A DNA stretch of 64,000 nt, from positions 1 through 64,000 of the forward strand of contig JAQVCX010000005.1 of the NCBI GenBank assembly GCA_028689545.1, given 5' to 3'. Source of the stretch: Parabacteroides sp. (GTDB lineage: Bacteria; Bacteroidota; Bacteroidia; Bacteroidales; Tannerellaceae). Positions 1 to 64,000 of the stretch are shown here, piece after piece. The number at the start of each line of letters is the position of its first letter. Position 1 is the stretch's first letter. Position numbers and translations under genes: made by a program. Under the pieces are notes generated by a model. The model was not told the origin of the DNA. It saw only the letters and a program-made list of their open reading frames with translations, and searched no databases.

Positions 1-84
1 CATGCCTTCAAGCAGGCGAAGACGATTTATTTCCTGAGTAAGCGAATGCCGTGCTTGTTCTTGAGTGTAATTCTTTTCGTTCAT
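1..84 (-). CDS. partial ORF running off the window start (MNEKNYTQEQARHSLTQEINRLRLLEGM...)
   Basis: Open frame on the minus strand from ATG at 84 to the window edge; no family recognised. Confidence 0.35.
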   Translation of the reverse strand, partial: MNEKNYTQEQARHSLTQEINRLRLLEGM

Positions 85-103
85 TTGAATGATTCTTTTA
101 GAG

Positions 104-310
104 TCAACCATATTTACAAAAAGACAGTTCCTCATCAAAGAGCGAAAGGCTATCCCGCAGACAATCCAACAAAGGCCGAGCCTCCTCCGGATTCGTATCC
201 GCAAGGGATTCGATCCGCGACAAAGTAGCGGGATAAGGCTTCCCCCGATGATCGCAAGCATAAAAAGCCGAGATCAAGACCGACATTATGAGGATGTATA
301 TACGAGGCAT
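104..310 (-). pseudogene. N-terminal fragment of a Bacteroidales TPR-type sensor/regulator lipoprotein
   Basis: 68 aa ORF with lipoprotein-like N-terminus (ISAFYACDHRG) and SLADTNPEEARPLLDCLRDSLSLFDEE, resembling N-termini of TPR regulators; ends abruptly. Confidence 0.45.
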
Positions 311-574
311 TGGAAATCTGTTTTATCACTTAAACGTAACAAAGGTAAAAAATTAAAGAGTAAGAGCCTGTTCTAATTTTCCTCAATAGTGATCTTATAG
401 TCGCCAATTTTACTATTTCCTCTACCGGATCGAATATTAGTCCATAATTTCGGCAGAATCTTCTATTGAATATTATTGGATAAAATTCAAACAGGCTTTA
501 ATAGTCTCATTGGTATTTATACAAACTTCTGAAAGCCTATACGCAAAGTACGTTACGACCGGATACTTACAGGT

Positions 575-673
575 TTTGCTTTCCGCTCTTAACACAAAAG
601 CGCATAATTTGCTTTCTGCTCTTAACAAATCCGGGTACTTTTTGCTATCTATATTGAATAAATCGTATATTTG
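575..673 (+). repeat. three direct repeats with exact 33-bp period (575, 608, 641) upstream of the ATPase gene
   Basis: TTTGCTTTCCGCTCTTAACA / TTTGCTTTCTGCTCTTAACA / TTTGCTATCTATATTGAATA; third copy ends in a TATATTTG -7-like box (666-673). Confidence 0.85.
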
Positions 674-692
674 TCATTCAATCAATCAGCGT

Positions 693-1892
693 ATGGATAG
701 CCTATTTATTAAACAAGAACGATTACTGGCACAAACGAGTACCCATATCATAAGGGAACTCATGCACCAAATTCACTGGGATAATCATCTGATCGCTATC
801 AGAGGATCAAGGGGAGTCGGAAAGACAACACTCATGCTACAATACATTAAACTGAATTTCCAACCGGGAAGCAGGGAGGTGCTTTATTGTACACTCGATA
901 GCATCTATTTCAGCAACCACACCCTATCGGAACTGATCGAGAGGTTCTATTTGCAAGGGGGAAAACAGCTATTCCTTGATGAAGTACATAAATATCCCAC
1001 TTGGAGCAAGGAGATAAAAGAGGCCTACGACCTGTATCCATCTCTGCGAATTGTTTTTAGCGGCTCTTCCCTATTGAATATATTGAATGCGGATGCCGAT
1101 CTTTCCAGACGTTGCCTACCTTATAATATGTACGGACTTTCCTTCCGGGAATTTCTCATGTTTTATAAACAGATTGATATACCTGCCTATTCCCTACAGG
1201 GAATCCTAGAAAACCCGGGAAGCATTTGCCGGGAAATAAATGAAAAATGCCGGCCCGTACAAATGTTTAACGAATATCTCCATGAGGGGTACTATCCTTT
1301 CTTTACGGGTAATAGAGAGGATTATTATATTAATATCGAGAATGTGGTCAATCTTATCATTGAGCAGGAACTTCCGTTGCTGTGTAACGTTGACCCGACC
1401 TATACACGGAAGCTCAAAGCTTTAATGGGTATCTTAGCCATCTCTGTCCCTTATGAGCTAGACATCACGAAACTAGCGGGAATGATCGGACTTTCCCGAA
1501 ACTCCGTCATTAGTTATTTGCAGAATCTGGACAAAGCGGAATTACTCAAGTTGTTGTACTCGGATTTACTATCTGTCAAAAAGATGCAAAAGCCGGATAA
1601 GATTTACCTACAGAATCCCAACCTCTTGTATGCCATAGCCTCAGCTCCCGTACAGATCGGAACGGCAAGAGAAACATTTGTCGTCAATCAATTGTCCGTA
1701 AGTCATAACGTAGAATATGGGAAGACAAAAGGCGACTTTGTCGTAGACCAGACCTATACCTTCGAGGTGGGAGGTGCGGATAAGACATTCAAGCAAATAG
1801 CGGATCTTCCCAATTCCTTCATCTTGGCAGACAATTTGGAATTCGCCACCGGCAAGAAACTACCGCTGTGGATCGTGGGATTAACCTATTAA
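693..1892 (+). CDS. AAA ATPase (AAA_14/DUF4143-type)
   Basis: Walker A RGSRGVGKTT, Walker B QLFLDEVHKYP, C-terminal HTH and DUF4143-like region; start at 693 preferred because upstream in-frame sequence is repeat. Confidence 0.85.
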   Translation: MDSLFIKQERLLAQTSTHIIRELMHQIHWDNHLIAIRGSRGVGKTTLMLQYIKLNFQPGSREVLYCTLDSIYFSNHTLSELIERFYLQGGKQLFLDEVHKYPTWSKEIKEAYDLYPSLRIVFSGSSLLNILNADADLSRRCLPYNMYGLSFREFLMFYKQIDIPAYSLQGILENPGSICREINEKCRPVQMFNEYLHEGYYPFFTGNREDYYINIENVVNLIIEQELPLLCNVDPTYTRKLKALMGILAISVPYELDITKLAGMIGLSRNSVISYLQNLDKAELLKLLYSDLLSVKKMQKPDKIYLQNPNLLYAIASAPVQIGTARETFVVNQLSVSHNVEYGKTKGDFVVDQTYTFEVGGADKTFKQIADLPNSFILADNLEFATGKKLPLWIVGLTY

Positions 1893-1893
1893 A

Positions 1894-1928
1894 AAAGCGG
1901 TATCCAGCCTACCACCGGATACCGCTTT
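1894..1928. terminator. bidirectional terminator hairpin
   Basis: AAAGCGGTATCC ... GGATACCGCTTT between convergent genes. Confidence 0.8.
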
Positions 1929-1951
1929 GCATTATCTTACCGATCGGGGGA

Positions 1952-3580
1952 TCAGCAACGGGGCTTGATCTGTTTGAAGAAGTCGTTGCCCTTGTTATCT
2001 ACCAAGATAAAGGCAGGGAAGTTCTCTACCTCAATCTTCCAGATCGCTTCCATACCCAATTCCGGATATTCCACGCACTCGATGCTCTTGATATTGTTCT
2101 GGGCCAAGATCGCCGCAGGGCCGCCGATAGATCCTAGGTAGAAACCACCGTGGTTCTTGCAAGCGTCGGTAACTTGCTGGCTACGGTTACCTTTCGCCAA
2201 CATGATCATGCTACCGCCATGGCTCTGGAACAAGCCTACGTATGAGTCCATACGACCCGCCGTAGTCGGACCCATAGAGCCGCAAGCCATACCTGCCGGA
2301 GTCTTAGCCGGACCCGCATAATAAATAGGATGATCCTTGATGTATTGAGGAAGATCCTCGCCACGATCCAGACGCTCCTTCAACTTAGCGTGAGCGATAT
2401 CACGACCTACGATGATCGTTCCGTTCAATGACAAACGAGTAGATACCGGATATTTATCCAATTCCTTCAAGATATCCGCCATCGGTTGGTTCAAGTTGAT
2501 CTTGACAGCGTCGCCCTCACCGGCCCCACGAAGTTCCTCCGGAATCAATTCGCCGGGATGACTATCCAACTTCTCGATCCAGATACCTTCTTTATTGATC
2601 TTGCATTTAACATTACGATCGGCGGAACAACTTACACCCAAACCTACCGGACAAGAAGCGCCGTGACGAGGCAAACGGATGATACGGACATCGTGAGCCA
2701 AATATTTACCGCCGAATTGAGCGCCCAAGCCAATCTTCTGGGCGGCGGCCAATACCTCTTTCTCTAACTCCACGTCGCGGAAAGCACGGCCACCCTCGCT
2801 ACCGGTCGTAGGCAAGCTATCGTAGAAACGAGTAGAAGCCAACTTCACCGTCAATAAGTTCTTCTCGGCGGAAGTACCGCCAATCACGATCGAGATATGA
2901 TAAGGAGGACAAGCGGCCGTGCCCAACGTCTTGATCTTCTCTACGAGGAAGGGAACCAACGTGCCCGGATTCAAGATCGCTTTTGTCTCTTGGTATAAAT
3001 AAGTCTTGTTAGCGGAACCACCTCCCTTTGTCACGCAAAGGAACTCATACTCCATGCCTTCCGTAGCCTCGATATCGATCTGGGCCGGTAGGTTACATTT
3101 CGTATTTACCTCGTCGTACATATTCAGCGGAGCGTTCTGGGAGTAACGAAGATTCTCTTCCGTATAGGTCTTGTAAACACCTAAAGAAAGCGCTTCCTCA
3201 TCGCAATAGCCCGTCCAGACCTGCTGTCCTTTCTCGCCGTGGATAATAGCCGTACCGGTATCTTGGCAGAAAGGAAGTACACCTTTAGCCGCTACCTCGG
3301 CGTTGCGAAGGAATGTCAAGGCTACGTACTTATCGTTGTCCGTAGCTTCCGGATCGCTTAAGATCTTTGCGACCTGCTCGTTATGAGAACGGCGAAGCAT
3401 GAAGGATACGTCGCGGAAAGCGGCGTTGGCCATAGCGGTCAAACCCTCTTTAGCGACTTTCAAGATCGGTTTTCCTTCAAACTCAGAAACGGAAACATAA
3501 TCTTTTGTAAGCAAATAATACTCTGTTGTGTCCGGTCCCTTTTGGAACATCGGCTCGTAATGAAACGGAGGTGTTGCCAT
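1952..3580 (-). CDS. class I fumarate hydratase
   Basis: 542 aa; [49 protein letters not shown] motifs. Confidence 0.95.
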
Positions 3581-3687
3581 ATCTTTAGAATTTAATTATA
3601 TATTGGTTTTATTTAAGTTTATCCGTACTTTTCGATTGGCAAACTTAGCGAAAAAACTTGATATATAGTTTAACCGATTCCCGGAAA

Positions 3688-5523
3688 TCAGAATAAAAGT
3701 TCAACTTCGAACGTATTCAACCATTCAACCGGACGTCCGGCCACCTTATTACAGGTAACGGTAAACTTCAGCGGCAAGATCAAGCCCAGCGGGATCCTCG
3801 CCCAGCCGGGCAAGTTAAAGGTATGCAAACCGATTAATGAGCCCAGTTGCACACCCAACGACGGGGCCACCACGAAACGAGTCTCCTCATTTCTACGGTC
3901 TACACCTACCTCCATATAGGAATAAAGACCGAGGAAGCGTTTCGGCGAGACAAATATATCCATATTATAATTCAGACCACCCTTGATATTCCAGTTATCG
4001 TCTAAGCAATCATCCTCATCCGTCAGCATATAATAGCCCGAGATAGTCGGATTGATCCAGTGAGCGATATCACCAGCCTTCATCATCATACCTTCACCGT
4101 TACCAAACTGATGCCAATTCAACATACTAAGATTCAAGCGAGCCCCTAAGAAAATAACCCCGGCCGTATTTTTATTCCAAGAGTCACCCAGCAATAGAGA
4201 AAAAGAGTTTGCCACCCGGGAGCGAATGAAATTACGGGTGAACGGACGTTGCACGATCAGTTGCAACTCCTCCTTGCGATCTTGGGCAGCGCTGTCCAGC
4301 GGAACCTCGTCCAGCTTCGTGCCGAATGGGATCGGGAATTCCCGTACTACCGGGTAGTTAGCGTATATATAAGCGGGAACATCCTCTTTCTTCTCCGGCA
4401 ACTCCTTCAATATGTCACGGTCACTCCCCTGCAACACTTCATTATAAGCCAGCCAAACCTCAAGGGCAGACTGGCAGGTGGCGTTTACTACTTGAGAAAA
4501 CACGTGTGTCTCTCGTTCATAAGGATCGCCCTTCGGAAGTTGGTACGGATGCTTATCACTCACCCGGATATCCGTATAGCTCGTCTTTTTCTTATACTCC
4601 AGCATATTCTGATTTAGCCGCTTATCACCATAGGCAGACCAAGTCTCACCTTTCAAGTTGGCCGTATGTACCGGGATCGTATTATAAAAATCGTGTAAAC
4701 TCTTATTATTGGAAATAGAGGAGAGACCAAACCCGCGACGCACCATTTGATGACCGGAAGCAAACGAGTCTTGCAGGAAATGCTCGGCGAACGCCTCGTA
4801 AAGCGTGGCGTAGAACATCAAGTCGCTAGCCGAAGACTGATCTCCCACCAGAACAGCCCGCCCGGCCTCTTCCGCCAGATACATCGCGAAGATATGGATA
4901 CAAAAGTATTTACTCATAGAGGGGAGCTTGTTCAAGTCATTGAATACCTTATTAATATTCGCGGGCTGCGACATCTTACAGATTAAATCGGGATCGATTT
5001 TCGCTAGATGCTCGTTCAAGTCGTCTCCATAACTATAAAAATGAGATAAATCCTTGATAGCTAATATACCATACGCCAAGTTGACCGACAAAAGCTCCTT
5101 ACTGGAGGCACCGGTAAGGAAATTATCCATCGCTTTCTGCTCCAACAAGAGCGTACGGTTCGTTTTAGAAAAACGGGTCTGCAAACCGGTCTCCAGCAAA
5201 AGTGGGTTCGCCACGTGGTCTCCGGACAATCCACATAAAGTACCGTAAGTCACCAGATTCGGACTTTGGGTTAGCTCGTTCATGACAAAGGCCTTTCCAT
5301 CCTCTCCCAAACTCATGTTCACCAAGGAAGACAAGGCAGCGTAAGCGGCCTCCTCATCCGGAAAAATGCCAGCCTCCACCAAACGAGTAGGTAGCAAGAG
5401 CATAGCGCGATCTCCTATTTTACGATGCTCGGCAAAGTCCCAAGCCCAAACCATTGAATTACAAAGGAAAAGAAACAAAGAGATTAAGATCGGAAAGCGT
5501 GTTAAAGAAGTTGTCGTTTTCAT
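3688..5523 (-). CDS. secreted zinc-dependent phospholipase C / P1 nuclease-like hypothetical protein
   Basis: Signal peptide, WDFAEHRKIGDRAM and AEHFLQDSFASGHQ His-rich motifs; C-terminal OMP-like tail. Confidence 0.5.
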   Translation of the reverse strand: MKTTTSLTRFPILISLFLFLCNSMVWAWDFAEHRKIGDRAMLLLPTRLVEAGIFPDEEAAYAALSSLVNMSLGEDGKAFVMNELTQSPNLVTYGTLCGLSGDHVANPLLLETGLQTRFSKTNRTLLLEQKAMDNFLTGASSKELLSVNLAYGILAIKDLSHFYSYGDDLNEHLAKIDPDLICKMSQPANINKVFNDLNKLPSMSKYFCIHIFAMYLAEEAGRAVLVGDQSSASDLMFYATLYEAFAEHFLQDSFASGHQMVRRGFGLSSISNNKSLHDFYNTIPVHTANLKGETWSAYGDKRLNQNMLEYKKKTSYTDIRVSDKHPYQLPKGDPYERETHVFSQVVNATCQSALEVWLAYNEVLQGSDRDILKELPEKKEDVPAYIYANYPVVREFPIPFGTKLDEVPLDSAAQDRKEELQLIVQRPFTRNFIRSRVANSFSLLLGDSWNKNTAGVIFLGARLNLSMLNWHQFGNGEGMMMKAGDIAHWINPTISGYYMLTDEDDCLDDNWNIKGGLNYNMDIFVSPKRFLGLYSYMEVGVDRRNEETRFVVAPSLGVQLGSLIGLHTFNLPGWARIPLGLILPLKFTVTCNKVAGRPVEWLNTFEVELLF

Positions 5524-5613
5524 ATAATTAATCATTTTTCATTTACAAATCAAAAATACAAAATATTCAATGATACAGGCGTTATTCAATGAAAATATTT
5601 ATATTTGCCAGAT

Positions 5614-7863
5614 ATGAACAACTACCTATCGTTATATATACTATTCTGCTTGCTCTTCTTTGATTTGCAAGGGAATCTGGAAGCGCAAGTCAGCCACGGA
5701 GGCCGCCCGCTTCCGCTATCGCTCATGCGAAGTACAAACGAACAGCTGTTTAAAGAGATGCCTCCGTTCGATATCCAAGAGGAGTTGCGTATCGACTCGC
5801 TGAACGAGAGCGACCTGAGAAGTGGTTTCCGTTTCGCCTATAAATTCATGACGGATTATAACCGGAACAACTCGGGTGTCACCTTCACCAGGCCGGACGG
5901 GACACGTGTATGGAGACTCGGGATCTACTCGCCCGGAGCCCTTTCTATCAACGTACTCTTCACGGAATATGAACTACCGGAAGGCGCCCAGCTCTTCCTG
6001 TACAACGAGGACCGGACACAGATACTAGGCTCGTTCAATCACTTAAACAACTCGGAGCTGAACCTATTGCCGGTCTCTCCCATCCAAGGAGACCGCATGA
6101 TCATAGAATACCAAGAACCGGCCAACGCCTCCTTCCAAGGAAGGCTGACCGTCGGGGAAGTCAATCATGGCTACCGGAACTTACGGGGGTTAGAGCCGGG
6201 AGACAACACCTCACAGATCGGTAAAATCCCACCGTTAGCTTGTTATCAAGACGGGACAAACGATTACGCCCAATGGGGACAAAGCGTCGTTCTCCTGATC
6301 ATAGACGGTAGTATAGGATGCACAGGCTCCTTGATAAACAACACGAAGAATGACGGAAAGCCCTATCTGCTCACCGCTTCCCATTGCCTCAATAACCAAT
6401 TCAAGATACAGAATCCCGATTATGAGAAGATAGCCGGAAGTATCGTCTGCTTTTTCAACTTCAACAGCCCTTTCTGCGACCCGATCCTAAGGGGAACGGA
6501 AGAGATGTCTACGGCATCTACCTATTTCAAGGCGGTTAATGAGATGGCAGACATGGCCTTATTGGAACTTACCGCCACACCTCCGGTTCATTACAGACCT
6601 TATTACGCGGGCTGGAACGCGCAAGAGGCAGGGCCTGCCCCTTATACGTGTATCCAACATCCCAAATACTCGGTAAAACGAATCAGCATATCCGATGAGG
6701 AGCTGGCTCCCTTTACCTTGACCGATCCAAACATGATTTTTTACGAGAACGCTCATTGGCAAGTCAAGACTTGGAATGTAGGTTATACGGCCAGCGGTTC
6801 CTCCGGATCTCCTTTGTTCAATGCCGACGGAGAGATCATCGGGGCGTTATCCGGCGGGCAGTCCAGCGAGAATAGTCCGAAGAATGATTACTTCTTCTCT
6901 TTGATGAAACCCTGGGACGCGATTGACACCCCCGAGAAACAGCTCAAACATTGGCTAAACCCGTCCGATGACGAGACCAAGGTTTGCGAGGGACTCGATC
7001 CGTATAAATCAGCCCCTTGTTTCCGGTTGAGCAACATCTATGACTCCGGCAATCAAGAAAACGCCGAATGTACGCTTTATCCCGGATCTGAGAAAGCGTA
7101 TTTGTTCGGGAACAACCCCGCCAATATCACCGAATACGCGGAAGCTTACCAAGTAGCCGAAGCGGGCACCTTATACGGAGCTTATTTCGTAACACCGCCT
7201 GCCGGAGCGAATTACAAACAAATGGAAGTGGAAGTTACCGTTTACAGCGGCGACTCAAAGCCCTCTACATTATTATATACGGAGACATTCCAACCCAGCT
7301 ACAGCAATAAATCGATATTGGACGATACTTTTATCGAGACCGCCAAATCCCTAAATCGGTCGCAGGAAAGTTATATCCACTTCTCCAAGCCATTGAACGT
7401 CAGCGGGAAGTTCTACATCGGCTATAAACTCAAGAGCGTCCCGGAGGACACGTATTTCTCCGCCTACAATCTACCCAAAGGCAAAACGACCCGGAATACG
7501 GCTTGGGTTCATGATAAAAACGGCTGGAGACAAGCTACCGAATATACGCAAGCGGGTTTTAGCACCTCCTTGTTTATCGATCCAGTCATTCAATATGGCA
7601 ATCCCGTCAGCAACGAAAAGATCGAGCCGGACGGGCAGGTACTCGTTCATCTCGGTCCGGAGAAAGGCCTGGTACACCTTGTTTTGCCGGATGGAATAGA
7701 GAAAGCGACTTATACGCTGCACTCGGCGCAAGGCAAAGTGTCGGAAAGCGGAAAGATCACGGACAGGCAAGCTACACTCCATTTCTTGAATTTAAGGTCT
7801 GGAGTCTACTTCCTGACCGTGTACTACGGCGAGAAGCATTATACACAAAAGATCGTATTTTAA
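5614..7863 (+). CDS. secreted trypsin-like serine endopeptidase (lysyl endopeptidase-like) with T9SS-type C-terminal domain
   Basis: GCTGSLINNT, LTASHCL, GSSGSPLF triad motifs; C-terminus SGVYFLTVYYGEKHYTQKIVF resembles a T9SS CTD. Confidence 0.8.
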   Translation: MNNYLSLYILFCLLFFDLQGNLEAQVSHGGRPLPLSLMRSTNEQLFKEMPPFDIQEELRIDSLNESDLRSGFRFAYKFMTDYNRNNSGVTFTRPDGTRVWRLGIYSPGALSINVLFTEYELPEGAQLFLYNEDRTQILGSFNHLNNSELNLLPVSPIQGDRMIIEYQEPANASFQGRLTVGEVNHGYRNLRGLEPGDNTSQIGKIPPLACYQDGTNDYAQWGQSVVLLIIDGSIGCTGSLINNTKNDGKPYLLTASHCLNNQFKIQNPDYEKIAGSIVCFFNFNSPFCDPILRGTEEMSTASTYFKAVNEMADMALLELTATPPVHYRPYYAGWNAQEAGPAPYTCIQHPKYSVKRISISDEELAPFTLTDPNMIFYENAHWQVKTWNVGYTASGSSGSPLFNADGEIIGALSGGQSSENSPKNDYFFSLMKPWDAIDTPEKQLKHWLNPSDDETKVCEGLDPYKSAPCFRLSNIYDSGNQENAECTLYPGSEKAYLFGNNPANITEYAEAYQVAEAGTLYGAYFVTPPAGANYKQMEVEVTVYSGDSKPSTLLYTETFQPSYSNKSILDDTFIETAKSLNRSQESYIHFSKPLNVSGKFYIGYKLKSVPEDTYFSAYNLPKGKTTRNTAWVHDKNGWRQATEYTQAGFSTSLFIDPVIQYGNPVSNEKIEPDGQVLVHLGPEKGLVHLVLPDGIEKATYTLHSAQGKVSESGKITDRQATLHFLNLRSGVYFLTVYYGEKHYTQKIVF

Positions 7864-8045
7864 TCAAAAAATACACAACAAGAGTACTGGGAGACTATCT
7901 ATTGAGAAGGGAGTAAGAGGTACAAAGCCATACCTTCTCACTAATTCTACCCATATTTATGTATAAAACAAGCCTAGGATTCATTAATAAGTATTAATTA
8001 AAAAGATTTTATCGCTTCTTTGCTATCCATGACAAAAAAATACTT

Positions 8046-8053
8046 TAGTTTTG
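8046..8053 (+). promoter_or_regulatory. Bacteroidetes -7 promoter element TAGTTTTG
   Basis: TAnnTTTG match ~75 nt upstream of 8127. Confidence 0.5.
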
Positions 8054-8126
8054 CACGATAATGGCTAAGGGATAATTTGGAAGTGAATATATTAACATAG
8101 TAACATTTTAAACTTACATCAAGATT

Positions 8127-9818
8127 ATGAACAAAAAGTTTTTATTGCCATTCTTCGTATTGGCAGCCATTTTAACTCTTTCTTCTTGTTCAAACAAGTT
8201 GAAACCGTTGGCAGAACAGTACATTAAAGCAGAACCGCAGCCGCTAGAGGCTATCGGAGGCAAAGTTCCTGTAACGATCAACGCGACTTTCCCCGCTAAA
8301 TGGTTCAACAAGAAAGCTGTTGTAACTGTAACTCCGGTATTGCGTTACCAGGGTGGCGAAGCTTGGGGTACCTCTTACACTTACCAAGGTGAGAAAGTAA
8401 AAGGTAACAACCAAGTAATCCCTCAAAAAGAAGGCGCTAACGTAACTATGAAGTCTTCTTTCACTTACAAACCTGAGATGAAGAAATCAGAATTGTATTT
8501 GACTTTCGACGCGAAGATCAAAAACAAGACGGTTAAATTGCCGGATGTAAAGATCGGTGAAGGCGTTATCGCTACTTCCGAATTGGCAGACGCAGCTACG
8601 GCTACAGCAGCTATCGCAGCTGATAAATTCCAACGCATCATCAAAGAGGCTCATGACGCTAATATCATGTTCTTGATCCAACAAGCTAACCTTCGCGCTC
8701 AAGAATTGAATTCTGACGCTATCAAGGAATGGAAAGACCTTGTTAAGAACGCAGAAGAGGCACCGAACCAGAATGTAGCTATCGAGATCAGCGCTTACGC
8801 TTCTCCTGATGGTGGTTTCAAGTTGAACAACACGTTGGCTGAAAATCGTGAAGGAAACACTAGCAAATATTTGAACAAGGAATTGAAGAAGATGAAGGTT
8901 GACGCTCCGGTTGACGCTCGTTACACCGCTCAAGACTGGGAAGGCTTCAAGGAATTAGTTTCCGCTTCTAACTTGCAAGATAAAGACTTAGTATTGCGTG
9001 TTATCTCTATGTACCAAGATCCTGAGGCAAGAGAGAAAGAAATCAAGAACATCTCCGCTGTTTACTCTGACTTGGCTGAGACAATCCTTCCGCAATTACG
9101 TCGTTCTCGTTTGACTGCTAACATCGAGATCATCGGTAAGTCTGACGACGAGATCAGCGCTTTGGCTAAGAGCAATCCTTCTGAGTTGAATATCGAGGAA
9201 ATCCTTTACGCCGCTACATTGACTAACAACGACGGTGAGAAGATGGCTATCTATACAAAAGCTTCAGAATTGTATCCTAACTGCTACCGCACTTGGAACA
9301 ACATCGGTATGATGGCATTCAAGGCTGGCGATTTGGCTAAGGCTGAGCAAATGTTCAACAAGTCTAACTCTGTTAAGAACAACGCTTCCGCTAACATGAA
9401 CTTAGGTTTGATCGCATTAACGAAGGGTGACCAAGCTAAGGCTCAACAATTGTTCGGTAACGCCGCTGGCGTAAACGAATTGAGCGAGGCTCTTGGCGTT
9501 CTTTACTTAGAGCAAGGCGAATATGCTAAGGCTGTTAACTCTTTCGGTGCTGTTAAGACAAACAACGCTGCTTTGGCTCAGATCTTGGTTAAGGACTACA
9601 GCAAGGCTTCTCAAACTTTGAATGGCGTCGCTAATCCTAACGCTGTTACCTCTTATTTGAAGGCTGTTGTTGCCGCTCGCACGAACGACGCTAACGGTGT
9701 TATCAGCAACTTGAAGGCTTCTATCGCCGCTGATAAGAACATGGCTAAGGAAGCTGCTATCGACTTAGAGTTCGCTAAATACGCGACTAACGCTGACTTC
9801 GCCGCATTGGTGAAATAA
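8127..9818 (+). CDS. TPR-repeat lipoprotein with OmpA-like domain, probably highly expressed
   Basis: Lipobox TLSSCS, EISAYASPDGG OmpA-like motif, C-terminal TPRs (YRTWNNIGMMAFKAGDLAKAEQMF); strongly biased codons. Confidence 0.75.
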   Translation: MNKKFLLPFFVLAAILTLSSCSNKLKPLAEQYIKAEPQPLEAIGGKVPVTINATFPAKWFNKKAVVTVTPVLRYQGGEAWGTSYTYQGEKVKGNNQVIPQKEGANVTMKSSFTYKPEMKKSELYLTFDAKIKNKTVKLPDVKIGEGVIATSELADAATATAAIAADKFQRIIKEAHDANIMFLIQQANLRAQELNSDAIKEWKDLVKNAEEAPNQNVAIEISAYASPDGGFKLNNTLAENREGNTSKYLNKELKKMKVDAPVDARYTAQDWEGFKELVSASNLQDKDLVLRVISMYQDPEAREKEIKNISAVYSDLAETILPQLRRSRLTANIEIIGKSDDEISALAKSNPSELNIEEILYAATLTNNDGEKMAIYTKASELYPNCYRTWNNIGMMAFKAGDLAKAEQMFNKSNSVKNNASANMNLGLIALTKGDQAKAQQLFGNAAGVNELSEALGVLYLEQGEYAKAVNSFGAVKTNNAALAQILVKDYSKASQTLNGVANPNAVTSYLKAVVAARTNDANGVISNLKASIAADKNMAKEAAIDLEFAKYATNADFAALVK

Positions 9819-9844
9819 TCAGAAAGTATTACTCCTACAATAAG

Positions 9845-9880
9845 AAGACCTCATCCCTAAAAGGATGGGGTCTTTTTTTT
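9845..9880 (+). terminator. rho-independent terminator
   Basis: AAGACCtCATCC CTAAAA GGATGgGGTCTTTTTTTT. Confidence 0.9.
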
Positions 9881-10025
9881 ATATACCCAATGCCACACAA
9901 ATCACAAAAGGGCTCACCCGATAAATCATGGGGATAACCTATCTACACTCCGTCCTACTGGATAAAAGTCTTATTGGAAGTAGCTTGTCTGTCCGTATTA
10001 TTTATTGTCTGCCTATATATGTACA

Positions 10026-10113
10026 GATCGTTTCACAGAGGTGAAGAGATCGTATCACGGAGGTGAAACGATCGTATCACCTAGGTGAAAAGATCTCTTC
10101 ACCTCCGTGAAAC
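10026..10113. repeat. four contiguous 22-bp units, each containing a TTCAC-N4-GTGAA palindrome
   Basis: GATCGTTTCACAGAGGTGAAGA / GATCGTATCACGGAGGTGAAAC / GATCGTATCACCTAGGTGAAAA / GATCTCTTCACCTCCGTGAAAC. Confidence 0.95.
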
Positions 10114-10352
10114 GATTAGATAGTACGGTGCTTGGCCATACTATCCACCGTTCTTATCCCTAAAGAGGCTATGCTTAATTGTTATAATATCACGAGTTCA
10201 TCCCAATTTCCCCATGGCCTATCGAGTAAGCCCACAAAAGCCTAAGGAAGAAGAAAATAAACCTTGAGCATCAACCGCTCTTTCAAAATTAATTCGTAGA
10301 TTTGCAAAATCTAATAACACTGTTGCAAATATTAATCAAATAGGGCAAAATC

Positions 10353-12587
10353 ATGAAATCATTATTCTACTATTTATGCGCGCTTCTATTCATGATGACC
10401 TCATGTATGGAAAGAGATCTTTATCAAGATCCGACGATTGACCCTGGTACAGACCCGACAGTCCCAACGCAAGAGGACTTCACCGGTCAAACTAAAGAAG
10501 ATGCCACTCTTACCGTTACAGCCATTGACGGCAACGGAGACTATGTGGCCGGTACGAAATTCTATTTCTACGCTGAGAATCCTTACGATGAGGATGGAAA
10601 CTGGACAGAGCCATCTTTGTTATTCTACGGAGTGACTGGAGCGAATGGAGTATTAGAGGCTTCGTTCACCTTGCCAAACGGATTAAAGACCGTGTATGTA
10701 CAAGGCTATGGCTTCTTGCAAACGTATGACGTGGAGACAGGCGATAAGAGCTTGCTCTTCCAATCCCCTAAGTTTGAATACCTGCCAACGACAAAGTCGA
10801 TGCTTAGGAGCGATGAGGAAGATTACCCGTCTATCCCCGTACACCCTCAGCCCACGGCTGGTGAGTTTCAGAATGTATATACATTTTATGATGGAGCACG
10901 AGGCATCTATGAAGGAGCACCGGCTTATACCTATAAAGGCCATGTAGGAATCGAAGAAGACACATTGTCTACTCCAAAAGAGGGTGTTTCTTTATCGACG
11001 ACAGGCGCGCCCCTAATAGGTTATGGGAATGGTCTTGTTACTCAAAATGAGAGGGGAAGCGAGCTCAAAAGCAAAGCGGAATTACGATTCCCCGAAAAAG
11101 GCCTGGGATTTAAAACAGAGAACAAGCATTTACTAGAAGCTAGCCATAATACAGATTTAGTAGTTACCGACGCGAACGGTGCCGAGGTATGGGCCACTTA
11201 TCTAGGTGATGGGGGCTTCTGTGTAAATAATTCAGGCATAAGCTACAACATGCTGTGTTATTACCATTATACCGAAGGAGAGACACTGGATGCTAAAAAG
11301 ATCCGGAAAACGGTTTTATTCCCGAATACAGACCCGAACTCCACGCCATGTGGAACACAAGTACAACTGCTCTACTGGAATGGCAGTAAATATGTAAAGA
11401 CATTCCCTAAAGGGACGAAGATCGGTTGGTGCTATATCCAAAATGGATTTGGAAAACGAGGAAACGCAGCGGATAGCCCCAATCGTTTCAGCGAGCCCCG
11501 AATCTCAGGCATAAAATACTATCGCTTCTCCACCGCCTCATTGAACGGAGCTAGCCGAAAGGCCAATGGCCTCTCCTCATCCCCCACATATAATCAAGCG
11601 GTCGCTTTCTGGAACGAGGAAACGAAATGTACATTTGTCGGAATAGAGAACCGTTGGGTCTTGACCGAGAAAGACGGGAAACAAGATAATGATTTCAATG
11701 ACGTATTGATAGCGGTTACATCCAACCCGGTTATCAAGCCTGGCAGTGATATCAGCGGAGAATTACCGAGTGACGAAGAAGACAACAAGGAAATCAAGAG
11801 CGAACAATTAGGCACATTAGCTTTCGAGGATATGCATCCTCAAAAGGGAGACTACGACCATAATGACGTGGTTATAGACTACACCTATAGGATCGTGAAA
11901 GATCAAAGCGCACAAGTAACAGCTGTAGAGGCGGAATTTATCCCGAGAGCAGCTGGAGGAATGCGTAAGTCCGGTTTCGGTATTGAATTTCCGCAAATCG
12001 ATCTGTCTAACGCTAAAGGCGACCTTGAATCGGGTTGTACTACGCCGGTCGTAATCGTGTACGATGATGTACATGGCTGTTTTGGAGAAGGTTTATCCGG
12101 CCTTATCAATACGTATACGAAATTAGCTCACTATGAGTCGCCTGCCGCGACGACAGTCCGAGTAGAATTAAACTCACCTTTATCAGTAGATGAGTCAAAT
12201 AAATTCACCGTATTGAAATTCAATCCGTTTATATTTGTAGATCAGAGAGGAAACGAGACACACCTTATTGATTACAAGCCGACCAGCAAGAACACGAAAC
12301 AATTCGGCGTACAAGACGACAAGTCTGATGGCGTAAAGACATTCTATCGTTCAAACGATGGATTCGCTTGGGTTTTAGATATAACGAGAATCTCCACCGA
12401 CGAATCTTCTTGGACATATCCTGCCGAAGGAACCAGTGTCGTAGACGCATATCCGGGATACAGCGATTGGGCCAAAGACAACCATTTCAATACAAATATC
12501 TGGTTTACCCAAGATAAAGGCAACGCGGAATTATTATACATCCCTGCCGTAAAGGAGCCAGAGGATAATAAAGAAGAAGGCAAATAA
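10353..12587 (+). CDS. LruC domain-containing lipoprotein
   Basis: Lipobox MMTSCMER; NDFNDVLIAV and LAFEDMHPQKGDYDHNDVVIDY repeats typical of LruC/DUF4842. Confidence 0.85.
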   Translation: MKSLFYYLCALLFMMTSCMERDLYQDPTIDPGTDPTVPTQEDFTGQTKEDATLTVTAIDGNGDYVAGTKFYFYAENPYDEDGNWTEPSLLFYGVTGANGVLEASFTLPNGLKTVYVQGYGFLQTYDVETGDKSLLFQSPKFEYLPTTKSMLRSDEEDYPSIPVHPQPTAGEFQNVYTFYDGARGIYEGAPAYTYKGHVGIEEDTLSTPKEGVSLSTTGAPLIGYGNGLVTQNERGSELKSKAELRFPEKGLGFKTENKHLLEASHNTDLVVTDANGAEVWATYLGDGGFCVNNSGISYNMLCYYHYTEGETLDAKKIRKTVLFPNTDPNSTPCGTQVQLLYWNGSKYVKTFPKGTKIGWCYIQNGFGKRGNAADSPNRFSEPRISGIKYYRFSTASLNGASRKANGLSSSPTYNQAVAFWNEETKCTFVGIENRWVLTEKDGKQDNDFNDVLIAVTSNPVIKPGSDISGELPSDEEDNKEIKSEQLGTLAFEDMHPQKGDYDHNDVVIDYTYRIVKDQSAQVTAVEAEFIPRAAGGMRKSGFGIEFPQIDLSNAKGDLESGCTTPVVIVYDDVHGCFGEGLSGLINTYTKLAHYESPAATTVRVELNSPLSVDESNKFTVLKFNPFIFVDQRGNETHLIDYKPTSKNTKQFGVQDDKSDGVKTFYRSNDGFAWVLDITRISTDESSWTYPAEGTSVVDAYPGYSDWAKDNHFNTNIWFTQDKGNAELLYIPAVKEPEDNKEEGK

Positions 12588-12610
12588 GCATTCTTACTTA
12601 CAAGATTAAG

Positions 12611-12642
12611 AAAGGCCGAGATTTAGCAAAATCCCGGCCTTT
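12611..12642. terminator. bidirectional terminator hairpin
   Basis: AAAGGCCGaGATTT AGCA AAATCcCGGCCTTT between convergent genes. Confidence 0.85.
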
Positions 12643-12663
12643 CCTTTTTATATAGATAATAAA

Positions 12664-14460
12664 TCATCTACCTTGACGCTTACGCTCTGTCTCGTCCAAG
12701 ATGATCTTACGCATACGCATGTTGTTCGGGGTTACTTCCACATACTCATCGCCCTTGATATACTCAAGCGCGTCCTCTAGACTGAATACGATAGGAGGAG
12801 CCAAAGATACCTTGTCGTCTGAACCGGAGGCACGCATATTCGTCAGCTTCTTGGATTTGGTTACATTTACCACCAAGTCATTGTCTTTGGTATGCTCACC
12901 AACCACCTGTCCGGCATAAACCTCCTCACCCGGAGCGATAAAGAAACGTCCGCGGGATTGCAAGTTATTCAAGGCATAGGCGAATGAGGCACCCGTCTCC
13001 ATCGCGATAATCGAACCGTTTATACGACGTTCGATATCCCCCTTCCACGGTTGATATTCCAAGAAGCGGTGTGCCATGATCGCTTCACCGGCAGATGCCG
13101 TCAATATGGCGTTGTTCAAACCGATAATACCACGGGAAGGAATCGTGAACTCCAAGTGCATACGACCATTCTTGCTTTCCATCATGGTCATCTCGCCCTT
13201 ACGCTTCGTTACCATATCGATAATACGGCTAGAGCATTCCTCCGGAAGATTAACCGTCAATTGCTCTACCGGCTCGCACTTCTCACCATCGATATCCTTG
13301 ATGATAACCTGCGGCTGGCCTACCTGCAACTCGTAACCCTCGCGACGCATCGTCTCGATCAATACGGACAAGTGAAGCACGCCACGGCCATATACCAACC
13401 AAGAATCAGCGGAACCGGTAGGAACCACACGCAACGCCAAGTTCTTATCCAACTCTTTCATCAAACGATCATGTATATGGCGGGAAGTAACAAACTTACC
13501 ATCCTTACCAAAGAACGGAGAATTGTTGATCGTGAAAAGCATAGACATCGTAGGCTCGTCGATATCGATCGTTGGCAACGGCTCCGGGTTGTTCACGTCG
13601 GTGATAGTCTCACCGATCTCGAAACCATCGATACCGATAATAGCGCAAATATCCCCAGACTGCACGGAATCCACTTTCGTACGTCCCAAGCCCTCGAACA
13701 CGTCCACTTCCTTGATCCTTGATTTCACCATGCTACCGTCACGCTTACAAAGCATGACATCTTGACCCTCTTTCAACTCGCCACGGTGTACGCGCCCTAC
13801 GGCGATACGGCCTACATACTTAGAATAATCCAAAGAAGTAATCAACATCTGCGGAGTACCTTCCAACATCGTCGGTTCGGGGATATACTTGATAATCGCG
13901 TCGAGCACAGCCGTGATATCCTCTTTCGGCTCTTTCCAATTCTCGGACATCCAGCCCTGCTTGGCAGAACCGTAGATAGTAGGGAAGTCGAGCTGCTCCT
14001 CGGTAGCGTCCAGACTAAACATCAAGTCGAATACCATTTCCTGCACTTCCGACGGGCGGCAATTCGGCTTATCCACCTTATTAATAACCACGATCGGCTT
14101 CAAACCGAGTTGAATCGCTTTTTGCAAAACAAAACGAGTCTGCGGCATAGGTCCCTCAAAGGCATCTACCAATAGCAAACAACCATCCGCCATGTTCAAG
14201 ACACGTTCCACCTCACCACCAAAGTCGGCGTGACCCGGAGTGTCAATAATATTGATCTTATATCCCTTATAGTTGATAGACACGTTCTTGGAAAGAATCG
14301 TAATACCTCGTTCCCGTTCCAGATCATTGTTATCCATGAACTGATCCGGTTCTGCCTGTCCTTCACGGAAAAGCTTACCGGCTAATAACATCTTATCCAC
14401 GAGCGTCGTTTTGCCGTGGTCTACGTGTGCGATAATCGCAATGTTTCTGATCTTTTGCAT
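12664..14460 (-). CDS. typA: ribosome-associated translational GTPase TypA/BipA
   Basis: [42 protein letters not shown]. Confidence 0.97.
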
Positions 14461-14575
14461 TGAAGACTAATTTATTGACTGCAAAAATACGACATTTTAT
14501 CGATATATATATGACATTGATGCTTTAAAACACAAAAAACATAATAGAATCTATTGTAAATCAAAAAGGAATGTC

Positions 14576-14583
14576 TAACTTTG
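14576..14583 (+). promoter_or_regulatory. -7 promoter element TAACTTTG
   Basis: TAnnTTTG match upstream of rpsO. Confidence 0.5.
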
Positions 14584-14630
14584 CGCCCACTTAGATAACA
14601 TAGTATTAATTTATTAAAGTAAAAAGAATC

Positions 14631-14900
14631 ATGTATTTAGATTCAGCAAAGAAACAAGAATTATTCGAAAAGTACGGTAAATCAGCTACTAACACAGGTG
14701 CGGCTGAAAGCCAGATCGCTTTGTTCTCATTCCGTATCTCTCACTTGACAGAGCACTTGAAAGCGAATCACAAAGATTTCGCGACAGAAAGATCATTAAA
14801 GATGTTGGTAGGTAAACGTCGTCGTTTATTGGACTATCTGATCAAGACAGATATCAACCGATATCGTTCTATCATTAAAGAACTAGGCATCAGAAAGTAA
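14631..14900 (+). CDS. rpsO: 30S ribosomal protein S15
   Basis: 89 aa; TGAAESQIALFSFRISHLTEHLK ... LVGKRRRLLDYL. Confidence 0.97.
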   Translation: MYLDSAKKQELFEKYGKSATNTGAAESQIALFSFRISHLTEHLKANHKDFATERSLKMLVGKRRRLLDYLIKTDINRYRSIIKELGIRK

Positions 14901-14923
14901 GAAAAAGCTTACTCGAAAATATT

Positions 14924-14958
14924 AAAAAGGGCAATCCTAAACGGGAATTGCCCTTTTT
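14924..14958 (+). terminator. rho-independent terminator
   Basis: AAAAAGGGCAATcctaaacgggAATTGCCCTTTTT. Confidence 0.9.
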
Positions 14959-15059
14959 ATTTGCCTTAATCCTAGATATAATAAAATATTAATGTAAATT
15001 TGCGCCGTTTAGTATCAATTTATCAAACATTACAGGACTATACATAACAAATCATACAC

Positions 15060-15641
15060 ATGGGAAACAACAAAATTATAGGTGCGAAAATTAAAAATAT
15101 CCGGGAATCGAAACAACTCTCTATAGAGGAGGTAGCCGAACGCTCCGGGTTAGGTATCGAACAGATCGAGCGTATCGAGGGTAACCTGGATTTTCCCTCT
15201 TTGGCTCCTCTTATCAAAATAGCACGGGTATTAGGGGTACGTTTGGGCACCTTCTTGGACGATCAAGCGGAGTTAGGCCCAGTCGTATGCCGCAAAAAAG
15301 ATAGCGAGGCCGATGGTATCGGGTTCACGAACAACGCCACACAAGGACACAAGCATATGGATTACCATTCGCTCTCACAAGATAAGTCCGGCCGCCATAT
15401 GGAACCCTTCTTGATTGAGATCGCTCCCTCCGAGGATGGAGAGGATTTCATCCTGTCCACGCATGAAGGAGAGGAATTTATCTATGTATTGAGTGGTGTC
15501 GTAGAGATCAATTACGGGAAAAACACCTATATCCTAGAGGAAGGCGATAGTATCTATTATGATTCTATCGTGGCGCATCATGTACATGCGGCAGCCGACA
15601 ACAAGGCCCGGATCTTAGGAGTTATCTATACACCTTATTAA
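15060..15641 (+). CDS. XRE-family transcriptional regulator with C-terminal cupin domain
   Basis: N-terminal HTH (IEEVAERSGLGIEQIERIE), C-terminal cupin (EGEEFIYVLSGVVEINYG). Confidence 0.9.
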   Translation: MGNNKIIGAKIKNIRESKQLSIEEVAERSGLGIEQIERIEGNLDFPSLAPLIKIARVLGVRLGTFLDDQAELGPVVCRKKDSEADGIGFTNNATQGHKHMDYHSLSQDKSGRHMEPFLIEIAPSEDGEDFILSTHEGEEFIYVLSGVVEINYGKNTYILEEGDSIYYDSIVAHHVHAAADNKARILGVIYTPY

Positions 15642-15653
15642 ATCCGGCGTTTT

Positions 15654-17303
15654 ATGGAATTATATAACAGAACCCTTGGCCAATGGCTGGAACATTGGGC
15701 CGAGACTACACCGGATAAGGAGTATATCGTTTATTCGGACCGTGACTTACGTTTCACTTGGAGTGAATTTAACAAACGTGTGGACGACATGGCGAAAGGT
15801 ATGTTGGCGATCGGTATTACCCATGGCACGCATGTCGGCGTATGGGCGACAAACGTACCGGATTGGTTGACATTCCTATATGCCGGAGCGAAGATCGGCG
15901 CCGTATTGGTCACGATCAACACGAACTATAAACAAAGTGAGCTGGAATATCTGGTAGAGAACGCCGATATCCATACGATGTGTATCACGGACGGCGTGTT
16001 CGACGGGAGTTACGTGGACATGATGTATACCATGTTACCGGAATTGAAGACCTCGCAACGAGGGTATTTGAAAAGCGAGCGTTTTCCTCACTTGAAAAAT
16101 GTAGTATATATCGGACAGGAGAAATACAGGGGTATGTACAGTACGCCCGAGATGTTGCTCCTCGGACAAAATATCAGCGACGATACCTTAGAGACCGCCA
16201 AAGCGAAAGTAAATTGCCACGACGTGGTTAATATGCAATATACGTCCGGCACGACCGGCTTCCCGAAAGGGGTCATGCTGACTCACTACAACATCGCCAA
16301 TAATGGTTTCTTGACGGGTGAACATATGAAATTCAACGCCGATGATAAGCTTTGCTGCTGCGTACCCCTCTTCCATTGCTTCGGCGTGGTATTGGCTTCC
16401 ATGAACGTATTGACGCATGGATGTACGCAGGTGATGGTCGAGAAATTCGATCCGCTATTGGTATTAGCTTCTATACATAAAGAGCGTTGCACGGCCGTAT
16501 ATGGTGTACCTACCATGTTTATTGCCGAGCTAAACCACCCGATGTTCGAGATGTTCGACCTCACGTCGTTACGTACCGGTATCATGGCAGGTTCGCTTTG
16601 CCCGGTAGAGTTGATGAAAACCGTGGATGAGAAGATGCATATGCGTGTAACCAGCGTGTATGGATTGACAGAGACCTCACCGGGCATGACCCACTCCCGT
16701 ATAGAGGACCCGGAGGAGGTCCGGTACTTGACCGTAGGCCATGAGTTCGAGTTTACCGAGGTACGGGTTATCGATCCGGAGACCGGCGAGGAATGTCCCG
16801 TTGGCATACAGGGTGAGATGTGTAACCGCGGTTATAATAATATGAAAGGTTACTATAAAAACGAATCCGCTACCAATGAGGCGATCGACAAGAGTGGCTT
16901 CCTGCATTCCGGCGACTTGGGCGTTCGTGACGAGAATGGTAACTACCGTATCACCGGCCGTATCAAGGATATGATCATCCGTGGGGGCGAGAATATCTAT
17001 CCCCGCGAGCTGGAGGAATTCCTTTATCATTTCCCTGGCGTGAAAGACGTGCAAGTGGCCGCTGTCCCTTCCAAGAAATATGGCGAGGAAGTGGGCGCCT
17101 TCATCATCCTGCACGAAGGCGTAACGGCCAGCGAGGTAGAGGTGAAAGATTTCTGCCGCGGAAAGATCGCCCGCCATAAGATCCCGAAATACATCTTCTT
17201 CGTGGATACGTTCCCGATGACCGGAAGCGGCAAGATACAGAAATTCAAGCTAAAAGACCTCGGACTGAAACTATTGCAGGAGCAAGGCATCACGCCGGTC
17301 TGA
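15654..17303 (+). CDS. AMP-binding acyl-CoA synthetase
   Basis: [47 protein letters not shown]-type motifs. Confidence 0.93.
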
Positions 17304-17415
17304 CGATTTAGTGGATAGTAGACAGTTTCAAATCCTATTAATGGCGGTGTGTCAAATCCAACAAACCGGACGCAGACGACACACCGCTTTTTTCTTACAC
17401 CTTGAGTGACGCCAG

Positions 17416-17438
17416 CAATTTGTCTTTTTGACAAATTG
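17416..17438. other. perfect 9-bp-stem hairpin
   Basis: CAATTTGTC TTTTT GACAAATTG. Confidence 0.7.
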
Positions 17439-17594
17439 TAAACTGAACCTCCAGAGAATCGTTTTTCCCGGGCCAACGTGCGACTCATCGCCAAATTCGC
17501 AAGAAAAAATCAGCATTCCATTCATTGATAACACGATACCGAAAAACGGCCTTTCATTCTAGCGAAAATAATTCATCCTAATTCATATTCACAG

Positions 17595-17800
17595 CCTTCT
17601 TTGGACGGTTTCAAGGGGTTATAGCCGGGTTATAACAGGGTTCTAATGCCCATTCGCGACTACTTACGATCCAGTCCGCGACTACTTACGATGCCCAACG
17701 GCACTATCAGCGTTACCCGACGGCACCATATGTGTAGGCTTTCGCCGCCTTATGTGCATGAAAACAGGGATATTCTCACCCAAAAGAGCGTTTTATCGCC
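17595..17800. repeat. mosaic of 22-bp modules in which 11-bp half-modules recur at 11- or 22-bp spacing
   Basis: GGGTTATAGCC/GGGTTATAACA/GGGTTCTAATG (period 11); CGCGACTA x2, CTTACGAT x2, CGGCACYA x2, TATGTG x2, each pair 22 bp apart. Confidence 0.8.
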
Positions 17801-18060
17801 CCTCTCCTCTCCTGGTTTGACCAATCCGAAGAAAAGTACTATCACGATTAGCCCCTGAAAAGAGACAAAAAGAAAGACTGAAGGCGATTTCGATATCATA
17901 TCAATAATGGGGTTTGCCCATTAAAGCGATCTATAATGAACGATACGGAAAATGCTTCCCCGTCACCGTAGGCTGACAGATGGGAAATTCACAGATAGAG
18001 GACATCAAATATCACAGGTTTTCCGTACCTTCGCGTCTCAACCATTTATAGTATTAATTT

Positions 18061-19479
18061 ATGTCACAATTATTTCCAACTAATCTGCCTTATAAAGTAG
18101 CAGATATGAGTTTGGCCGAATTTGGTCGCAAAGAGATCGAGATCGCCGAACACGAAATGCCGGGATTAATGGCGCTACGCCAGAAATACGCCGATCAGAA
18201 ACCGTTGAAAGGCGCACGTATCACCGGCTCACTGCATATGACCATACAGACCGCGGTGTTAATCGAAACATTAGTTGCGTTGGGAGCGGACGTTCGCTGG
18301 GCTAGCTGTAACATCTTCTCCACACAGGACCATGCGGCGGCGGCTATCGCGGCTGATGGCGTGCCGGTATTCGCCTGGAAAGGCGAGACGCTGGAAGAGT
18401 ATTGGTGGTGTACGGACATGGCGCTTCGTTTCCCGGAAGGTAAAGGACCTCACATGATTGTTGACGATGGAGGTGACGCTTCCTTATTGATTCATATGGG
18501 CTATCGTGCGGAGAACGACGCGGAGACCATCAACCGTAAAGGCGGGAATCATGAGGAACAGGTAATCCTAGATACATTAAATCGCATCCTTCAAGAGGAT
18601 AACAGTCGTTGGCACCGTACGGTAGCCGAGATGAAAGGTGTATCGGAGGAAACGACAACCGGCGTTCACCGTCTGTATCAGATGATGGAAAAAGGTGAGT
18701 TATTAGTCCCGGCTATCAACGTGAACGATTCCGTGACGAAATCCAAGTTCGATAACCTATACGGTTGCCGTGAGTCTTTGGCGGACGGTATCAAGCGGGC
18801 TACGGACGTAATGATCGCCGGCAAGGTGGTAGTAGTCGCCGGATATGGCGACGTGGGTAAAGGTTGCTCTCACTCCATGCGCTCTTACGGGGCTCGTGTA
18901 CTCGTGACCGAGATCGATCCGATCTGCGCCCTACAAGCCGCTATGGAAGGCTTCGAGGTTACGACCATGGAAGAGGCCGTGAAAGAGGGTAACATCTTCG
19001 TTACGACCACCGGAAACTGCGATATCATCACGATCGAGCATATGACACAGATGAAAGATCAATCGATCGTATGTAATATCGGTCACTTCGACAACGAGAT
19101 CCAAGTGGACAAGCTTGTCAACTATCCGAATATCAAGCACACGAATATCAAGCCGCAGGTAGACAAATATACGTTCCCGGGCGGAAACTCTATCTTCTTG
19201 CTGGCGGAAGGTCGCTTAGTAAATCTGGGTTGCGCCACGGGACACCCGTCATTCGTAATGAGCAACTCATTTACGAACCAAGTTCTCGCCCAGATGGATT
19301 TATGGCAAATGGCCTATGAGGTAGGCGTATATCGTTTGCCGAAACGTTTGGATGAGGAAGTTGCCCGTCTGCACTTGGAACGCATCGGCGTAAAACTATC
19401 CACATTATCACAAAAGCAAGCTGATTATATCGGCGTGCCGGTGGAAGGACCGTACAAGGCTGATCATTACAGATACTAA
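18061..19479 (+). CDS. ahcY: adenosylhomocysteinase
   Basis: [37 protein letters not shown]-terminal DHYRY. Confidence 0.97.
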
Positions 19480-19483
19480 TCTT

Positions 19484-19548
19484 ATTTATGATTTATGATT
19501 TTACACATAGTGTCTTCCATAAATCATAAATCATAAATCTTAAATCAT
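19484..19548. repeat. AT-rich inverted repeat (TTTATGATTTATGATTTT ... AAATCATAAATCATAAATC)
   Basis: Arms read directly from the sequence; similar word at 54398-54423. Confidence 0.75.
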
Positions 19549-19570
19549 ATGATTACCCTTTTGTAAGGAT

Positions 19571-19592
19571 GAGACGGGGCACGCCCCGTCTC
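19571..19592. repeat. GC-rich palindrome GAGACGGGGCACGCCCCGTCTC
   Basis: GAGACGGGG CACG CCCCGTCTC; REP-like extragenic element between convergent genes. Confidence 0.8.
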
Positions 19593-19608
19593 TACAACCG
19601 GCTTCAAT

Positions 19609-22101
19609 TTATATCTCCTTTTCCTTCTTTGCTCTCCAAACGGAATATCCCACCGCACCAATCAATAACAACAGGATAATCAACGAACTGAAAGAAGTAA
19701 TATAAGCCGCCGTAATATAACCTTGCGGCCTAAACTCAAATACGATCTGATGCTCACCCTCCGGAACCAGCATCGCACGTAATATCCAATCCGCCCGGAA
19801 ATGAGGAGCGGGCTTGCCATCAATCGTTGCCTCCCATCCCGGTTGATAATAGATCTCCGAGAATACCGTTAATTGCTCAGAATTAGCCTTCGTCGTATAA
19901 ACCAACTTATTGGGACGATAACTATCCAGCGTTATCGTAGCGGTAGAGTCTAGCTGAGGGGTGAATCCCTTTACCTCATCAGCGAAACGTTTATCGACAA
20001 CCGCCGTCGTTAACGGATTGATCGTATTCAACGCTGCTATTTCCGCATCCGCATTCTCCACGACCTCCACTTTGTCCACAAACCAAGCGTTGCCGAAAGC
20101 AAACGGATTCCTCAAAGGCGGCTGCTCCGGATTATAGATAATATAACGTGTATTGAGCATATTCAAGGACGGGCAAGCAGCGAACGCCCCCATCAAATCC
20201 TCTGCGGTCTGCGCTTTCTGGAAAGCCCCGATAACCGAGTTAAGCTCCCCTTGCAGACGGTGATCGATCAGTTCTTGGTACCGTCTCAGCTTGGCGGCGT
20301 AATAACCACCGATGGAATGGTGATAATAAGATACACTCGTTTCTTGGAATGGATTATTCAACGTCACCACACGATAAGCAGGGTCGTTATCCTTAAAGAT
20401 CTCTTGATCCGCAACAGTTTCCTTATAAACGTCCACGGCTTTCTGACGAACGAAATCGCCATCATTCAAATAGCGTTTATCCACTGTCCATAAATCAACC
20501 AACATCAAGACTGCGACACCTATTCCCACAATCGTACCCACTTTCTTTCGATCTTTTGCCGTATAATACCAGAATAATAAAGCGGCACCCAGCAATATGA
20601 AAATCAGAGAGCGCATAGCATCTGCGGAAGCCAAAGACGCCCGATCCATCAATAAGGCATTATAGTACCAATCCGGTAATTGGTATTGAGCATCAAAAGA
20701 GGAACGGAAATCAAGTAATAGACTTGGCATCAGCCAAAGGATCAAGCACAATCCTCCCGTAATCGCTAAAGAAACAATTAACCCCCTTTTAAATAAAGCA
20801 TCCTCCACTTTTCCCGATACGATCTCTTTCAATCCCCAAATAGCGATAATAGGGAACACCATACCCGGAATAACCAATGCCATCTCTACGGTACGGAACT
20901 TATTATACATTGGCAAGTAATGGAACATAAAATCATTGAAGCTATCAAAATTACGGCCCAATGCCAAGAAAATCAAGAATACTGAACCAGCAAACAGCCA
21001 CCACTTTATCGGGTTCCGGATCACGAACAGTCCTATGATAAACAAGAAACAAACCAACACTCCAAAATAAACAGGTCCTGAAGTAAACGTTTTCTCCCCC
21101 CAATAGGTAGGAGCTTGTACTTCTTTTCCGACTTGAGCGCCCTTTGCCTTTAATTCCTTATACAACTCAGAGTCCGGTCCTAACATACCTCCAGATCCCC
21201 CGCCATAAGCATTAGGAATCAGCAATGTCAATAGCTCACCTTTACCATAGCTCCATGCAAAAGCATAATCCTTATCCAGCCCGGAAGAGATTTTCTCTCC
21301 GGAAGCCGTGGTAGTAGTCAATTCCGTAGCGCCACGGATAGAGTTCTTGCCAAGATCCCAATGAGCGTACATATTCTGGGCGTTGGGAAGGACCGCTAAT
21401 ATAACGCAACCAACCATAATCGCCGTCACTTTACCTAACTCTCCGTATGCTTTTTCTCGTAGCTTAGCGAACACGTATCCCAGATAAACAAACAAGCAAA
21501 GCAACAATAAATAATAAGTGATCTGGATATGTCCATTCGATATAGATAGGGCAACCCCTAACAAGAATACGATTCCCCCCCACAAATATTTACGTTTGAA
21601 TAGAAGCGCCATGCCCGCAAGGGTTAGCGGCATATAGGCAATGACATATGCTTTCGTTATATGTCCAGCTTCTATAATGATAATATTATAAGAAGCTAAC
21701 GCAAAAGCGATCGAGCCCGCAAGGGCCAACCACCAATTCACCCCCATCACACACATCAATATATAAAAACATATCAAGCCAGTGAATACCATGCCCGCAT
21801 TCAAATAACCGACATCTTTTAATGGTGCCTCTAATAAAGTATATCCAGGCAACTTAGGGGCAGGATTTCCATATCCTCCCGCATAGGGCATTCCTCCAAA
21901 CATGGCATCAGACCAAACGCTAAATTCACCGGGCTGGGCGGATTTTTCATATTTCTCCATCTGGCTACCTCCCATGCCAACAGCTTTCTCCATATCCCCC
22001 TGACGAATCGATTTACCCTCAAACACGGCCGGGGCAAAATAAACCACTGTCAGCACCAAGAACACGACTACAGCAGCGACATGCTTTCCCCATTTACTCA
22101 T
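19609..22101 (-). CDS. YfhO-family polytopic membrane protein
   Basis: >800 aa, many TM segments, YYQPGWEATIDGKPA C-terminal motif. Confidence 0.85.
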   Translation of the reverse strand: MSKWGKHVAAVVVFLVLTVVYFAPAVFEGKSIRQGDMEKAVGMGGSQMEKYEKSAQPGEFSVWSDAMFGGMPYAGGYGNPAPKLPGYTLLEAPLKDVGYLNAGMVFTGLICFYILMCVMGVNWWLALAGSIAFALASYNIIIIEAGHITKAYVIAYMPLTLAGMALLFKRKYLWGGIVFLLGVALSISNGHIQITYYLLLLCLFVYLGYVFAKLREKAYGELGKVTAIMVGCVILAVLPNAQNMYAHWDLGKNSIRGATELTTTTASGEKISSGLDKDYAFAWSYGKGELLTLLIPNAYGGGSGGMLGPDSELYKELKAKGAQVGKEVQAPTYWGEKTFTSGPVYFGVLVCFLFIIGLFVIRNPIKWWLFAGSVFLIFLALGRNFDSFNDFMFHYLPMYNKFRTVEMALVIPGMVFPIIAIWGLKEIVSGKVEDALFKRGLIVSLAITGGLCLILWLMPSLLLDFRSSFDAQYQLPDWYYNALLMDRASLASADAMRSLIFILLGAALLFWYYTAKDRKKVGTIVGIGVAVLMLVDLWTVDKRYLNDGDFVRQKAVDVYKETVADQEIFKDNDPAYRVVTLNNPFQETSVSYYHHSIGGYYAAKLRRYQELIDHRLQGELNSVIGAFQKAQTAEDLMGAFAACPSLNMLNTRYIIYNPEQPPLRNPFAFGNAWFVDKVEVVENADAEIAALNTINPLTTAVVDKRFADEVKGFTPQLDSTATITLDSYRPNKLVYTTKANSEQLTVFSEIYYQPGWEATIDGKPAPHFRADWILRAMLVPEGEHQIVFEFRPQGYITAAYITSFSSLIILLLLIGAVGYSVWRAKKEKEI

Positions 22102-22136
22102 TATACTCCGCATAAAACTTATCTATAATTTATTGT

Positions 22137-22898
22137 TTATACTCTACCTTTAAACCATTTGGCAAAATAGAATCTCACGGCGAACCAACCATGCAACAGA
22201 ATCGTCGACACCTTGCCATAATACTTGCACATGATCTCATATCGCTCCTTCAAGGAGTCTTTCCGGTTCACGCTACTTAACCCTTCCTCCAAAAAATCAG
22301 ACAGGATCAAGCGTGTATTATGCACTCTTTTCGCACGCTTCAGACATTGGATACACCAATCATAATCCGCTGTCAAACGGTATTCCGTATTATATAACGG
22401 AGCGATCTCCCGTTTTGATATAAACGACTGGTGACAAACCAACATTCCCATCCGGAAGCTTTTCCAAGTCAGTTTCTCCGGAGCTTTCAACCTGCGCATT
22501 CCTAGCGATCTACCCGCCGCGTCAACGATCTGGGTCTCTCCGTAAATCACGTCTGGCAAAGATACTTTCTTTTTCAAAGACACCACAATTCTTTGCACGG
22601 TATCTGAGGTATAAAGTGTATCTCCCGCGTTCAAGAACCACACATAATCCCCCGTAGCCCGCTTTAAACCTTTATTCATGGCATCGTACAAGCCTTTATC
22701 AGGCTCGCTTATCCAAGAAGCGATACCAGACTCATATTGTTTGATGATCTCTACGGTCTTATCCTTCGACGCTCCGTCAATTAATATATACTCGATATTT
22801 GGATACGATTGGCTAAGTACGCTCAATATCGTACGCTCCAACCATCGCTCCGCATTATAGGTGATCGTTATGATCGAAAATGTAGGTTGCTGATTCAT
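22137..22898 (-). CDS. glycosyltransferase family 2
   Basis: FSIITITYNAERWLERTILSVLSQSYPNIEYILIDGASKDKT. Confidence 0.92.
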   Translation of the reverse strand: MNQQPTFSIITITYNAERWLERTILSVLSQSYPNIEYILIDGASKDKTVEIIKQYESGIASWISEPDKGLYDAMNKGLKRATGDYVWFLNAGDTLYTSDTVQRIVVSLKKKVSLPDVIYGETQIVDAAGRSLGMRRLKAPEKLTWKSFRMGMLVCHQSFISKREIAPLYNTEYRLTADYDWCIQCLKRAKRVHNTRLILSDFLEEGLSSVNRKDSLKERYEIMCKYYGKVSTILLHGWFAVRFYFAKWFKGRV

Positions 22899-22910
22899 TG
22901 TTGTTTTGTT

Positions 22911-23081
22911 TTATAAGCTTGTTTCGGATGATTTGGAGTATCGGGGTATAAGCGCAGGTCGCAAGGTTTCATCCGCAATCAATTTATTATGAGGTCTGAA
23001 AGGGTGAGACCTAGACGATACACAACGAGTATATTCGTCATGCCATGATTCCTTAAATTCGATATGCTGGTCTTCTTTCAT
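22911..23081 (-). pseudogene. N-terminal remnant of an AlbA_2/Schlafen-type ATP-binding protein
   Basis: Translated by eye: MKEDQHIEFKESWHDEY then unrelated sequence to a stop; 56 codons. Confidence 0.55.
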
Positions 23082-23082
23082 T

Positions 23083-24354
23083 CTATTTACGCTTATTACA
23101 CAGACTCTGATACAAAGCTATATATTTTTCGGCAATAACCGATTCCTCATAACAATCATGCACCTTGCGGACACAGGCCTCATCTAATCGCAAAGGCTCT
23201 CGATTATCGATTACCCACTTGATACCCGTAGCCAAGTCATCAGGATCCTTATATTTCGCCAAATATCCATTTTCCAAGTGGTTTATAATATCAGTCTGTC
23301 CGCTATTATCAAAACTCACCGCCGGACAACCACAAGCCATACCCTCAATAATTGTCTGCCCAAAAGTCTCATACAGGGAAGAGACCACCGTTACATCCGC
23401 GGCAGCATATAATTTCGCGATCACAGAGGGATCACGCAAAGAGCCCATCCATACATAAGGAATTGGTATTTCCGACAAAAAAGAATCATCTCCTTTGATT
23501 CCTCCAAACAAGACCAAGAAATAATCGTCCTCTCCTGTCCCCTCTTTCAATATAGATAAAGCCTTGACGAGATATTCAAAACCTTTAATCGGATCATTGA
23601 TACGTGCGGCTCCCATCAGAAGGATTTTCTTATCCAAAGGCAGAGACATGCTCTTCCTTGCCTCCTCTTTATCTGAAGGAACAAACAGACTTGTATCAAT
23701 CACATTCGGAATAACCTCTACAGACAAGTTTTTGGTCAGCGCACTACCTTGTGCTTGTTTTTTTAACCAAGTACTTACCGCCACCAATTGGATCTTAGAA
23801 TCCGCCAAGAAACGTTTCTTGTGAAATACGGAGTACGCCAAATCCTTGTGCTTATGGGAACATAGGAAAGAACATTCTCCACATTCCCCCTTAAACCTTT
23901 CACAGCCAAACGAATGATGGCAAATTGCCGTAGAAGGCCACATATCGTGCATAGTCCATACGATAGGTTTCCCTGTCCGTATCAATTTCTTTATATCATC
24001 TAAAGATAGAAAGCCTTGGTTAATCCAATGTAAATGGATGATATCCGCATTTTGAACTAATGGATGAGAGCTGATATCCGTTCCTGTATTAGCGATAGAG
24101 ACCTGAAATAAAGGTTTCCGCCGTAAATGGTTGGAGAGAAAAATCACTAAACGTTCCCATACAAAACGGATAAAGTTCAACTTCCTTGAAAAAAAAGAAT
24201 CATTTAAAGAGAGTACACAAGGATTATGGCTTATTTTATCGCGCACCAGCATTGTTACCTCGATATCTGCCTTCCTCAATGCCTTCATTAACCTATTAGC
24301 AGCGATAGCGGCACCACCAGTAAATTCTGAGGTATTAACTATAAGAACCTTCAT
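23083..24354 (-). CDS. glycosyltransferase family 4
   Basis: MKVLIVNTSEFTGGAAIAANRL ... VVSSLYETFGQTIIEGMACGCP. Confidence 0.92.
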   Translation of the reverse strand: MKVLIVNTSEFTGGAAIAANRLMKALRKADIEVTMLVRDKISHNPCVLSLNDSFFSRKLNFIRFVWERLVIFLSNHLRRKPLFQVSIANTGTDISSHPLVQNADIIHLHWINQGFLSLDDIKKLIRTGKPIVWTMHDMWPSTAICHHSFGCERFKGECGECSFLCSHKHKDLAYSVFHKKRFLADSKIQLVAVSTWLKKQAQGSALTKNLSVEVIPNVIDTSLFVPSDKEEARKSMSLPLDKKILLMGAARINDPIKGFEYLVKALSILKEGTGEDDYFLVLFGGIKGDDSFLSEIPIPYVWMGSLRDPSVIAKLYAAADVTVVSSLYETFGQTIIEGMACGCPAVSFDNSGQTDIINHLENGYLAKYKDPDDLATGIKWVIDNREPLRLDEACVRKVHDCYEESVIAEKYIALYQSLCNKRK

Positions 24355-24404
24355 CCGATTTTTATCTATATATTCAAAATCCCCCTTATTTATAGTTTTC
24401 ATCT

Positions 24405-25337
24405 TTAAGATATCCGAAGCTTGTTTTTAAGTATCAAGCAAAACATCGTAGATGAAGAAAACATTTTTCGCAACTCCTTATAACGACATTTCAACCGTTT
24501 AAAAGAGAACTTCCATTTTAAGGTATCATATAAACTTATTTGGTGGATCTTCTGATTATCCAACACATATTTATGCATTTCATGTTTCGCTCCACCTTGC
24601 AAATGCAATCCATAAAAACGAATCATGCTACCATCCTCCATGTACCTTCCATAAGGCAAATTATCTATCCAATATATTTTCTTTCGCCCCTTGCTCATCT
24701 CAAAACCCATCGGATCAGAAATATTACCATCAAAACAAGCGCCCGAAGACGGATATATAAGATCAATTACATTATTTGAAATATCTTTCTGATACCAAGT
24801 AAGGACTGTCATATCACAAACGCCTCCATATACTACATCCTTATAAAATAATCTCAATCTTTCTAAGGCTCCTTTATCCGTATATAGAAATAGCATATAA
24901 TCACATAATTTATCTATGGACTCTTTATTAAACAGAGAAAAACAAGGTCCCATGATTTTACAGATCGTAAAATCATATTTCAGATATTGATTAAAGACCT
25001 CATCGACGTTACAATAAAGCAAGACATCCGAATCTAGACAAAGGAAATGCGTAAACCCCTCCTTTCTAACAAAATCCCGAATCACAAACCAACGCTGAAA
25101 ACAGAACAGTTCATAATCATAAGGATTTATCGACATATGTTGATAAACCTTCTGAAACTCATGAAGCCCTTCCGTATAACGATCTATATAAAAATGCTCG
25201 ACGATATTATAATGACTCGTTGATTCATCACTTATCAAACAAATTCGATTATCCGGATTAAATAGACGTATCTGCTTTAAAACAGGCTCAAGGTAGAAAC
25301 TATCTCCTTTATGTACGATCAATATGGGTATGTTCAT
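24405..25337 (-). CDS. putative glycosyltransferase
   Basis: FTHFLCLDSDVLLYCNVDEVF DxD-like motif; located among GTs. Confidence 0.6.
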   Translation of the reverse strand: MNIPILIVHKGDSFYLEPVLKQIRLFNPDNRICLISDESTSHYNIVEHFYIDRYTEGLHEFQKVYQHMSINPYDYELFCFQRWFVIRDFVRKEGFTHFLCLDSDVLLYCNVDEVFNQYLKYDFTICKIMGPCFSLFNKESIDKLCDYMLFLYTDKGALERLRLFYKDVVYGGVCDMTVLTWYQKDISNNVIDLIYPSSGACFDGNISDPMGFEMSKGRKKIYWIDNLPYGRYMEDGSMIRFYGLHLQGGAKHEMHKYVLDNQKIHQISLYDTLKWKFSFKRLKCRYKELRKMFSSSTMFCLILKNKLRIS

Positions 25338-25339
25338 GT

Positions 25340-26299
25340 TTACGCCAATTTAGTTTTTACTTTATTATACAACCGATGTATCCATGTATATTTAAGATAT
25401 TTAGCCAATATGCCACCGTTGATTTTATCCTGCAATATACGATGATTCTTTAATATTTCCGTATTATATCCCTCAAAAGGAATAAATGTTATCGGTTTAA
25501 TCGAAGTGTTCATGGCCGGTTTTGCCCACCAAGCCCGTTGACTTCCACAATGTTCACCCGATCCGTCAAATCCCCAATTTTGTGTCTTGGACAAAACAGG
25601 AAAAACAGAGCACATATGATGCGAGAACATATGATAATACACCCTCAAATCCATGGCTGCTATCTTTTTGCTGGAATCTGCCTGCAAAATCCCTTTGATA
25701 TAAAAACCGATTGACACAAATGCTTTATATTTCGCAGGGCTTTTCTTTAAAATCGCATAACGATCACAATAATCTAAATCGACTTTCATCCAGCGATCAC
25801 GCCAAGTCGCAAAACCCCAAGGGGAATTACAAGGGTAAAAATATACATCTTTATCATAATTAGTCGGCAAACGGAAAGGCAGACTAAATCCACAAATAGC
25901 GAAGACCTTCTCCTCATTCTCATAAAAATTCAAGCCCTCGTTCATATACCCTAAAAAATCTTTTGAGACAACAATATCATCCTCCAGGAATATAAAAGAC
26001 TCATGCGTAAGCAAAACTTCCTCAATTGCAACTTTTATAGATTCATGAGCACCTAAATTCATTTCCCTAAATAATAAACGAACTTCTTTAAAACCTACAA
26101 TAGAAGCCGCATATTCTCTCACTCTTTCTATAACGGGTATATGCTCTTCCCTATACGGAGCATCAGACACGATATACAACAATGATTCTGACGCTAAATC
26201 ATTCGCAAGCAGGGCTTCGATACATCTCTTCAAATGATCCAAACGATCATATACAGAAACTATAATAGGAGCATAGGCAACTTTAGGCATATTAATCAA
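25340..26299 (-). CDS. glycosyltransferase (GT-A fold)
   Basis: PIIVSVYDRLDHLKRCIEALL, FIFLEDDIVVSKDFL, NSPWGFATWRDRW. Confidence 0.85.
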   Translation of the reverse strand: MINMPKVAYAPIIVSVYDRLDHLKRCIEALLANDLASESLLYIVSDAPYREEHIPVIERVREYAASIVGFKEVRLLFREMNLGAHESIKVAIEEVLLTHESFIFLEDDIVVSKDFLGYMNEGLNFYENEEKVFAICGFSLPFRLPTNYDKDVYFYPCNSPWGFATWRDRWMKVDLDYCDRYAILKKSPAKYKAFVSIGFYIKGILQADSSKKIAAMDLRVYYHMFSHHMCSVFPVLSKTQNWGFDGSGEHCGSQRAWWAKPAMNTSIKPITFIPFEGYNTEILKNHRILQDKINGGILAKYLKYTWIHRLYNKVKTKLA

Positions 26300-26835
26300 A
26301 TATTGAAATCCAACAATTTCTTACTTCTATCTTTCAATCGCTTTACAGGAACTCCGGCATAAATGCCCCATGAGTCAAGACTTTTATTAACAAAGCTCAT
26401 AGCCCCTACTACACTTCCTTCATCAACGACCAGATTAGGCATGATCACACAAGAAGCCCCAACTTGCGTATATTTCCTCAAAATAACGGGACCACCAGTT
26501 ACATGAGTTGCCTCAAAAGGACACATGGGACCTATCAAGTAATCTCCTCCAAAATCGTCAACCGCACTATAGACTGTCGTTCTTGCCGATATTCCCGAAC
26601 AATCATGAATAAAGATCCCTTCTCCCCCATACAAAGCGACATAAGCCGATATATGAACCATCGACCCAATATGAATTTGCCCAGATAGTATAGAGAAGTC
26701 ATCAATCCTTACTTTATTGCCAATCGATATTTTCGAAGGCGAGTATATACTAGCCTTACGACTAACAAGCACGTCTTCACCAATAGACGCAAAGCCTATT
26801 CGCTCAAGTTCCTGTCTCGTATAAAAAGAGTTCAT
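26296..26835 (-). CDS. hexapeptide-repeat acyltransferase
   Basis: Left-handed beta-helix hexads and C-terminal GSVVGAMSFVNKSLDSWGIYAGVPVKRLKDR. Confidence 0.88.
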   Translation of the reverse strand: MNSFYTRQELERIGFASIGEDVLVSRKASIYSPSKISIGNKVRIDDFSILSGQIHIGSMVHISAYVALYGGEGIFIHDCSGISARTTVYSAVDDFGGDYLIGPMCPFEATHVTGGPVILRKYTQVGASCVIMPNLVVDEGSVVGAMSFVNKSLDSWGIYAGVPVKRLKDRSKKLLDFNI

Positions 26836-26838
26836 ATC

Positions 26839-27945
26839 TTAATTCCTTATCAGATTTATCACTCTTTCAACATCAGACTCTGTTAACGCATGATGCATCG
26901 GCAAACAAATTACTTGGTCAGCCATTTTATATGCCTCCGGCAAATTATCTCTTCCGGCCGAATCCAATCCCCGATATGTAGAGAAGGTACTAATCAATGG
27001 ATAGAAGTAACGACGGCCATAAACTCCCGCACAGTTCATCTTTTCATACAGCGCATCACGACTCATTCCATATTGTTTCTCATTTACAAATATAGGGAAA
27101 TATGAATAATTATGTTTTACACCCTGTATATCTTCAAAAAAACGAATACCCGGAATATCCACTAATGCCGCCCTATATTGTATAGCTACCTGCTTACGAG
27201 CCTCGATAGCCTTATCCACGTGCTTAAGCGTCATCAAGCCATAAGCGGAGCGAACTTCATCCATCTTTCCATTGATACCAGGCGCTACGACCGTAGTCTC
27301 ATTTGCGAAACCGAAATTTTTAATATAGTCAATACGTTGTTTTGTCTCTGCATCATGGCACACCAAGGCTCCTCCCTCAATCGTATTATACACTTTTGTC
27401 GCATGGAAACTTAACGTTGCCATATCTCCAGCCATGATAACCGAGTTACCATTCCTCTCTACACCAAATGCATGAGCCGCGTCATATATGACCTTTAGTC
27501 CGTACGTGTCTGATATCTGTTTGATACGTTCAATATCACAGGGTTGCCCATATACATGGACAGGCATAATTGCCGTAGTTTTAGGAGTTATGGCCGCTTC
27601 TATTTTGTCCGGGTCCATATTGCCCGTTCTCGGGTCAATATCAACAAAAACCGGCTTAATACCATTCCACCAAAGCGCATGAGTAGTAGCCACAAAACTA
27701 TAGGGTGTCGTTATAACCTCTCCCGTGATTCGCATCGCTTGCAACGCACAGATCAAAGGTAACGTTCCATTAGTAAATAGACTGATAAAAGGAATCTTCA
27801 GATAGTCACACAGCGCTTTTTCCAACTCTTGATGGTAATGTCCATTATTCGTAAGCCATTTTCTTTTCCAGATATCTTCCAAATAAGGAGTAAATTCCTC
27901 CAAAGGAGGAATCAATGGCGATGTGACAGTTATTATTTTTTCCAT
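26839..27945 (-). CDS. DegT/DnrJ/EryC1/StrS aminotransferase, VioA-like
   Basis: PLEEFTPYLEDIWKRKWLTNNG, TTPYSFVATTHALWWNGIKPVFVDID, YDAAHAFGVE. Confidence 0.88.
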   Translation of the reverse strand: MEKIITVTSPLIPPLEEFTPYLEDIWKRKWLTNNGHYHQELEKALCDYLKIPFISLFTNGTLPLICALQAMRITGEVITTPYSFVATTHALWWNGIKPVFVDIDPRTGNMDPDKIEAAITPKTTAIMPVHVYGQPCDIERIKQISDTYGLKVIYDAAHAFGVERNGNSVIMAGDMATLSFHATKVYNTIEGGALVCHDAETKQRIDYIKNFGFANETTVVAPGINGKMDEVRSAYGLMTLKHVDKAIEARKQVAIQYRAALVDIPGIRFFEDIQGVKHNYSYFPIFVNEKQYGMSRDALYEKMNCAGVYGRRYFYPLISTFSTYRGLDSAGRDNLPEAYKMADQVICLPMHHALTESDVERVINLIRN

Positions 27946-27947
27946 AT

Positions 27948-28943
27948 CTAAAATATTTTATGAATTACTCTTTTGGTCTTAAGCAAAGCCTCTCTCATTT
28001 TATCCTTTGGATATGAATCGTATGGATCAATCACTATTTTCACGACCTTTTCCGAATTTAGGTCTATAAACTTATCTATATACGATTTAATGAAAGGAAA
28101 TAAATTGTATTTAAATAACAACAGACTTCTCGACGCTTTTACAAAAGGAAGCTTTTCACGATAAATCTGATCGGAATGCTGGAGTATCTCTCCTATTTTA
28201 GAAAGAGAGGCCGCCGTATCATTAATATCTAAAGGAATAATTGAATTATCAGGAAAATAAGTATTTATATTTTTACATCCACAATATATCGGCACTGAAT
28301 ATGCTAAAAAAGAATCCGCTATTTTCTCTGTCCAATAATCAAGTTCATACGAGTTTTCAATACAAATTGAAAACTCGTATGGGCATAAGGCTGTAGCCTT
28401 ATCGTCAACCATTTGTATTCCATTCCCATAAAAATCAATTTGATCACCATATTCTTCACGCAGTTTACTCATCCAAGCAAGTCTCTTTTTATGTCCCGGA
28501 AGAAATTTACGACTAGAAGTTATGAATGAGATCTTCTTCTTTTTCTCTGGCACTTCCATCAGCTCAATTTGCTTATAATCAAAAGAGGGAGAAGCTGTCC
28601 GGAAATTATATCCAAAATACCAAGGTAAAGCTTGTTGATCCCGATGATTATGAGGATGTCTTAAAGTATGAGCAGATATTACATGGTCAAATAAATTGAT
28701 AAAAGTTTGGGAATAAACTTTCACGATCGGAGGTTCTCCCGATATAAAAAATAAAGCTCCTGCTTTATAGCAAAGTTCATAGCTCTCTTTTATATTTTCA
28801 TATATCACGACAACATCCCATATAATATCAGCTCTCGAATTGAAAAAGAATTTATATCCTACTAAGTCCCAATCAGACGAAAGTTGTTTTTCAAAAAGAT
28901 TCGCAATTGGAGATATTATATTAATATTAATAATAGACTTCAT
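27948..28943 (-). CDS. GT10-family alpha-1,3-fucosyltransferase-like protein
   Basis: YEFSICIENSYELDYWTEKIADSFLAYSVPIYCG matches the FucT signature region. Confidence 0.85.
   Translation of the reverse strand: MKSIININIISPIANLFEKQLSSDWDLVGYKFFFNSRADIIWDVVVIYENIKESYELCYKAGALFFISGEPPIVKVYSQTFINLFDHVISAHTLRHPHNHRDQQALPWYFGYNFRTASPSFDYKQIELMEVPEKKKKISFITSSRKFLPGHKKRLAWMSKLREEYGDQIDFYGNGIQMVDDKATALCPYEFSICIENSYELDYWTEKIADSFLAYSVPIYCGCKNINTYFPDNSIIPLDINDTAASLSKIGEILQHSDQIYREKLPFVKASRSLLLFKYNLFPFIKSYIDKFIDLNSEKVVKIVIDPYDSYPKDKMREALLKTKRVIHKIF
28346..28381. other. perfect 16-bp-stem hairpin inside the GT10 coding sequence
   Basis: CATACGAGTTTTCAAT ACAA ATTGAAAACTCGTATG. Confidence 0.9.
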
Positions 28944-29000
28944 GATAATCTTGTATAAATAATCAATTCAACAAATTCAAAATTCAATAAATCATAGCCT

Positions 29001-30116
29001 TTACAAACTTTCGAAAACATTCTGCCACATAGAGACCAATTCTGATTTATCAAAGAATCTACGAGCATACTTCACTCCATTCCCAGAATCTAAATGATTA
29101 TCTATAAACTGATCAAATGGGACACTCCCGATCTCATGACAATCATAAACGCCCACTCCTGTGTTTATCAAACCTTTATAGATAATTCCAGATGGTGATA
29201 GATAGACTTTCTTCTTTAAATAAAGCAACAAGAATATATTACCCAATGCCGACTGATGCTCATAATCAAAAATAGCGACATCTATCGTATTTATTAATTC
29301 AGCATATTCCAGCCAGGATTTATTATCCCTCAATATTAACACCTTATTTCCAAATATACCTCGGGCTATATTTTCTATCGAATTCGCATAAGCTATATTA
29401 CCATAAGAAAGAGGTATCACCAGTTCAAAATCTTCATCTGCGTATTTCCTTAAGCAGTCCAGATATTTCTCATGTTTCAAAAAGGAATAGGCACAATGCC
29501 CCAATAAGATCCTTTTTCTATTTCCTTCCTTTCTTCCCTTTTCCAAATGATCTAATTCATCTGAAAAATGGCCTATAACATATACCGCATTATAAATTCG
29601 TACCGATTCAAATCGTTTCTTCAACTCTAAACGATCCGATTCAAACCCAGCGATCGCAGCTTTAAAAGAAGCAATTTTCACATCAGCGAACATCCATATA
29701 AAACGCAATAGTCTAGCGTATAGCCATCTTCCGACATTCTTTATCGTAACACTTTCCTTAATAGCATCTCCCCAAGAGAACCTGTAAAGATCATTCCCCC
29801 AGACACACCACACAATCTTCTCCGCAAAATCACGCCTCATTCTTATAAGTTCCCATGCAGAATAACAAAGGCCATGCAGAAAAATCCAATCGGCGAGATG
29901 TGTAAACGAGTAAGACGTTTTCAAATCGAACTTGTTTTTATAAATCACATTGGAATATCTTTCCAAATCCTTTATTGGAGTATTCGCAAAAACAACAAAC
30001 AAATGATCCTCTACGGTAAAGTTATTAGAAACGAACTTTATAAACTCTATATTAAATATAGAATTACCACCTGGCATCAAATGGATATATTTATATTTCT
30101 TGTCCATCCTATTCAT
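29001..30116 (-). CDS. GT56/WecF-like Fuc4NAc transferase
   Basis: KYIHLMPGGNSIFNIEFIKFV, FLHGLCYSAWELIRMRRDFAEKIVWCVWGNDLY. Confidence 0.8.
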   Translation of the reverse strand: MNRMDKKYKYIHLMPGGNSIFNIEFIKFVSNNFTVEDHLFVVFANTPIKDLERYSNVIYKNKFDLKTSYSFTHLADWIFLHGLCYSAWELIRMRRDFAEKIVWCVWGNDLYRFSWGDAIKESVTIKNVGRWLYARLLRFIWMFADVKIASFKAAIAGFESDRLELKKRFESVRIYNAVYVIGHFSDELDHLEKGRKEGNRKRILLGHCAYSFLKHEKYLDCLRKYADEDFELVIPLSYGNIAYANSIENIARGIFGNKVLILRDNKSWLEYAELINTIDVAIFDYEHQSALGNIFLLLYLKKKVYLSPSGIIYKGLINTGVGVYDCHEIGSVPFDQFIDNHLDSGNGVKYARRFFDKSELVSMWQNVFESL

Positions 30117-31556
30117 TTAAAAACGCTTTTTTAAAAACACCATAGCCTCACGAACGATCTGAGAATCTAACAAATAGCATATAAGAATATACAAACATGC
30201 TGTCAGCAGGATTTTAAAGACTAACGAGAAATAGACATTCTCTACAAATGATGCCAATAAAGCTGCAACTCCTATAGATATCAAAGTAATACCCACATAA
30301 GGAAATATATCTTTGAATATATCCAAAAGCTTAATACGGATAAACTTATGAACATGGTAAAACCAATAAAGCATCGTCACATAATAAACGAAAACGTAGG
30401 CAATGGTCATCCATACAGCACCCCAATTGAGCATACACAGAACCACCAATAACTGAGATATACCAGTTAAAATAAATCCTTTCAGATAAATATCCGAGGC
30501 TCCCCGCTCTACAATCAACTGCGTGTATAACGTCATAAATACATAAGCGATACCCCAGATTGACAAGATTCTCAAGAAGATAACACTAGGCAACCATTTA
30601 TCTCCGATAGTCACAACAATAAAATCTTCAGCAATAAATGCCAAACCCAAGAAAGCAGGGAAAGCGACAAAAGCGACAAAACGCTGTAACTTACGAAAGA
30701 CGTTTAATTTTCTATTCAAATCATCTCCTACTTGCACAAGAACCGGTTGCACAACTTGCTGGATCATTCCACTAATTAAAAGATTCCCCATTCCCATCCA
30801 TTTTTGGCCCTGTGAAAAAAAGCCAAGTTGAGATGCACTGTAAAATCTACCTAATAAAACAGAGAAGACATTATTATTTATTTGCTGGAAAATATTCGTG
30901 AATAATAATTTCACGCTAAACGGGAACATTTCCTTTAACGGGCGAAAATCAAAATCAAGAGTAGGTCTCCAAGGTGCGTAATAACAACGTAATATAGAGC
31001 CGGAAGCAACATAAACCAAACTCTGCCAGGCTAACGCCCAATAAGCATATCCCTTTATAGCACAAGTCAATCCAACGAGACCTGACAACAACATAGCGAC
31101 TATATCTATTTTAGCTTGCTCTTTAACCATCAGCCGCTTAAACATGACTGCGTATGGCACCATTCCTATCCCAGAGAAGAAGAAACCAACAAATATAATC
31201 CTCGATAATTGAACCAATTCAGGTCGATCATAAAACCGAGCAATTAACGGCGCGAAGTAAAACAAGATAAAATATAATATCGCGCTAGCAAAAAAAGTAA
31301 ACCAAAATACCGCATTATAATCTCTATGCGCAGTTTCCTGCTTATTCGTAAGTGCCACCGTAAATCCACTATTAATAATCGTACTAGCGATTCCACTAAA
31401 TATCGCCAACATTCCGACCAATCCATAGTCTTCGGCATCCAAAACACGTGCCAGATAAATACCAAACAACATCCCCAGCAACTGTTGTACCCCATTGCTC
31501 ACGCCTCCCCAGAAGAGGCCTGCCGCTGTCTTATCTTTTAATGATTGTTCTGCCAT
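30117..31556 (-). CDS. Wzx-type oligosaccharide flippase
   Basis: AAGLFWGGVSNGVQQLLGMLFGIYLARVLDAEDYGLVGM; polytopic. Confidence 0.92.
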   Translation of the reverse strand: MAEQSLKDKTAAGLFWGGVSNGVQQLLGMLFGIYLARVLDAEDYGLVGMLAIFSGIASTIINSGFTVALTNKQETAHRDYNAVFWFTFFASAILYFILFYFAPLIARFYDRPELVQLSRIIFVGFFFSGIGMVPYAVMFKRLMVKEQAKIDIVAMLLSGLVGLTCAIKGYAYWALAWQSLVYVASGSILRCYYAPWRPTLDFDFRPLKEMFPFSVKLLFTNIFQQINNNVFSVLLGRFYSASQLGFFSQGQKWMGMGNLLISGMIQQVVQPVLVQVGDDLNRKLNVFRKLQRFVAFVAFPAFLGLAFIAEDFIVVTIGDKWLPSVIFLRILSIWGIAYVFMTLYTQLIVERGASDIYLKGFILTGISQLLVVLCMLNWGAVWMTIAYVFVYYVTMLYWFYHVHKFIRIKLLDIFKDIFPYVGITLISIGVAALLASFVENVYFSLVFKILLTACLYILICYLLDSQIVREAMVFLKKRF

Positions 31557-31565
31557 TCGATATTT

Positions 31566-31599
31566 ACGGTAAAATGCCACAAAGATAAACATTTACCGT
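31566..31599 (-). promoter_or_regulatory. -7-like element TATCTTTG flanked by 8-bp inverted repeat ACGGTAAA/TTTACCGT
   Basis: Arms at 31566-31573 and 31592-31599 with CAAAGATA (31580-31587) between them, just upstream of the flippase start. Confidence 0.5.
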
Positions 31600-31988
31600 T
31601 GGCTAACAGTAGAAAAGGGGAAGCTTTTCTTTCTTTATGTATATTTTAAGATATACTATCCATGGAAATCTTGATTTCTATACATAGAAAATGGGATTTA
31701 GTATTAATAGTAATTCGATTTTATATAGATAGTAATCTAGCCTATGTTAGGCCTATCCCAATAACGTCATGATATACAACAGGATAAAAGTACTTGTGTA
31801 AAAATCAGACTTATTGTATTTTTTCACGATTATTTCTTTCTAAAGAATGGCCTACCCGGGTTATGAATACGACTCAAAGGCTGATCCCTCGGAAAAAGAG
31901 AGGAACTCTCCGAACCGCAAAACGGGGGTAGCCAAGGCTGCGAAAGCCCTGACGAGATCTAAAATCTCAATCTCTATTTCCGGCGGGT

Positions 31989-33008
31989 TTATGCCTTCCC
32001 CGCATAAATCCGCCGGATAATATCCACCACCTTCATGCCTTCCAAGACGTTGGTCGTTATGATCTCGCCGGGGGCACCGGAAAGGACGTTGACTACGTTA
32101 CGGATCACGAAGTTGTGGTTTTGGGCGGAGCCTTTGTAAGGGCCATAATCATTGCCGGGGTTGGTAGGAGCCAATTCCGGCATCTCATAATCCTTGATAT
32201 GGCAATATTCTACCTCATTCATATATTGACCGCCGATTTTCACGCTGCCATTCTCGGCCACGATCAGCATGCTGCTTTCCAGATTCTTGTCCCATACCGC
32301 CGTAGAGTAGCTCAAACTGCCCATTCCACCGTTCACGAAATTAAAATTCACGAAGCCGGAATCCTCAAAGGCGGTTAGTTTCTCGTGGTTGAAGTCGGCG
32401 AAACGGGTCTGGATATTACAGATATCCCCGAATAACCAGTACATAATGTCGATGAAATGGGAGAATTGGGTGAATAAGGTACCGCCATCCAAGGTAGCGT
32501 CGCCATGCCAACCCCCGGGTTTATAGTAGCGTTCGTCACGGTTCCAGTAGCAATTCAGCTGTACCATATAGATCTTACCTAATTTCCCGGACTCAACCAT
32601 ATCCTTGATCCATACCGAAGGCGGGGAATATCGGTTTTGCATCACGCAAAATACCTGCTTGCGGAATCTCAACGAGGTATAAACCACTTTCTCGGCATCC
32701 GCCAAGGTCAAGGCCATTGGCTTTTCTATGACCACATGATGTCCGCTCTCTATCGCTCGGATCGCCATCTCGGCATGTAAGCCGTTGGGCGTACAAATAT
32801 TCACCACATCTATATCCAATCCCAAACGGAACAGTTCATCTATATTACGGGCGAAAGGAACCGCGTAGGCCTCGATCCCCAGCTCCTCTTTCGGACGGAT
32901 ATCACACAAAGCGACCAACTCCGCCCCCTCATCCCGGGTAATCATCTCGGCATGACGCTTACCTATATGACCACAGCCGATCACGGCGAAACGTATTTTC
33001 TTATTCAT
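31989..33008 (-). CDS. Gfo/Idh/MocA-family oxidoreductase (WbpB-like)
   Basis: MNKKIRFAVIGCGHIGKRHAEM, HVVIEKPMALTLADAEK; overlaps upstream gene by ATGA. Confidence 0.88.
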   Translation of the reverse strand: MNKKIRFAVIGCGHIGKRHAEMITRDEGAELVALCDIRPKEELGIEAYAVPFARNIDELFRLGLDIDVVNICTPNGLHAEMAIRAIESGHHVVIEKPMALTLADAEKVVYTSLRFRKQVFCVMQNRYSPPSVWIKDMVESGKLGKIYMVQLNCYWNRDERYYKPGGWHGDATLDGGTLFTQFSHFIDIMYWLFGDICNIQTRFADFNHEKLTAFEDSGFVNFNFVNGGMGSLSYSTAVWDKNLESSMLIVAENGSVKIGGQYMNEVEYCHIKDYEMPELAPTNPGNDYGPYKGSAQNHNFVIRNVVNVLSGAPGEIITTNVLEGMKVVDIIRRIYAGKA

Positions 33009-34135
33009 AAAACACTCTTTATAGATTCTATAATATAAGTTTGCTCCTCTTCTGTCATCTCCGTATGAATCGGCAAGGATAATACGGACCGGCTCAAGCG
33101 AGAAGCGACATTCAAGTCTCCGGAAATCCGGCATCGATCCCTCATCACCTCTTGCTCCTGCAAGGGCAATGGATAATAAATCATAGAAGGAATGCCTCGT
33201 TCTTTTAACGCGGCTTGTACTTGATCCCTCTTGTCTACAGCTAACTGTATCGTATATTGATGATAAACATGCGATGAAAAGGCGGATTTTAGCGGTTCGC
33301 ATACAGCATCCAATCCGGCAAAGGCGGCATCGTATCTAGCGGCCACCTTACAACGAGCGGCGGCAAATTCATCTAAATACCGAAGCTTAACATCTAAGAT
33401 AGCGGCCTGCAAGGTATCCAGACGGGAGTTACAACCCACCAGAGAATGATGATATTTCACCTTTTGCCCATGATTGGCGATCATCCGCAGACGTTCGGCC
33501 AATCGCGCGTCGGAAGTAAACATCGCCCCACCATCTCCATAACAAGCCAACGGTTTCGAGGGGAAGAAGGAGGTCGTTCCTATAGCAGCGATCGTACCGG
33601 CTTTCTTCACCGTTCCATCCGAGAACGTATAATTAGCGCCGATGGATTGGGCATTATCCTCAATTACATATAGATCATGACGGCCAGCGATACGCAAGAT
33701 CGATTCCATATCACAACACTGGCCGAAAAGATGAACCGCGATAATAGCTCTCGTCTTTTCAGACAAGGCATCTTCTATCTTTTCTGGGTCTATATTGAAT
33801 GTCCCGGGATCTACATCCACTAATACCGGCACTAGGCCCAAAGCCAAAGCTACCTCAGCCGCGGCGATATATGTAAAAGCAGGAACGATCACCTCATCGC
33901 CCGGATGTAAGCCGAATGCCATCAAGGAGATTTGCAAGGCATCCGTGCCATTACCGCACGGGATCATATAAGGAACACCTAGGTAATCTGATAAATGGTT
34001 ACAAAATCCCTTCACCTGAGGGCCGTTGATAAAGGCGCAAGCATCTATCACCGTTTGCATGGCGGGATCGATCTCGCTACGCAAACGTTCATACTGCTTC
34101 CGCAGGTCTACCATCTGTATTTGTCTATCCGGCAT
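33005..34135 (-). CDS. DegT/DnrJ/EryC1/StrS aminotransferase (WbpE/PorR-like)
   Basis: QMVDLRKQYERLRSEID, CGNGTDALQISLMAFGLHPGDEVIVPAFTYIA, FFPSKPLACYGDGGAMFT. Confidence 0.9.
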   Translation of the reverse strand: MPDRQIQMVDLRKQYERLRSEIDPAMQTVIDACAFINGPQVKGFCNHLSDYLGVPYMIPCGNGTDALQISLMAFGLHPGDEVIVPAFTYIAAAEVALALGLVPVLVDVDPGTFNIDPEKIEDALSEKTRAIIAVHLFGQCCDMESILRIAGRHDLYVIEDNAQSIGANYTFSDGTVKKAGTIAAIGTTSFFPSKPLACYGDGGAMFTSDARLAERLRMIANHGQKVKYHHSLVGCNSRLDTLQAAILDVKLRYLDEFAAARCKVAARYDAAFAGLDAVCEPLKSAFSSHVYHQYTIQLAVDKRDQVQAALKERGIPSMIYYPLPLQEQEVMRDRCRISGDLNVASRLSRSVLSLPIHTEMTEEEQTYIIESIKSVL

Positions 34136-34158
34136 CTTTCTTTATTCAAACTATGTAA

Positions 34159-34262
34159 ATGGCACGCAGATAACGCAGATTGGGCAGAAGGACACAGATA
34201 TATAATGATATAAATAAATTATCTGCGTTCATCTGCCCAATCTGTGTCATCTGCGTGCCATA
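34159..34262. repeat. long imperfect inverted repeat built of CGCAGAT/CACAGAT words
   Basis: ATGGCACGCAGATAACGCAGATTGGGCAGAAGGACACAGATA ... TATCTGCGTTCATCTGCCCAATCTGTGTCATCTGCGTGCCAT. Confidence 0.9.
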
Positions 34263-34265
34263 TTA

Positions 34266-36305
34266 TTATTTCACCTCGCTACCCGGTTTCACCTCTTTCT
34301 CCGGGGTGATAACGGCCAGCTTTCCATCGAAATTCTCGGCAGAGAGAATCATGCCCTCGGAAACAATGCCTTTCAGCTTGCGGGGAGCTAAGTTAGCAAT
34401 GAAGCAAACTTGCTTGCCTACCAATTCCTCGGGTTTATAATGCTGGGCGATACCCGATACGATCGTGCGTTTCTCCAGGCCATCGTCTATACGGAACTGA
34501 AGCAGCTTATCCGCTTTCGGAACCTTCACGCATTCCAGCACCGTACCCACGCGGATATCCAGTTTCATGAAATCATCGAACTCTATATTCTCACGGATCG
34601 GTTTCGCCTTATAGTTCGCCTCCTCATTCGCTTTCTTCGTATCCAATAGTTTCTGCACCTGCGCCTCGATCACGCTATCCTCTATCTTCTCGAACAGTAA
34701 CTCTGCCTTGCCCAATGGATGACCGGCCTCCAATAGATCCGTAGCACCTAGGCGATTCCATCCCAACGGTTCCACATTCAGCATCTTGTTCAGTTTCTCC
34801 ATGCTAAACGGCAAGAACGGCTCGAAAGCGATCGCCAGATTAGCCGTAATCTGCAAAGCGATATTCATGACCGTAGCGACACGGGGCATATCCGTCTTCG
34901 CCAATTTCCATGGCTCCATATCGGCTAGATACTTATTTCCGATACGGGCCAGGTTCATCGCCTCTTTCTGCGCATCGCGGAAGTGGTAGGTATCCAACAG
35001 GCGTTCCACGTTCTCTTTCACGTCCGCAAAATCCTTCAAGGTCTGACGATCGTAATCTGTCAACTCGCCAGCCGCCGGCACCTTACCCTCGAAATACTTA
35101 TCCGTAAGAACCAACGCACGGTTCACGAAGTTTCCTAGGATAGCTACCAACTCGTTATTATTGCGAGCCTGGAAATCTTTCCACGTAAAATCATTATCCT
35201 TTGTCTCCGGTGCGTTGGCCGTCAAGACATAGCGCAATACGTCTTGCTTGCCCGGCATATCCTCCAGATACTCGTTCAACCAAACCGCCCAGTTGCGAGA
35301 AGTAGAGATCTTGTCGCCCTCCAAGTTCAAGAACTCGTTGGCGGGGACATTCTCAGGCAAGTTATAAGAACCTTCCGCTTTCAGCATGGAAGGGAACACG
35401 ATGCAATGGAACACGATATTGTCTTTACCGATGAAATGGACCATTTTAGTCTCAGGGTCCTTCCACCAAGTCTCCCAGCTATCCGGCAGCAACTCCTTCG
35501 TATTGGAAATATAACCGATCGGAGCGTCGAACCATACATACAGGACCTTTCCTTCCGCCCCCTCCACGGGAACAGGGATACCCCAATCCAAGTCACGGCT
35601 CACCGCACGGGGTTGCAGGCCCATATCCAGCCAGCTCTTACACTGTCCGTATACGTTCGGCTTCCATTCCTTATGTCCTTCCAATATCCACTGGCGCAAG
35701 AACGGCTCCCACTTATCCAAAGGCAGATACCAATGCTTCGTCTCCCGCATCACCGGCTTGCTGCCACTGATAGCGGATTTCGGGTTGATCAGATCCGTGG
35801 CGCTGAGGGAAGTACCGCAAGCCTCGCATTGGTCGCCATACGCCTTCTCGTTGCCACAATGCGGACAAGTACCCGTGATGTAGCGGTCGGCCAAGAATTG
35901 CTTCGCCTCCTCATCGTAGTATTGCTCGCTTGTTTTCTCGATAAATTCGCCTTTATCATGCAATGTACGGAAGAAATCCGAGGCCATCTGATGATGCGTA
36001 GCGGAAGTGGTACGGGAATAGATATCAAACGTAATACCGAACTCCTCGAACGATTTCTTGATAATACCGTGGTAACGATCCACCACATCCTGCGGTGTCA
36101 CCCCCTCTTTCTTCGCTCTCAACGTGATGGGTACCCCATGCTCGTCTGAACCACCAATCATCAGCACTTCCTCCCCCTTCAAACGAAGGTAACGGGCATA
36201 AATATCAGCAGGCACATACACCCCGGCCAAGTGTCCGATATGCACCGGTCCGTTCGCATACGGCAACGCCGTAGTAATCAGCGTTCTCTTAAAATGTTTT
36301 TCCAT
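34266..36305 (-). CDS. metG: methionyl-tRNA synthetase
   Basis: [18 protein letters not shown], zinc-knuckle [27 protein letters not shown]-terminal tRNA-binding domain. Confidence 0.97.
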
Positions 36306-36409
36306 ACCTTGTGTTCTCTTTTTGAGGGACAAAGGTACGGAATAATTTGGTTAGATAAAAAAGAATGGTTTCCTTTGCTGCGAAGTATTCATTTAATCAG
36401 CAATTAACT

Positions 36410-36604
36410 ATGTTAAAAGAATTAGGGAAGTTTTTACTGGACGTAGCTAAGCTCATCATCGGTGGGGTTATTTTAGCTACGATTATGAATGACGTAACAA
36501 GCTGATGGTTGATTTACGGGGTTGGAAGTACCGCTGTTCTCACATTCATTTCCATCGGATTGTATTTAATCACTAATAATAATAAAGAGGAGGGACAAAT
36601 ATGA
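36410..36604 (+). pseudogene. DUF6722-like small membrane protein with in-frame TGA
   Basis: MLKELGKFLLDVAKLIIGGVILATIMNDVTS*WLIYGVGSTAVLTFISIGLYLITNNNKEEGQI*; internal TGA at 36503-36505, final TGA 36602-36604. Confidence 0.65.
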
Positions 36605-36711
36605 TTACACCAGCAGTCGCAGTATTCGGCACATTTGCTATTATTGGCATAATCGGCTGTATCATTATCAGCACCAAACGAGGGAGAGACTGGTTAAAGA
36701 AGTTCGATTAG
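36601..36711 (+). CDS. small membrane protein (36 aa), coupled by ATGA overlap to the preceding ORF
   Basis: MITPAVAVFGTFAIIGIIGCIIISTKRGRDWLKKFD. Confidence 0.55.
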   Translation: MITPAVAVFGTFAIIGIIGCIIISTKRGRDWLKKFD

Positions 36712-36778
36712 TCGCATACTCATCAGTACAAAAAAAGGAAGGGATTGGATTGATAGGGTATTGAAATAAGATATGGAG

Positions 36779-36803
36779 CGGGTGGCAAATGCCACCCGTT
36801 TTT
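36779..36803. terminator. terminator hairpin
   Basis: CGGGTGGC AAAT GCCACCCG TTTTT. Confidence 0.9.
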
Positions 36804-38088
36804 ATTTAAACCCAAACCTATACACCAGCGCCAACCGGAAGTTTAGCATGAAATGGGTAGCGGAGAATGTCTCCGTAGTCTCGCTCACCTGTGTATCATA
36901 ATCCCGCTTGTAGGTGGAGGCATCAAAGATAATTCGTGAGCCAAAGCCAAGGCCCGCCTCAAAAGCGAAGTTTCCGGAGATAGGTTGCAAATAATTCAGC
37001 ATCGCCCCGATACCGAAGAACTGTCCGGTCTCTCCATGTCCTAGCGGCTCATTATCGCGTACGTTAAAGTTACCGTATTTCATCTGCAAGCCCACGTTGA
37101 ATCCCCGATAAGTGCCATCATCGTTAAACCATAGGCGAGGCTCCAAAGATAACACCGACACTCCCCACAAATTATTAGGGTTTCCTTTATAGCCAAACCG
37201 CGAATACGTACCACCTAGTACGATAGACCCCCAACCTCCAAACATATACTCCAATTCCAAGTTGGGCATGATAGATCCCGTCTTCAGTTCCGCGCCATTC
37301 TTTCCGATGCTCAAGCCCGGAGAGACCGTAAACCAAGGGAGCAAATTACTCCTGACAGTCAAGTTCATCATTTGGTATGTAGGATAGACCTTCTCCGTCT
37401 TCACGGCACGAGTCGCCTCCTGTCGGGGTTGAGACACGGTATACCGCTGTTCCGGGGCTTGTGGCTCAGGCGTTACGGCCACCGTTTCCTGCCGGGTAAT
37501 CCTAGGCTCCGTCGGAGCTACCGGCACTTGCCTCACCTGCTCCTTAGCAGGAGGAGCCACCGGGATCATCGCCCCCTCCTCATAAGGAAGATCGGCCTTG
37601 TTACCGAGCACGACATAAGCGAAGACCTCATCATCCGCGCAAAGATCCGGATCATTGAGCACGTAAATATACGGAACCTCCGTATATCGTTTTAGGCTCG
37701 CAGAGATAGCCGGAATAGATTGATCCATGGAATAGAAGATCTGTTTATTGGCGAACTCTGGCATAGCGAAATACAGCAGATACACATGCACGCTATTCCC
37801 CCACTCCCCACTACGGTCTACGTAATAGGAAATATGTTTATTATCAAGCTCGTATTTGTTTTTAAGATATTTCCTCACGGTATTTCCCCGCCACATGGCA
37901 GTGTTGACGGCGGTTTTGGATACCGCCCCTGTCTCGGTATAGATATGTGAGACGATCAGCACATGAAACTCCCCATCCATCAAAGGATTCATCACCGGCC
38001 AGATCTTCCGGTTCAGTCGTTCCATCTCTATAGAATTATTCCCGTAGGTAGCCTGAATATCGACCTCTCCGGGTATAAAGGAAAACAA
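36802..38088 (-). pseudogene. 5'-truncated DUF3575 domain-containing outer-membrane protein
   Basis: Body (FSFIPGEVDI ... NLTVRSNLLPWFTVSPGLSIG) matches DUF3575, but the ORF start is TTG, with no signal peptide and no ATG back to an upstream TAG. Confidence 0.65.
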
Positions 38089-38113
38089 GAATGAATCACC
38101 CTTGGAATTCTCG

Positions 38114-39865
38114 TTATCCGACTGCCCATGGGCGATAAAGGACCTCCCACATTTTACAGACCTTCCCGGCCGCTATATACACCACATAAGTCCTCATGTG
38201 ATAGGCGGGAAACTGACGGTTGATATCGGCGGCGTATCCTTTTACCTGCTCCGCGTCATCCGGACGCACGGATTCCAAGGCCTCAACCGATGCCGCATCC
38301 TTGGCCTTGAAGTACTTAAACTCCACCACCCGGCAGTCATTATGAAATGCGGTGCCCGGTATACCCGTCAAGACCAGATCCGCACGCCCGCTGGGCAAGT
38401 TTTGCTCCACGGCGAAAGTATAACAGAAACTCAAATAGCGGCTCAGTACCTCATAGAAGGAACAACGGATGAAATTCTCGTTCATCTTATCGAATACCTG
38501 CGCGGGGAACTGGCCTAGATATTCCTTGAAATAGTTCTCTATCAAGGGTTCCAACTGGAGATGATCCATAAAAGCCTCATAGATCGGTACAAAACGACGA
38601 GCATCATCACTGATCCGATTCAGCTCATTGTAGTAATTCATGTAGACACTATGCGCCGTCAAGTTGGGAAGCGTCATCTTGAACTGATTTTTTAGCGTTG
38701 TCATCCCCAGATAATAAAGGCTGATCGGATAAAACCTCGGATCGAAGAACTTATGCTTATTGAATTTGCTCCTCAAATCCGGTTGCGAGTAAATCAACTC
38801 ACCATCGATCACCAAGGCATCCAGCATCTCCTTCGCATTCTCCAAGGTGATGGTGAGGCGACGGATCCAATTCATGCCCGTACGAAGATTCCTGTCTACC
38901 ATCTCGTCGGGGACACCTCCCTTTAACTCAGCGAAATTCTTAAAGAAATACGTCAATATAGTGGAGTTAAACAATGGGCGCGCGTTGGGCAAGAAGCGGT
39001 AGCCATCGTAATTATTCACGATCAATGTCCAAAGCTCATCGAACCGATCCTCATTATTACCATATTTCCGGATAACATAGCGAAGATATTCCGAGGCCTC
39101 CTCGTGCGTGAAGCCCAGCATCTCCGTGAAGGTAGGCTCAAAAGTAAGGTTCTCGGCTATATTGTAGCCACTCGTCAAGTCATCCATAGCGACCGGCAAT
39201 ACGCCCGTACAAAAGCAAGTACGGACACTACCCTCTCCGATCCCCGCCTTGATCACCAGGAAAAAAGTACGCAAGAAACTATCGCCGGTAGTGACGGACT
39301 CGTAAAGCGGATCCTTATAGGCTGTCAGCAATTGATTGGTGAAGTTATCGTATTCGTCGATCAATATATAAACCTTGGGCAGATCATGCATACGGGCGAA
39401 AGCAAGGACTTCCTCCAGCATTTGGGTAGCGTTGCCCTTGGTCGAGAACTTGAAGTCCCCGAATAGGTCTCGGTTATGCTCCACCATGATCTCCACCGGG
39501 GTACAATTCAAGTCATTGAAGTTTTACTCCAACCCCTCCATCGTATTATCCACCACCATCTTCGAGAAGTCATAACGGATAATCAAGTATTGGCTATGCT
39601 CCGTAGTCGGATTTGCCCCGATCCACGTACCGCCAAACAGCTCATCGAAACGACGCGCCTTGCTACGGTCGTAATAATGGGCGAGCATGGAGACTAGCAG
39701 ACTTTTGCCAAAACAACAGGGTCGCAGGAACACGGGAGCGTTATAACGTTCCAGATAAGGAATGAACCGCGTCTTGTCCACATAATAAAAACCACGCTCG
39801 CGCATTTCGGCGAAATCCGCCACGGCATAGGGTATAGTTATATCTGCTATCATATGATTCTCCAT
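38114..39865 (-). pseudogene. AAA-ATPase-like / PD-(D/E)XK nuclease superfamily protein interrupted by in-frame TAA
   Basis: Two ORFs (39524-39865, 38114-39511) in the same frame separated by TAA at 39526-39524 (EGLE*NFNDLNCTPVEI); VEFKYFKAKDAAS nuclease motif; Walker A reads RPCCFGKS. Confidence 0.8.
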
Positions 39866-39947
39866 TCTTCAAGGTTTCCTTTCGCTTCCATATCCAGTCC
39901 CCGGGGCAACAGCCGCATTTGGCTGATAAAATCCGGCTGTCGTAAGA

Positions 39948-40745
39948 TTATTTATAGGGATTGATAATCTCCGTGAACGTCTTTTCTTCAACCAGCGTGC
40001 CATCCACCGTAATACCGATCGAGATTTTCGACTTGGATTCATTATCCAGCTTCACCGTGAGATGATAGCTGTGCGAAGGCTCCAAGGTGAGGGTGCTCGA
40101 ATAGGTATGAGGTACGCTCTCGCCGGGCAAGGTGAGGCTGACTGTATATTGCAAGGCCCTTCCCGCCGTGCCTACGTTGAAATAGGAGGTCTTGTAACTA
40201 TAGTTGCTCTTGTCGAAGGTGAAGCTGCGGCTCGACGCATCGGCGGCATACAGGGTGATCTTATAGCTTGAGAGGAGTTTCTTGATAAAGTCGCTGAACT
40301 CTACATTTACCGAGGAATTTGCCAAGGCGCATTTCAGCGTTACCTCCGTTGCCACCACGGGCTTGACGGTAAACAAGGTATCATCCGCCAAACGAGCCTG
40401 CCCCCAACCGCTATTGGTACGCTCGGCCTCGCCCTCCGTACAGCTCTCTGCCGTGAGAAGGTAGCCGGATCCCGCGCCACAAGTGATGGGGGAACCGGCG
40501 ATATCGCCGTATTTACGAGAGGAGAATACCACCGTCTCGCCCCGGGAAAGGCTCACGTTGAAATCCTTCACATCAAAACCGGACAAGGCACGGGTAACGA
40601 CCTCTACTTTCGAGGTATCGACTACGGATAGCCAGATCTCGCCTTTCTCTTCGCTAAGCGCAGGTTCCTCCTCGTTCGTACAAGAGGCGAATGAGAAGAA
40701 ACACAGGGCGGATAATAGATATAGGATTCGCTTATTCATAATCAT
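39948..40745 (-). CDS. DUF4493-type lipoprotein
   Basis: Lipobox FSFASCTNEEE; DUF4493-like TESCTEGEAERTNSGWGQARL region. Confidence 0.75.
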   Translation of the reverse strand: MIMNKRILYLLSALCFFSFASCTNEEEPALSEEKGEIWLSVVDTSKVEVVTRALSGFDVKDFNVSLSRGETVVFSSRKYGDIAGSPITCGAGSGYLLTAESCTEGEAERTNSGWGQARLADDTLFTVKPVVATEVTLKCALANSSVNVEFSDFIKKLLSSYKITLYAADASSRSFTFDKSNYSYKTSYFNVGTAGRALQYTVSLTLPGESVPHTYSSTLTLEPSHSYHLTVKLDNESKSKISIGITVDGTLVEEKTFTEIINPYK

Positions 40746-40760
40746 AATTCAATATTACAT

Positions 40761-42629
40761 TTATTGTTCGTAAGAGAATGTCAAGTTATCGATTGTCAAC
40801 ATTGCACCACGAGATGCTGATTCATATCGTCCATTATAATTCGTAGTCTTAATAGAAGAAGTCTCTTCTGACTGATTGTAAGAAGCGTGGTTCGAAGAAG
40901 TAATCATAATACTCAACCGTGTTGCTTTTAAAGAATAATCTGAATATACAATTGGCACTTCAAACTCCGTATAGTCGGAAACTGAGGTTAAAGCTTTACT
41001 AGCCGTTCCTATTATAGTATTTCCATTCAACAAAGAGATCGTCACTATTCCGGTCTCACTATTATCATTCCCGTCTTGTACATACTTATAATATCCCTTC
41101 AGTATTAATGGACGTGATTCAAAACCTACACCTTCATTATAGCTCTCAATTCCATTAACATAAGAATAAGAACCAAGGAAAAGTTTTCCCGCAGATCGAT
41201 TAGCTATAGTAGGCACATTTCGATTATAGTAACCTGAACTTCCAGTAGTCTTACTATCATCTGAAGGAGAAGTTCCATTTGCATCCCATGCTACATTACG
41301 GATGACCATGGCATTAGCTTTATTTTGCGCAGACAAATTTTGATATACACCTGGAGTTTCAGATCCTCCTCCACCCCAAATACCATAACTAGGGACTATT
41401 CCTGTCCAAGACAATGTAGTATTGTAGGTAGAAGGAATAACAAACCATGAATTTCTGTTCGAGCTATTCGTATTGCAGGTTTTCACATTTACACTTGCCC
41501 AATTGCTAGGTTCATTAATTGTAAAATTACAAGTATTCTGGTAATACGATCCTAATGCCGTAGCTCTCCATCTCCCCCCCTGATTCATTCCGGAAATATT
41601 CACAGTTTCCTTCAACTCCTCAAAATCCCCATTAGGAACAGGAAAAGCGCTTTCCGTCATCACCTGTAAAGAGTTACTATATACCTCAAAAAAGTTTGAT
41701 CGTAAAAAATACGTTGTAGATGGATTCAATCCTTCTACGATCCATTTATCTGCTTTCTTAACAGCTTGAATCCAATTAGAGCCATCCGCAGAAACCTCAT
41801 ATTTTGCATTCAACAAGATTTCTTCATCAGTCAACCCCTCTGGTTTGTATGCTATATCCTTTGCTGTCATCGGCGTGATATACACAAACTTGCTCCACGC
41901 ATCGCCATCGCTTTGCGCGGGAAGGGTGAAGGACGGCAGATCCGGGTCGCATTGAACGATGTAGCGTATACGTCTCACCAGATCGCTGTAACTCCAAGTA
42001 TGCGAGACTGACTCACCTAATTTATTCTGACCGGCTAGGATCAGGTTATACGTCTTACCCTTGCCGCCGGAGACAAAGAAGTCCTCGCCATTGGTCAATG
42101 TATGCGAAAGCGTGGCTCCCGAGCCACCGGTCTCCGATACTGTCAAGGTATAGAAATTATATTGGCCCACTAATTTATCCGCCATCTGAGGATGAATGAC
42201 GGCGCTCATCAAAGAAGCCGTAAGGGAGACCGATTTCACCTCGCCCGCCGTGATCGTCACCTTGCCGCTCTCTCCATAAAAATAAGGGACGGCAGACATG
42301 CCCGCCTCCTCGCCATAAGACGCTCTCACCCGATACTCTCCGGTGGGTAGGAAACATCCCGCCTCCACGCCCGGCTGCAGGGTCTTCACGGTCTCGCCCG
42401 TGGCGGCGCTGACTATCGTTATCGTGAAATCAGAGGCGGCGGGGATCGCGCCTTCCGCCAGCGAAGCCTTCGTCAGCACGTCGCCGACAACAGCCTCCAC
42501 CTCGATGCCGCTGAGGAGCAAGCGCCCTTGGCCCTCAGCGCCATCGCGGCGGAGAACCTCGTCGGCGCATCCCGCCATCATCCAGCAAAGGGTGGCCAAA
42601 GTCATTATCTGTCGTATCATCTTTCTCAT
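40761..42629 (-). CDS. DUF4493-type lipoprotein with PCMD-like C-terminus
   Basis: Lipobox MMAGCADE; N-terminal DUF4493-like, C-terminal FPVPNGDFEELKETVN ... MLTIDNLTFSYEQ. Confidence 0.7.
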   Translation of the reverse strand: MRKMIRQIMTLATLCWMMAGCADEVLRRDGAEGQGRLLLSGIEVEAVVGDVLTKASLAEGAIPAASDFTITIVSAATGETVKTLQPGVEAGCFLPTGEYRVRASYGEEAGMSAVPYFYGESGKVTITAGEVKSVSLTASLMSAVIHPQMADKLVGQYNFYTLTVSETGGSGATLSHTLTNGEDFFVSGGKGKTYNLILAGQNKLGESVSHTWSYSDLVRRIRYIVQCDPDLPSFTLPAQSDGDAWSKFVYITPMTAKDIAYKPEGLTDEEILLNAKYEVSADGSNWIQAVKKADKWIVEGLNPSTTYFLRSNFFEVYSNSLQVMTESAFPVPNGDFEELKETVNISGMNQGGRWRATALGSYYQNTCNFTINEPSNWASVNVKTCNTNSSNRNSWFVIPSTYNTTLSWTGIVPSYGIWGGGGSETPGVYQNLSAQNKANAMVIRNVAWDANGTSPSDDSKTTGSSGYYNRNVPTIANRSAGKLFLGSYSYVNGIESYNEGVGFESRPLILKGYYKYVQDGNDNSETGIVTISLLNGNTIIGTASKALTSVSDYTEFEVPIVYSDYSLKATRLSIMITSSNHASYNQSEETSSIKTTNYNGRYESASRGAMLTIDNLTFSYEQ

Positions 42630-42649
42630 ATCCTTATATTCCTGTTTTT

Positions 42650-44311
42650 TTATTCGTAAACCAATTTCATCTCGTCTATCCAAAGGGTGCTACCCTCACC
42701 GCCGATAAAGTAATCGCCATATTTGCTGGCCGCCGCCACGATGATGATATATTTGGGCGTACGATTCGTGGCCCGGTATTCCAAGGGGATCTCGATCTGC
42801 CGATAGCTCGTGGTGGACTGCCCGCTGGTGTACTCGCCATAGGCGATGATATTCTTGTCGTTCTTATCGAACACCTGCCGGACGGAGGGCTTGGTGCGGA
42901 TCTCGTAAGGCTCCGACTTGTCCGAGAGGGCGATATAGATCTGGCACGAGTCCGGACGGCCCCGGAGACTTTCCAGACTGCCCACTTCCTGCCCGATGCG
43001 ATTGATCGTGGTTGAGGTATATTTATATTGAAACTTGAGGGAGGTAGGGAACGAGGCAAACGGACGACCAAATTGCAGCACGCCATTCGTGCCATCCAAG
43101 GCGAAATCGCCCGTGAAGATATTCCCGGCTCCCAGCTTGATCACGGCATCCTTCGATTCCAGCAAGGCGGCCTTCCCGGATACACTCTCGGTCGTAGGTG
43201 TCGTCAGGTTGCCAATGAAAGCCGCCGCGCCCGGGTTACCGGTCCCCCAGAAAGAGGTTCCACCCGAGGGCCACGGATTCCACTGCTTGCCGTCTTGCGA
43301 CCAATCCTCGAAACTGCCGTTCGTCAATGCCACCTCACCGGCGGTGGTAAACGAGCCGCTGCTCGCCTGCGCGTTGTCTACGCTGACGCGGTAATCGTAG
43401 GCCGTACCGCCCCGCAGCCCGCCTATCGTAGCGGTGAAGAAGGTTCCCGAAGTCTTCACGTCCGCCGTCGCGCTCCACGCGGAGGCCGTCTGTTCCTTAT
43501 ATTCCACCACCGGGGTCTTGCCGCTTTGCACGGAGCCGGTAAGCGTGGCTTTCGTCGCCATAGGGAAGACGTTCGACGCGGTGGAAGGGCTATCCTCGGT
43601 TGGCTCTACCACCACTTTCCACTCTTGCCAGGTCTCATCGCCGGCACGGGCGGCGTAGAAGGTCTGCGGATAGGTGAAGTCGCGCACCGTAGTAGGGTCG
43701 GGCGTGACACGCCCATAGGCACCGCCAAGGTTGAGGGTGTGAATCTTTATGTTGGAAAGATCCTGATCCGCGCTCACGTAGATCATGACGACGCGGCTGA
43801 CAGGATCCACCAAGTGATCTACCATGCCGTCTACGTCTACCGTACGATCCACGATCTGGTGTACGGTAAGTGTCCACGGATGATCTTGGTAAGTGCGAAC
43901 GTTCATCGCCAGCGGTGTGGAGAAGTCGAGCCGCGTATTGGCCGATAGCGCGAGACTGTCGAGCGAGGCGAAATCATGAAAAGGGAATTTCGCCTTATCG
44001 TCGCAGCGGGCGGAGTCCAGCTCGATCGTCGCGTCGCGCGGATCGAGTATGAGGCGCGTCAGTTTCAGCCGCGACACGTCCACGGAGTCGTTCACGTAGA
44101 GCGTCACGGTACGCGCCGTGCGGTCTATGTCTACGCCCGAGGCCACCGTCCCGTCTTCCGAGGCGCGCAGGCCCTCAGTCACGATCTCGCTGATCGTTCC
44201 TTCCACCAGCGGGTAGGGTATATCGTTCTCGATACACGAGGCCAGTCCCAACAAGGCGACTAGGCTCGCTACGCGTAAATTCTCTTTAAGCTTCAATCGT
44301 TTTATCTTCAT
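42650..44311 (-). CDS. PCMD domain-containing lipoprotein
   Basis: Lipobox LASCIEND; LTNGSFEDWSQDGKQWNPW ... TLWIDEMKLVYE. Confidence 0.8.
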   Translation of the reverse strand: MKIKRLKLKENLRVASLVALLGLASCIENDIPYPLVEGTISEIVTEGLRASEDGTVASGVDIDRTARTVTLYVNDSVDVSRLKLTRLILDPRDATIELDSARCDDKAKFPFHDFASLDSLALSANTRLDFSTPLAMNVRTYQDHPWTLTVHQIVDRTVDVDGMVDHLVDPVSRVVMIYVSADQDLSNIKIHTLNLGGAYGRVTPDPTTVRDFTYPQTFYAARAGDETWQEWKVVVEPTEDSPSTASNVFPMATKATLTGSVQSGKTPVVEYKEQTASAWSATADVKTSGTFFTATIGGLRGGTAYDYRVSVDNAQASSGSFTTAGEVALTNGSFEDWSQDGKQWNPWPSGGTSFWGTGNPGAAAFIGNLTTPTTESVSGKAALLESKDAVIKLGAGNIFTGDFALDGTNGVLQFGRPFASFPTSLKFQYKYTSTTINRIGQEVGSLESLRGRPDSCQIYIALSDKSEPYEIRTKPSVRQVFDKNDKNIIAYGEYTSGQSTTSYRQIEIPLEYRATNRTPKYIIIVAAASKYGDYFIGGEGSTLWIDEMKLVYE

Positions 44312-44329
44312 TCAATTATATTTTCCCTG

Positions 44330-45085
44330 TTACAGATAGAAGGTCATACCTATATTGATAGAGAATAGGTTGATCTTGAAATTACCGGAGGAGACGCGTT
44401 GATGTCCTTCCTCCACTTGGTTGGTCTTTTGGTCGACCCACTTGAAGTCGAATCCCATCACGCCAACCGATACCTCCACGGCCGACCAGTCGGTGATGAA
44501 GGCCGTCATCCCGGGGGCGATACCGATCTGCAGGTTGTGCGAGGTCTGGTAGGAGCCGTCGTAGGTGACACCCGTCCCGGTGGAGTTCTTGCCCGTACCG
44601 TATCCATAGGTGAGGCGCGCCTCGTTGAAAAGGCCGAATATCTTGCTGCGTCCGATGGGCATATAGGTACGCAGGAAGCCGGATACCTCGTACTTATGCT
44701 CCAGATAATAGAGGTTGTCGAGGCTGATGTTGAGATCCTCGCCGAGGTTCAGCTCGAAGTTCTTCAGGTCGAGGTAGTTGCGGTTATAGGCGAAACGCAT
44801 ACCCGCGGAGATGTTGTTGCGGAAGAAATAGCCCGCGTAGGGGCTGATGCCGAAGTTGTAGCCGTTCCCCTCCACGTTCTTCAAGATGAGGAAATTCAGG
44901 TTTCCCGCGTCGTGCTCGGTATAGGAGACGGTTCCTCCCGCCATCCATGTACCTTTCGGGATGAAGACGGTCTCTTGCACCTCTCGGTCGATGCGCTTGA
45001 TGGCTCTCTTGCCACGTTGGGCCCAAGCCTCCCCCGCGCAAAGGGCGCAGAGGAGGGTCAGGCAGATTAGTTTGTTTATTCTCAT
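44330..45085 (-). CDS. outer-membrane beta-barrel protein
   Basis: Signal peptide MRINKLICLTLLCALCAGEAWAQ, alternating strands, C-terminal aromatic GMTFYL. Confidence 0.7.
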   Translation of the reverse strand: MRINKLICLTLLCALCAGEAWAQRGKRAIKRIDREVQETVFIPKGTWMAGGTVSYTEHDAGNLNFLILKNVEGNGYNFGISPYAGYFFRNNISAGMRFAYNRNYLDLKNFELNLGEDLNISLDNLYYLEHKYEVSGFLRTYMPIGRSKIFGLFNEARLTYGYGTGKNSTGTGVTYDGSYQTSHNLQIGIAPGMTAFITDWSAVEVSVGVMGFDFKWVDQKTNQVEEGHQRVSSGNFKINLFSINIGMTFYL

Positions 45086-45099
45086 TTTTCCTGTTCTAG

Positions 45100-45942
45100 T
45101 CATATTTCATCGGGAGATTCGGTATCCCCTCCTCCTCCTCCGGGTTCCGGCGTGCCGGGTTCGGCGGGTTCGGCGGGCGTGCCCTTCGAACGTTGCTTGT
45201 AGGCGGTACGTACTTGGGCGAAAAGGTGGGTCGCGTCGCGTACGAATACGCGCGCCTCTTCCGAGGGTTGCAACAGGCTGGAGGCGTTGGCCAGGGCGCA
45301 CATGTCGTCCAGCAGGTCTTGCGCCTCGATGGATAGATCCTTGGAGGTCACGTTCTCGGTTCGTACCGATCTCGACTTGTCGCGCAGGGCGGCCAGCTCG
45401 GCGTAGCGGTCGTTGAGCCGTCGTAGCTCGGCGATGTAAGGTGCCAACTGCAAGGTAGCCACCGGCTCGGCGAACTCGGGCTTGGCCAGATCGGTAAGCA
45501 GACCATTGATCACCTCCGTCTCCTGCGCCGTGGGCAGGTTGGCGAAGTCGCGGTAAGCGCGAAAGGCGGGTTCCATCCGCTGGGCGGCGGCGCGCTCGGC
45601 GACGAGGGGCAGCTTGGCGTAATCCAGCACGCGGCGCACCACGTAGTTGCCTGCCGTATCCCGGTCGGCCTCTACTTGCTGCATCTCCGGTGTCTCGTCC
45701 GAGGTGGAGGTTTGCATCGTGATCTCTGTTAGCTCGCCGACAATGGCGTTCATGCGCGTCACCTGCCCGGCGGAGATATTGAGAGCGGGCACTCCGCTAT
45801 CGGTTTGCAACGAGATCTCGTCCGGCGATTCGGAACCGGAGCCGCTCGGCATCAGTTTCATGTAGCGTTTCAACAGGCTCAGCTTCTCGGCCTTGTTCAA
45901 GTTACCCAACGACATCGGGGGAATCAATGTGAATGTACCCAT
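45100..45942 (-). CDS. DUF6261-like hypothetical protein
   Basis: MGTFTLIPPMSLGNLNKAEKLSLLKRYM; helical, no signal peptide; family assignment from pattern memory only. Confidence 0.45.
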   Translation of the reverse strand: MGTFTLIPPMSLGNLNKAEKLSLLKRYMKLMPSGSGSESPDEISLQTDSGVPALNISAGQVTRMNAIVGELTEITMQTSTSDETPEMQQVEADRDTAGNYVVRRVLDYAKLPLVAERAAAQRMEPAFRAYRDFANLPTAQETEVINGLLTDLAKPEFAEPVATLQLAPYIAELRRLNDRYAELAALRDKSRSVRTENVTSKDLSIEAQDLLDDMCALANASSLLQPSEEARVFVRDATHLFAQVRTAYKQRSKGTPAEPAEPGTPEPGGGGGDTESPDEI

Positions 45943-45979
45943 AATACGATTTTTTAAAAGGTTATTATTCGTTTGTACC

Positions 45980-46175
45980 CGCTTCGAGGGGTCGAAAAGC
46001 CTATTCCGGTTTAAAAAAACGGATTTCGAGGAGTCGAGAACCATTCCCCCGTTTCAGGAAATGAATCTCGAGGCCTCGAAATGTATTTTCTTGCCTCGGA
46101 AAAGCATTTCAAGCCCTCGAAAAGCATTTCCCGGTTTCAGGAAAGGGGTTTCGAGGGGTCGAAACGGGTTTCGCA
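45980..46175. repeat. about nine contiguous 19-22 bp degenerate palindromic units (TTTC...GAAA)
   Basis: e.g. GCTTCGAGGGGTCGAAAAGC, ATTTCAAGCCCTCGAAAAGC, ATTTCCCGGTTTCAGGAAAGG, GGTTTCGAGGGGTCGAAACGG. Confidence 0.9.
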
Positions 46176-46181
46176 AATATA
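46174..46181 (-). promoter_or_regulatory. -7 element TATATTTG placing the palindrome array in a 5' UTR
   Basis: CAAATATA on + strand; would drive the 45100-45942 gene. Confidence 0.4.
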
Positions 46182-46186
46182 GGGAA

Positions 46187-47974
46187 TTATTCTTGAACCT
46201 GCGGAGTGTCTCCGTAAATTAATGAAAAGTCATCCACGTACATAACGCTGCTTGAACTTCCTTCAAAATAATCACCATAACGACTCGCACTAGCGACAAT
46301 TATGATATACTTTGGCTGGCGACTCAAATCACGATATTTCAAATCAATCGTAAACTCTCTCCACGCATTATTCGTCGACCCTCTGTCCGCATCCGACAAT
46401 TTGCCATAAGCGATAATATTGGGATCCGTATCATAATTGATGAATGTACCCTCTTTTGTATTAATGGTATAGGGTGCCGACTTATCAGACAAGGCTATAT
46501 AAATGTCATTTTGATCCGTATCTCCTTTCGCTAGCGGGGCTTTATCAGAGACATAATCAACCGTTCCCGGGGTATAATGAACGTAACCATGCAACTGCGT
46601 AGGCCGCGATGTAAATGAAGAGCCAAATTGCAACTCCGCTCCGGAGGTACCAATCGTCGTCACAAAATGTCCTGTGTATAAATTACCGGCGGCGAATTGC
46701 CCCAAAATGCCACCGATACCAACAAACTGAGAAGCCAACTTAGCGGACATACCTCCGGATGTATGCACTATCGTACTCTCGCCGGAAGTCGGATTCGCAT
46801 TTCCCATTGAAGCACCCGGATTACCACTGTCCCAGAAAGAAATTAAATAATCATTTGAATCGCTTTGGGTCGCATCCGCTTGATCTATCGCATAAATTAT
46901 CTTTCCGTTTGTATACCATTTATCAAAAGATCCATTATACAAGGCGATCTCCGTCTCCGTGGTAAATTCTCCCGTAGCAACGCTGATCTCTCCGTCTGTC
47001 AACCGATATTCGTATGCCGTGGCAACTGTCAATCCCTTCAAGGTAGCCGCAGCGGAATACTCAGCTGCGTTGACCGTAGTCGCTACATCCATCCATGTCT
47101 CCGTATCCTTTATACGATACTGGAACTTCAAGGATGAAAGTTCGCCGGAATCAAGCGTGATATCCGAAGCTGTCAGGTAAACGAACTGACTCCACGGATT
47201 TGCGGACAAGGTAGCGCCATTCTTTGCGTTCGGATCGACCGTAAAGTCGTATGTGTACTGGTTCATCGTAGGATCTACCGTTACGGTTACATTTCCCGTA
47301 CCCGTAGATTGATTCTTAAAGTTCAAGATATAATGATCTTTTGCGCTGACCTTTGAGATTGGTAGCTCCTTAGAGCTTGTTTTTCCGGCAACGGAAACAA
47401 CCGTATAAGCCACCGTCAAGTCGGAAACCGGGAAATAGGCCACACTCGTACCGTTCGGGGCGAAATCCACCGGAGTGACCGAGGAGGTAGCGCTCTTTAC
47501 CTGCACCTTGATGGAACCATTGCCCAACTTATCCAAGAAAGCCTGCTCGAAAGCCACCGTCACCTTCACGTTCGCCAAGGAACAAACCAAATTGGCTGTT
47601 GCTGTCTTGCCTTTCTCGATCGTCACCGTGGTCTTGCCCGTATAATAGGCGCGATCCGCTCCGGAATTGCCGTCCCATCCGTAAGAAACGGCCTCGATGG
47701 TATATTCTCCTTGCTTCAACGAAAGCTCTTTGCCTTCTAAGTCCGCCGTATGGTCATTCGTCGCAAACTTCTCCACGCCGTCCGCGTTCTTGATCACCAC
47801 ACGCATCTGCTTGGGTTTATACGTCACATCGGCCTTCGTGTTCACCTCCGTACTCTGTTCCAAGGCTACACGTAGGTAACCCACATTGTCTTTTGACTCT
47901 AACTCATCCCCTTGACAGGAAAAGAGAGAAAAAGCCATCACGCTTATAACTAGAATATAATAAATATGTTTCAT
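46187..47974 (-). CDS. DUF4493 + PCMD-type lipoprotein
   Basis: Lipobox FSLFSCQGDE; ALYNGSFDKWYTNGK ... VMYVDDFSLIYG. Confidence 0.75.
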   Translation of the reverse strand: MKHIYYILVISVMAFSLFSCQGDELESKDNVGYLRVALEQSTEVNTKADVTYKPKQMRVVIKNADGVEKFATNDHTADLEGKELSLKQGEYTIEAVSYGWDGNSGADRAYYTGKTTVTIEKGKTATANLVCSLANVKVTVAFEQAFLDKLGNGSIKVQVKSATSSVTPVDFAPNGTSVAYFPVSDLTVAYTVVSVAGKTSSKELPISKVSAKDHYILNFKNQSTGTGNVTVTVDPTMNQYTYDFTVDPNAKNGATLSANPWSQFVYLTASDITLDSGELSSLKFQYRIKDTETWMDVATTVNAAEYSAAATLKGLTVATAYEYRLTDGEISVATGEFTTETEIALYNGSFDKWYTNGKIIYAIDQADATQSDSNDYLISFWDSGNPGASMGNANPTSGESTIVHTSGGMSAKLASQFVGIGGILGQFAAGNLYTGHFVTTIGTSGAELQFGSSFTSRPTQLHGYVHYTPGTVDYVSDKAPLAKGDTDQNDIYIALSDKSAPYTINTKEGTFINYDTDPNIIAYGKLSDADRGSTNNAWREFTIDLKYRDLSRQPKYIIIVASASRYGDYFEGSSSSVMYVDDFSLIYGDTPQVQE

Positions 47975-49251
47975 TGTTCGGTTTGCTGTTTTTTTTGTAT
48001 CGTTATTTTAAAACTCGCCTCTGCTGTTTTAGATGGGGTTGACTGATCTTCCACTGTCAAATAGAATGTATGAGTCCCGTACTGATTTGCCAACATACCA
48101 AACAATGTACTGCTAAGACTAAAATCATATGTAAGTTCACCAGCCTTAGGTAAAGGGAAAAGTGTTCCTAAAACCTCATTATCTATCAATGTCTCACCTC
48201 CCTCTTTTGTTAAATCATAGCCATTCAACTCAGCCAACATTCCTTTAAACGTACTATTAGTTGTTTCCATCCGCACCCTGACATCCTTGATCTTGCCCGG
48301 CACATTCATGCTAACCGCAATTTCAGGTTGCGTCTTATCGCCGTCAGTATAAGTTAGCTCTTGTCCGATACAACTTCCAGTAATAGTCGGCGCTCCAGCA
48401 TCCGGATCACTCGGCTCCACCGGCACGTCCACGGTATCCTCGTGTCCATCCCACGTCACCTCAGCGGATATCTCGATACCCTGCACACCATTCGGCTTTT
48501 CAGGATCATACTCGCCCGGTTTCATCGTGATAGCCAACGCATCGCCACCCAGCCAGTCGGAACTCTCGGCCTCGGCAGGCTTCGCAATCGTACGGCTCTC
48601 GCGAACAGGCTTGTCATTCTTGTTCACTCCTACGAAAGAGACCTTAATTTCCTTTACGCCTTCACCTAACATCCAATAGAAAGCGTCAGGTTGCGAAAAA
48701 GTGCCCGTGCCAGACCATACAAGCTCCTTGACGCGCGTACCGGCCTTCACCGTGACAGTCCAGCTCTTAAAGGAAGCCTGCATCTCCGTGGAGTAAGCGA
48801 GCTGGAACTTCGTATTTTCCATCTTACAGGTGACGGTGACATCGGTAGCCTCACTCTTCTTCACCGAGAAAGAGGTGCTTCCGCCATAGTAAGGTGCCGT
48901 CTCCTCCGGTTCGCCCGGCTTATGGGAATACATCGTGTAGTCGCCTACCGGAAGTTCTACGGAGGGATTCGTAGGATCGTAGGTAAGGGTCTTGTAAATC
49001 CCCTCGCTGTTGCTGATCTCCACGATATATCCCGTGGCGCTCACCGCCGGGATAGTCTCTGAGGTTCCGGACTCAGCCTCGGCCTTGGTCTGCACGTCGT
49101 TGTTCTTCGCGTCTACGGCCACGCCCAGATTCAGCAAGCCCATCTCGGAAGAATCATCATCCTTCCTTAGGATCTCGTTCTTCATCTCGCAGGAAGCCAG
49201 CCCCATCATCAGGAGGCAACCCGCCATTATCGTATATCTTATATTCATCAT
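47971..49251 (-). CDS. DUF4493-type lipoprotein
   Basis: Lipobox GLASCEMKNE; ATGYIVEISNSEGIYKTLTY ... VELPVGDYTMYSHKPG. Confidence 0.75.
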   Translation of the reverse strand: MMNIRYTIMAGCLLMMGLASCEMKNEILRKDDDSSEMGLLNLGVAVDAKNNDVQTKAEAESGTSETIPAVSATGYIVEISNSEGIYKTLTYDPTNPSVELPVGDYTMYSHKPGEPEETAPYYGGSTSFSVKKSEATDVTVTCKMENTKFQLAYSTEMQASFKSWTVTVKAGTRVKELVWSGTGTFSQPDAFYWMLGEGVKEIKVSFVGVNKNDKPVRESRTIAKPAEAESSDWLGGDALAITMKPGEYDPEKPNGVQGIEISAEVTWDGHEDTVDVPVEPSDPDAGAPTITGSCIGQELTYTDGDKTQPEIAVSMNVPGKIKDVRVRMETTNSTFKGMLAELNGYDLTKEGGETLIDNEVLGTLFPLPKAGELTYDFSLSSTLFGMLANQYGTHTFYLTVEDQSTPSKTAEASFKITIQKKQQTEQ

Positions 49252-49287
49252 TAAATTTGTTCTACTGGTTTTACATCCTAATAACTA

Positions 49288-50109
49288 TTAGAGCCAATTG
49301 GAAGGGATCTCGATATCGATAGGCTTATCGTTCGTGCTATCATCGAAAGTAATCGTGATGCCTAGCTTGCCGGTCGTATCCTCCACTTTCGGGTTCACCG
49401 TGATTGTCCACATACTGCCCCACTTCATCGCACGGGTCAAGGCATCGACATTGGCCTTCGTCCCATCCTTTTTGGTAAACACGAAAGTCGCCTTCACGTT
49501 CTCCCCCGCCTCGGCCAGCTTCACGTAAAGAGGATCCGTGTCTCCCTTCGGCCAAATGATCGAAGCGTTCTCGCCAGCCGCTTGAGTAGCGAAATGAACG
49601 GCGTAATCAGAGAAATAAGTAGCCATAGTATCGCCAAATTTCACGACCAGCTTTCCGCAAGCCGGCTTACAACTCACCTTTGTACCGGTTACCTGATCGC
49701 TATTCACGTCGAACGCGGTAGAGCCATACATATAGATACCGGCGCGGGTAGAGGCACTCGAGTTAAACTCCTCACCATCGTAAGCTACCACTTTGTAAGA
49801 GCCGTTGCTCAGCTCGATCAAATCCTTGGGGACATTCGAGTACGTCCATTCACAACCCGACACCACCTGACCTTCATTGTTCAAGATCTTCACCTTATAA
49901 TCGTCAAGTGGGCGAGTTGTCAGATAAGCGCCCTCATCGACCGCCTTCGTCTTCGTCTCAAACCCCATCTCGGCCGCTAAGCTCAGTTGCACCGAGCCTT
50001 TTCCCTCCGGAGCCAGCGTGCCTTCCTCCTCCGAGGAGCAGGCACTCAACATCAGGCCTCCCGCCAAGGCGCAGGCCATTTTTACTAATAAAGTCCTCAA
50101 TTTTCTCAT
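49288..50109 (-). CDS. DUF4493-type lipoprotein
   Basis: Lipobox LSACSSEEE; DDYKVKILNNEGQVV ... GSYKVVAYDGEEFNS. Confidence 0.75.
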   Translation of the reverse strand: MRKLRTLLVKMACALAGGLMLSACSSEEEGTLAPEGKGSVQLSLAAEMGFETKTKAVDEGAYLTTRPLDDYKVKILNNEGQVVSGCEWTYSNVPKDLIELSNGSYKVVAYDGEEFNSSASTRAGIYMYGSTAFDVNSDQVTGTKVSCKPACGKLVVKFGDTMATYFSDYAVHFATQAAGENASIIWPKGDTDPLYVKLAEAGENVKATFVFTKKDGTKANVDALTRAMKWGSMWTITVNPKVEDTTGKLGITITFDDSTNDKPIDIEIPSNWL

Positions 50110-50336
50110 GTGAAAATGTTATTGATTTCTATTCTTTTTAAATTATCCCATTAAAACGGTTGCAAAATAACGGCAATTTCCCAATATCCACAAGGTCTAT
50201 TTTAGAGAAAGAGTGTCCTATTTATTATATCATGCTTATTTTTCACAAGTTTTGACCACATTCTTCAACGATGTATCAAACCTTTGATTCTTTGTGTTTT
50301 TTAGGTAGATATACGTACTATTATGGGAAATAAGCC

Positions 50337-50344
50337 TATATTTG
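50337..50344 (+). promoter_or_regulatory. -7 promoter element TATATTTG
   Basis: TAnnTTTG match upstream of AraC gene. Confidence 0.5.
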
Positions 50345-50366
50345 TATCGTTCAAATTTCATAATCG

Positions 50367-51209
50367 ATGCAAAAAGATCTACCCAAAATAGATATCCCCA
50401 TCCAGAGTGTCGTGGGTACGGATATCACCAAAGAATTATTGAATCTATATACGGATTCACCCTGCCGCCTAAAGGCCGGGATATTCGTTTTATTGCTTGA
50501 TGGGGACATAGAGGCATCCATCAATTTGGTCAGATACCAGATACAGCCGATGAGTTTCATCACCTTGTTTCCACAATGTATTTTGCAGATCCATCAGGCG
50601 AAAGGGAATTTGAAGATCTATTTCCTCGGATTCTCCTCCGAGTTCTTGCAGAACATCAATCTGTTCAAGATCATCCCCGAACACTATTACCAGATGAGGG
50701 AAAGGCCGATTATCGCGTTGGAAGAGAATGACAAGCAGATTTATCACAGCTACTTCGAGCTGCTGCTGAAAGCGCAGGAGAACGGGTATCTGCCGGCAAA
50801 CAGCGATATCTGTAAATCTACGTTGAGCTTGCTACTGTCTTATTTGAAAGAGACCTATAAGAAGGTCTCTCCGTACAACAATATATTGATAAAGAGTAAG
50901 AAAATCACCAAGGAATTCACCGAGCTGGTTATCCAGAATTATATGAAAGAACGCAACGTATCGTTCTACGCGAATAAATTGAGAATCACGGCGGCCCATT
51001 TAAGCACGACCATAAAAGAGACGACCGGACGAACGTGCACAGAGATTATCTCCGCCATGGTGATTATGGACGCAAGGACTCAGCTTAAATCAACAGATCT
51101 GCCAATCAACCAGATAGCAGAATCCTTGAATTTTTGCAACGTGTCATTCTTCGGCAAATATTTCAAGCGATACGTTGGCATCGGCCCACAGGAATATAGG
51201 AATAGCTGA
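50367..51209 (+). CDS. AraC-family transcriptional regulator
   Basis: C-terminal HTH: ITAAHLSTTIKETTGRTCTEIISAMVIMDARTQLKSTDLPINQIAESLNFCNVSFFGKYFKRYVGIGPQEYR. Confidence 0.92.
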   Translation: MQKDLPKIDIPIQSVVGTDITKELLNLYTDSPCRLKAGIFVLLLDGDIEASINLVRYQIQPMSFITLFPQCILQIHQAKGNLKIYFLGFSSEFLQNINLFKIIPEHYYQMRERPIIALEENDKQIYHSYFELLLKAQENGYLPANSDICKSTLSLLLSYLKETYKKVSPYNNILIKSKKITKEFTELVIQNYMKERNVSFYANKLRITAAHLSTTIKETTGRTCTEIISAMVIMDARTQLKSTDLPINQIAESLNFCNVSFFGKYFKRYVGIGPQEYRNS

Positions 51210-51310
51210 TCTTTTACGGCTCCTCCCCCCAGGCGGTCCGAGAACTTAAATTTGCTATCGCTTTACCGCAGATAGCGACCTTTTGTGATGCACCCTTATC
51301 GTAAACCCTA

Positions 51311-52681
51311 TTATAGCAAAGGGGTCATGTAGAGAGGTAAATACACAATGCCATCCTCCTCGGTTAAATCACTTCCATGCAGCACATAAGGCGTAGACAA
51401 TTGATTACCAAATTTAGCGATACACTTTTTGAGTGACGTTATGCTATATTTTTTCCCGGATTTCACCTCAATGGGCGATATGTTGTGCCGGCTTGTGATA
51501 GTCGGCTTTTGAATCAAGAAATCAATCTCCATTCTATCCTCCGCGATAGTTGTCGTGTTTTTGCTGTAGAAATACAACTTGTGACCCGATGCCTTGAGCA
51601 TTTGGGCGACAACATTTTCAACCAACATGCCTTCGTTTACTTCCAATTTATCAAACATCAGCTTTTTATAAAGTTCATCGCTTACAATACCACGTTCATC
51701 AAAAGCATGGCTGATGAGCAATCCGGTATCGCCCATGTAACACTTCAATGTGGTACGCTCTTCATTAAGCCTTAGCCCAATACTTGGCGCTGTAGAGTTA
51801 TAACAACAATTGATGATCCTTGAATCGCTCAACCAGAAGAAGGCATCAGAGTAATCTCTCATACGAGCTTCTTCTTGTAAGGCTGAAAGCTTGAATTTCT
51901 TTTCATGCTTTTGTAATTGGCCTGGAATCTCTTCGTAAATAGCCGTCACCTTCGTTTCTTGGTTGTCGGCATATTTACGTATGTCGTTTCTGTAAAGTGC
52001 CAGAATATCACGTTTCACCTCATCAACCTCTTCAAAGTTTTTCACCTTAACGAATTTAGCTACCGCCTGTGGCATACCACCCACTATCAGATATTGCCGA
52101 AAGTAGTCCAATGCCTTGCGATGAAATACGCCCATCGGTTTCAATTTCTCAAATTGGTTCCGGATATAAGGCATCATCATTTCATCACCCAATGCCCAAA
52201 GGAATTCCTCAAAATCCATTGGATTCATTTCGATGGCATGTTCCTCGGAGGGGATCATAATATCCTTTACGTTCTTTTTAATAGAGATAAGCGATCCTGT
52301 CTCTATGTAATCAAAACGATGGTCGATAACCAAGTGTTTGATGGCAGCTCTTGCTTTGGGACAAAACTGCACCTCGTCGAATATAATCAGCGAGCGTGCT
52401 TCCTCCATGGCTGAACGACGAGGGATAATCTTCTTGTTGTAATACACCTGAAGGTTCATAAACAAAGTATCCAAGTCATCCATATACAACTCAAAGAATT
52501 GCATAACTTGAGGGTTTACCTTGCTGAAATCTACGAGAAGGTAGGATTCGTATTCTTTTTTCGCGAATTCTTCTACTATATAGCTCTTGCCTACGCGTCG
52601 AGCTCCTTCTATCAGTAAGGCTACATCTCCTTTCCTAGTCCGCTTCCATTGAAGCAAGTCTTGATATATTTTTCTTCTCAT
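51311..52681 (-). CDS. AAA ATPase (AAA_14/DUF4143 type)
   Basis: Walker A EGARRVGKSY, LIIFDEVQFCPKAR, C-terminal DUF4143 (EIDFLIQKPTITSRHNISPIEVKSGK). Confidence 0.9.
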   Translation of the reverse strand: MRRKIYQDLLQWKRTRKGDVALLIEGARRVGKSYIVEEFAKKEYESYLLVDFSKVNPQVMQFFELYMDDLDTLFMNLQVYYNKKIIPRRSAMEEARSLIIFDEVQFCPKARAAIKHLVIDHRFDYIETGSLISIKKNVKDIMIPSEEHAIEMNPMDFEEFLWALGDEMMMPYIRNQFEKLKPMGVFHRKALDYFRQYLIVGGMPQAVAKFVKVKNFEEVDEVKRDILALYRNDIRKYADNQETKVTAIYEEIPGQLQKHEKKFKLSALQEEARMRDYSDAFFWLSDSRIINCCYNSTAPSIGLRLNEERTTLKCYMGDTGLLISHAFDERGIVSDELYKKLMFDKLEVNEGMLVENVVAQMLKASGHKLYFYSKNTTTIAEDRMEIDFLIQKPTITSRHNISPIEVKSGKKYSITSLKKCIAKFGNQLSTPYVLHGSDLTEEDGIVYLPLYMTPLL

Positions 52682-52693
52682 AAGCATACTATT

Positions 52694-52775
52694 ACACATA
52701 ATCAAACTTTACAATATCGCAAATATACACATAATCGAACTTTATAATACTATAAATATACACATAATCGAGAAT
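52694..52775. repeat. 33-bp-period direct repeats (52694, 52727, 52760) upstream of the ATPase gene
   Basis: ACACATAATCAAACTTTACAATATCGCAAATAT / ACACATAATCGAACTTTATAATACTATAAATAT / ACACATAATCGAG. Confidence 0.9.
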
Positions 52776-52850
52776 AACATCCGCATTACTGCGCTCATCC
52801 GCGTCCGGTAAATACGGGCTTTTGACATCTAGATAGATTTAGCCTAATCT

Positions 52851-54389
52851 TTACATTCCCCAGTTCTCCCGGTCCAAACTCCGATACTGTATCGCCTCCG
52901 CCAAATGCCGTACCTCTATTCGTTCGGAAGCATCCAAATCGGCTATCGTGCGGGAGACTTTTAGGATACGGTCGTAGGCACGGGCGGAGAGGCAGAGGCG
53001 CTGCATGGCGGTCTTGAGGATAGAGAGACCCGCCGCGTCGGGGACGGCGTATTGATGGAGGAGCTTCGTGTTCATCTGGGCATTGCAATAGATGCCGTCG
53101 TTAGCGGCAAAGCGTTTCTCTTGAATCGCACGGGCCTTGATCACACGCTCGCGGATAGCAATACTGGGTTCGGATGGTTGTTGTTCGGATATCTTCTCAA
53201 AAGGGACAGGGACGATTTCTATCTGTATATCGATACGATCCAGCAATGGCCCGGAGATACGGTTCATATATTTCTGGACGGCACCCGGAGAGCAAAGGCA
53301 AGGACGATCCGGATGATTGTAATAGCCACAGGGACAAGGATTCATGGAGGCCACCAGCATAAAGCCCGCGGGATACTCCACCGTGAAACGGGCACGGGAA
53401 ATGTTGATCAGGCGATCTTCCAAAGGCTGACGCATCACCTCCAACACGCTTCTGTTGAACTCGGGAAGCTCGTCGAGGAAAAGGACCCCGTTGTGCGCCA
53501 AACTGATTTCTCCGGGTTGCGGGAAAGCCCCACCTCCCACCATCGCCACATTCGAGATCGTATGGTGTGGGGAACGGAAAGGGCGTTGCACCATTAAGGA
53601 GGTGCCCCCACTTATCTTTCCAGCTACCGAATGAATTTTAGTCGTCTCCAAGGATTCTTGTAAAGTGAACGGAGGCAAGATCGTAGGGAGACGTTTCGCC
53701 AGCATCGATTTACCGCTTCCCGGAGGGCCTACCATGATTAAGTTATGTCCACCGGCGGCGGCAACCTCCATCGCCCGCTTTACATTCTCTTGACCTCGTA
53801 CATCCGAGAAATCGCAATCGAAGAGCTGCTGCCGGTCATAGAACTCTTTGCGGGTATCAATAACCGTAGGAGACAAGGTTCGCTTCCCATCCATAAATTC
53901 CAGCACTTCCTTGATGTTAGAGACACCATAGACTTCCAGGTTGTTCACCACCGCCGCCTCACAAGCGTTTTGCTTGGGTAAGATAAAGCCTTTGAAGCCT
54001 TCCTCCCGGGCCTTGATAGCGATAGGCAAGGCTCCTTTAATAGGCTGGAGGCTGCCATCCATCGAAAGTTCTCCCATCATCAGGAATTTGGATAAAGCGG
54101 AAGAATCGATCTGCTCCGCCGCCGCCAATATGCCGATCGCCAAAGGGAGGTCATACGAGGAGCCTTCCTTGCGGATATTCGCGGGAGCCATATTAATGAC
54201 AATACGATTACGGGGGAACTTATACCCGCAGAATTGTAAGGCCGAGATAATACGCTCGTGGCTCTCCCGCACGGCCACGTCCGGAAGACCGACTAAAAAG
54301 AATTGTATACCTTTGGAACAGTCCACTTCTACGGTAACAACCGTAGCGGAAATACCCTGCACTGCAGCGGCGTAAGATTTTACCAACAT
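52851..54389 (-). CDS. YifB/ComM-family Mg-chelatase-like AAA ATPase
   Basis: GPPGSGKSMLAKRLPTILPP, FRSPHHTISNVAMVGGG, ASMNPCPCGYY. Confidence 0.96.
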   Translation of the reverse strand: MLVKSYAAAVQGISATVVTVEVDCSKGIQFFLVGLPDVAVRESHERIISALQFCGYKFPRNRIVINMAPANIRKEGSSYDLPLAIGILAAAEQIDSSALSKFLMMGELSMDGSLQPIKGALPIAIKAREEGFKGFILPKQNACEAAVVNNLEVYGVSNIKEVLEFMDGKRTLSPTVIDTRKEFYDRQQLFDCDFSDVRGQENVKRAMEVAAAGGHNLIMVGPPGSGKSMLAKRLPTILPPFTLQESLETTKIHSVAGKISGGTSLMVQRPFRSPHHTISNVAMVGGGAFPQPGEISLAHNGVLFLDELPEFNRSVLEVMRQPLEDRLINISRARFTVEYPAGFMLVASMNPCPCGYYNHPDRPCLCSPGAVQKYMNRISGPLLDRIDIQIEIVPVPFEKISEQQPSEPSIAIRERVIKARAIQEKRFAANDGIYCNAQMNTKLLHQYAVPDAAGLSILKTAMQRLCLSARAYDRILKVSRTIADLDASERIEVRHLAEAIQYRSLDRENWGM

Positions 54390-54397
54390 AGTTAAGA

Positions 54398-54440
54398 TTT
54401 ATGATTTATAATTTATGATTTAACTGTCAACTGTCAACTC
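54398..54440. repeat. AT-rich short direct repeats (ATTTATGATT-type) plus CTGTCAACTGTCAACTC
   Basis: Read directly; shares ATTTATGATT word with 19484-19548. Confidence 0.6.
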
Positions 54441-54443
54441 AGC

Positions 54444-55544
54444 CTAGACCTCAAACAAGTTTTCCAGTGTCTGCCTGATTTCTATTCCGTTCTCGGTTTT
54501 CATCAATATCTTATGATCTTCATCGATCAAGAAACAACGAGGCAATGCACTTACATTATATAAATCGATCAGCATAGCCGCTTGTCCTGCCGAATCAGTC
54601 ACCAAGTTCCAAGCGATACTGTCCTTTCTTAATATATCGCGTACATTCATCGGATTGTCATCCAAGCTAATCAAAAGAATCTCCAACTGATCTTTCGGAT
54701 ATTTCATCGCTACCTTATCCAGGTATAAATCCTCTGTCTGACACATATCACACCAAGGAGCGGTAAACGTCAGCAATAAATATTTCTGTGGGAAAGAATC
54801 CAAGCTAACCGTATTCCCATAAATATTCTTTACAGAGAAATCAGGAGCTTCCGCACCCAACGCCGTACGTTTCGCACGGGCGCTATATTGCTCTAGCTCC
54901 TTCACCAGATAAAAGTCTTTCAACTTCGGATTCAATAACGCCAACAACTCATCAATCTTACGCGTATCATCGGGATCTGAGAAAAAAGACTGGATCAAGA
55001 CAACGGAAGCCTCTTCATCCGGGTTCTCTTTCACGTACCGGATCGCTTCCTCACTCAGTTGCATATTAATATTCGCCAAACGAGCGGTGATATCAGTCTC
55101 CTCAATCGTATCATTTAAATCTTTGCTATTCAACGAATTTGACAGATTCGTCAATTCCGTCAATAAAGGAACGAGTTTTTTCTTAAAAGCGGTCAATTTA
55201 TCATTTGTCCGTCCCCCCTTTACCTGCAACAGCAATGGAGAGTTAGCGTCGCCCGTGATTTTTACCGTTTCCCCCGGTTCCAGATAAACTGTAACCCAAT
55301 GCTCCTTATCCTCAAAGAAAATAGTCACGCAATGGAAGCCCGCTTCCTTTTGATCAATCTGGAACTGCCCGGGTTTCGTACAAACCACCGTATCAACCTC
55401 TTTGTAATTATCTTTCTCAAATACGACATACACGGTTTGATCTTCCAGATTAGAAAGTTCCCCTTCAATCCGGTAGACATAATCCTTGCCACAAGATGAC
55501 AAACAAATTACAAAGCCAATAATAAGTGCCAGTTTTTTTATCAT
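54444..55544 (-). CDS. thioredoxin-like (TlpA/ResA-type) lipoprotein with N-terminal DUF4369-like domain
   Basis: Lipobox CLSSCGKD; LLLTFTAPWCDMCQTEDLYLDKV. Confidence 0.88.
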   Translation of the reverse strand: MIKKLALIIGFVICLSSCGKDYVYRIEGELSNLEDQTVYVVFEKDNYKEVDTVVCTKPGQFQIDQKEAGFHCVTIFFEDKEHWVTVYLEPGETVKITGDANSPLLLQVKGGRTNDKLTAFKKKLVPLLTELTNLSNSLNSKDLNDTIEETDITARLANINMQLSEEAIRYVKENPDEEASVVLIQSFFSDPDDTRKIDELLALLNPKLKDFYLVKELEQYSARAKRTALGAEAPDFSVKNIYGNTVSLDSFPQKYLLLTFTAPWCDMCQTEDLYLDKVAMKYPKDQLEILLISLDDNPMNVRDILRKDSIAWNLVTDSAGQAAMLIDLYNVSALPRCFLIDEDHKILMKTENGIEIRQTLENLFEV

Positions 55545-55645
55545 TACTTCTTTTTATGCTCTTCTTATAACAGATAATTTGCTCTAAAGGTAGGAATATT
55601 TTTTAAAACTACTTTACATTTATAATAAAATTAATGTAGTTATCA

Positions 55646-55682
55646 TAAAAAAAGCGCAGAATCAGTGATTCTACGCTTTTTT
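55646..55682 (-). terminator. terminator hairpin downstream of pckA
   Basis: AAAAAAAGCGcAGAATCAGTGATTCTaCGCTTTTTT. Confidence 0.85.
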
Positions 55683-55733
55683 ATAAAGATATTTTTAAAC
55701 CTCGACCTTTTTTGATCAAGGTTTTTTAAGCAA

Positions 55734-57341
55734 TTACAACTTAGGACCAGCAACAACCAATGCCTTACCAGCTTCGTTGCCCGTGAACTTAGAGAAGTTC
55801 TTGATGAAACGAGCAGCCAAATCCTTAGCCTTCTCATCCCATTGAGCAGCGTTAGCATATGTATCGCGAGGATCTAAGATCTTCGGATCTACGCCAGGTA
55901 ACGCAGTCGGAACCTCGAAGTCGAAATACGGGATCTTCTTTGTCGGAGCCTCGTTGATAGAACCATCAAGGATAGCGTCGATGATACCACGAGTATCGCG
56001 GATAGAGATACGTTTGCCAGTACCGTTCCAACCTGTGTTCACCAAGTAAGCCTTAGCACCAGTCATTTCCATCTTCTTAACCAACTCTTCGCCATATTTT
56101 GTCGGGTGCAATGACAAGAAAGCAGCACCGAAACAAGCGGAGAATGTAGGAGTCGGCTCCGTGATACCACGTTCTGTACCTGCTAATTTAGCGGTAAATC
56201 CAGACAAGAAGTAGTATTGAGTTTGCTCCGGAGTCAAGATAGATACTGGAGGTAATACGCCGAATGCGTCAGCAGACAAGAAGATAACTTGTTTTGCGTG
56301 CGGGCCTTTAGAAACCGGCTTAACGATGTTCTCGATGTGATAGATCGGATAAGAAACACGAGTGTTCTCTGTAACAGACTTATCAGCGAAATCGATCTTA
56401 CCATCAGCGGCAACCGTTACGTTCTCAAGAAGAGCGTCACGTTTGATAGCGTTGAAGATATCCGGCTCACTCTCTTTATCCAAGTTGATAACCTTAGCAT
56501 AGCAACCACCCTCGTAGTTGAATACACCCTCGTTATCCCATCCGTGCTCATCGTCACCGATCAACATACGTTTCGGGTCTGTAGACAAAGTAGTCTTACC
56601 TGTACCAGACAAACCGAAGAAGATAGCTGAGCTCTTACCTGCTTTATCCGTATTAGCGGAGCAGTGCATAGAAGCGATACCGCGCAACGGGTTCAAGTAG
56701 TTCATGATAGAGAAGATACCCTTCTTCATCTCACCACCATACCAAGTATTCAAGATAACTTGCTCTTTAGTCTTCAAGTTGAAAACAGTAGCAGTCTCAG
56801 AGTTCAAACCTAACTCCTTGAAGTTCTCAACCTTTGCCTTAGCAGCGTTGAAAGACACGAAATCAGGCTCACCGTAGTTAGCCAATTCCTCAGCTGTCGG
56901 ACGGATGAACATATTGGTTACGAAATGAGCTTGCCAAGCAACCTCCATGATGAAACGTACTTTCAAACGAGTAGCCGCGTTAGCGCCACAGAATGTATCG
57001 ACAACGAACAAGCGTTTGCCAGACAATTCTTTTACGGCTTTAGCCTTCAAGTCTGCCCAAGCAACCTCAGTACAAGGCTTGTTATCATTTTTATATTCAT
57101 CAGAAGTCCACCATACAGAATCCTTGCTGGCTTCATTCTCTACGAAAAATTTATCTTTAGGAGAACGACCCGTATAAATACCAGTCATCACGTTTACAGC
57201 ACCTAGCTCAGTTACTTGGCCTTTCTCAAAGCCTTCCAAACTCGGTTTTGTTTCTTCTGCGAACAGAACATCATAAGACGGATTGTGAAGGACTTCTTTC
57301 ACATTTACAATTCCGTACTTGCTTAAATCTAAATTAGCCAT
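55734..57341 (-). CDS. pckA: phosphoenolpyruvate carboxykinase (ATP)
   Basis: [38 protein letters not shown]. Confidence 0.97.
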
Positions 57342-57457
57342 CTTGAATTAATTTAAAATGATTGACTTATATAACTTTTCTCTCTACTCTAGTTCGATAC
57401 GGTGAGGCTTTTCTTCCTTCGGGAGCTTGCTGTAACTCCACCTTGTTAACCGCGGTA

Positions 57458-57465
57458 CAAAAGTA
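57458..57465 (-). promoter_or_regulatory. -7 promoter element TACTTTTG
   Basis: TAnnTTTG on the minus strand ~115 nt upstream of pckA. Confidence 0.5.
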
Positions 57466-57574
57466 ATATTTTTTTTTATCGCACGCACCTTATTAAGGAA
57501 ATTTTTCAGTAATAATTACTCTTTTCTTTCCTGTTAACACAAACCGCATCATTTTGTAATGTACAGTTTGCATA

Positions 57575-57769
57575 TCAAGTCTTTATTAGAAAAAGAGCAT
57601 CGTGTTTCCCTGTGTTTAGGTCATCCAAGATACGATGAAGCACAACCAGCAAAGGCGGCAAATGTCCTTTCAATATATTCACAATTTCCACAGGATCCAC
57701 AGAAGCATATTCATGAGATATTATATTCCTCAGACCAAAAACTCCAGTTTTAGATGTAGATCGCATCAT
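57575..57769 (-). pseudogene. C-terminal fragment of HepT-like HEPN toxin
   Basis: GLRNIISHEYASVDPVEIVNILKGHLPPLL; RX4HXY motif RNIISHEY intact, N-terminal half missing. Confidence 0.75.
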
Positions 57770-58043
57770 GTTCTATATTTTTACGTAATAAAGCACGCAT
57801 TGACTCAAACAAAGGAACCAAATCTATCTTACTATTAAATATATGTTCCAATTCTTCCTTTATTTCCATACGAATGAGAAAATCCGGTCTCCTCAACCTT
57901 ATAAATATATCTATATCACTCTTTTCGTTCTGTTCTCCACGGGCCACGCTGCCGAAAAGCCCCAGCGTCTCGATTCCATATTTTTCCGCATACTGTTCCT
58001 TGTAACGGCGGAGTAGCTCAACTATTTCCGAAGTCGTCCTCAT
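57750..58043 (-). CDS. MntA-like minimal nucleotidyltransferase antitoxin
   Basis: GSVARGEQNEKSDID = GSX10DXD motif; 97 aa. Confidence 0.88.
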   Translation of the reverse strand: MRTTSEIVELLRRYKEQYAEKYGIETLGLFGSVARGEQNEKSDIDIFIRLRRPDFLIRMEIKEELEHIFNSKIDLVPLFESMRALLRKNIEHDAIYI

Positions 58044-58127
58044 AGGTTTTCGCTTTAATTGTAACTGAAACAAAGATATATAGATTTTCCCGCATACGCA
58101 AACCTTATGTGGAGTTTGCACGATAAA

Positions 58128-58175
58128 AAAGCCTCCCGGCCATGCATTTTGATCCTACATGCGCCGGGAGGCTTT
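58128..58175 (-). terminator. terminator hairpin downstream of korB
   Basis: AAAGCCTCCCGGC ... GCCGGGAGGCTTT. Confidence 0.85.
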
Positions 58176-58205
58176 CCTTATCGTCGATAGATGAAGTGAG
58201 AGTTA

Positions 58206-59213
58206 TTATTCTTTCACTTCCCAAATATCATTTGTCAACAGCAATTCATGGAAATTATGGTATTTCTTCTTACCTGCGATCTCCTCGATTTGTTCTTGAA
58301 CGGCCTCATTATAAGTCGGAGCCTCCACGTCGCGGATCACGCCTAACGCGATCGGGAAATCCGGGCCTTCCATCAAAGCCAATTTCAATTGCAAGGTATT
58401 ATCCGCGGCATGAGCGTCATGCACCAAGACATCCTTTTCCGTCACGCCATTCTCTCCTAGCTTAACCACTTTCAAGCCAAAGCCCTCCTGCACTAGACCA
58501 AATTCATTATTCTCGCCAAACAACATCGGTTTGCCATGCTCCAGATAAATAGCGTTCTTCGCACGTCCGGCCTTCGAGTAAACAGACTCATGCGTCCCGT
58601 CATTAAAGATCACGCAATTCTGCAAGATCTCACAAACAGAAGCGCCCTTATGCTTCGCGGCAGCTTTCAACACATCTACTGTCCCTTGCGCATCCGTAGC
58701 TACTGCACGGGCAAAGAAACGTCCGCGAGCTCCAAAGCAAAGCTCCGCCGGATGGAACGGATCTTCTACCGTTCCGTAAGGAGAAGACTTACTGACAAAG
58801 CCGCGAGGAGAGGTCGGTGAGTATTGTCCTTTCGTCAATCCATAAATACGATTGTTCAGCAAGATCATATTGATATCTATGTTACGACGGACGGCATGGA
58901 TGAAATGATTTCCACCAATCGCCAAGCCATCTCCGTCTCCGGAGATCTGCCAAACCGTTATATTCGGATTCACCACCTTAAAGCCCGTGGATATAGCAGC
59001 CGCACGCCCATGAATCGTCTGCATGGCATACGTATTCATATAATAAGGAAGACGGCTTGAACATCCGATACCTGAAATGACGGCTGTATCGTGCGGAGCA
59101 ACTCCCAACTCGGCCATTGCCTTGTGCAGCGATGCCAAAAAGAAATGATCACCACAACCCGGACACCAACGAGGTTGTCCTTTCTTGAAATCTTTTGCTG
59201 TATATTCGCTCAT
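58206..59213 (-). CDS. korB: 2-oxoacid:ferredoxin oxidoreductase subunit beta
   Basis: RWCPGCGDHFFLASLHKAMAELGV, GDGDGLAIGGNHFIHAVRRN. Confidence 0.93.
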   Translation of the reverse strand: MSEYTAKDFKKGQPRWCPGCGDHFFLASLHKAMAELGVAPHDTAVISGIGCSSRLPYYMNTYAMQTIHGRAAAISTGFKVVNPNITVWQISGDGDGLAIGGNHFIHAVRRNIDINMILLNNRIYGLTKGQYSPTSPRGFVSKSSPYGTVEDPFHPAELCFGARGRFFARAVATDAQGTVDVLKAAAKHKGASVCEILQNCVIFNDGTHESVYSKAGRAKNAIYLEHGKPMLFGENNEFGLVQEGFGLKVVKLGENGVTEKDVLVHDAHAADNTLQLKLALMEGPDFPIALGVIRDVEAPTYNEAVQEQIEEIAGKKKYHNFHELLLTNDIWEVKE

Positions 59214-59236
59214 TGTCTTTACTTTCTTTACGATTA

Positions 59237-61084
59237 CTACTTATTCAAAATCTCGGTGAAAGCATCAACTAATTCGCCGACAATAAACGGCTGGCCTTTC
59301 ACTTCATTGTATTGATAAGGTACAAACCCATCTACTTTCATACGGAGATAGCCGGCAAACTGACCCAGATTCTGCTCGGCCACTACCACCTTCTTATATC
59401 GTCTCAGTACTTCCGCCGTGTTTTTAGGCAGCGGGTTCAAGTACGCGAAATGAGCCAACGCCACTTTCTGCCCGGCCTCGTTCATCGCTTCCATCGCTGA
59501 GCACAAATGCCCATAAGTTCCACCAAAGCCAACAACCAGCAAGTCGGCGTCATCCACGTATCCCTCAACCTCCACGTCGGGGACAGGAATCTTAGCTACT
59601 TTCTCGGCACGCAGGCGGCACATCAAGTCGTGGTTATCGGCATCCGTGGAGATAGCTCCCGTATTACTGTCTTTCTCCAAGCCGCCCAAGATATGCATAT
59701 AGCCCTCTTGCCCGGGAATAGCCCAATAGCGGACACCCGTTTCCGGATTACGTTTGTAAGGCGTATAATTATCCTTCATCTCCGGAGTCACATAAGGAGG
59801 ATTGATCGAGGGATAGCTTGCCATGTCCGGTAATTTCCACGCACCGGAGCCGTTGGCCACGAAAGCGTCGGTCATCAAGACCACCGGAGTCATATGCTCC
59901 AACGCCATTTTACTAGCGGCATAAGCCGCATCAAAGCATTGGGTAGGCGAGGTTGCCGCCACTACCGGCATGGGAGATTCTCCATTACGGCCAAACAAGG
60001 CCTGCAACAAATCCGTTTGCTCCGACTTGGTAGGCAAGCCCGTAGACGGTCCGCCACGCTGTACATCGACAACCACCAACGGCAATTCGGTGATAACCGC
60101 CAAGTTCATCGCTTCCGACTTCAGGCAAACACCCGGCCCAGAGGTAGAAGTAACCGCCAAAGCACCGGCGAAAGAGGCACCGATAGCGGTAGCGCAACCG
60201 GAAATCTCATCTTCGCACTGAACCGTCGTCACGCCCAATGACTTATGTTTAGATAGCTCATGCAAGATATCCGTGGCCGGGGTAATAGGATAAGAACCCA
60301 GGAACAAGCGCAAGCCGGCCTTCTCGGCGGCGGCGATCAAGCCATAAGCAGTCGCCTTATTGCCACTTATATCCATGTATTTTCCCGGGACTTTTACTTT
60401 GGTATCCACCCGATACGTATGATCTACCGAGGCATGAGTATTATGTCCGTAATCATAGCCGGCATGTATCACCTTTATATTAGCTTCCGCGATAGTCGGT
60501 TTCTTGGCGAACTTCTCGCGCAAAAAGCTCTCGGCTATCGATAAATCTCGATTAAACAACCAACAAACCAATCCTAAAGCGAACATATTACGGCATTTCA
60601 GCATGGCCTTATTCTCCATGCCACTGTCTGCCAAGCAATCTTTCACCATCTGAGAGATCGGCGCGGAGATCACATCTTGCTTGATACCCATTTCCTCGAT
60701 CGGATTGTCAGTCTTAAACGCGGCCTTTTCCAAATCCGCTTTCTGAAAGCAATCCGTATCGATGATGATACAAGCCGTAGACTTCGCGAACTTATACTGT
60801 GTTTTCAAGGCGGCGGCGTTCATAGCGACCAGCACATCGCACTTATCGCCCGGTGTCAGCACCTTTCCCGCGCCAATATGTACTTGGAATCCGGACACAC
60901 CGGTAAGAGATCCTTGCGGCGCGCGAATATCTGCCGGATAATCAGGAAATGTACTGATACCATTTCCTACCGTGGCTGAAATTGTAGAGAAAATGTTTCC
61001 AGCCAGCTGCATACCATCACCTGAGTCTCCAGAGAAACGAATGACAACCTTATCCAGCGTTGTTACTTTTGATTGTTCTACCAT
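59237..61084 (-). CDS. korA: 2-oxoacid:acceptor oxidoreductase subunit alpha
   Basis: VIRFSGDSGDGMQLAGNIFS, STSGPGVCLKSEAMNLAVITELPLVVVDVQRGGPSTGLPTKSEQTDL. Confidence 0.94.
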   Translation of the reverse strand: MVEQSKVTTLDKVVIRFSGDSGDGMQLAGNIFSTISATVGNGISTFPDYPADIRAPQGSLTGVSGFQVHIGAGKVLTPGDKCDVLVAMNAAALKTQYKFAKSTACIIIDTDCFQKADLEKAAFKTDNPIEEMGIKQDVISAPISQMVKDCLADSGMENKAMLKCRNMFALGLVCWLFNRDLSIAESFLREKFAKKPTIAEANIKVIHAGYDYGHNTHASVDHTYRVDTKVKVPGKYMDISGNKATAYGLIAAAEKAGLRLFLGSYPITPATDILHELSKHKSLGVTTVQCEDEISGCATAIGASFAGALAVTSTSGPGVCLKSEAMNLAVITELPLVVVDVQRGGPSTGLPTKSEQTDLLQALFGRNGESPMPVVAATSPTQCFDAAYAASKMALEHMTPVVLMTDAFVANGSGAWKLPDMASYPSINPPYVTPEMKDNYTPYKRNPETGVRYWAIPGQEGYMHILGGLEKDSNTGAISTDADNHDLMCRLRAEKVAKIPVPDVEVEGYVDDADLLVVGFGGTYGHLCSAMEAMNEAGQKVALAHFAYLNPLPKNTAEVLRRYKKVVVAEQNLGQFAGYLRMKVDGFVPYQYNEVKGQPFIVGELVDAFTEILNK

Positions 61085-61169
61085 AGTATTATATAAATTA
61101 ACGTAATAACCAACGTCTTGTTTACCGCGAAGTAAAGCATAAACTTTGCGAGTTCAAAACTTTTCCGCA

Positions 61170-62381
61170 TCAAAAAGCTGAGAGGTATAAATCCAGATTA
61201 TTAGAGGATAGATTAAAGTGATTAGACACATAACTGTTCACAGCCTTCCCACAATACATATAGACTCCCGCCCTAAAGCCCTTATCCAATTTGATCATCC
61301 CTTGTACGGAACCGGTGTCACCCAACGACAATAATAAAGGTACGAATATATTGCTATAAGCCATCGAGGTAGTACGAGCCACCCGGTTGCTGATATTTGG
61401 TTTACAATAATGCAATACCCCGTATTGCTCGAATACCTCAGGATCTTCCCTCGACAAGCAGCAGGTCGTCTCAAAGCAACCTCCTTGGCTCACCCTCAGA
61501 TCGATCACCAAAGCTCCCTTTTTCATCGTACGCACCAAATCCGTAGCGATAATATAGCGATGTCTCGTATTAATATAACGCATCGCCCCGATCACCACGT
61601 CGGCGCTACGAAACGCGTTATGCAGCACATTCGGATGGAACGTGGAAGTAAAAATCCCCTGCCCCAAGACCTGTTGTATCATACGCAATTTATTGATATC
61701 ATCATCGAATACTTTCACGGAGGCCCCCAAAGCCAACGCGGCACGTGCGGCTACGGTCCCGGCGTTTCCGGCTCCGATGATCACCACCTCCGTAGGGGAT
61801 ACGCCCGGAATACCGCCTAATAAAATTCCTTTACCTCCTTGGGTATTGCTCAACAACTCGGAAGCGATCGTTATGGAAGCCGCCCCCTCGATCTCGGAAG
61901 TGACATTCAGCACCGGGAAACGGTTATTTTCATCCGCCATCAACTCATAAGAGATAGCGGTGATCCGTTTCGCCATCATCAACTCGAAAGCCTCCGGAGC
62001 GAATAAACTAAACTGCACCAATGAGAAGACGGTCGTGCGAGGTCTCATAAACGCAATTTCCACCGGCAACGGAGGTAATATCTTCAAGACCAGATCTGCT
62101 TGGAAAACTTCCGCAGACGTATCGACGATCTCCGCCCCTGCCTCCGAGAAATGATTATCGGAATAGTTGATGCCTAATCCAGCTCCGGTTTCCACCAGCA
62201 CCCGGTGCCCGCAATCGGTCAGCATATCCACCGCCTCCGGAGTCAACGGCAAGCGTTTTTCCACCTCGCATCGTTCACGAGGAATACCGATAAGCAACCG
62301 GTTATTCACCTTGCTGATCTCTTTCAATAATTCCTGCGGGATATAGGCCCCCTGTGCCTGCCGGCCGTCATTCGCTTCCAT
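61170..62381 (-). CDS. alanine dehydrogenase-like protein
   Basis: GIPRERCEVEKRLPLTPEAVDML, VVIIGAGNAGTVAARAALALGASVKVFD. Confidence 0.88.
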   Translation of the reverse strand: MEANDGRQAQGAYIPQELLKEISKVNNRLLIGIPRERCEVEKRLPLTPEAVDMLTDCGHRVLVETGAGLGINYSDNHFSEAGAEIVDTSAEVFQADLVLKILPPLPVEIAFMRPRTTVFSLVQFSLFAPEAFELMMAKRITAISYELMADENNRFPVLNVTSEIEGAASITIASELLSNTQGGKGILLGGIPGVSPTEVVIIGAGNAGTVAARAALALGASVKVFDDDINKLRMIQQVLGQGIFTSTFHPNVLHNAFRSADVVIGAMRYINTRHRYIIATDLVRTMKKGALVIDLRVSQGGCFETTCCLSREDPEVFEQYGVLHYCKPNISNRVARTTSMAYSNIFVPLLLSLGDTGSVQGMIKLDKGFRAGVYMYCGKAVNSYVSNHFNLSSNNLDLYLSAF

Positions 62382-62384
62382 ATT

Positions 62385-62906
62385 CTATAGGATTTTCATT
62401 AATGCGTTCGATATATCATGTACATCAGATTCTGTCAACATCTTCTCTGCATCGAAAGTCAAGGTAGCCTTCGTATAAAACGGATTCCTTTGTTCCAAGC
62501 TTTCGGCGATAAACGCCCTCAGCTCCTCCCCGGAACGTCCTTTCAACACCGGACGGGTATGCTTGCACAGCTCCAGACGCTTCGCCAATTCCTCAGCCGA
62601 CACCTTCAAGTAGACCGTCGTACCGCAAGCGTTCATGAACTCCATATTATCGTAAAAACAAGGAGCACCTCCTCCCGTGGAAATCAGCACGTCCTCAAAC
62701 TCCGCAACCTCGTGAAGCATATTCCGTTCTATCTCCCGGAAAGCCTCCTCCCCTCTCTCGGCGAATATCTGGGAAACCACCTTATGATAACGTCCTTCGA
62801 TATAGTAATCAAGATCTATGAACGAAAGACCGGCGAGCTTGGCGAGATCCTTTCCCACCGTAGTCTTGCCCGCTCCCATATATCCAACCAAAAAAATACG
62901 TTTCAT
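62385..62906 (-). CDS. aroK: shikimate kinase
   Basis: RIFLVGYMGAGKTTVGKDLAKL, FIDLDYYIE, ISTGGGAPC. Confidence 0.95.
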   Translation of the reverse strand: MKRIFLVGYMGAGKTTVGKDLAKLAGLSFIDLDYYIEGRYHKVVSQIFAERGEEAFREIERNMLHEVAEFEDVLISTGGGAPCFYDNMEFMNACGTTVYLKVSAEELAKRLELCKHTRPVLKGRSGEELRAFIAESLEQRNPFYTKATLTFDAEKMLTESDVHDISNALMKIL

Positions 62907-63062
62907 ACGTTATTATAATAGTTTTCGCAAATGTAAACTTTTTCCGCAAACAAACCTTTCCTATCCCCGCCTTTTCTCATCACGATGAAAATACTTTTGA
63001 AAGTAAAGCGTATGCCGGAGAATATCTCTATCTTTGCCCCGTAGACAGATAGAGATTCGATA

Positions 63063-64000
63063 ATGAAATTTATAGATAAGTTCAATACGATCATCCATAA
63101 ACCCTTCTTCAGCAAATATAGTACCTTGATGGGGCTATGGGCCTTGCTGGGGATTATCGCATGGATCACCAAGTATTTCCCCGGGAAATATAATAACTTC
63201 TCGATCTTCAGGCAATCGTTTTGGCATACGTTGAATGAGTTGCCGCTTTATGCCGCCTATCCGGAAGAATATACTGATATTTTTCATTACGGGCCGGTAT
63301 TTAGCTTGGTAGTGGCTCCGTTCGCCATAACCCCGGCCTGGTTGGGATTGCTTACTTGGTCGGTGGCGCAAAGTCTTTTCTTGTTCTGGGCGATAAAGAT
63401 GTTGCCGGGTATCAAGCGGGAGCGCGTCTTTATCTATTGGTTCTGCGCCCACGAGCTGCTCACCTCGCTATTCATGTCGCAATTCAACATCAGCGTCACG
63501 GCAATGATCGTTCTTTCTTACGCGTTGATCGAGAAGGAGAAGGATATATGGGCGGCGTTTGTGATCATGCTGGGTACCTTTACTAAATTGTATGGTATCA
63601 CGGGATTGGCCTTTTTCTTCTTCTCCCGCCATAAGATGAAATTCAGTTTATCGTGTGTCGGGTGGGCGCTTACCATGATCGTGGCCCCGATGATCCTGGC
63701 AGGACCGGATTATATCCTCTCGCAATATACCGCTTGGTTCGTGGATCTAAGCGAGAAAAACTCCGATAACTTATTCGCCTTGATGCAAAACATTTCTTTC
63801 TTGGGAATGGTTCGTAAGATATCGGGATCGGCTAGTTACTCGGACATTTATCTGATAATAGGAGGATTACTATTATTCGGCCTGCCTTATCTACGCATCG
63901 GTCAATATAAATATGAGGCTTTCCGGAAAACGTTATTAGCCTCAGTGTTGATGTTTGTCGTACTGTTCAGCACGGGTAGCGAGTCCAGTACCTATATCAT
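63063..64000 (+). CDS. GT87/DUF2029-type polytopic mannosyltransferase-like protein (partial, runs off window end)
   Basis: Open frame from ATG 63063 (MKFIDKFNTIIHKPFFSKYSTLMGLW...) with HYGPVFSLVVAPF and many TM segments. Confidence 0.75.
   Translation, partial: MKFIDKFNTIIHKPFFSKYSTLMGLWALLGIIAWITKYFPGKYNNFSIFRQSFWHTLNELPLYAAYPEEYTDIFHYGPVFSLVVAPFAITPAWLGLLTWSVAQSLFLFWAIKMLPGIKRERVFIYWFCAHELLTSLFMSQFNISVTAMIVLSYALIEKEKDIWAAFVIMLGTFTKLYGITGLAFFFFSRHKMKFSLSCVGWALTMIVAPMILAGPDYILSQYTAWFVDLSEKNSDNLFALMQNISFLGMVRKISGSASYSDIYLIIGGLLLFGLPYLRIGQYKYEAFRKTLLASVLMFVVLFSTGSESSTYI

What the first reader, a model, noticed from the sequence alone, without database searches (positions are those of the whole stretch)
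10026..10113. Contiguous 22-bp palindrome array between a highly expressed lipoprotein gene and an LruC gene
Four head-to-tail 22-bp units without spacers. Each has TTCAC/GTGAA arms around a changing 4-bp centre (AGAG, GGAG, CTAG, CTCC). Unit boundaries (GATCGTATC) form a second interleaved near-palindrome. Arms are kept while centres change, which suggests selection on a DNA-binding site or folded RNA rather than simple duplication. It lies outside any plausible ORF and beyond the upstream terminator. Function is inference.
Basis: partly seen in the sequence, partly recalled or inferred. Interest (0 to 1): 0.78.

Follow-up and report, generated by a model that had tools for sequence, protein, structure and literature searches.

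The report
Dispersed operator array of an HU-type protein
The four-fold 22-bp palindrome block is one of about 26 copies in this gut bacterium's genome, and it matches the block that sits at a fixed distance behind the promoter of a gene for an HU-type DNA-binding protein, so it is most likely a binding site for that protein; related genes across the order carry their own private version of the block.

Summary
The array is real: four head-to-tail 22-bp units at 10026-10113. The host is a Parabacteroides MAG. The genome holds about 26 copies, nearly all of exactly four units. Other Parabacteroides species and one other Bacteroidales family carry the same TCAC-N4-GTGA, 22-bp-period, four-unit design with species-specific shoulders. 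At 15 orthologous array comparisons the core changed at 2% of sites, flanks at 21% and the 4-bp centres at 42%, so the core is under selection and the block is not a minisatellite. Shoulder pairing gives no support for a selected RNA hairpin.

The key finding: in all seven Parabacteroides genomes with many copies, one copy lies between the -7 promoter box (exactly 25 bp to the first centre) and the start codon of an HU-HIG/wHTH gene (PF18291). Diverged HU-HIG paralogs carry their own 22-bp-period array at the same place (19 of 22 protein clusters; 22 of 373 control promoters). In two species with two array classes, each class sits upstream of a different HU-HIG paralog. The window copy is best read as a dispersed binding array for the genome's HU-HIG protein, carried in a lineage-specific insert of about 324 bp. 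Binding and chromosome function are inferred, not shown.

The parts
10026..10047 (+). unit 1, GATCGTTTCAC-AGAG-GTGAAGA
   Evidence: sequence
10048..10069 (+). unit 2, GATCGTATCAC-GGAG-GTGAAAC
   Evidence: sequence
10070..10091 (+). unit 3, GATCGTATCAC-CTAG-GTGAAAA
   Evidence: sequence
10092..10113 (+). unit 4, GATCTCTTCAC-CTCC-GTGAAAC, closed by GATT to about 10118
   Evidence: sequence; inverted repeat
9910..10233 (.). lineage-specific insert (about 324 bp) with the array at its centre; leader and tail shared with many own-genome copies
   Evidence: own-genome matches; absent from the orthologous intergenic regions in L057 and L183
9910..9934 (+). left imperfect inverted end GGGCTCACCCGATAAATCATGGGGA (20 of 25 match the right end)
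   Evidence: not general to other copies
10209..10233 (-). right imperfect inverted end
8127..9818 (+). upstream neighbour: TPR lipoprotein gene, used as locus marker

Best explanation
The array is a dispersed DNA-binding array for the genome's HU-HIG/winged-helix protein (gene on contig C123 of this genome). Each 22-bp unit offers a symmetric TCAC-N4-GTGA core to one protein dimer; four units spaced two helical turns apart load four dimers on one face of the DNA. The same array just downstream of the promoter of the HU-HIG gene would let the protein control its own synthesis. The other copies lack that promoter, sit near gene ends and are kept by selection, so they most likely act as chromosome-architecture (nucleoid) sites rather than operators of neighbouring genes. 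The window copy came in with a repeat unit of about 324 bp that spread in this lineage. Shown here: copy family, fixed number, core conservation, location at the HU-HIG promoter, paralog-class match. Inferred: binding, cooperativity, autoregulation and the chromosome role.
For: Seven of seven array-rich Parabacteroides genomes have one array directly upstream of the orthologous HU-HIG gene, with TAnnTTTG exactly 25 bp from the first centre in 7/7, against 1 of 107 other arrays. That one exception, in another family, is the HU-HIG promoter array apparently cut off from its gene by an IS: both sides carry the same 9-bp ACCGATGTT. The protein is PF18291 HU-HIG, E=5e-38. Diverged HU-HIG genes have their own 22-bp array: best repeat lag 22 in 43/49 regions versus 22/373 controls, 19/22 clusters below 50% identity versus 0/22 coding and 1/22 downstream; box-to-centre spacing is 25-26 bp in 24 regions. 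Two array classes match two HU-HIG paralogs in G008 and G035. Orthologous arrays: core 9/448 changed, flanks 342/1647, centres 94/224.
Against: No binding or expression data. HU proteins are usually weakly specific; specificity is assigned here to the winged-helix part by inference, yet some HU-HIG genes without that domain also have upstream 22-bp repeats. In G203 the dispersed three-unit arrays do not match its best HU-HIG promoter array. Own-genome copies share long leaders and tails, so part of their spread may be selfish. Another 22-bp array class in P. distasonis has no HU-HIG neighbour at the copies examined.
Confidence: 0.72

Rival explanations
1. MITE- or BrickBuilt-like selfish element: the array is only the core of a non-autonomous transposable repeat, and its match to the HU-HIG promoter is an old insertion.
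For: About 26 interspersed copies with shared leader and tail in the own genome; absent at this locus in two relatives; imperfect inverted ends on the window copy.
Against: Inverted ends are not general in other copies. Core is 10 times more conserved than flanks at orthologous loci. Diverged HU-HIG paralogs have unrelated sequences in the same 22-bp design at the same promoter distance, which insertion of one element cannot produce.
Confidence: 0.15
2. REP/BIME-like palindromes spread by a RAYT (Y1 transposase).
For: Intergenic, palindromic, species-specific arms, enriched between convergent genes (31/91 versus 22/198).
Against: No Y1_Tnp gene above threshold in any of the seven array-bearing Parabacteroides genomes, including the 4,811,379-bp single-contig one. 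Units lie at a strict 22-bp period, four per array.
Confidence: 0.04
3. Folded RNA: four hairpins acting as a 3' or 5' UTR element or small RNA.
For: Core arms can pair; the HU-HIG promoter copy should be transcribed, since it lies just behind the -7 box.
Against: Shoulder pairing within units below shuffled (z -4.3) and at junctions (z -5.8), partly a consequence of directional units; no Rfam family; dispersed copies lack the promoter box (1/107).
Confidence: 0.05
4. ParB or Noc-like partition sites (half-site GTTTCAC equals the parS half-site, recalled from memory).
For: Seven-base identity of the half-site in this species (sequence; parS consensus from memory).
Against: Half-sites become GGATCAC, GGCTCAC or GTTCCAC in other species, whereas parS is conserved; the halves are split by 4 bp.
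Confidence: 0.02

Closest known systems
HU-HIG proteins (PF18291; TIGR01201 HU_rel)
   Same: The candidate partner is a clear member: HU domain plus a C-terminal helix-turn-helix-like region.
   Different: No DNA target or promoter array for this family was found in the papers searched; the Burroughs et al. HU/IHF paper was not held.
BrickBuilt MITE of Porphyromonas gingivalis (PMC4596501)
   Same: Spacer-free 23-nt tandem repeat with leader and tail, 19 intergenic copies in ATCC 33277.
   Different: Repeat number runs from 1 to 22.8 and the text does not use the word palindrome; here four palindromic-core units are nearly fixed and a cognate gene is found.
REP/BIME elements with RAYT (e.g. 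PMC3733652)
   Same: Dispersed intergenic palindromes with species-specific sequence and a linked cognate gene.
   Different: The cognate gene is an HU-type DNA-binding protein, not a Y1 transposase; strict 22-bp period and four units.
Dispersed nucleoid sites such as matS/MatP or Noc sites (from memory)
   Same: Many selected sites for one DNA-binding protein around the chromosome.
   Different: Four-fold arrays, apparently private to each HU-HIG paralog, with one copy in the promoter of the protein's own gene.

Membership tests
HU-HIG cognate promoter array (defined here) | array between -7 box and ATG of an HU-HIG gene, about 25 bp from box to first centre | tested here: met
   7/7 genomes, own genome L053/L304. 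The window copy itself is a dispersed copy without the box
HU-HIG cognate promoter array (defined here) | dispersed class matches the paralog's own array | tested here: met
   G008 and G035: two classes, two paralogs; not met in G203
HU-HIG cognate promoter array (defined here) | physical binding by the protein | not testable with these tools
   needs gel shift or ChIP
MITE | terminal inverted repeats in the copies | tested here: not met
   20/25 on the window copy, not general
MITE | filled versus empty site | tested here: met
   L057 and L183 lack the insert
MITE | target-site duplication | not tested
   borders too diverged to call by eye
REP/RAYT | Y1 transposase in the genome | tested here: not met
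BrickBuilt | variable-number 23-nt repeat | tested here: not met
   22-bp period, four units in nearly all arrays
structured RNA | arm covariation beyond shuffle | tested here: not met

The most novel reading that the evidence does not exclude
Each HU-HIG paralog in Bacteroidales defines its own orthogonal chromosomal address: a private four-fold 22-bp array that it reads at its own promoter and, in many species, at tens of dispersed sites, giving several parallel nucleoid-organising systems that coevolve protein and site.
Probability: 0.35. Interest if true: 0.87.

Novelty: new variant of a known kind. Interest (0 to 1): 0.74.

Why it matters
HU-HIG proteins are numerous in gut Bacteroidales, and I found no described DNA target for them. 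A sequence-specific HU-family protein with a private array at its own promoter and tens of selected genomic sites would give the family a testable function, supply ready-made operator-regulator pairs, and add an HU-type system to the known ways bacteria mark their chromosome.

Tried and rejected
RAYT/REP (PF01797 search): no Y1 transposase in array genomes. parS/ParB: half-site identity holds only in some species. Folded RNA: pairing statistics and Rfam. Terminal inverted repeats as a general feature of own-genome copies: not found (the cross-copy control there is inflated by mixed orientations). Viral contigs: one hit with three CRP-like TTCACA/TGTGAA boxes at 22-bp spacing, probably unrelated. 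The simple four-unit palindrome score was too weak to separate HU-HIG promoters from shuffles in many cases, so repeat lag was used instead. The Burroughs et al. HU/IHF paper could not be read.

Full report
Observation. The four 22-bp units are exactly where reported (10026-10113). The core TTCAC-N4-GTGAA is palindromic, but the shoulders differ on the two sides, so these are directional repeats with a palindromic centre. The reversed control pattern finds nothing in the own genome while the real pattern finds 70 two-unit matches per strand and 46 three-unit matches.

Who carries it. The own genome is a 200-contig Parabacteroides assembly of 3.76 Mb. A 131-bp query finds about 26 places. Most share a leader and tail beyond the array; some have other flanks. 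In the genus, G000, G004, G005, G008, G002, G026 and G035 carry many arrays. Outside the genus, two genomes of one other Bacteroidales family carry the same spacing (G296, G203). A broader Y/R pattern matches 21 of 39 genus genomes, with one control match per strand in one genome.

Fixed number, fast centres. Across nine genomes nearly all arrays have four units (22 of 24 in G000, all scored ones in G004, G005, G008, G002 and G026, 11 of 13 in G035, 14 of 16 in G296; G203 mostly three). Two further own-genome copies have a single unit (L055, L056). Shoulders are species-specific: GTTTCAC here, GGATCAC in G002, GGCTCAC in G026, GTTCCAC in G008. Flank matches between G000, G004 and G005 define orthologous loci. 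In 15 comparisons the core changed at 9 of 448 sites, junction shoulders at 69 of 410, flanks at 342 of 1647, and centres at 94 of 224. These comparisons are not all independent. Three of twelve changed G004-G005 centres are exact reverse complements of each other (AAGG/CCTT, CTCT/AGAG, CTAT/ATAG) against 3.5% for random pairs, which suggests that centres flip, as hairpin loops can during replication; this would explain fast centres with kept arms.

Not a selected hairpin. Shoulder complementarity within a unit is 0.47 against 0.53 shuffled (z -4.3), at junctions 0.43 against 0.52, while the outermost shoulders are complementary above shuffle (0.79 against 0.73, z 3.3). The negative values follow from directional units, so the test shows lack of support for RNA pairing beyond the core, not proof against it.

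Location. Only one scored array overlaps an ORF of 90 aa or more. Arrays are enriched between convergent genes (31 of 91 against 22 of 198 background gaps) and lie a median 75 bp from a gene's 3' end (genes are mechanical ORF calls). This is not where regulon operators would be.

The cognate gene. Clustering all neighbouring ORFs gave one family present next to an array in all seven Parabacteroides genomes. It is a roughly 200-aa HU-HIG protein (PF18291, 5e-38; TIGR01201) with a C-terminal region whose weak, non-significant PDB matches include HTH/winged-helix-type chains. In all seven the array lies between a Bacteroides -7 box (TAnnTTTG, PMC7366714) and the start codon, with exactly 25 bp from box to first centre in 7/7 and in only 1 of 107 other arrays. 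The exception, in G296, is revealing: an ISAs1-like element (PF13808, PF01609) follows that array, and the HU-HIG gene about 51 kb away on the same contig is preceded by a MITE with the same ends; both break points carry ACCGATGTT (9 bp). Promoter, array and gene were therefore probably once contiguous, and the cognate rule would hold in a second family.

Generality. HU-HIG genes were found in 35 of 39 genus genomes. Among 49 upstream regions the strongest repeat lag is 22 bp in 43 and 23 in 3; among 373 control upstream regions it is 22 in 22. Taking one gene per cluster below 50% identity gives 19 of 22 at lag 22 and the rest at 21 or 23; the coding part gives 0 of 22 and the downstream region 1 of 22. 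The sequences of these arrays are largely unrelated to each other, but the distance from -7 box to first centre is 25 or 26 bp in 24 of them. In other families most full-length HU-HIG/wHTH genes also have such arrays, and some HU-HIG genes without the winged helix do too.

Class matching. G008 has two dispersed classes (TTCCAC type and AATTCAC type) and two close HU-HIG genes; the C5 gene has the first type upstream (two units), the C25 gene the second. G035 has a CTAG-centred class and a GCCAC/GGTCAC class; the C8 gene has the first upstream, the C5 gene the second. This is hard to explain unless each protein reads its own class.

The window copy. Relatives L057 and L183 have the same terminator and downstream promoter region but lack about 300 bp. 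The insert is bounded by imperfect inverted ends at 9910-9934 and 10209-10233 with the array midway. Other copies do not show such ends consistently, so the mode of spread is open. The downstream gene (DUF4114/DUF4842) and the upstream lipoprotein are probably bystanders.

Conclusion. The best reading is a dispersed binding array for an autoregulated HU-HIG protein, kept by selection on the core. Protein binding and chromosome function need the bench.

Noticed in passing
L285, L288, L289, L290, L292, L294, L295 (G296): An ISAs1-like IS and 158-bp MITEs with the same end CAGGGCTGACGCATTA sit at a constant 35-38 bp from the array in about half the copies, with apparently non-homologous bases between; they may target array-bound DNA.
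   Followed up: partly
L396-L400 (G004), L404-L407 (G005): A second dispersed 22-bp class, TGCCAY-N4-RTGGCA, often more than four units, without an HU-HIG neighbour at these copies.
   Followed up: partly
L408, L409 (G002): A third 22-bp class, TTTCATGCCGGTGGAAC, at two loci.
   Followed up: no
L359, L361 (G203): HU-HIG genes without a winged helix carry 23-bp-period palindromes (ACATCCGGATGT; ACACCCGGGTGT) upstream.
   Followed up: no
L282, L300-L303 (G203): Three-unit TTCACCGYGGTGAA arrays with a shared leader do not match the HU-HIG promoter array found in that genome; partner unknown.
   Followed up: partly
L283:977-1032: A viral contig has three TTCACA/TGTGAA boxes at 22-bp spacing in front of a replication-type gene.
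   Followed up: no
window 45983-46164 and 52693-52771: Other tandem repeats (42-bp and 33-bp units) in the window.
   Followed up: no
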